Origin: a virus | Strand: one strand, 5' to 3' | DNA length: 22,320 nt | Virus record (IMG/VR): IMGVR_UViG_3300022746_000056 | Coordinates: 1 to 22,320 of that record | In this document: one piece after another, positions 1-22,320 of the stretch | Layout of the letters: each line of letters begins with the position of its first letter | Position numbering within the stretch: the first letter of the stretch is position 1 | The notes under the pieces: model-generated | Databases searched by the model: none | What the model was told of the DNA's origin: nothing | The model's input: only the letters and a program-made list of their open reading frames with translations | Made by a program: the position numbers and the translations under genes

Positions 1-40
1 GGTGACTCCGCCAGACACGCCCGACAGCAGGTCTCGCAGT

Positions 41-83
41 AGCCCCTAAACAGCCCGTAAACGCCCCGTAGAAGCCCGTTCCC
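41..83. repeat. Four short AGCCC-type direct repeats, about 11-base period
   Basis: AGCCC or GCCCC cores begin at about 41, 52, 62 and 73, each followed by a TAAA/GTAAA/GTAGA/GTT-like tail. The spacing is close to one helical turn, so the same face of the DNA is presented four times. That arrangement is typical of protein-binding arrays, but the binding protein is unknown. Confidence 0.4.
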
Positions 84-225
84 CCCGTCCTAGGTACAAT
101 CACCCACAAACGGCTGAAAACGCCTCCTATGACCCCCCTACGGTTAGACCGTTGCGAGCCGAGGCAAGCCCCAGGTGACAGAACCGCTTAATGATTTTTA
201 GGGTGAGGCAGTAGCCCAAACGACT

Positions 226-298
226 GATTTCGCAGCTAGACAGCCGACAAACTACGGATTTCGCAAATCGACTCCCAGGTGGACAACTGATTCCGTAG
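226..298. repeat. Three GATTYCGYA direct repeats spaced 31-32 bases
   Basis: GATTTCGCA occurs at 226 and 257 and the related GATTCCGTA at 289. Each is preceded by an ACAA/AAAC-ACT-like context, so the similarity extends beyond the core. The regular three-turn spacing resembles iterons or an operator array. No replication initiator gene is visible in the window. Confidence 0.4.
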
Positions 299-315
299 CA
301 AAAGGGTGAATTTAT

Positions 316-437
316 GCCTAAATCGCCCCATAGACGACCACTAGACAGCTCGACAGCCAGACAGTTGACAAAAAGTTCGGGAGGCGGTAATAGTGGGGCC
401 TTTAAGGACTAAAATTTAGGCTTAAAATGCCCCATAG
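316..437. repeat. Imperfect 18-19-base direct repeat (GCCTAAATCGCCCCATAG type)
   Basis: The copy at 316-333 (GCCTAAATCGCCCCATAG) is nearly repeated at 419-437 (GGCTTAAAATGCCCCATAG). Both share GCCCCATAG exactly. The two copies flank the TTGACA promoter-like site at 365 and the second lies 41 bases before the first start codon, a layout suited to operator sites. Confidence 0.4.
365..393 (+). promoter_or_regulatory. Candidate sigma-70-like promoter for the first operon
   Basis: A perfect -35 box TTGACA lies at 365-370. The -10 is weak: GGTAAT at 386-391 (15-base spacer) or TAATAG at 388-393 (17-base spacer). Transcription would begin near 400 and give a leader of about 75 bases before the ATG at 478. 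Confidence 0.35.
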
Positions 438-477
438 GTATGTCACACTGGTTTAAAGACTTTAAAGGAGCTCAAAA

Positions 478-780
478 ATGGGTAGAGGCGTTATCCGTAA
501 GATGCTGGGTACTGGCGTTATTGGTTCTGGTGTAGGTACAGCACTGACTGCTGTTGGCAATGCTATTGGTCCAGCTAGTGCTGTTGACGGTGGCATGAAC
601 TACGCTACTCGTATGGCTGCTATGCACGACTGGCACCCAACTGATTTGGGCACTGCTGCTCTAGTAAGCGGTGCTATTGGTCTAGGCATTGGTGCAGCTG
701 TGCGTCACAGTGAGTACAAGAAGGAACAGGCGAGCCGCAACGCTCACTTCGGTGACGGTGCTAATAACGTCAGACGTTAA
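478..780 (+). CDS. Small Gly/Ala-rich membrane-associated protein, function unknown
   Basis: A 100-residue protein I do not recognise. A strong ribosome binding site AAAGGAG (464-470) sits 7 bases before the ATG. Two Gly/Ala-rich hydrophobic stretches (about residues 9-35 and 58-75) have the GxxxG spacing of glycine-zipper membrane helices. They are separated by a polar middle containing HDWHP, and the tail is charged (HSEYKKEQASRN...). This suggests a small membrane-inserting or oligomerising protein. Its start MGRG loosely recalls the MGRNN starts of the next genes. It is first in a run of overlapping small genes; its stop shares one base with the next ATG (TAATG at 778-782), so translation is probably coupled. 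Confidence 0.7.
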   Translation: MGRGVIRKMLGTGVIGSGVGTALTAVGNAIGPASAVDGGMNYATRMAAMHDWHPTDLGTAALVSGAIGLGIGAAVRHSEYKKEQASRNAHFGDGANNVRR

Positions 781-926
781 TGCCCAGCCCCTACGCAATA
801 CAGATGGCACACTATGCGTTGGGTAAACTGGAAATAGAACTGGGAAAACAACTGGACTGGCGTGAACGTAACCAGTTCATCAAAGATTTTTTAGCAGAGC
901 ACGATACAGAGGCAGACAATGGGTAG
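780..926 (+). CDS. 48-residue hypothetical protein
   Basis: A short ORF that fills the gap between the first gene and the MGRNN genes exactly. Its ATG overlaps the preceding TAA by one base, and its TAG lies inside the next gene's start (ATGGGTAG, 8-base overlap at 919-926). The product begins MPSPYAIQMAHYALGKLE and ends HDTEADNG. It is predicted mainly helical and amphipathic, with no Cys or recognisable motif. The reason for calling it real is its seamless fit between two coupled genes. Function unknown. Confidence 0.6.
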   Translation: MPSPYAIQMAHYALGKLEIELGKQLDWRERNQFIKDFLAEHDTEADNG

Positions 927-1233
927 AAATAACGCTGACTTTCACGGTGTAAATATCTCTCATGAACTTTATTCCGAATTTGGGGTATCTGCTGCCAGCC
1001 TAATAGCTACTCATCCAACTGATGGTGAAGTAGGAAGAATGTACTTAGTTGATGATGGCAATACAGGAACTAGCCATAAAGTAATGAACGTTCAAGTGCA
1101 CAAAAACTATCGCAGAAAAGGTATAGCCACAGCTTTGTGGAATCATGCAAAAGCAATTGGGCTAAATCCAAAGCACGATTATGATGAGCAAAGTGATGAT
1201 GGGGCTTCTTGGGCGAAAGCTGTGGGTGACTAA
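919..1233 (+). CDS. Short GNAT-like acetyltransferase-fold protein with MGRNN leader (copy 1)
   Basis: 104 residues. The centre carries VHKNYRRKGIATALWNHAKA (residues about 60-79), which matches the acetyl-CoA-binding motif A of GNAT N-acetyltransferases (Q/RxxGxG/A: here RRKGIA) followed by the usual helix. Full GNATs are about 140-170 residues, so this is a minimal or reduced version and activity is uncertain. The N-terminus MGRNNADFHG recurs in the next two proteins. The tail DGASWAKAVGD is also shared in type with the next gene (GDAWAKSTGD), so the two are tandem paralogues. The start overlaps the preceding stop by 8 bases. Confidence 0.75.
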   Translation: MGRNNADFHGVNISHELYSEFGVSAASLIATHPTDGEVGRMYLVDDGNTGTSHKVMNVQVHKNYRRKGIATALWNHAKAIGLNPKHDYDEQSDDGASWAKAVGD

Positions 1234-1571
1234 TGGGTAGAAATAATGCAGACTTCCACGGAGTTACTTTCAGCCACAAACTCGAGAACTATGGCGAAGT
1301 AAGAATCGAAGCTAGTCATCCAGAACACGGCTATTTAGGCTCCATGCGTATCGGTAAATACGGAGACATTAAAGATGTTCGTGTAGGAGAGCCTTTTCGC
1401 CGTAAAGGTGTGGCTACAGGCATGTGGAACTACGCTAAGGCACAGGGGTTTAATCCTCAGCACTCGGATAGTCGTACTAAAGAGGGCGATGCTTGGGCAA
1501 AATCTACTGGGGATTATCTTCCAGAGAATAACGGCATCTATAACCCCGATGCACCTCAAAGGTGGGACTAA
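1233..1571 (+). CDS. Short GNAT-like acetyltransferase-fold protein with MGRNN leader (copy 2)
   Basis: 112 residues, a tandem paralogue of the previous gene: same leader MGRNNADFHG, same motif A (EPFRRKGVATGMWNYAKA) and similar AWAKSTGD, then an extra C-terminal tail ending NPDAPQRWD. Its middle (residues 20-55) has diverged strongly from copy 1, while the leader and motif A are held. The ATG shares one base with the upstream TAA (TAATG). Acetyl-CoA-dependent transfer is the family expectation; the substrate is unknown and the domain is short. Confidence 0.75.
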   Translation: MGRNNADFHGVTFSHKLENYGEVRIEASHPEHGYLGSMRIGKYGDIKDVRVGEPFRRKGVATGMWNYAKAQGFNPQHSDSRTKEGDAWAKSTGDYLPENNGIYNPDAPQRWD

Positions 1572-1858
1572 TGGGCAGAAACAATAAAGACTTCCACGTT
1601 AACTTTAACGAACAACTAGGCAAGTCTTTCCGTGTAGTGACCACTCCCCCAGGTCGTGCAAAAGACTCTCGAACAGGTGAAACACTGCCAGATAGCCCAG
1701 ACCGATGGTCTATCGTGACTCCTTCTAATGGAAAAGCCTGGGAATGGCCTACAGCCACTCCTAAAGCCCACGAAGAAGCCAGAAAAGACTTCAATAACCT
1801 CTTCACTGACCGCCGTCTTAAATACAAGGGCCGTCAAATCCGCAAAAACATGAAGTAA
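1571..1858 (+). CDS. 95-residue hypothetical protein with MGRNN leader
   Basis: The ATG at 1571 is chosen over the in-frame ATG at 1562. It gives the leader MGRNNKDFH shared with the two upstream genes and the same TAATG one-base stop/start overlap. The rest is unlike the GNAT copies: a Pro/Asp-rich middle (DSRTGETLPDSPDRWSIVT) and a basic end (RRLKYKGRQIRKNMK) that could bind nucleic acid. Function unknown. It closes the first operon; a 12-bp hairpin follows at 1910. Confidence 0.7.
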   Translation: MGRNNKDFHVNFNEQLGKSFRVVTTPPGRAKDSRTGETLPDSPDRWSIVTPSNGKAWEWPTATPKAHEEARKDFNNLFTDRRLKYKGRQIRKNMK

Positions 1859-1909
1859 TCCGTGCGTTAGAGCGAAAAACAGCACATTTAACGGAAAAAT
1901 GGGGGCCCG

Positions 1910-1937
1910 CTGGGGTTGCCCAAAGGGGCAACTCCAG
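1910..1937. terminator. Strong hairpin closing the first operon
   Basis: CTGGGGTTGCCC (1910-1921), loop AAAG, GGGCAACTCCAG (1926-1937): a 12-bp stem with one G-T pair. No T-run follows on the + strand, so it may be a factor-assisted terminator or an mRNA 3' stabiliser. On the - strand an ATTTTT stretch lies about 10 bases beyond the stem. Confidence 0.6.
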
Positions 1938-1955
1938 TACATAGCTAAAATAATC

Positions 1956-1964
1956 TGCTATACT
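1956..1964 (+). promoter_or_regulatory. Extended -10 promoter TGCTATACT (hsp20)
   Basis: TG-C-TATACT at 1956-1964 sits 19 bases after the upstream hairpin. The 14-mer TAATCTGCTATACT (1951-1964) recurs exactly at 4934-4947, upstream of thyX, and in a near copy before the phosphatase gene at 7854. The -35 region is weak (AGTACA at 1936-1941), as usual for extended -10 promoters. Predicted start is near 1971, giving a leader of about 105 bases. Confidence 0.6.
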
Positions 1965-1972
1965 CTTCTTTA

Positions 1973-2076
1973 GACATGCCAATTGGGTGTCTATAACTAA
2001 TACTGTGCTACGGGCAGTTTGAACTTATCGGAATTTCCGAAATGTTCGTACACAGTTGTCGTCTAAGGAGACAGTA
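1973..2076 (+). promoter_or_regulatory. Structured 5' leader of hsp20; possible RNA thermometer
   Basis: The leader can form AGACA/TGTCT closing over CCAATTGG (1973-1993), and ACTGTG (2002-2007) with CACAGT (2051-2056) enclosing TCGGAA/TTCCGA (2028-2040). Next to the start codon lies GTCT-AAGG-AGAC (2061-2072), which puts the ribosome binding site AAGGAG in the loop and 3' arm of a weak 4-bp stem. Weak occlusion of the binding site upstream of a small heat shock gene is the hallmark of RNA thermometers, but the fold is judged by eye only. Confidence 0.35.
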
Positions 2077-2595
2077 ATGAGCAAAGAAGTAAATTTCCGT
2101 CAGCCATGGAACCCAGCCTCCACTGGTAGGAGCCCCTATGAGCCTGACAACCACACTTATCCCCCGCAAAAGAAGCCTGCCCCTATTACTATGGCAGACC
2201 TTTTCCCACAGCTAGACCGCCTCTCAATCGGTTGGTCTCCTGTCCTTGACCAACTACGTCAAACCACCCTTAATAAGCCCTCCTACCCCCCTTACGACCT
2301 CATTAGCGTGGGAGATAACCAGAACATCCTAGATGTTGCTGTTGCTGGATTCACTAAGTCGGAAATCTCTGTGACTGTGGAAGACTCTATCCTTGTAATC
2401 AAGGGCGAGAAGAACACTGAGCGTGCTGGAGAGATTCTTCACAAGGGCATTGCATCTCGTGACTTTGAGTTGCGTTTGGCTATGGCTGAGTACTGGGAGG
2501 TAATCAGGGCCTCAATGGACAACGGTATGCTTACTGTTCTATTTGGAAAAAATCTTCCCGAAGAAAAGAAGCCAAAAGTTATTGACATCAAGTAA
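2077..2595 (+). CDS. HSP20 / alpha-crystallin small heat shock protein
   Basis: 172 residues from the ATG at 2077, chosen over the TTG at 2056 because AAGGAG lies 6 bases upstream. Residues about 70-172 form the alpha-crystallin domain: PPYDLISVGDNQNILDVAVA, GFTKSEISVTVED..LVIKGEK, LHKGIASRDFELRL, and the family signature AxxxNGxL (ASMDNGMLTV) before the C-terminal tail PKVIDIK. The N-terminal 65 residues are Pro-rich and variable, as usual. Such proteins are ATP-independent holdases that keep unfolding proteins soluble. Phage copies are known in T4-like cyanophages, where assembly or host-protein protection is proposed. The gene stands alone with its own promoter and leader. Confidence 0.93.
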   Translation: MSKEVNFRQPWNPASTGRSPYEPDNHTYPPQKKPAPITMADLFPQLDRLSIGWSPVLDQLRQTTLNKPSYPPYDLISVGDNQNILDVAVAGFTKSEISVTVEDSILVIKGEKNTERAGEILHKGIASRDFELRLAMAEYWEVIRASMDNGMLTVLFGKNLPEEKKPKVIDIK

Positions 2596-2612
2596 TCTTG
2601 GTGTAGTATAGG
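2582..2612 (+). promoter_or_regulatory. Candidate promoter for the RNA region
   Basis: TTGACA at 2582-2587 overlaps the hsp20 stop. Possible -10 boxes are TAGTAT (2604-2609, 16-base spacer) and TATAGG (2607-2612, 19-base spacer). It would drive the 0.8-kb ORF-free region and the tRNA-Ser genes. The same bases may instead be part of a tRNA-like fold, so this is uncertain. Confidence 0.3.
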
Positions 2613-2777
2613 AACACAACCTCGAAGCGGCTTGGGTGGTACCAAGTGAGGCGCTGAGATAGCCCAGAGATTGAACTCGACTGGATGACGGTATAGCCAA
2701 AACGTGCTAGAGTTCCTGAGGGATAGACAGTTACCAGCTGTTGTTTCTCTCAGTATTCCAGGGCCGCTGGGCGGTGA

Positions 2778-2824
2778 CGGGCCTCCAAAACCTGTCTTGC
2801 AGAGTTCGATTCTCTGACTTGGGG
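2778..2824 (+). ncRNA. tRNA-Trp-like 3' half (anticodon loop CTCCAAA plus T arm)
   Basis: An anticodon-like arm CGGGC-CTCCAAA-ACCTG (2778-2794, CCA anticodon, one C-A mismatch) is followed by a 5-base variable loop, a perfect T arm CAGAG-TTCGATT-CTCTG (2800-2816) and an acceptor-like ACTTGGG plus G (2817-2824). I cannot build a normal D arm and 5' acceptor next to it. The best partner is ACCAAGT at 2641-2647, which pairs at six of seven positions but lies about 130 bases upstream. It is either a tRNA fragment, an interrupted tRNA, or part of a larger tRNA-like RNA. Confidence 0.4.
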
Positions 2825-3145
2825 CAAACAGCGTTGCTGCTCAATAGGTCCGCTAGGGCTTAACGATTACGGATGCTGGTCCTATCACCCATTGCTGCGG
2901 CAGGTGATAGGATACACCTGGATAGATGAAGCGCACTTGGAAAGCTGAAATACCCTTTCCTCGCCTCTCACTGTCAAGTAACAAGGCTTGAAGGTTACTG
3001 TCTCTGATGATGGTTACTTGCAAGGGCTGGATAGTCTTGTTGCGAATGGACTTACACCTGCGGTTCGTTATTGTTCAGCACCTCGAAAGAGATTAAGTTG
3101 TAAGCTGTCAAGGATTGGTCTCCCGCATGTGCGAAACGACTAAGA

Positions 3146-3222
3146 TAGGCTGTAGAGTAATAGCAGAGCCACCTCCTGAACGTACGCAGGGGGAAGTGCA
3201 GGTATAAGTCCTGCCAGTCTAT
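3146..3222 (+). ncRNA. tRNA-like RNA with 7-bp anticodon-position stem
   Basis: The acceptor arms TAGGCTG (3146-3152) and CAGTCTA (3215-3221) pair fully with one G-T. The T-arm position has GCAGG-TATAAGT-CCTGC (3198-3214), with a 7-base loop but no TTC. Where the anticodon arm should be there is CCTCCTG-AACGTACG-CAGGGGG (3172-3193): 7 bp with an 8-base loop instead of 5 bp with 7. The D region (3155-3170) pairs poorly. Overall size is 77 bases. It has the shape of a tRNA but no standard anticodon loop, so decoding is unlikely. Confidence 0.4.
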
Positions 3223-3226
3223 CAAA

Positions 3227-3313
3227 AGGGCTGTAGTGTAATAGGCAACACAGTGCCTCAGGGAGTTCCCAGAGGAGCGCACGCAGTTTCGAGTTCGACT
3301 CTCGACAGCCTAC
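3227..3313 (+). ncRNA. tRNA-Gln-derived RNA with an expanded anticodon arm
   Basis: The D arm GTGT-AATAGGCA-ACAC (3236-3251) matches the D arm of the tRNA-Gln at 7735 in 15 of 16 bases and fits the A-box pattern. The T arm TCGAG-TTCGACT-CTCGA (3289-3305) is canonical. The acceptor AGGGCTG/CAGCCTA pairs at five positions plus a G-T, with an A-A mismatch at the end. In place of a normal anticodon arm is a long rod: GTGC-CTC-A-GGG-AGTT-CCC-A-GAG...GCAC (3253-3282), 13 bases longer than standard. Either a tRNA whose anticodon arm was replaced, a tRNA carrying a small insertion, or a decayed copy. Confidence 0.5.
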
Positions 3314-3416
3314 TGCAACAAGCCGTATGGGCTTCAGAGTGCCGAAAGGGCTTGACCGCTGCCAGCAACGTCCCGCTAGCGTGCAGTAACAGGGTTGTGA
3401 CTGTTACAGGGCAATT

Positions 3417-3504
3417 GGTGGAGTGGCCGAGCGGCCTAAGGCGGCAGTCTTGAAAACTGTTGAGTGTAACAGCTCCGTGGGTTCAAATCCTACCTCCACC
3501 GCCA
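3417..3504 (+). tRNA. tRNA-Ser (anticodon TGA)
   Basis: A class II tRNA of 88 bases including encoded CCA. Acceptor GGTGGAG/CTCCACC, anticodon arm CAGT-CTTGAAA-ACTG with anticodon TGA, long variable arm closed by GAG/CTC, and T arm GTGGG-TTCAAAT-CCTAC. It reads UCA and, by wobble, UCG, a codon used often in the capsid and other virion genes here. The next tRNA starts at the very next base. Confidence 0.96.
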
Positions 3505-3592
3505 GGAAGATTGGCTGAGCGGCTTAAGGCAGCTCCTTGCTAAGGAGTCGTGGGGAAACTCACCACAGGTTCAAATCCTGTATCTTCCGCCA
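3505..3592 (+). tRNA. tRNA-Ser (anticodon GCT)
   Basis: A class II tRNA of 88 bases with encoded CCA. Acceptor GGAAGAT/ATCTTCC, anticodon arm CTCC-TTGCTAA-GGAG with anticodon GCT (reads AGC/AGU), long variable arm, and T arm ACAGG-TTCAAAT-CCTGT. It directly abuts the previous tRNA with no spacer, so both must come from one precursor. Confidence 0.96.
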
Positions 3593-3595
3593 CAC

Positions 3596-3625
3596 TTGTC
3601 TATTCACCAAAAGTTTGAGTAAACT
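3596..3625 (+). promoter_or_regulatory. Candidate promoter giving a leaderless dCMP deaminase mRNA
   Basis: TTGTCT (3596-3601) and TAAACT (3620-3625) are 18 bases apart, and the ATG at 3632 lies 7 bases after the -10, where transcription would start. No ribosome binding site is visible before this ATG, which fits leaderless translation. An AAGTTT/AAACTT hairpin (3611-3626) covers the same bases, so read-through from the tRNAs is the alternative. Confidence 0.3.
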
Positions 3626-3631
3626 TACCTC

Positions 3632-4093
3632 ATGCAAAAGTCATGGGTTGAAGTATGGTTAGAAGTAGCGCAAGTTATCTCTCAGCGCTCTAGGTGTTCA
3701 CGAGCACAAATCGGAGCTGTAATTGTCAACCAAGACCAAAGAGTCATTAGTACGGGCTATAACGGTGCTGCTGCTAGCTACCCAACTACAGGTGACTGCA
3801 CTAATTGGTGTGAAAGAGCCCAAGGTAAGACGGGACTAGGTTCCTCTTACGAAGGCTGTCCTTCAATCCACGCAGAAGCTAATGCCCTTCTGTACGTGGA
3901 CCGTTCTGCTGTACACGGAGCAACTATGTACATTACAGCCCCTCCTTGCATGAATTGTGCCAAGTTAATCTCTAATAGTGGGGTTACTGAGCTCATACAT
4001 CTAGTTGGGCCAGAAGACATGCACCGTAATCCTGACGAAGTATGGGCATACCTAGAGAAATGCGGTATGCTTGTAACTAGCATTAGTAGATAA
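3632..4093 (+). CDS. Deoxycytidylate (dCMP) deaminase family protein
   Basis: 153 residues. Zinc-dependent deaminase signature: H80-A-E82 (SIHAEANAL) with the catalytic glutamate, and P105-C106-x-x-C109 (APPCMNCAK). An additional Cys/His-rich loop (GDCTNWCERA...YEGC) is typical of dCMP deaminases, as is the N-terminal CSRAQIGAVIV. The enzyme converts dCMP to dUMP, the substrate for the ThyX encoded 1 kb downstream, so the two supply dTTP for phage DNA. Length fits the family. No ribosome binding site is evident before the ATG, only 39 bases after tRNA-Ser. ComEB-type deaminase is the nearest named relative. Confidence 0.92.
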   Translation: MQKSWVEVWLEVAQVISQRSRCSRAQIGAVIVNQDQRVISTGYNGAAASYPTTGDCTNWCERAQGKTGLGSSYEGCPSIHAEANALLYVDRSAVHGATMYITAPPCMNCAKLISNSGVTELIHLVGPEDMHRNPDEVWAYLEKCGMLVTSISR

Positions 4094-4099
4094 TGCTAT

Positions 4100-4172
4100 G
4101 CCCCGATAGCTCATCTGGTAGAGCGACGCACTTGTAATGCGTAGGTGGCGGGTTCAAGTCCTGCTCGGGGCT
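4100..4172 (+). tRNA. tRNA-Thr (anticodon TGT)
   Basis: 73 bases, class I. Acceptor GCCCCGA/TCGGGGC, D arm beginning TAGCTCATCTGGTAGAGC, anticodon arm ACGCA-CTTGTAA-TGCGT with anticodon TGT (reads ACA/ACG), and T arm GCGGG-TTCAAGT-CCTGC. CCA is not encoded. It starts 6 bases after the deaminase stop, and a T6 run follows immediately. Confidence 0.95.
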
Positions 4173-4196
4173 CTTTTTTATTTAGAAAGGGAAATG

Positions 4197-4505
4197 ATGA
4201 AGAGCATCACAATAAACGAATGGCAATCCGAAGTTCTAGACAAAGAACTGGTTCTAGTGGACTTCTGGGCAGAATGGTGCGGTCCTTGCCGTGCTCAGGC
4301 ACCAATCCTAGAACAATTAGAGATAGACATTGCTAAACTGTCAGTAGTTAAGGTCAACACTGACGAAGAGACTCAACTGTCACTAAACATGGCGATTAAG
4401 AGTATTCCTACACTAATGTTGTTTAAGAAGGGCGAACATGTGTGGACCCTCACTGGAGCAAAACCTCGTGGAGTACTACTAACGGAGATTACACCTTATG
4501 TCTGA
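4197..4505 (+). CDS. Thioredoxin
   Basis: 102 residues from the second of two adjacent ATGs (4194, 4197), preferred because AAAGGG (4186-4191) is 5 bases upstream of it. Full thioredoxin fold: VDFWAEWCGPC with redox cysteines C28 and C31, then KVNTDEE, the cis-proline loop SIPTLMLFKKGE, and a final helix. Thioredoxins reduce protein disulfides. In a phage with its own nucleotide genes it may serve a ribonucleotide reductase or act with the replication machinery as T7 uses host thioredoxin; no reductase gene is in the window. The stop lies inside the next start (ATGTCTGA, 8-base overlap). Confidence 0.95.
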   Translation: MKSITINEWQSEVLDKELVLVDFWAEWCGPCRAQAPILEQLEIDIAKLSVVKVNTDEETQLSLNMAIKSIPTLMLFKKGEHVWTLTGAKPRGVLLTEITPYV

Positions 4506-4770
4506 CCACAATCAGAAGTATGAAGCAGCAAAGTCTCGCTGGGAAGCCGTACAGCTTCAGGCCGCAAACGCTATGCGTGAGCTAGACTACGCTGTAGCAG
4601 TATTTGAAAAAGACAAGACTGAGCTGGACCAAGAGACCATTGACGCTCTTTATGCTCAAATTACGGCCCAAAAGAAGACCATTGAAGACTTTGTAATGAA
4701 GAGTCGCACAGTATTCATGGACGAATCAAAGAAATACGAGTTCAGAGCGAATAGGAGCTTCCTTGCCTAA
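4498..4770 (+). CDS. 90-residue coiled-coil protein, unknown function
   Basis: Starts 8 bases inside the thioredoxin gene (ATGTCTGA), so it is translationally coupled. The protein is almost entirely helical with heptad-like hydrophobics (AAKSRWEAVQLQAANAMREL, FEKDKTELDQETIDALYAQI) and many charges. It has no Cys and no catalytic motif. It could be a small oligomer or adaptor. I do not recognise the family. Confidence 0.8.
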   Translation: MSDHNQKYEAAKSRWEAVQLQAANAMRELDYAVAVFEKDKTELDQETIDALYAQITAQKKTIEDFVMKSRTVFMDESKKYEFRANRSFLA

Positions 4771-4936
4771 CTATCAATTCAGTTGCCTAGAGTGTGATGA
4801 CACTGTAGACGTTTTCTTCCCAATCACAGAGAAGCACCAAGAAGTAATCTGCGAGAAGTGCGGACACAAGCGTAAAAAGGTTATCGGCCTTGGTGCTATC
4901 AACTTTGTAGGAACTGGCTGGGCTTCTAAAGAATAA
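4763..4936 (+). CDS. FmdB-like small zinc-ribbon protein
   Basis: 57 residues starting with TTG at 4763, 5 bases after AGGAG (4753-4757). The start overlaps the upstream stop (TTGCCTAA, 8 bases). The product begins MPNYQFSCLECDDTVDVFFP and continues to VICEKCGHKRKKVIGLG, then FVGTGWASKE. The two CxxC knuckles about 21 residues apart and the MPxYxFxC start match FmdB-family zinc ribbons, common small phage and bacterial proteins suggested to be regulatory, though their role is not established. The TAA overlaps the 14-mer promoter element that follows. Confidence 0.8.
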   Translation: MPNYQFSCLECDDTVDVFFPITEKHQEVICEKCGHKRKKVIGLGAINFVGTGWASKE

Positions 4937-4938
4937 TC

Positions 4939-4947
4939 TGCTATACT
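4939..4947 (+). promoter_or_regulatory. Extended -10 promoter TGCTATACT upstream of thyX
   Basis: TG-C-TATACT at 4939-4947 lies within TAATCTGCTATACT (4934-4947), identical to the element before hsp20. Predicted start near 4954, only 7 bases before the hairpin at 4961. Confidence 0.6.
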
Positions 4948-4960
4948 AGAGACGTAAATA

Positions 4961-5000
4961 CCCGTCCACGCAGCGAAAGCGGTGGGCGGGTTGTCTTTTT
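4961..5000 (+). terminator. Intrinsic terminator between promoter and thyX
   Basis: CCCGTCCAC (4961-4969) pairs with GTGGGCGGG (4982-4990) with one T-G pair. The inner part GC-GAAA-GC has a GNRA loop, and TTGTCTTTTT follows. It can end transcripts of the FmdB operon and also those from the promoter at 4939, leaving an RNA of only about 45 bases. thyX begins 25 bases after the T-run, so this may be an attenuator. Confidence 0.8.
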
Positions 5001-5025
5001 GTCTGAGTAATAGTAGTGTTCCATT

Positions 5026-5718
5026 ATGGACATTATTTTTCGCTCAGACATGACTGTTGAACTAATCGATTGCATGGGAGGTGATTATAGTGTTGTACGT
5101 TCTGCTCGTGTTAGCAGCGGTAGCGTGGGTGATGACGCTTCCAGGGATGTGGGGTTAATCAACTACCTCATGCGTGACCGCCACGGCTCTCCTTTTGAGC
5201 ACGCTGTATTTACTTTCCGCATTGAAGCCCCTATCTTCGTATTCCGTGAGTTTATGCGTCACCGTATTGCTTCCTATAACGAAGAGAGTGGTCGTTACAA
5301 GGAACTAGAAGGCGTCTTTTACATCCCAAACGAAAACCGTAAGTTGATTCAAGAGGGTAAGCCAGGCGCTTACACATTCGAGCCAGGAACTACTGCCCAA
5401 TACGTTGAAGTTAAATACTCTCTTGACGTTAACTCACACCATGCGTATCTCCGTTACCAGCACCTCCTAGAGCAGGGTGTAGCACGTGAGGTAGCCCGCA
5501 TGGTGCTTCCTGTAAACATCTACAGTTCGATGTACGTCACTATGAACGCTCGTAGCCTGATGAACTTCCTTAGCCTTCGCTCAGAAGAGCAGGGTACTTA
5601 TCCATCGTTCCCCCAGTGGGAGATTGCTGACGTTGCTCGTCAGATGGAGCTAGTGTTTAGTGAAAAGATGCCTCACACTCACATGTCTTTTGTTAAGAAT
5701 GGCAGGGTAGCCCCATAA
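5026..5718 (+). CDS. thyX: Flavin-dependent thymidylate synthase ThyX
   Basis: 230 residues, normal for the family. The ThyX signature RHRxxSxNExSxR is intact at residues 78-90 (RHRIASYNEESGR), and the FAD/dUMP-binding C-terminal region includes LPVNIYSSMYVTMNARSLMNFL. The enzyme methylates dUMP to dTMP using methylenetetrahydrofolate, FAD and NADPH. With the dCMP deaminase upstream it forms a dCMP to dUMP to dTMP route. The ATG at 5026 has no clear ribosome binding site; an in-frame ATG at 5050 is no better. The stop overlaps the next start by one base (TAATG). Confidence 0.97.
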   Translation: MDIIFRSDMTVELIDCMGGDYSVVRSARVSSGSVGDDASRDVGLINYLMRDRHGSPFEHAVFTFRIEAPIFVFREFMRHRIASYNEESGRYKELEGVFYIPNENRKLIQEGKPGAYTFEPGTTAQYVEVKYSLDVNSHHAYLRYQHLLEQGVAREVARMVLPVNIYSSMYVTMNARSLMNFLSLRSEEQGTYPSFPQWEIADVARQMELVFSEKMPHTHMSFVKNGRVAP

Positions 5719-5897
5719 TGGAAACTAATCAGTACCACGAGAACTATTATCTAGGAACTCTTGCTGGCCAGGCCATGGAGAGGGAACGCATCACCAAGAA
5801 ACTGCTCTACGTGATGAGCACGCCTAATTTTAGGTGGGATTTATGGCTAACCACCGAAGAGGATTTGCGTCGCTTTTTGGATGAAGGAGAAAAGTAA
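5718..5897 (+). CDS. 59-residue hypothetical protein, first unit of the GEK train
   Basis: Starts METNQYHENYYLGTLAGQAM with its ATG sharing a base with the thyX stop, and ends RRFLDEGEK. It is predicted helical, with aromatic-rich ends (YYLG, FRWDLWL). Its last three codons plus stop form the first GGAGAAAAGTAAATG junction, so the binding site for the next gene is its own C-terminus. Function unknown; it is supported by the continuous coupling on both sides. Confidence 0.7.
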   Translation: METNQYHENYYLGTLAGQAMERERITKKLLYVMSTPNFRWDLWLTTEEDLRRFLDEGEK

Positions 5898-6164
5898 ATG
5901 AGCCTAGAAACTGACCCAATCATCACACTAGAACACACCACTAAGTTTTTTGTATGGATGCACGCATCGGACGCTTGTAAGGGAGAGTTCTGCACTATTC
6001 ACAATCGAAGCGACCACTCAATGCGAGCGTTCCCACAACAATGGCGTGGAGACCGAAACATGATGGAGCGTGTCTGCCCTCATGGTATAGGTCACCCAGA
6101 CCCAGATGAAATCAAACCAGATAGACTACATGGCTGTGACGGCTGTTGCGGGGGAGAGAAGTAA
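5898..6164 (+). CDS. Cys/His-rich small protein (HGCDGCC type)
   Basis: 88 residues: MSLETDPIITLEHTTKFFVW, then CKGEFCTIHNRSDHSMRAFP, QQWRGDRNMMERVCPHGIGH, PDPDE and HGCDGCC near the end, terminating GEK. The CPHGIGHPDPDE...HGCDGCC pattern is one I associate with small early proteins of actinobacteriophages. Its role is not established, but the clustered Cys and His residues suggest bound zinc or a nucleic-acid or protein contact. It begins directly after the previous stop (TAA-ATG). Confidence 0.8.
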   Translation: MSLETDPIITLEHTTKFFVWMHASDACKGEFCTIHNRSDHSMRAFPQQWRGDRNMMERVCPHGIGHPDPDEIKPDRLHGCDGCCGGEK

Positions 6165-6410
6165 ATGAATCACATTTTAGATAACATCAAGACAGAGGCA
6201 GGTAAACGCCTTTGGACAAAGATTAATGACAACTACGGCAGTTCTGTCTGGGGCCCTGTAGGTGATGGCATAGTTGAGATTGAGGCTGAAGTAGAAGCCC
6301 GCATTATCAAACTGCTAGATGACCCATCCACCGTTCAAAAGTGGTTTAGCGACTTTCCAAAACTAACCTACAAAGAATGTCTTATCGCTCTTATCAAAGG
6401 AGAGAAGTAA
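6165..6410 (+). CDS. 81-residue hypothetical protein of the GEK train
   Basis: No family recognised. Acidic and helical in the centre (GIVEIEAEVEARIIKLLDD), with an aromatic middle (NYGSSVWGPVGD) and the C-terminus CLIALIKGEK. The last stretch LIALIKGEK resembles the next protein's end FLAFIKGEK at both protein and DNA level, so the shared junction extends upstream here. Start directly abuts the preceding stop. Confidence 0.75.
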   Translation: MNHILDNIKTEAGKRLWTKINDNYGSSVWGPVGDGIVEIEAEVEARIIKLLDDPSTVQKWFSDFPKLTYKECLIALIKGEK

Positions 6411-6599
6411 ATGACTAACGAAGAATTTGTAAAAAAGGAACTTATCAACCTACTAGAGACCTGGTTGAGCGACCCTGAACTTGAGGGGGAAGACGCAGAG
6501 GTTAGCATCGATACCCTGCTGAGTAATCTACCTGCTCCACTCCTTGAGGCTGAGTTTAGTCTCAAAGGATTTCTAGCGTTTATCAAAGGAGAAAAGTAA
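6411..6599 (+). CDS. 62-residue acidic hypothetical protein of the GEK train
   Basis: A small acidic protein, MTNEEFVKKELINLLETWLS then DPELEGEDAEVSIDTLLSNL, ending FLAFIKGEK. It is rich in Glu, Asp and Leu with likely amphipathic helices. Many phage inhibitors and anti-defence proteins are small and acidic, but nothing here proves that. No Cys and no motif. TAA-ATG junctions on both sides. Confidence 0.75.
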   Translation: MTNEEFVKKELINLLETWLSDPELEGEDAEVSIDTLLSNLPAPLLEAEFSLKGFLAFIKGEK

Positions 6600-6827
6600 A
6601 TGAGCCGTAGGCATCGAACCCTTGTGGCTCTCTATGAGCGTGATGGTGGATGGTGTCGTTTATGTGGGCTTGCAGTTGACCGCAGAGCAGATGACCCTTT
6701 ATGGAGGGCAACCATTGACCACATAATTCCCAAGTCCAAAGGTGGGAAAGATGCTCTAGAAAACCTGCAACTTGCTCACGCAGAATGCAACTATCTAAAA
6801 GCAGATTCATTAGAAGGAGAGAAGTAA
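6600..6827 (+). CDS. Small HNH endonuclease
   Basis: 75 residues. Compact HNH fold: C19-x-x-C22 (WCRLC), the TIDHIIPKSKGG core with H41, the conserved Asn in ALENLQ, then LAHAECNYLK carrying the last His and Cys. HNH domains cut DNA with one metal ion. Small free-standing copies in phages act as homing nucleases or help terminase packaging. This one sits far from terminase, inside the cassette-like train, so mobility is at least as likely. Ends SLEGEK at the shared junction. Confidence 0.9.
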   Translation: MSRRHRTLVALYERDGGWCRLCGLAVDRRADDPLWRATIDHIIPKSKGGKDALENLQLAHAECNYLKADSLEGEK

Positions 6828-6941
6828 ATGAGTGAGCCACAGAAGCAGCCAATCGTTATGGGGGTTCCGAGAATGAGCGGCAAGGCAGAGTATCTAGCGA
6901 CGCTCGAGGCCATCGTAAAACTTATAGACGGAGAGAAGTAA
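6828..6941 (+). CDS. 37-residue hypothetical protein of the GEK train
   Basis: A very short ORF exactly filling the space between two identical junctions. It starts MSEPQKQPIVMGVPRMSGKA and ends AIVKLIDGEK. The upstream GGAGAGAAG (6816-6824) is its ribosome binding site, and its own last codons provide the next one. It is convincing mainly through context. Function unknown. Confidence 0.65.
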   Translation: MSEPQKQPIVMGVPRMSGKAEYLATLEAIVKLIDGEK

Positions 6942-7202
6942 ATGTCTAATCCAGATTACATTCCAGAAACTAAAGTAGTTGAAGCAGATTACATACATAG
7001 CAACTTTATTGTTCGTGCAGGATTTGGAAATACTAATGAAACCTACTCCTTAGAGTTCAATCGCTGGCTTAAGCAGGTACAGGCTGAGGCTTGGGCAGAA
7101 GGCTTTGACGCTGGTGAACGTGATGTCTGGGAGCATGAGCGTAATGAAGATGGTTGGGACTCTGAGTGTACCCCTAACCCATACCTAGAGGAGAGCGAGT
7201 GA
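6942..7202 (+). CDS. 86-residue hypothetical protein, last of the GEK train
   Basis: Starts at the sixth junction but ends EESE, not GEK. The centre FNRWLKQVQAEAWAEGFDAG continues to ERDVWEHERN, then CTPNPYLEE. A helix with WAEGFDAG followed by a C-terminal NPY resembles small proteins common in actinobacteriophages; their function is not known. The following GTG overlaps its TGA (GTGA). Confidence 0.75.
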   Translation: MSNPDYIPETKVVEADYIHSNFIVRAGFGNTNETYSLEFNRWLKQVQAEAWAEGFDAGERDVWEHERNEDGWDSECTPNPYLEESE

Positions 7203-7348
7203 GCCTCCATTACCGCCATTATCACGATAAGTTCACCAGAGCTAATCCTTCTTATGGGATTGTCTTCTGGGGACTTGACAAGCAGCCCACAGTAGACCTA
7301 CTCTGGGGAAGACACACTTTTGTATTATTTTGGAGGAAACATGTGTGA
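7199..7348 (+). CDS. 49-residue hypothetical protein
   Basis: The GTG at 7199 overlaps the upstream stop by four bases (GTGA), and the TGA at 7346 lies inside the next start (ATGTGTGA, 8-base overlap). The product begins MSLHYRHYHDKFTRANPSYG and ends FVLFWRKHV: rich in His, Tyr and Trp, and basic. No family recognised. The GAGGAGAG just upstream serves as binding site. Confidence 0.6.
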   Translation: MSLHYRHYHDKFTRANPSYGIVFWGLDKQPTVDLLWGRHTFVLFWRKHV

Positions 7349-7577
7349 AAACTGTAAGAAGGACTCTTCTGAGGATGCTGGCGCTATCCTAGAAAAGATG
7401 CTGGCTAAGGTTAAGCGTCAGAAGAAGATTGAGCTAATCGTAGGTCTTTTCGTAGGCGTTATTACCCTGGCAGTATCTCCACGAGTAATCGTGGACGTTA
7501 TTCAGGACCCAACTTCTTACTGGAACTGGTTCTGGCTAGTAGTATTCGTCCCTATGCTTTGGAAGCGTGGCAAGTAA
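7341..7577 (+). CDS. Small membrane protein with N-terminal CxxC
   Basis: 78 residues from the ATG at 7341, 6 bases after GGAGG; the upstream TTG at 7320 is rejected because it lacks a binding site. N-terminal MCENCKK could bind zinc or form a disulfide. A charged helix (AILEKMLAKVKRQKK) is followed by a hydrophobic segment (about residues 31-53) and a second one rich in Trp (YWNWFWLVVFVPMLW), with a Lys/Arg end. The likely topology is two membrane spans with both ends inside. Function unknown. Confidence 0.75.
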   Translation: MCENCKKDSSEDAGAILEKMLAKVKRQKKIELIVGLFVGVITLAVSPRVIVDVIQDPTSYWNWFWLVVFVPMLWKRGK

Positions 7578-7580
7578 CAA

Positions 7581-7733
7581 GTGAGCAAACCAGCCAGGAC
7601 TAACTGGAAAGCTAAGTACTGGGAGCTACACAAGAAGCACATGGAGCTCGAGCAGGCGTTTATTGAGCTTGCTCGAGACCTCCATGTAGCAGAGACCCTC
7701 TACCGCAAGTCCGTAGAGAAGAAAAAGAAATAG
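7581..7733 (+). CDS. 50-residue basic helical protein
   Basis: GTG start 3 bases after the upstream TAA. MSKPARTNWKAKYWELHKKH continues as a single charged helix (ELEQAFIELARDLHVAETLY) to the tail KSVEKKKK. The composition is of a coiled coil with basic ends, possibly nucleic-acid binding. It ends one base before the opposite-strand tRNA-Gln. No family recognised. Confidence 0.65.
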   Translation: MSKPARTNWKAKYWELHKKHMELEQAFIELARDLHVAETLYRKSVEKKKK

Positions 7734-7734
7734 G

Positions 7735-7808
7735 CTGCCCTACAAGGATTCGAACCTCGAAATCTTCTGAGCCAAAATCAGACGTGTTGCCAATTACACC
7801 ATAGGGCA
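7735..7808 (-). tRNA. tRNA-Gln (anticodon TTG), opposite strand
   Basis: Read on the - strand: acceptor TGCCCTA/TAGGGCA, D arm GTGT-AATTGGCA-ACAC, anticodon arm TCTGA-TTTTGGC-TCAGA with anticodon TTG, and T arm CGAGG-TTCGAAT-CCTTG. CCA is not fully encoded. All other tRNAs and almost all genes are on the + strand, so it needs its own - strand promoter or a long antisense transcript. Its D arm nearly equals that of the tRNA-like unit at 3227. Confidence 0.95.
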
Positions 7809-7838
7809 TTACTTTAGAGAGTCTAGCACAACCTCTTC

Positions 7839-7847
7839 TGCGATACT
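7839..7847 (+). promoter_or_regulatory. Extended -10 promoter TGCGATACT, leaderless start
   Basis: TG-C-GATACT at 7839-7847 within CTGCGATACTAGA, which differs at one base from the element before thyX (CTGCTATACTAGA). The predicted transcription start, 7 bases after the -10, falls on the GTG start codon at 7854. Confidence 0.55.
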
Positions 7848-7853
7848 AGAGGG

Positions 7854-8327
7854 GTGAGCCGTAACAATGATTTCGAACTTCAGCACCCACTCCACAAGAG
7901 AGGTGAGACTGTCGTGTTCGACCTAGACGGCACCCTCGCAGACACCATGAAGTACGAGAAGCATCACAAAGCCAAAAACGGTAAACACCCAGGCTTTGCT
8001 CAGGAAGCACTCCACGTCGGCACTAACGACAAGATGGTCAACAAGCTTAAAGACGCCAAGGATGACGGCAAGAATGTAGTTATCCTCACTGCACGTTCGG
8101 CGCATTACCGAGATGAAACCAAGAAGTGGCTTGCCTCTAATGGCATCAACTATGACGCCTTGGTAATGCGTCCTACGGATAACCAGGACAAGGATAAGGT
8201 CGTTAAGCGTAGCCTTCTCGAAGAGGACATCCTACCTAAGTTCGATGTAGACAAAGCGTACGATGACAAGAAGAAGAACCGTAAAATGTTCGACAAACTG
8301 GGCATTGACGCTAAAGGGGTTAAGTAA
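7854..8327 (+). CDS. HAD-family polynucleotide 3'-phosphatase-like protein
   Basis: 157 residues. HAD motif I FDLDGTLADT (catalytic D23 and D25), motif II ILTAR (T79), and a Lys-rich motif III region (DKDKVVK) followed by IV (AYDDKK, D137/D138). The order VMRPTDNQDKDKVVK...LPKFDVDKAYDD...M..LGI closely follows the C-terminal phosphatase domain of T4 polynucleotide kinase, which removes 3'-phosphates from nucleic-acid ends. The kinase half is absent. The leader MSRNNDFE recalls the MGRNNxDFH leaders of 919-1858. GTG start is probably leaderless. A role in end repair of DNA or cleaved tRNA is inferred; no ligase is in the window. Confidence 0.82.
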   Translation: MSRNNDFELQHPLHKRGETVVFDLDGTLADTMKYEKHHKAKNGKHPGFAQEALHVGTNDKMVNKLKDAKDDGKNVVILTARSAHYRDETKKWLASNGINYDALVMRPTDNQDKDKVVKRSLLEEDILPKFDVDKAYDDKKKNRKMFDKLGIDAKGVK

Positions 8328-8533
8328 TGAGTATGCGTAACCTAAGCAACACTCAAGGAGCCTACAACGAGGGCTCAAACCTTGATGCCCGCCCTTTTGG
8401 TGGTAATGGGTCTGTCACTCAGTCTAACTCTGTAAGCGAAGACAACCTTACAGACAAGACGTATGAGTACGACCTCACTAAGAGCACTTACCGTGGCAAC
8501 AGCTCTAGCGGAGGAAACGGGGCTCAGCAATGA
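8327..8533 (+). CDS. 68-residue Ser/Asn/Gly-rich hypothetical protein
   Basis: ATG shares one base with the upstream TAA. The protein is hydrophilic and low in complexity (SSGGNGAQQ end, many Ser, Asn, Thr, Gly), with no hydrophobic core, so it is probably disordered. Its partner may be the next gene, which starts inside its stop (ATGA). Such linker-rich small proteins are frequent near virion genes. Function unknown. Confidence 0.65.
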   Translation: MSMRNLSNTQGAYNEGSNLDARPFGGNGSVTQSNSVSEDNLTDKTYEYDLTKSTYRGNSSSGGNGAQQ

Positions 8534-8841
8534 GTGCCCCTCTTTCTGGTCAGTTTAACACTGACATCAACCAAGCCACAGGCATGTTTGGGGCTACTAG
8601 GACACAGATTGCTCCTAGAGGAGTTATCGGCATCCCTCAGGATGGGCCTGTATACGCAGGCTCCGCAGGCATTTACTGGAACCAGATGCCAGCCTTTATT
8701 GCTGGTCAGTCTGACTTTGCAGGCTTTAGTACAGAAACTGGCGTTCCTATGAACACTCCAGTAGTTGAATCTGAGACTAAGGTGGGTGGAGGACCATCTT
8801 CTGCTCAGGTGCCCGACTACGGTGGCACTGCCGCTTACTAA
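8530..8841 (+). CDS. 103-residue hypothetical protein, possibly virion-associated
   Basis: Coupled to the preceding gene by an ATGA overlap, with GGAGG about 16 bases upstream. Composition Gly, Ala, Ser, Thr, Pro with few charges (GVIGIPQDGPVYAGSAGIYW, AFIAGQSDFAGFSTETG) suggests beta structure or an extended virion component rather than an enzyme. It ends with YGGTAAY. No family recognised. Confidence 0.7.
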   Translation: MSAPLSGQFNTDINQATGMFGATRTQIAPRGVIGIPQDGPVYAGSAGIYWNQMPAFIAGQSDFAGFSTETGVPMNTPVVESETKVGGGPSSAQVPDYGGTAAY

Positions 8842-8856
8842 GTAAATAGGAGAAGA

Positions 8857-9006
8857 ATGTCTAACTTCGTGCCCATCCACCACCGTAAGAGTGAGCACCT
8901 ACACCTTAGACGTCCTAGAAACCTATTAAAAAGCCAAAAGAGTATGAGCAATACTCGCTTTGAGAAACAAAGCAAATACATACCTCCTAAAGAGGTAATC
9001 AACTAA
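8857..9006 (+). CDS. 49-residue basic hypothetical protein
   Basis: ATG at 8857 is preceded by AGGAGAAG. MSNFVPIHHRKSEHLHLRRP then RNLLKSQKSMSNTRFEKQSK and YIPPKEVIN. Very basic, His/Arg/Lys-rich, without hydrophobic core; nucleic-acid binding is possible. It fills the gap before the lysis genes, and the next gene's binding site AAGGAG overlaps its stop region. Function unknown. Confidence 0.6.
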   Translation: MSNFVPIHHRKSEHLHLRRPRNLLKSQKSMSNTRFEKQSKYIPPKEVIN

Positions 9007-9014
9007 GGAGAAAC

Positions 9015-9461
9015 ATGGGACTGTGGAGACAACCCCTAGACAAGTTTAAGCTTGGCCCAGCATTTGGTGTAAAGGATGCTGAGCACCCTAACGGCCACCG
9101 TGGCTGTGACTACAACGGCCTTCCTGTAGGAACTCCTGTTCTGGCAGTAAACGACGCTACTGTAGTACTGAACCAGTGGTCTGACGCACTTGGTCACGTA
9201 CTGGTTATCAGGGTAGACCGCAAACTAAAGCCTGCAGTCTTTTTTGGTTACTGCCACCTAGATGCCGCTCCAAAGCTGGAGATTGGTGCAAAGGTTACCT
9301 CTGGTCAGGTAATCGGTAAGCTCGGAAACACTGGCTCTGCCTCAACAGGCCCCCACCTTCATCTCACACTCAGCCTCCTCAAGACTGGTGTTTTCTCGGG
9401 TGCGGTCAAGGATGCCTATGCGTTCCTTGTTGCAAACATTGTAAAGGTAAAGAAGCCTTAA
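9015..9461 (+). CDS. M23 family metallopeptidase, probable endolysin
   Basis: 148 residues, essentially one peptidase M23 (lysostaphin-type) domain. The zinc and catalytic residues are visible: H28-xxx-D32 (HRGCDY), H81 in GYCHL, and H114-x-H116 (GPHLHL). The glycine-rich NGLPVGTPVLAVNDATV start of the barrel is typical. M23 enzymes cut peptide cross-links of peptidoglycan. Next to a holin-like gene this is the best endolysin candidate. It lacks any separate cell-wall-binding domain and signal peptide, fitting holin-dependent export. AAGGAG precedes the ATG. A virion-associated lysin is the alternative. Confidence 0.9.
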   Translation: MGLWRQPLDKFKLGPAFGVKDAEHPNGHRGCDYNGLPVGTPVLAVNDATVVLNQWSDALGHVLVIRVDRKLKPAVFFGYCHLDAAPKLEIGAKVTSGQVIGKLGNTGSASTGPHLHLTLSLLKTGVFSGAVKDAYAFLVANIVKVKKP

Positions 9462-9485
9462 GACGCTTCCGCTTAGCCTTTAAAT

Positions 9486-9526
9486 CGCCCCTTTATGAGA
9501 GACAATCTTATAGAGGGGCGGTTTCA
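9486..9526 (+). terminator. Hairpin terminator between endolysin and holin genes
   Basis: CGCCCCT (9486-9492) pairs with AGGGGCG (9514-9520), with TTAT/ATAG partly extending the stem, followed by the short T-rich GTTTCATT. The loop is long (about 21 bases), so termination is probably partial. Confidence 0.5.
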
Positions 9527-9539
9527 TTGAAGGAGACAA

Positions 9540-9746
9540 ATGTCCAAGTTCGTAATCCCGCAGCCAGTGGTTGCTGCGCTTACATCCTACCTTCGTGCAG
9601 GCATCGCTTCGGTGCTGGCACTGGTAGTCGCTGGCATCAGCGACCCTAAGCAGCTTGCTCTGGCATTCATCACCGCATTTGCTGGCCCAGTCATTAAGTG
9701 GCTCGACCCTACCGACAAGACATTCGGTGTGGGAGCTGGCAAGTAA
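9540..9746 (+). CDS. Holin-like small membrane protein
   Basis: 68 residues. Two hydrophobic helices: about residues 19-34 (AGIASVLALVVAGISD) and 38-53 (LALAFITAFAGPVIKW), followed by LDPTDKTFGVGAGK. The pattern of an R-A...A-L-A-L-V-A-G start, a short DP-containing turn, a second helix and a LDP.D..FG end matches phage r1t-type holins. Holins form lesions in the inner membrane that release the endolysin at a set time. It has AAGGAG upstream and lies 79 bases after the M23 gene, as expected for a lysis cassette. Confidence 0.78.
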   Translation: MSKFVIPQPVVAALTSYLRAGIASVLALVVAGISDPKQLALAFITAFAGPVIKWLDPTDKTFGVGAGK

Positions 9747-9748
9747 CA

Positions 9749-9937
9749 GTGGAACAAAGAAAGCCTCTGTCGCCTAACAACCGTTCAGCTTCATCGCTGG
9801 TACGGGAGTTTAGTGCGTCAGAGGCTCTCTACGTTCGCTACCCAAAGAATGGTGAGCGAACCTCAATCTTTCATTATGCTAGGGCAGGACGCCAAAATTC
9901 AGAGGGGTTCGGAGGAGGACGCTTAGTAGGACGGTAA
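9749..9937 (+). CDS. 62-residue hypothetical protein (uncertain)
   Basis: GTG start at 9749, two bases after the holin stop. The product starts MEQRKPLSPNNRSASSLVRE and ends GFGGGRLVGR. Basic, Ser/Arg/Gly-rich, no clear fold. The ribosome binding site is weak (GGGAG about 14 bases upstream). Its last 59 bases overlap the convergent - strand ORF at 9879-10094, and at most one of the two need be real. Kept because of the tight spacing to the holin gene. Confidence 0.4.
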   Translation: MEQRKPLSPNNRSASSLVREFSASEALYVRYPKNGERTSIFHYARAGRQNSEGFGGGRLVGR

Positions 9938-10094
9938 CCCAACCAAGAGAGGTCAACGTCCAACCTATAGCCCTCAACCTAGCTGCAAAAGGGTCTTTTG
10001 AATCCTTTGCTAGCCATTCTAGAAACGCCATAAATCCCAGGCATAGGGTAAGAAACCCAATCATCAAACTTTCAATCATGTCCCCAGCATACAC
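9879..10094 (-). CDS. Opposite-strand small membrane protein (possible)
   Basis: 71 residues (66 if started at 10079). Two hydrophobic helices: ESLMIGFLTLCLGFMAFLEW and RAIGWTLTSLGWVTVLLSVL, joined by the polar loop LAKDSKDPFAARL. This is a typical two-span topology and an unlikely chance product. It fills an otherwise empty 226-base gap next to the holin, and a TATACT -10 box reads toward it (- strand, 10129-10124). No good ribosome binding site is visible at either start. It could be a second holin or antiholin, or an unrelated membrane protein; function is unproven. Confidence 0.45.
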   Translation of the reverse strand: MYAGDMIESLMIGFLTLCLGFMAFLEWLAKDSKDPFAARLRAIGWTLTSLGWVTVLLSVLLRTPLNFGVLP

Positions 10095-10110
10095 TGCGAA
10101 AGCGGCCCTG

Positions 10111-10131
10111 TATAGGGGACACTAGTATAAA
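10111..10131. promoter_or_regulatory. Overlapping divergent -10 elements
   Basis: TATAAA (10126-10131) reads rightward toward the gene at 10164, while the same bases give TATACT (10129-10124) on the - strand toward 10094. No clear -35 boxes. A short bidirectional promoter is possible. Confidence 0.3.
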
Positions 10132-10163
10132 CAGTCAGACATCACCAGGAGCGCCACTAGGTC

Positions 10164-10538
10164 ATGAATACACTAACTAACCTCGACATCATTCAGACGA
10201 CGGCAGTTATTGTAAGCATCGTAGTGGGGGGAATTACCATTCTAGGTTTCCTATTTGGAGTCTGGCGCAAGTTTACTCGATGGACTAACACTTGGGACCT
10301 TTTTATGGAGGATTGGAAGGGTGCCGAGGAGCGACCAGGCCGAGACGCAGTTCCAGGTGTTATGGAGCGTTTGAACCGTATTGACGGCGAACTCCAGCAC
10401 AACAGTGGTTCCAGCATGAAAGACGCAATGAAGCGTATTGAAAACAAGCTGGACTGTATTGAAACTAGACTCATTGATGGTGACGAAAAGTTCCAGCACC
10501 TTGAGTCGGAGATTAAAGAGCTTAAAGGAGATGCCTAA
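10164..10538 (+). CDS. DUF2746-like membrane-anchored coiled-coil protein
   Basis: 124 residues. One N-terminal transmembrane helix (about residues 12-33, TAVIVSIVVGGITILGFLFG), then WRKFTRWTNTWDLFMEDWKG, the segment PGVMERLNRIDGELQHNSGS, a KDAMKRIENKL helix and a C-terminal coiled coil ending KELKGDA. The PGVMERL...NSGSS.KDA..RIE pattern is the hallmark I know from DUF2746 proteins of actinobacteriophages, often found near the lysis genes. They are single-span membrane proteins of unproven role, sometimes proposed to help lysis timing. AGGAG is 12 bases before the ATG. Confidence 0.75.
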   Translation: MNTLTNLDIIQTTAVIVSIVVGGITILGFLFGVWRKFTRWTNTWDLFMEDWKGAEERPGRDAVPGVMERLNRIDGELQHNSGSSMKDAMKRIENKLDCIETRLIDGDEKFQHLESEIKELKGDA

Positions 10539-11281
10539 TGCCTAGCAATCTAGAGCACCTCATCCCTCAAAATGGCATTACTCCCCTTAACTTTGCTGAA
10601 GGTAAGCTGGGCCATGCCGTAGGTAAGGCTATTAAGCATGGCATAGAAGATGCGGCTCACGGTTCTTCTGAGGTACTAAAAGGCAAGGCTAAGACTGCTA
10701 GAAAGCAAGCAGTTGAGCGTATTGCTGAGAAGAAGAATAACGCAGCTATGGCTGCTCAAGCTGCTGAAGATAAGGCTAAGTCGATTGAAGACAAGAGGGC
10801 AGGACTAAAAGACCGTGCTGCTCAGCAAGCGGTAAACCAAAAGGCAGCTGAGGCTAAGCGTCGTCAACTCGCTACTGACCAATCTGCTGCAGCACGTATG
10901 GGTAATGACGTTCGACGTCAAGCTAATAAAGAACAAGCACGAGGCCTGAATGGTCAAGGACGACCAATCTCTGCTCCAGAGGGAGCCCCTAAAGGCTCAG
11001 CTGGTCAGCGTGTCTACCAACCTCAAGGTGAGCCTGCTAACCCAGTACGTCGTAATCGTGGTGTATCTAAGCCTGGTGGAAAGCCAACTCAGTTTAACCC
11101 TGACATTCCTACTGGAACTCCTCCTAACCGAGCTGTTCGTCCAGCAGCCCCTGCAGCTCCTGCAGGAGAAATGGCTGCTCCAAGTCAAGCAGTTAAGGCC
11201 ATGCGTCGTCGTCGTCCAAAAGGCACAACAAAAGTGTCTTTCATTGAACCTGGCAACTCTTTGGGAGTTAAGCCACTTTAG
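10538..11281 (+). CDS. Basic Ala-rich coiled-coil protein, possibly virion-internal
   Basis: 247 residues. ATG shares one base with the upstream TAA. Residues about 25-140 are a long charged helix rich in Ala, Lys, Arg and Gln (KGKAKTARKQAVERIAEKKN, AAQAAEDKAKSIEDKRAGLK). A Pro/Gly/Arg-rich disordered part follows (residues 140-225), then KAMRRRRPKGTTKVSFIEPG. The strong positive charge suggests DNA or RNA binding; position before the structural genes suggests an internal virion or assembly protein. No family recognised. A hairpin (11286-11314) follows. Confidence 0.75.
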   Translation: MPSNLEHLIPQNGITPLNFAEGKLGHAVGKAIKHGIEDAAHGSSEVLKGKAKTARKQAVERIAEKKNNAAMAAQAAEDKAKSIEDKRAGLKDRAAQQAVNQKAAEAKRRQLATDQSAAARMGNDVRRQANKEQARGLNGQGRPISAPEGAPKGSAGQRVYQPQGEPANPVRRNRGVSKPGGKPTQFNPDIPTGTPPNRAVRPAAPAAPAGEMAAPSQAVKAMRRRRPKGTTKVSFIEPGNSLGVKPL

Positions 11282-11285
11282 GCTT

Positions 11286-11314
11286 ACTAATTGCCTAAAA
11301 TGAGGCAATCTAGT
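11286..11314 (+). terminator. Short hairpin after the basic coiled-coil gene
   Basis: ACTAATTGCCT (11286-11296) pairs with AGGCAAT-C-TAGT (11303-11314, one bulge) around loop AAAATG. No T-run. The next gene's binding site follows directly, so it may act as processing or attenuation structure rather than a full terminator. Confidence 0.4.
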
Positions 11315-11336
11315 AGGAGGACTAAAGGAGTTAACT

Positions 11337-11570
11337 ATGGCTACATGCGCTAACTGTTCAGCAGACGCCCTCTATTCATACGAGGTCGCTCCGTCGTACA
11401 CAATCCCGTACTGCCAGCGTCACCTTCCACGCTTCCTCTATTCACTCCGCAACAGCGGTGCTCTAGCCGTGCCAGAGCCTGAAGTTGTGGATGAGCCTGT
11501 AGTAGATACTACAAAGAAGACCAAAAAGACTTCCGATACACCAGTGGATACTTCTAGTGCCGCTAGTTAG
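11337..11570 (+). CDS. Small zinc-binding protein (CxxC...CxxH)
   Basis: 77 residues. MATCANCSADALYSYEVAPS then YTIPYCQRHLPRFL: C4-x-x-C7 and C26-x-x-H29 form a likely zinc site, followed by a helix and a disordered acidic/Thr-Ser tail (VVDEPVVDTTKKTKKTSDT). This layout is one I associate with small proteins next to virion genes in actinobacteriophages. Their function is not established. Strong AAAGGAG upstream. The next gene starts 14 bases before its stop. Confidence 0.75.
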   Translation: MATCANCSADALYSYEVAPSYTIPYCQRHLPRFLYSLRNSGALAVPEPEVVDEPVVDTTKKTKKTSDTPVDTSSAAS

Positions 11571-11793
11571 AAAGTTTGCCATCCAGGGACATGCCGTCCC
11601 TAATGGTTACACGCTTCCTCGTGGACCATTCCCACCTGAGGTACTGGCTCAACCAAAGGTGAGATACGAATACGAACACTCGGACTCTTTGCACGAAGCA
11701 CTAGACGACGTTCGCATGTTCCGTTGCAGGGACTGCGGAAACATTCTCTACGAGGCGGAACTAGACAATCATGATTGCGAAAGTGAAGAATAA
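11557..11793 (+). CDS. Small protein with C-terminal zinc-ribbon motif
   Basis: 78 residues from the GTG at 11557, overlapping the previous gene by 14 bases. An N-terminal half rich in Pro and aromatic residues (GHAVPNGYTLPRGPFPPEVL) is followed by DDVRMFRCRDCGNILYEAEL and DNHDCESEE: CxxC...HxxC would bind one zinc. Two zinc-type small proteins in tandem before a virion gene suggests a protein-protein or assembly function. No named family recognised. Confidence 0.7.
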   Translation: MPLVRKFAIQGHAVPNGYTLPRGPFPPEVLAQPKVRYEYEHSDSLHEALDDVRMFRCRDCGNILYEAELDNHDCESEE

Positions 11794-11795
11794 CT

Positions 11796-12794
11796 ATGCC
11801 ATCTAACAGTGGAAAAGCACTAGATTCCGCAGGCAACATCCAAGTGGATTTTGTTTGGGGAAACATGGCACGTCAGCCTAACGACGTGCGAACCCTCAGC
11901 ACCGACACCAACGTTGCTCAGGACGGAACCTCAAAGCGCCTGCTCAAGGGCAAGGACAACCACGACACCATTTACAGTGGCTACGCTGGTTACCCTTCGT
12001 TCTCTTCGGGCGTTAAGGACACCAACGGTCAGTACCAGGGTGACGCAGGCAAGAACGCCATCACCCTCAGCGGTACTACAGTAAGCACTACTGCAACTGC
12101 AACTGCAGGTGCCTACACAATCACCGTTGCCTCAGCTGCTGGTCTCTCAGTAGGTCAGGGCGTTGCTTCGACTGGTTACATCCCAGCAGGAGCATTCGTT
12201 ACCTCGCTCAGCGGTACTACTGTAGGCATCAGCCTTCCAGTAAGCGCCAACATGTCTACCACCGCCGTTTCGTTCGGTGTTGACGGTAACTGGGTATACA
12301 CTCCAAACATCGTAGTACCTCAGGTTCTCGGTGCTAACGGTACTGCTTCGGACATTGTTTCGACTGGTACTGGTGCTGTAACTCTCGGTGCTTACGGTGC
12401 TCAGGACGGTCTCCGTGACAACGGCTACACCGCTACCATCACTGTTGGTTCGGCTGTTACTAACACTGCTCTTGCTGTAAGTGCTATCGCACGTACTGCA
12501 GGTACCAACACCGTTACTGTAACTACTGCTTCGAACACCTACGCTGCTGGTCAGACACTGCAGATTCTTGGTGCTAACTCGACTACAGAGTTCCAGAACA
12601 ACTTCTACACCATCACTGCAGCAACTTCGACTACAGTTACCTTCACCACTACTGCAACTACTGCAGTAGCCCTTAGCGCACTGTCCGCAGTGACTATCAA
12701 GGGTGTAACTGGTTCGGTAGCTACTCAGTCGGTAGCAGCTGGTGCTAACGGTATCGACGGTACCCCAGGTATCACCATCGCACTCTGGGCCTAA
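11796..12794 (+). CDS. Thr/Ala/Gly-rich beta-structured virion-like protein
   Basis: 332 residues. After an N-terminal segment (residues 1-80, DFVWGNMARQPNDVRTLSTD...) comes a repetitive beta-rich region with SLSGTTVGISLPVSANMSTT and related TVTTAS, TVTFTTTATT stretches. These resemble Ig-like or jelly-roll folds found in capsid-decoration and tail proteins. Codon choice is strikingly uniform (TCG for Ser, ACC/ACT, GGT), as in the major capsid gene, suggesting very high expression. It ends in a long terminator. Most likely an abundant virion surface protein, for example a head fibre or decoration protein; tail protein is the alternative. Confidence 0.7.
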   Translation: MPSNSGKALDSAGNIQVDFVWGNMARQPNDVRTLSTDTNVAQDGTSKRLLKGKDNHDTIYSGYAGYPSFSSGVKDTNGQYQGDAGKNAITLSGTTVSTTATATAGAYTITVASAAGLSVGQGVASTGYIPAGAFVTSLSGTTVGISLPVSANMSTTAVSFGVDGNWVYTPNIVVPQVLGANGTASDIVSTGTGAVTLGAYGAQDGLRDNGYTATITVGSAVTNTALAVSAIARTAGTNTVTVTTASNTYAAGQTLQILGANSTTEFQNNFYTITAATSTTVTFTTTATTAVALSALSAVTIKGVTGSVATQSVAAGANGIDGTPGITIALWA

Positions 12795-12806
12795 ACTTAG
12801 GCTCCT

Positions 12807-12851
12807 AAATAAGCCGTGCTACTTTACACTGGTAGCACGGCTTATTTATTT
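12807..12851. terminator. Very strong symmetrical terminator hairpin
   Basis: AAATAAGCCGTGCTAC (12807-12822) and GTAGCACGGCTTATTT (12832-12847) form a perfect 16-bp stem around a 9-base loop. The arms end in A- and T-rich bases, so it can act on both strands. It cleanly separates the virion-like gene from the downstream operon. Confidence 0.88.
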
Positions 12852-12861
12852 AGGGAGAGAC

Positions 12862-13698
12862 ATGGCTAATCCAGGCATTCCTTCGGGAGGGCAGTACCCT
12901 TCTAAAGCCGAGATGCAGCGTAAGTCTAGCTTAGGCTCTATCTTTGAAGATGTTTCAGGACTATCCTATGACCGTCGTACTAGGACTGGTCAAACTGCTG
13001 GCCAAGTCTATGCCAGCGATGATGTTTTAGCCACAGAATGGCTGGGTACTGAGTACCAAGGTGCAGGGCAATACTACAAGCCCGACCTATACGAGGCTAC
13101 GTATGATGAAGACAACATCCCTGACGACCAATCGACTGCCTTTGCTAGAGGCTCTTTTGTAGACGTACCTACATCTTCCACCAACTATTCTCGCCCTCGT
13201 ACAGTTGCCGCTGCCTGGAAACCTGATGAGAAGGGCGGCAAAGTCGGTACTATGACAGTCGTATTCCGTGATGGAACCTTCTACAACTACTACCAAGTTA
13301 CTGAAGGTGAGTGGGAGGGATTCCACGCATCTTTCTCTAAGGGTCGTCCTTGGCTAAACCGCCGCTCTAACAGTGGTAAACCTGGAGCCCAGGCGGTAGA
13401 TGGCTTATTCATCAGCAAGCCTCGTGGCCCTGCTGACCCAGAAAGTATTCCTGCCGAGATTCGTGAGCAGCTTTACCGTGTGTCTCGTACTCAGCAGATT
13501 GTTTCTTCACGATACCTACGTCCTGGTAAGAAGACCCACACTGCTACCAATGTCTACACTGGTCAAAAAACTCGTTCAGGACAAGGAACTAAGCAAGTTC
13601 CAGAAGCACTTCAACGCTCAGAGCACCGCCAGTCCAAGAACACCACTCCTGGCAAGAACCCATCAAGAAACGGAAAGAACACTAGACGAGCTAGTTAA
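12862..13698 (+). CDS. KTSC-domain protein, probable minor virion or assembly protein
   Basis: 278 residues from the ATG at 12862, with GGGAGAGA just upstream; the longer frame upstream overlaps another gene and the terminator. Residues about 115-165 form a KTSC-like domain (VGTMTVVFRDGTFYNYYQVT, then EWEGFHASFSKGRPWLN). The name-giving Lys-Thr-Ser-Cys is not evident. The N-terminus is Gly/Ser/Tyr-rich, and the C-terminal 70 residues are basic and disordered (TPGKNPSRNGKNTRRAS). KTSC domains are small beta domains of unknown function, often in phage proteins. It precedes the terminase block. Confidence 0.7.
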   Translation: MANPGIPSGGQYPSKAEMQRKSSLGSIFEDVSGLSYDRRTRTGQTAGQVYASDDVLATEWLGTEYQGAGQYYKPDLYEATYDEDNIPDDQSTAFARGSFVDVPTSSTNYSRPRTVAAAWKPDEKGGKVGTMTVVFRDGTFYNYYQVTEGEWEGFHASFSKGRPWLNRRSNSGKPGAQAVDGLFISKPRGPADPESIPAEIREQLYRVSRTQQIVSSRYLRPGKKTHTATNVYTGQKTRSGQGTKQVPEALQRSEHRQSKNTTPGKNPSRNGKNTRRAS

Positions 13699-13699
13699 C

Positions 13700-14020
13700 A
13701 TGGCTAAGACACACGACATCGGAACAAAACATTTTGTACAGTATCTGGGCTTTTACCCTGCGCTTTGGGGCCTAAAGGTAGTAGTTTCAGGTTGGACACA
13801 GGAAATAGCTGACCCTTACCGCACTGGTAAGACGCTTATTGTAAGACTCCCATTTAAGCGGGCAGTAGCCCTAGGCAAGTGGACTGGACTAAAAGATGAG
13901 GAAGAAGCGCTTAACTTAGCGGTTCAAGGACGGGTACTGACAGATGCAGATTTTCAAGAGGGGTGGCAACCCCCAGCCTACCAAGTTGGAGCAACGAGTT
14001 TCGAAGATTGGGACGTCTGA
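13700..14020 (+). CDS. 106-residue hypothetical protein upstream of terminase
   Basis: ATG at 13700 two bases after the KTSC stop. Begins MAKTHDIGTKHFVQYLGFYP, with mixed alpha/beta composition (LIVRLPFKRAVALGKWTGLK, then DEEEALNLAVQGRVLTDADF) and ends FEDWDV. No motif recognised. Its 3' end overlaps the next frame, whose translation may be coupled to it. Confidence 0.65.
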   Translation: MAKTHDIGTKHFVQYLGFYPALWGLKVVVSGWTQEIADPYRTGKTLIVRLPFKRAVALGKWTGLKDEEEALNLAVQGRVLTDADFQEGWQPPAYQVGATSFEDWDV

Positions 14021-14171
14021 CCTAGTCACTTGGGCAGAGACCTCCCTTTATTCCATTGGAAAGAACATCGTACATTCAGTTAGAGAGCAAGACAAAGCGG
14101 GCCTTGAGGAGGCTTTAATGGGTGCAGAGGCACTTACCGCTATTGTTAAGGAGCTCCTTAAAAGGAACTAA
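13944..14171 (+). CDS. Small helical protein before terminase
   Basis: 75 residues if started at the ATG 13944, overlapping the previous gene by 77 bases; a TTG at 13986 (MEQRVSKIG..., 61 residues) would give a more usual overlap. Neither has a strong ribosome binding site. The core SDLVTWAETSLYSIGKNIVH then EALMGAEALTAIVKELLKRN is a helical hairpin of the type I associate with small proteins just upstream of terminase in actinobacteriophages. A small-terminase-like or helper role is possible but not shown; it is shorter than normal small terminases. Confidence 0.65.
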   Translation: MQIFKRGGNPQPTKLEQRVSKIGTSDLVTWAETSLYSIGKNIVHSVREQDKAGLEEALMGAEALTAIVKELLKRN

Positions 14172-14173
14172 GC

Positions 14174-15763
14174 ATGACAGACGAGTTTGATGAAGACAAG
14201 TTTGAAGAAATCAGTCCCGAGTTCTATCAAGAAGAGGTTGAAGACCCCGAGATAGACTTTGTTGAAGATGACCTAGACGAACTTACTCAAGGATTTGTTG
14301 ACCGACTTGTTGAGAAAATCATGAAGTTCATGGTTGTTCTCGTGGGTCACGACCTTCACCCCTACCAGAAACCTCTGGCTAGAAGGATGATTGAGTCCGT
14401 AATCATTGGTGACGGTGAGACCATCACTGCTCTGGCTGCTCGTCAGTCAGGTAAGTCTGAAACAGTAGCCGATGTGGTTGCTACTCTGATGGTTCTTCTC
14501 CCACGGCTTGCTGCAATGTACCCAGACCTTCTAGGTAAGTTTAAGAACGGTCTTTGGGTAGGTCTTTTTGCCCCTACTGAGGGACAGGCTGAAACTCTAT
14601 TCGGACGTACTGTTACCCGCCTCACTTCTGAGCGTGCCCGTGAAGTTCTGGGTGACCCTGAAATTGATGACTCTGCTGCTCGTATCGGTGGCGTTACTAG
14701 GATGATTAGGCTAAAGAATGCTGGGTCAACCATCACAATGATGACCGCTAACCCTCGTGCGAAGATTGAGTCTAAGTCCTTCCATCTTGTGGTTATCGAT
14801 GAGTGCCAGGAAGCAGACGACTTTATCGTCAACAAGTCTATTAGCCCGATGATGGCGTACTACGCAGGAACAATGGTTAAGACTGGTACTCCTACTACTT
14901 CTAAGAACAACTTCTACAACTCTATTCAGCTGAATAAGCGTAGGCAGACTGGGTCAAAATCTAGGCAGAACCACTTCCAGTGGGACCACAAAGACGTAGC
15001 CAAGATTAACCCCGACTATAAGAAGTTCATCCAGAAGGAAATGGTACGCATTGGAGAGGACTCTGATGAGTTCCAGATGTCGTACTGCTGCAAGTGGCTC
15101 CTAGAGCGAGGCATGTTTGTTTCTTCCTCGAAGATGGATGAGCTTGGAGACACTTCTCAAGAGCTTATCAAGCAGTGGCACCAAACCCCAGTAGTTGTAG
15201 GTATTGACCCTGCCCGTAAGATGGACTCCACTGTTGTCACAGTTGTTTGGGTTGACTGGGACCGTCCTGATGAGTTTGGCTACTTTGAACACCGTGTGCT
15301 TAATTGGCTTGAACTTCAAGGAGACGACTGGGAAGAGCAGTACTACCAGATTGTAAACTTCTTGGCTAACTATGACGTTATCGCTATCGGAGTGGATGGT
15401 AACGGTGTCGGTGACGCAGTAGCTCAGCGTATTAAGGTACTGATGCCTAGAGCAGAAGTTACGGCAGTAACCTCTTCACAAACTGAGCAGTCCACCCGAT
15501 TCAAGCACCTTCAGGCTTTGATTCAGCGAAACATGCTCGGCTACCCTTCACACGCTAAGACTCGTCGTCTTCGTGTTTGGAAACGTTTCTACCAACAAAT
15601 GACTGACGCTGAAGTACAATACAAGGGAAATAACTTCATGGTTGCTGCTCCTGATGAAGCGTACGCACATGATGACTTTGTGGATTCTCTCGCTATTGCC
15701 TGCTCTATGACTAAAGATTTAGTGATGCCCACAATACAAGTGGCATCCAACATGTTCTTTTAG
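14174..15763 (+). CDS. Terminase large subunit
   Basis: 529 residues. ATPase domain: Walker A variant ARQSGKS (residues 89-95), Walker B VVIDE (206-210) with the catalytic Glu, coupling motif TGTPT (237-241). C-terminal RNase H-like nuclease: GIDPARKMDST (D345), IGVDGNGVGDAVAQ (D408), and AHDDFVDSLAIA near the end supplying the last acidic residue. The motor cuts concatemeric genomes and pumps DNA into the prohead through the portal encoded 0.8 kb downstream. Very acidic N-terminal 40 residues. No separate small subunit is recognised upstream unless it is one of the two small genes there. Confidence 0.95.
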   Translation: MTDEFDEDKFEEISPEFYQEEVEDPEIDFVEDDLDELTQGFVDRLVEKIMKFMVVLVGHDLHPYQKPLARRMIESVIIGDGETITALAARQSGKSETVADVVATLMVLLPRLAAMYPDLLGKFKNGLWVGLFAPTEGQAETLFGRTVTRLTSERAREVLGDPEIDDSAARIGGVTRMIRLKNAGSTITMMTANPRAKIESKSFHLVVIDECQEADDFIVNKSISPMMAYYAGTMVKTGTPTTSKNNFYNSIQLNKRRQTGSKSRQNHFQWDHKDVAKINPDYKKFIQKEMVRIGEDSDEFQMSYCCKWLLERGMFVSSSKMDELGDTSQELIKQWHQTPVVVGIDPARKMDSTVVTVVWVDWDRPDEFGYFEHRVLNWLELQGDDWEEQYYQIVNFLANYDVIAIGVDGNGVGDAVAQRIKVLMPRAEVTAVTSSQTEQSTRFKHLQALIQRNMLGYPSHAKTRRLRVWKRFYQQMTDAEVQYKGNNFMVAAPDEAYAHDDFVDSLAIACSMTKDLVMPTIQVASNMFF

Positions 15764-15790
15764 CAGTACAAACATCAAATAATAGGTCAA

Positions 15791-15809
15791 ACTATTTATT
15801 GGAAATAGT
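15791..15809 (+). promoter_or_regulatory. AT-rich hairpin in the leader of the 15842 gene
   Basis: ACTATTT (15791-15797) and AAATAGT (15803-15809) form a 7-bp stem around ATTGG, 24 bases before the AAGGAG of the next gene. It may end or slow terminase transcripts or stabilise the downstream mRNA; there is no clean T-run. Confidence 0.35.
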
Positions 15810-15841
15810 CGACTTTCCACTTTCCCATTTAAGGAGTTCCC

Positions 15842-16237
15842 ATGGGTCTCGCCCCCGCACCACAGTTTCCTGAGCGTTCGCCTCAGGGCTACGAACTGAA
15901 GCTCGCTGGTAACGCTGAGCGTCGTGGTCCACTTCGTTTCGAAGAGGGCATCGCCACTGACACTGACGTACCTTCGGACTTCGAGGCTGGCATCATGAGC
16001 GGCTTTGCTGCTGCTCCAGGTCGCCCAAACCGCAACGCACCAGTACACACCAAGACTGCAGCCGAGACCATGAGTGAGCGTGCTCACGTTGGTTCAGCAG
16101 CTTGGGTAGAGGCACCAGTATTCCTCGGTGAGTTTGCTCACGGCTCGTTCACACAGAACGCCGAGCAGACCGTAGAGGTACGTGTTGCTTCAGGTGCTCG
16201 CACTCAGCGCCTCAACCCAACTGTCGTAAACGACTAA
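15842..16237 (+). CDS. 131-residue hypothetical protein, probably abundant virion component
   Basis: AAGGAG lies 6 bases before the ATG. MGLAPAPQFPERSPQGYELK, AAPGRPNRNAPVHTK and RVASGARTQRLNP flank a mixed middle. There are no enzyme motifs. Codons are of the capsid-gene type (TCG for Ser, CGT, CTC, GTA), the gene is monocistronic between two hairpins, and it lies between terminase and portal. Together these point to a highly made structural or decoration protein. Name and position in the virion cannot be told from sequence. Confidence 0.65.
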   Translation: MGLAPAPQFPERSPQGYELKLAGNAERRGPLRFEEGIATDTDVPSDFEAGIMSGFAAAPGRPNRNAPVHTKTAAETMSERAHVGSAAWVEAPVFLGEFAHGSFTQNAEQTVEVRVASGARTQRLNPTVVND

Positions 16238-16245
16238 TAACGTTT

Positions 16246-16290
16246 AGCAACCTACCCCCACTCTAATCTAATAGGGTGGGGTTAGGTGCT
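16246..16290 (+). terminator. Hairpin between 15842 gene and 16307 gene
   Basis: CCCCAC (16256-16261) pairs with GTGGGG (16276-16281). Beyond one mismatch ACCTA pairs with TAGGT, then AGC with GCT after a bulge, for about 14 bp. No T-run. Probable partial terminator or mRNA end. Confidence 0.5.
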
Positions 16291-16306
16291 AGCGTGAGGA
16301 GTAGAG

Positions 16307-16573
16307 ATGGCATCAGTACCTCTCAATAAGAAACTGTATGACATGGTGGTTTTGCAGGCTAAGCAGAAGTACCACCCTTACCCAAGTATTGGTGCTAGTC
16401 ACTGGGTGCACAAGCGTTATGTTGAACTTGGCGGTAAGTACGAAGACACTAGCGAAAAGACTAAGCGTGAAAAGACCGCTAAGAAAGTCTTTCAAAACAA
16501 GCTTAAAGAGAAAGCGGCCAGCAATAGCCGTGACCCTCGCATGAAGAAAGACCAGAAGCACGGAGATAAGTAA
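16307..16573 (+). CDS. Small basic protein preceding portal
   Basis: 88 residues. An N-terminal part (VPLNKKLYDMVVLQAKQKYH, then YPSIGASHWVHKRYVELGGK) is followed by a highly charged Lys-rich tail (KREKTAKKVFQNKLKEKAAS). The N-terminal pattern of Y-x-x-V...A...Y...S..W....Y...GG.Y resembles small DUF5872-like domains found in phages and viruses, of unknown role. GAGGAG precedes the ATG, and its stop shares one base with the portal ATG, so the two are co-translated. Confidence 0.65.
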   Translation: MASVPLNKKLYDMVVLQAKQKYHPYPSIGASHWVHKRYVELGGKYEDTSEKTKREKTAKKVFQNKLKEKAASNSRDPRMKKDQKHGDK

Positions 16574-18300
16574 TGTCTTTTATGGACTTTTCGCCTCCGA
16601 GTTACAGGGCGGCTTCTAGTGACCTAACGGTCTCCATTTCCCCATTGGGTCTAGTTGAACTTGCTGATGAAGAGTTTGAGGTTCACGGTCCTCGCCTAAA
16701 CCGTTACTCCCTTAACTGGGCTATGTATCTGGGCCACCACTGGTCCTATCGCCGTGAGCAGGGCGAAATGCAAATCTCGCTCAACTACTACCGTGCTTTT
16801 ATTGACTACATTTCTCGATTTACTTTCGGTAATGGAGTCCACTTCCGCAGCCCTAAGGCTACTGAGGCTATCGTTCCTGACCGTCTAGAGCGAGTTTGGG
16901 AAGTAGACAACAACAAGCAAGCCGTTCTTTATGAGATGTCTCAGCTTGGTGGCATCACTGGTGACTGCTTTGTAAAGGTTGCTTATGAAGAAGCTTGGGA
17001 AGACAGCATTGGGCGTTTCCACCCAGGCCGTGTACGTATTCTTCCGCTTAACTCTGCCTTTGCTTTTCCAGAGTTCCACCCCCACGACCGCACTCGGCTA
17101 CTACGTTTCAAGCAGAAGTATCGCTTCTGGGGTACCTCTCTTGAGGGTACTCGTCAAGTTTTTACTTACACGGAAATCCTGACCGACGACATCATCGAAG
17201 AGTACATCAACGATGAGCTCATCGACAGCCGCCCAAACCCACTGGGCCAGATTCCTGTAGTACACATTCCTAACATCCCTGTTTCTGGTAGTCCTTGGGG
17301 CCTGTCAGATGCCCAAGACATCGTCAGCATCAACCGTTCATACAACGAAATTGCTACTGACGTTGCTGACATCATCAACTACCACGCTGCTCCTGTGACC
17401 ATCATTACTGGTGCCAAGCCTGCCAACCTTGAAAAGGGTGCAAAGAAGGTTTGGGGTGGTCTTCCTAAGGACGCTCAGGTCTTCAACCTTGAAGGTGGAG
17501 CCGCAGGTCTTGACGGAGCCATGCAGTACATGGAGATGCTGAAGCGTTCGATGCACGAGCTGATGAACGTTCCAGAGACTGCTCTAGGTCAGATGCAGCC
17601 AATCTCCAACACCTCTGGTGTTGCTCTTTCTATTCTGTTCCAGCCTCTGATGAACCGCTGGCACCAGAAGACTGCACAGTATGGTAAAGGATTGGAGCGT
17701 ATCAATGAGCTCGTTCTCCTTAACCTTGCTGTAAAGGAGCCTGAGACTTTTGTATACAACCCTGATGTAGATGGTCCAATCAAGGAAGGTCAGCTAACTC
17801 AGCTAGACCCTAATGACCCACTTACCTACATCACTTACACTCACTTCCCTCCACCACTCCCACTAGACAAGCTGGTTCTCCTTAACGAGCTCCAACAGCG
17901 TATGTCTATGGGCCTAGAGTCCAAGGAAGGTGCACTTCGTGCCCTTGGCGAGGAGTTCCCAGAGGAGAAGCTGGAAGAGATTCGTAAAGAACTTATCAGC
18001 GATGCTGAGGCCGAAGGTGCTCTCAACCTGGTTAAGGTCCAAATCCAGAAGCAGATTATGGACATGACTGGAATGATGGCTGGCCCTGATGGCACCGCTA
18101 CTCCTATGGACCCAATGATGATGGGTAATGGAGATGTTCTTGGTGACGGAATCCTGGGTGACCCCCAGCAAAACGCCGCCAACCCAGAAGCTAACACTGC
18201 GCCTATGGAGATGCAGGGTGAAATGGACATCCGTAACAAGCTCGTAACTGACGCTTACGGAACCAAGTTACCTTCACGCAGCACCATTGACAGGGACTAA
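16573..18300 (+). CDS. Portal protein
   Basis: 575 residues. Features of SPP1/HK97-class portals: an N-terminal NRYSLNWAMYLGHHWSYRRE...NYYRAFIDYISRFTFGNG segment, the crown/wing beta region with IPVVHIPNIPVSGSPWGLSD, the QDIVSINRSYNEIATDVADI helix, the stem/tunnel helix part with MNVPETALGQMQPISNTSGV, and an acidic Met-rich C-terminus. The portal is the dodecameric ring at one capsid vertex through which terminase packages DNA. Position between terminase and scaffold/capsid supports the call. Confidence 0.9.
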   Translation: MSFMDFSPPSYRAASSDLTVSISPLGLVELADEEFEVHGPRLNRYSLNWAMYLGHHWSYRREQGEMQISLNYYRAFIDYISRFTFGNGVHFRSPKATEAIVPDRLERVWEVDNNKQAVLYEMSQLGGITGDCFVKVAYEEAWEDSIGRFHPGRVRILPLNSAFAFPEFHPHDRTRLLRFKQKYRFWGTSLEGTRQVFTYTEILTDDIIEEYINDELIDSRPNPLGQIPVVHIPNIPVSGSPWGLSDAQDIVSINRSYNEIATDVADIINYHAAPVTIITGAKPANLEKGAKKVWGGLPKDAQVFNLEGGAAGLDGAMQYMEMLKRSMHELMNVPETALGQMQPISNTSGVALSILFQPLMNRWHQKTAQYGKGLERINELVLLNLAVKEPETFVYNPDVDGPIKEGQLTQLDPNDPLTYITYTHFPPPLPLDKLVLLNELQQRMSMGLESKEGALRALGEEFPEEKLEEIRKELISDAEAEGALNLVKVQIQKQIMDMTGMMAGPDGTATPMDPMMMGNGDVLGDGILGDPQQNAANPEANTAPMEMQGEMDIRNKLVTDAYGTKLPSRSTIDRD

Positions 18301-18423
18301 ATCTTTAGTTTTTGCGGAGTTTAGAAACACAAACACGCCGTTTTACGGTGAACTTGTTGTGTACAGGTAAAGGTCACGTGCTATTAATTCGGAAAACGAC
18401 CATCGAGAATGAAAAGAGAAAAC

Positions 18424-19194
18424 ATGTCGGTAGACAACACCCAGGACGCTGTAGATACAGCGACCACCGTAACACCTGATGCAGCATTTGCTGATGAGGT
18501 CGCTACCCAGGGCCAGTTTACTGCAGACGACATTGCTAAGGCACGTCAGCAGGAGAAGGCTAAGGTTTACGACACCATTCAGAATCTGCGTGAGGAGCTC
18601 ACTTCGCTGCGTAAGCGTGAGGATGAGCGTGCCGCTATCGAGGCTGACAAGGCTGCAAAGCGTGCAGAGCGTGAAGCTCAGCGTGCTGCAGAGCGTAAGT
18701 CTCAGGCGGAAGAAGAAATGTCAGTCAAGGAGCTCCTTAAGAATAAGGAGTCTGAGTGGCAAAAGCAGCTGGACTCGGAACGAGCAGAGCGTGAGAAGGC
18801 ATTTGCCCTCCTGCAGCTTGAGAAGGAGTACAACGAACTCCAATCCTACCGCCAGTCCCGTCTTGCTCAAGAGCAGGAAAACATTGTTCCAGAGCTTATT
18901 GACCTAGTTGCTGGAAATTCTAAGGATGAGATTGAGAGCAGCATTGCTGACCTCAAGGCTCGTTCAAACAAAATCTTCGAGTCTGTGGCGCAAGTCAACC
19001 AGCAGGCTCGCAAGGAGATGGTTGGTTCTCGTGTAACGATGCCAGCCTCTGGACCCCTGGACACCGATTCGGACTCATCATCGTACACACCTGGAGACAT
19101 CTCCAGCATGTCTATGGCAGATTATGCGAAGAACCGTGCCAAGCTTCTTGGCACAGCAAGCAACAACAGAGGTCAGGGTCTTTTCGGGAATTAG
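18424..19194 (+). CDS. Capsid scaffolding protein
   Basis: 256 residues from the ATG at 18424 (MSVDNTQDAV); an in-frame ATG at 18409 is the alternative and neither has a strong binding site. Residues about 38-155 form a long charged coiled coil (KARQQEKAKVYDTIQNLREE, AAKRAEREAQRAAERKSQAE), followed by helices and a Ser/Asp-rich C-terminal part. Coiled-coil acidic proteins directly between portal and major capsid genes are the scaffolds around which the prohead assembles and which then leave. The 123-base leader holds a small CCGT-TTT-ACGG hairpin and TGCTATTAA (18379-18387), a weak extended -10. Confidence 0.85.
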   Translation: MSVDNTQDAVDTATTVTPDAAFADEVATQGQFTADDIAKARQQEKAKVYDTIQNLREELTSLRKREDERAAIEADKAAKRAEREAQRAAERKSQAEEEMSVKELLKNKESEWQKQLDSERAEREKAFALLQLEKEYNELQSYRQSRLAQEQENIVPELIDLVAGNSKDEIESSIADLKARSNKIFESVAQVNQQARKEMVGSRVTMPASGPLDTDSDSSSYTPGDISSMSMADYAKNRAKLLGTASNNRGQGLFGN

Positions 19195-19244
19195 TTCCTA
19201 GAAAAACACTCATCAAATAACACTAACCGAAAGGAAACCTCCAA

Positions 19245-20360
19245 ATGGCAGGTTCTGCTATTACAGGTTCGGGCCAGCTCGCTGGTGCCCCAACAGCCTA
19301 CTCTGGTACAAACAGCCAGCTGTCTCAGGCAATTCAAACAATCTGGTCGAAGGAAATTCTGTTCCAGGCCATGCCAATCCTCCGCTTCGAGCAGTTCGCT
19401 GTTAAGAAGACTGAGCTTGGTGTAGCCCCTGGTCTCCGTGTTAACTTCCTCCGTTACAAGAACTTCGCAGTGGACCCAACGCCACTTACCGAAGGTGTCC
19501 GTATGACCACCAACGCTCTGACCGCAGAGCAGATTGCTATTACCGTTGCTGAGCACGGCTATGCAGTTGCAGTTTCTGAGCTGCTTCTGAACAGCTCGTT
19601 CGACGACATCATGGCTTCTGCTTCTCGTCTGCTGGGTCGTCACATGGCTCAGTACCTCGACACCCAGGCTCGTAACACCCTGTCGGCAGCTACTTCAGCT
19701 GTCTTCGGTTACAACCGTACTGGTGTTCCAACTGGTGCTCAGTCGTTCTACGACGAGGGTTCGGCTGCTACCTCGATTGCAACCGTTACCGCTAACCACA
19801 AGCTGACCACTGGTACCATCAAGGATGCCGCTCTTACCCTCGCTGGTAAGAACATACCTCGCATTGGTGAGACCTACGTTCAGTTCATCCACCCTAAGCA
19901 GAGCCGTGACCTGCGTTCGAACCCAGAGTTCATCGAGGTCACCAAGTACGCTGCTCCAGGTAACTTCATGCTCGGTGAGATTGGTCGTCTGTACGACGTC
20001 GTATTCATCGAGACCACTCAGGTTAACAAGATTGCCTCTGGTACAGCTGTAGACTACAGCGGTGTCATCGGTGTTCCTGCAGACCAGACTGGTGTTCCTG
20101 TAAAGGCTAACACTGGCCCAGGTCTTGGTGGTAACCCAGAGTCTGTAGGTGCAACCGCTCCTACTGGTACTACTGCTACCGATGTCTACGAGTCAATCAT
20201 GATTGGTGACAACGCATTCGGCCACGCTATCTCGCTCCCAGTTGAGCTGCGTGACGGTGGTATCCTCGACTTCGGTCGTGAGCACGCTCTGGCATGGTAC
20301 GCCATCTGGGGTCTCGGTATCATCACCGACCAGGCTATCGTTAAGGCTTACACCGCCTAA
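19245..20360 (+). CDS. Major capsid protein (N4-gp56 type)
   Basis: 371 residues. The pattern LTEGVRMTTNALTAEQIAIT, VAEHGYAVAVSELLLNSSFD, SASRLLGRHMAQYLDTQARN, then YVQFIHPKQSRDLRSNPEFI and the GEIGRLYDVVFIET part is that of N4-gp56-family HK97-fold capsid proteins. It forms the capsid shell. It follows the scaffold gene with GAAAGGAAA upstream, and a strong terminator follows. Codon choice is highly biased (TCG for Ser, GGT, CGT, GTT), consistent with the most abundant virion protein. Confidence 0.9.
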   Translation: MAGSAITGSGQLAGAPTAYSGTNSQLSQAIQTIWSKEILFQAMPILRFEQFAVKKTELGVAPGLRVNFLRYKNFAVDPTPLTEGVRMTTNALTAEQIAITVAEHGYAVAVSELLLNSSFDDIMASASRLLGRHMAQYLDTQARNTLSAATSAVFGYNRTGVPTGAQSFYDEGSAATSIATVTANHKLTTGTIKDAALTLAGKNIPRIGETYVQFIHPKQSRDLRSNPEFIEVTKYAAPGNFMLGEIGRLYDVVFIETTQVNKIASGTAVDYSGVIGVPADQTGVPVKANTGPGLGGNPESVGATAPTGTTATDVYESIMIGDNAFGHAISLPVELRDGGILDFGREHALAWYAIWGLGIITDQAIVKAYTA

Positions 20361-20374
20361 CAGCCCCCACTAGC

Positions 20375-20410
20375 GCAGGGGGCGGAGTTCGCTCCGTCCC
20401 CTGCTTCTTA
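20375..20410 (+). terminator. Strong terminator after the capsid gene (TTCG loop)
   Basis: GCAGGGGGCGGAG (20375-20387), TTCG loop (20388-20391), CTCCGTCCCCTGC (20392-20404): 13 bp with one G-T pair, followed by TTCTTA. Position after the capsid gene is typical for reducing read-through into less needed connector genes. Confidence 0.82.
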
Positions 20411-20439
20411 AAGCCAACTAAATCAGGAGAAAAAACATC

Positions 20440-20808
20440 GTGGCAAATACCCCAACTAACCCAATGGATGCAACAGGTCGTGCAGCGGAGGACGCAGCAA
20501 AGCGTCGTGCCAAGGAGCTTGCAGACCGTGCAGACGAGATTTCCCTTAGCCGTAAGGCAGAGGCTGCCAGCCTTGAGAATGACGTCTTTGACCCAAAGAA
20601 GCCAGACCAGCCACTTCTAATCGATGAGATTGAAGAGGTCGGAGTTTCTGTAAACAACGACAAGGTCATCATTCGTACCATCGCTGACATTGAAGACATG
20701 ACTTTCGGAGTCGGTAACCACTACACCTTCAAGGCTGGAGTGAAGTACTCGGTTCCACGTGAGCTCGCAAACTACCTCGCTGGTCTCGGATACGTCTGGC
20801 GACAGTAG
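20440..20808 (+). CDS. Capsid-adjacent head protein / head-tail connector candidate
   Basis: 122 residues, GTG start with AGGAGA upstream. An N-terminal charged helix (AEDAAKRRAKELADRADEIS) precedes a small beta domain: EEVGVSVNNDKVIIRTIADI then EDMTFGVGNHYTFKAGVKYS and VPRELANYLAGLGYVW. The second part, with IEDMTFG...Y.FK.G..Y.VP..LA..L...GYVW, is one I associate with proteins directly after the capsid gene in actinobacteriophages; the exact virion role (neck or decoration) is unsettled. It sits between two strong hairpins. Confidence 0.7.
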   Translation: MANTPTNPMDATGRAAEDAAKRRAKELADRADEISLSRKAEAASLENDVFDPKKPDQPLLIDEIEEVGVSVNNDKVIIRTIADIEDMTFGVGNHYTFKAGVKYSVPRELANYLAGLGYVWRQ

Positions 20809-20822
20809 TCCGCACTTAAGCT

Positions 20823-20870
20823 GTCCCCTCTGCTGGCACCTCCCGCCCACCTCCCAGCAGGGGGGACTTT
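20823..20870 (+). terminator. Strong terminator hairpin with TTT tail
   Basis: GTCCCCTCTGCTGG (20823-20836) pairs with CCAGCAGGGGGGAC (20854-20867) over 14 bp (one T-G pair), loop 17 bases, followed by TTTGCGTTT. It isolates the 20440 gene from the next operon. Confidence 0.75.
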
Positions 20871-20933
20871 GCGTTTGGGCAGTATTCCTAGCCTAAATAG
20901 GCGAACATAGAAGCAGAAGATTTTGGAGGATTC

Positions 20934-22001
20934 GTGGCAACGATTTCAGGCCTCATTAGTAGGGTACGCCTAGAACTTGGCGACCAAGGTAAGTCGTTTG
21001 TCGAATCTTTCGTGGCTGACGGAACTACTAACCGTTTTAAGCTCAATCACTCCCCACTAGACGGACCAGGACTTATCGTCCGTGTGGGTGGAGTAGACGT
21101 TTCTAGTACATCTTTTGTAGAAGAATCTACTGGTATCCTCGTGGTCGCAACAGTGCCCGCAGATGGTGTTGAGATTCTTGTTAGCGGAACTTACTTCCGA
21201 TACTTTACTGATACTGAGCTTGGTTCTCTTGTTACTGACGCTGTTACTCAGCACTCTTCAGGCCACACAGACACTATGGGCAGCAAAATTACAGTAAGTA
21301 ACCTCCCTGCTAATGAAGAGTACGCAGTATCCATTTATGCTGTTACTCTAGCCCTTTATACTCTTGCTACCGATGCTGCATTTGACATCGACATTCAAGC
21401 ACCAGACGGTGTAGCTATTCCTCGTTCTGAGCGTTACCGCCAGCTCATGGACATGGTTCAAGCTCGTCAGAACCAATACCGTGACCTCTGTGTTCTTCTT
21501 GGTATCGGTCTCTACAGCGTAGACGTACTTACCTTCCGTAGAATCTCCAAAGCAACTGGTCGCTACGTACCTGTATACAGGCCACAAGAAGTCGATGACC
21601 GTTCATACCCACAGCGTGTACACGACAACATGCCTAGTTACGGGGATAAGGCCCCTGCTTGGCCCACCTATGTTGGTGACTTCAACGCTTACCAAGGCCG
21701 TGCTTTCACTACTACGCTCACCTTTACTGGTACTTATGATGTCAATACCTCGTATGTTGCTAACGTCCTGAACCAGCGTGGAAGCGTTCTGGTTATTCAG
21801 AACTGCACTCTTACAGTTACTGGACCAGTTAGTGGAACTTATACCGCAACAATCACTCTGAGTGATGACCAGACCATGTTTTTGGCTCAGCGTACTTACC
21901 TCTCGCTCGGGTACATCAACTACGAAACCAACGAGACTGAGACTATCGAGATTGCTGGTGGAAACCTGTTCACACAACGCCTGAGTGAGGTAGTTCTATG
22001 A
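20934..22001 (+). CDS. Head-tail connector-like virion protein with C-terminal beta domain
   Basis: 355 residues, GTG start with GGAGGA 4 bases upstream. The N-terminus (MATISGLISRVRLELGDQGK, SFVESFVADGTTNRFKLNHS) resembles adaptor-type proteins found after capsid genes in actinobacteriophages. Residues about 80-190 are helical with DMVQARQNQYRDLCVLLG. The C-terminal 100 residues form a beta-rich Thr-rich domain (TTTLTFTGTYDVNTSY...TGPVSGTYTATITLSDD), an unusual extension for a plain adaptor. The next gene starts in its stop (ATGA). Neck or connector is the best guess. Confidence 0.65.
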   Translation: MATISGLISRVRLELGDQGKSFVESFVADGTTNRFKLNHSPLDGPGLIVRVGGVDVSSTSFVEESTGILVVATVPADGVEILVSGTYFRYFTDTELGSLVTDAVTQHSSGHTDTMGSKITVSNLPANEEYAVSIYAVTLALYTLATDAAFDIDIQAPDGVAIPRSERYRQLMDMVQARQNQYRDLCVLLGIGLYSVDVLTFRRISKATGRYVPVYRPQEVDDRSYPQRVHDNMPSYGDKAPAWPTYVGDFNAYQGRAFTTTLTFTGTYDVNTSYVANVLNQRGSVLVIQNCTLTVTGPVSGTYTATITLSDDQTMFLAQRTYLSLGYINYETNETETIEIAGGNLFTQRLSEVVL

Positions 22002-22320
22002 CGGGCATCTACCCTGAAAAAGACGTTAATCTCCTTGCTGCTGGCAGTATCTACACCGAAGTAGACGTCAATCAACTTCCTGGAATCCCAGGTCAGCGTG
22101 GCCCAACTGGTCCTCAGGGAGCTCCGTCTACTGTTCCTGGACCTACTGGGCCTACTGGACCTCAAGGTCCTCAGGGCTCGTTTGGTGGAGCTACTTTTGA
22201 GTACCTATTTAGCCTAGCAACTATCGATACTGACCCAGGTGCTGGCTATCTGGCTTTTGATGCAAACCCATTTAGTGGTGCTGCTCACCTGTACATTAGT
22301 GCTACTGACCTATCAATGAC
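21998..22320 (+). CDS. Collagen-like virion protein, cut by window end
   Basis: Begins with an ATG inside the previous stop (ATGA) and stays open to the last base. MTGIYPEKDVNLLAAGSIYT is followed by a collagen-like Gly-X-Y run at about residues 34-65 (GIPGQRGPTGPQGAPS, then GPTGPTGPQGPQG), then a globular start GGATFEYLFSLATIDTDPGA. Collagen-like triple helices are found in phage tail fibres, head fibres and baseplate parts. The C-terminal domain that would tell which lies outside the window. Confidence 0.75.
   Translation, partial: MTGIYPEKDVNLLAAGSIYTEVDVNQLPGIPGQRGPTGPQGAPSTVPGPTGPTGPQGPQGSFGGATFEYLFSLATIDTDPGAGYLAFDANPFSGAAHLYISATDLSM

What the first reader, a model, noticed from the sequence alone, without database searches (positions are those of the whole stretch)
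2592..3416. 0.8-kb ORF-free, highly structured RNA region with repeated tRNA-like units
Between hsp20 and two tRNA-Ser genes lies a stretch with at least eight clear hairpins, a GNRA tetraloop and several tRNA-sized units whose acceptor, D or T arms are recognisable but whose anticodon arms are abnormal. A further possible unit at 2592-2675 has D arm GTGT-AGTATAGGA-ACAC and acceptor GTAATCT/AGATTGA (6 of 7 pairs). T4 is known to encode stable non-tRNA RNAs (species 1 and 2, RNA C and D) in its tRNA cluster; this could be a comparable but unrelated RNA system.
Basis: partly seen in the sequence, partly recalled or inferred. Interest (0 to 1): 0.7.

Follow-up and report, generated by a model that had tools for sequence, protein, structure and literature searches.

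The report
Structured RNA gene array in phage
Beside its ordinary tRNA genes this uncultivated, probably freshwater, phage carries a row of small, strongly conserved structured RNA genes: one pared-down tRNA-Trp, two tRNA look-alikes with no readable anticodon, and four RNA families with no match in the RNA database, shared between different phages and of unknown job.

Summary
Window 2592-3416 has no credible ORF and no Rfam family. It is largely tiled by discrete RNA modules on the tRNA strand. Three are tRNA-like: uA (2757-2824), a cloverleaf with anticodon CCA but a 4-bp/3-nt D arm (15/22 pairs change on both sides); uB (3144-3223) and uC (3227-3313), with acceptor and T arm but a long hairpin where the anticodon arm belongs. 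Four are families not in Rfam: E2 (2825-2914; 20 contigs), E5 (2918-3043; 5), E1 (3049-3105; 11; carries the GNRA loop), E4 (3108-3143; 12). Covariation exceeds all 500 shuffles for E1, E2 and uA. E1 and E2 occur once per phage record, mostly 0-4 nt after a tRNA end, in changing combinations, also in phages without a matching terminase. The 'further unit' at 2592-2675 is not supported. About 270 nt stay unassigned. Best reading: non-tRNA RNA genes co-transcribed with the phage tRNAs, of the kind of T4 RNAC/RNAD but unrelated; the anticodon-less units may act as tRNA mimics. Structure is well supported; expression and function are untested.

The parts
2582..2609 (+). promoter-like site TTGACA-16-TAGTAT at the end of hsp20, at the head of the RNA region
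   Evidence: 10 of 12 matches, the only hit in 2.9 kb, but the number found is not above shuffles (2.8 expected); inferred only
   Evidence: no T arm; no homologue in the fetched loci
2757..2824 (+). uA: tRNA-Trp-like RNA, anticodon CCA, discriminator G, D arm cut to 4 bp plus a TGG triloop (2764-2774), T arm 2800-2816
   Evidence: 8 distinct sequences aligned, 15/22 pairs changed on both sides, 0/500 shuffles; members score 87-97 bits, ordinary tRNAs at most 41
2825..2914 (+). E2: two-hairpin RNA starting CAAACAG right after uA; second hairpin has the conserved cap ACCC-wTTGCyGmGGCA-GGT
   Evidence: 20 contigs counting the window, one copy each, 12/22 pairs changed on both sides, 0/500 shuffles
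2918..3043 (+). E5: RNA of about 127 nt with two long-stem domains (GGATAGATGAAGCGC...; GTAACAAG...CTTGTTGC)
   Evidence: 5 contigs (window, L147, L148, L153, L159), 4 pairs changed on both sides (2/500 shuffles), covariation score reached by 1/500 shuffles
3049..3105 (+). E1: RNA of about 57 nt; outer stem 3051-3056/3099-3104, hairpin 3061-3078, GNRA hairpin 3082-3091 (GAAA 3085-3088)
   Evidence: 11 contigs counting the window, one copy each, 8/14 pairs changed on both sides, 0/500 shuffles
3108..3143 (+). E4: hairpin of about 36 nt (stem TTGGTC 3115-3120 / GACTAA 3138-3143) directly upstream of uB; in relatives mostly directly upstream of a tRNA-like unit
   Evidence: 13 copies in 12 contigs; 75 of 78 outer-stem cells paired against 57.6 expected, 0/2000 shuffles (helix aligned by hand)
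3144..3223 (+). uB: tRNA-like RNA with a 9-bp acceptor stem (3144-3152/3215-3223), T arm 3198-3214 (loop TATAAGT), and a 7-bp hairpin with an 8-nt loop AACGTACG (3172-3193) in place of the anticodon arm
   Evidence: no homologue found, so it rests on one sequence
3227..3313 (+). uC: tRNA-like RNA; acceptor 3228-3233/3306-3311, D arm, T arm 3289-3305; CCTC-A-GGG-AGTT-CCC-A-GAGG (3256-3275) in place of the anticodon arm
   Evidence: one homologue, about 85% identical (L147, Rfam tRNA 37.3 bits); the second acceptor pair changes from G-C to A-U in the homologue
3314..3416 (+). unassigned structured stretch before tRNA-Ser
   Evidence: folds well but no homologue in the fetched loci
3417..3504 (+). 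tRNA-Ser(UGA)
3505..3592 (+). tRNA-Ser(GCU)
4100..4173 (+). tRNA-Thr(UGU), followed by a terminator-like T run

Best explanation
The stretch is a run of separate, single-copy RNA genes that forms one array with the phage's tRNA genes. Shown: three tRNA-like units (uA, uB, uC) and four structured RNA families not in Rfam (E2, E5, E1, E4) lie on the tRNA strand, mostly with spacers of 0-4 nt. Homologues of uA, uC, E1, E2, E4 and E5 occur in other phages in other orders and combinations, with ordinary tRNAs or tmRNA between them, and stems are kept by compensatory changes. Inferred: the array is transcribed as one precursor, perhaps from the promoter-like site at 2582-2609, and cut at tRNA and tRNA-like ends by the tRNA-processing machinery, which frees the modules as stable RNAs. 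Inferred, less sure: uB and uC, which keep the parts that processing enzymes, CCA addition and EF-Tu recognise but cannot decode, act as tRNA mimics that bind host enzymes which sense, charge or cut tRNAs; uA keeps two Trp identity parts known from E. coli (CCA, G73; from general knowledge) and may still be charged. E1, E2, E4 and E5 would be regulatory or protein-binding RNAs of the same programme. My estimate for the tRNA-mimic role is about 0.3; the confidence given below is for the separate-RNA-genes reading.
For: No Rfam match above threshold. T-arm statistics. Homologues and covariation: E1 8/14 pairs, 0/500 shuffles; uA 15/22, 0/500; E2 12/22, 0/500; E5 4/38, 1-2/500; E4 75/78 cells, 0/2000. 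E1 and E2 at most once per record. Sharing across lineages: among the array records other than the window only four contigs carry a terminase like the window's (80-82%), while array-bearing contigs of 79-152 kb show no match. Tight packing and interspersion with tRNAs and tmRNA. About 23-24 plausible tRNA-like units that ARAGORN does not call in 30 array contigs, against about 5 unexplained units on the opposite strand. Tolerated G-U pairs and one fixed strand speak for RNA rather than a DNA site. A PNKP-type phosphatase-like gene lies in the same window, which fits, but does not prove, a contest over tRNA damage.
Against: No RNA data: transcription, processing and stability are not shown. uB has no homologue and uC only one, so their structures rest on few sequences. 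About 270 nt (2592-2756 and 3314-3416) have no homologue. The promoter match is at chance level. Nothing ties any module to a molecular partner. tRNA-like units can also be decaying tRNA genes. Most homologues were fetched by short exact patterns, so the sample leans towards conserved cores, and the shuffle control does not correct for relatedness.
Confidence: 0.8

Rival explanations
1. One large ornate RNA, in the manner of GOLLD or ROOL, of which E2, E5, E1 and E4 are domains.
For: Size of about 0.8 kb and position beside phage tRNAs match those classes (PMC12286853); E2, then E5/E3/E8, then E1, then E4 keep a loose order in several phages.
Against: Modules occur alone or with tRNAs between them: L118 has Asn, E2, Trp, E1, Thr; L121 has E1 without E2; L144 and L156 have E2 without E1. 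No GOLLD or ROOL match.
Confidence: 0.1
2. Decaying tRNA pseudogenes and spacer debris in a fast-evolving tRNA cluster.
For: uB and uC depart from tRNA rules; the leader and tail have no homologues.
Against: Compensatory changes far above shuffles for E1, E2, uA and E4; 25 of 61 columns of E1 are invariant, including phages with no matching terminase; the odd D arm of uA is kept by paired changes.
Confidence: 0.07
3. Helpers acting in cis (insulating hairpins, terminators or antiterminators in the manner of HK022 put) rather than free RNAs; E2 is the best candidate, with two adjacent hairpins, the second followed by T-rich DNA where it ends an array.
For: E2 starts within a few nt of a tRNA, tRNA-like or tmRNA 3' end in most contigs, and its second hairpin is followed by T-rich sequence in L120 and L144 and by shorter T runs in L141, L154 and L156.
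Against: One copy per phage rather than one per tRNA; loop sequences are conserved beyond what a spacer or terminator needs; no T run after E2 in the window. The put comparison is from memory and was not tested.
Confidence: 0.2
4. uB and uC are ordinary or frameshift (four-base anticodon) tRNAs that the programs misread, as ARAGORN's 'cagg' call suggests.
For: ARAGORN reports a four-base anticodon; the uC homologue scores 37 bits as tRNA.
Against: The supposed loop lies inside a CCTC-A-GGG / CCC-A-GAGG hairpin with a tetraloop, kept in the only homologue; uB has a 7-bp stem and an 8-nt loop without the usual anticodon-loop pattern.
Confidence: 0.06

Closest known systems
T4 RNAC and RNAD (stable RNAs of the T4 tRNA cluster)
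   Same: small phage RNAs that are not tRNAs, function unknown (PMC9697503); their place in the T4 tRNA cluster is from general knowledge
   Different: several families instead of two, shared between phage lineages; transcription of T4's RNAs is shown, here it is not; no sequence comparison was made
GOLLD and ROOL RNAs
   Same: structured phage RNAs near tRNA islands, function unknown (PMC12286853)
   Different: those are single RNAs of about 650-850 nt; here short separate modules with tRNAs between them; no covariance-model match
tRNA
   Same: uA, uB and uC keep acceptor stem and T arm; uA keeps the CCA anticodon loop and G73
   Different: uA has a 4-bp/3-nt D arm; uB and uC have no anticodon loop
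tmRNA tRNA-like domain
   Same: acceptor plus T arm without an anticodon arm, as in uB and uC
   Different: no tmRNA D-loop motif and no model match in the window's units; short tmRNA-like RNAs do occur in relatives (see Noticed in passing)
YrlA / bacterial Y RNA (tRNA mimic)
   Same: tRNA-like non-coding RNA
   Different: no Rfam match; Ro (TROVE) protein not found in the array phages searched, present only in a distant cultured relative

Membership tests
tRNA | four-arm cloverleaf with a 7-nt anticodon loop | tested here: inconclusive
   uA: four covarying helices, loop of 9 nt by pairing (or 7 nt closed by a C-A mismatch), CCA kept, but D arm 4 bp/3 nt; uB and uC: no 7-nt anticodon loop, so not met for these two
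tRNA | covariance-model score above Rfam gathering (29 bits) | tested here: not met
   uA and uB: no hit; uC 22.4 bits; its homologue in L147 37.3 bits
T4 RNAC/RNAD kind of stable RNA | non-tRNA RNA genes inside a phage tRNA cluster | tested here: met
T4 RNAC/RNAD kind of stable RNA | discrete stable transcripts during infection | not testable with these tools
   no RNA data
T4 RNAC/RNAD kind of stable RNA | sequence homology to T4 RNAC/RNAD | not tested
   no direct comparison; blastn of 1800-4500 against phage records returned only deaminase and tRNA-region matches among the rows shown
GOLLD | match to the Rfam covariance model | tested here: not met
   window region, E up to 10; relatives
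ROOL | match to the Rfam covariance model | tested here: not met
tmRNA | match to RF00023 or ARAGORN tmRNA with a tag reading frame | tested here: not met
   no hit in the window
YrlA / Y RNA | match to Rfam Y RNA models | tested here: not met
YrlA / Y RNA | Ro (TROVE) partner in the same genome | tested here: not met
   none in 21 uncultivated records (several partial; the window's own record was not in that search), present in Streptomyces phage LuckySocke

The most novel reading that the evidence does not exclude
A widespread, unrecognised RNA programme of phages: arrays that mix real tRNAs with anticodon-less tRNA mimics and new small RNA families, and in relatives with tag-less tmRNA domains and a tRNA-like RNA that displays an anti-Shine-Dalgarno loop, which together seize or shield the host translation machinery.
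Probability: 0.3. Interest if true: 0.9.

Novelty: new variant of a known kind. Interest (0 to 1): 0.72.

Why it matters
Why phages carry tRNA clusters is a long-standing question, and the gaps in these clusters are usually left blank. Here a gap is largely filled by conserved RNA genes that annotation tools skip, including tRNA look-alikes that cannot decode. If expressed, they would show that some phage tRNA clusters do more than supplement codons, and the alignments and models made here let others look for them.

Tried and rejected
Intron-split tRNA (first idea for 2640-2823, acceptor halves about 170 nt apart): dropped once homologues placed the 5' acceptor at 2757. GOLLD, ROOL, tmRNA, Y RNA: no covariance-model match in the window. 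Unit at 2592-2675: no T arm, no homologue. BLAST of the E1 stretch and of 2820-2960 against 50,697 phage records: no credible match. E1 pattern in GTDB genomes: one hit, a chance match without the flanking stems. Most of the 24 hits to the E5 16-mer and about 15 of the 34 hits to the E2 pattern are chance matches elsewhere. RNAalifold on the automatic E4 alignment gave no useful helix because MAFFT misplaced two subgroups; the helix was counted by hand. hsp20 as a probe for close relatives found only one distant contig.

Full report
What was checked. The window is a 22.3-kb record of an uncultivated virus. Its terminase is 78-83% identical to those of many IMG/VR contigs and about 50% identical to those of Streptomyces phages such as BRock and LuckySocke, so an actinobacterial host is likely but not shown. 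Region 2592-3416 lies between hsp20 (Pfam HSP20) and two tRNA-Ser genes. It has no credible ORF and no Rfam family above threshold; at E up to 10 the only tRNA hit in it is a sub-threshold one at 3232-3307.

tRNA-like units. A strict search for a 5-bp T stem with a T-loop, followed by seven bases whose complement lies upstream, finds seven units in the whole window, both strands: four ordinary tRNAs and three in the region. Shuffled sequence of the region gives 0.014 T arms on average (the loop of uB was added to the pattern after it had been seen). uA (2757-2824) has homologues in nine other contigs, some near-identical; eight distinct sequences were aligned. The four helices of its cloverleaf carry 15 pairs changed on both sides, 96% of cells paired, no shuffle as high. 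Its D arm is 4 bp with a TGG triloop, written CCGC/GCGG, GTAC/GTAC, GCAC/GTGC or GTGC/GCAC in different phages. Ordinary tRNAs score at most 41 bits with its model, members 87-97. uC (3227-3313) has one homologue, in L147, which Rfam scores as tRNA at 37.3 bits; in both, the anticodon arm is replaced by CCTC-A-GGG-AGyT-CCC-A-GAGG. uB (3144-3223) has a 9-bp acceptor stem, a T arm and a 7-bp hairpin where the anticodon arm would be, but no homologue was found.

New families. E1 (3049-3105) occurs in 11 contigs counting the window; 8 of 14 pairs change on both sides, no shuffle as high; the GNRA loop is GAAA, GCAA or GTAA. E2 (2825-2914) occurs in 20 contigs counting the window at 42 bits or more, 12 of 22 pairs changed on both sides, no shuffle as high. 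E5 (2918-3043) occurs in five. E4 (3108-3143) has 13 copies in 12 contigs with an outer stem paired in 75 of 78 cells (aligned by hand); nine of the contigs pass a profile search, and in most cases E4 directly precedes a tRNA-like unit. E1 and E2 are present at most once per record. E1 and the E2/E5 stretch have no credible match among 50,697 phage records.

Arrangement. In the related arrays the modules are packed with tRNAs and tmRNAs with spacers of a few bases, on one strand, in a loose order but with many gaps and insertions. Records that share modules often lack any match to the window's terminase, so modules move between phage lineages or are very old. Eight records with a close terminase (G001, G005, G007, G008, G014, G022, G027, G029) have neither E1 nor E2 (some are fragments), so the modules are not simply inherited with the structural genes. 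In 293 kb of array contigs, 28 T-arm units fall outside ARAGORN's calls, of which I judge 23-24 to be array members, against about 5 unexplained units on the opposite strand.

Reading. I take these as RNA genes co-transcribed and processed with the tRNAs. Structure, conservation and arrangement are shown; transcription, processing and function are inferred. The anticodon-less units keep what tRNA-processing enzymes and EF-Tu recognise but lack what decoding needs, so a mimic or decoy role is my preferred, unproven idea (about 0.3). Phage tRNAs altered in the anticodon loop have been proposed to resist host tRNA-cutting enzymes (PMC10264068), and the window has a PNKP-type phosphatase-like gene at 7854-8327; both are in line with this and neither proves it.

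Known relatives. T4's RNAC and RNAD are RNAs of yet unknown function (PMC9697503) and are the nearest kind; that they lie in the T4 tRNA cluster is from general knowledge. GOLLD and ROOL are the nearest named families by position (PMC12286853), but no model match was found. A published motif from tRNA-rich phage regions called LOOT is known to me only from memory; its paper is not held, and the Rfam scan found nothing in the region.

Noticed in passing
L147:8559-8641 (-), L146:6515-6597 (-), L188:12700-12780 (Streptomyces phage LuckySocke); also L119:1555-1635 and the arrays of L128, L135 and L181: Short (about 80 nt) tmRNA-like RNAs with no tag reading frame: Rfam tmRNA hits of 42-65 bits in the first three; by eye all copies have a TTCGAC/TTCGTC/GTCGAT-type D-loop motif, a G3-U70 pair and A73. 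They look like the tRNA-like domain of tmRNA standing alone.
   Followed up: partly
arrays of L118, L125, L131, L148, L150, L153, L159: A tRNA-like RNA (acceptor plus T arm) whose large hairpin loop reads CTCTCCTCCTTTGTG or close to it, containing the 16S anti-Shine-Dalgarno CCTCCTTT; L118 has a variant without the full motif.
   Followed up: partly
window 1950-2080; L061, L010, L106, L147, L120: Conserved structured leader (GACATGCCAATTGGGTGTC, CTACGGGCAGT, CACAGTTGTCGTCTAAGGAGACA) in front of hsp20-like genes in the window and four others; in L147 the gene behind it was not resolved. Possibly a cis regulator such as an RNA thermometer.
   Followed up: partly
arrays of L122, L124, L135, L153; L123:5271-5337; L124:3997-4064; L131 array: Further tRNA-like units with odd anticodon arms: E6 (GGTAACTGGAAGCACTCCAGG...GGTGCAAATCC), units with a 2-3 bp stem and an 8-nt rTTGATCA loop, and one with CCTC-GATA-GGGG.
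   Followed up: no
window 7854-8327: HAD phosphatase matching the PNKP 3'-phosphatase domain, next to tRNA-Gln on the other strand; possible RNA end repair.
   Followed up: no
L188 (Streptomyces phage LuckySocke, OR725497.1): 30 tRNA genes with a Ro-like RNA-binding protein between them and an RNA ligase beside them, in a cultured phage with a 50% identical terminase; no E1 or E2.
   Followed up: partly
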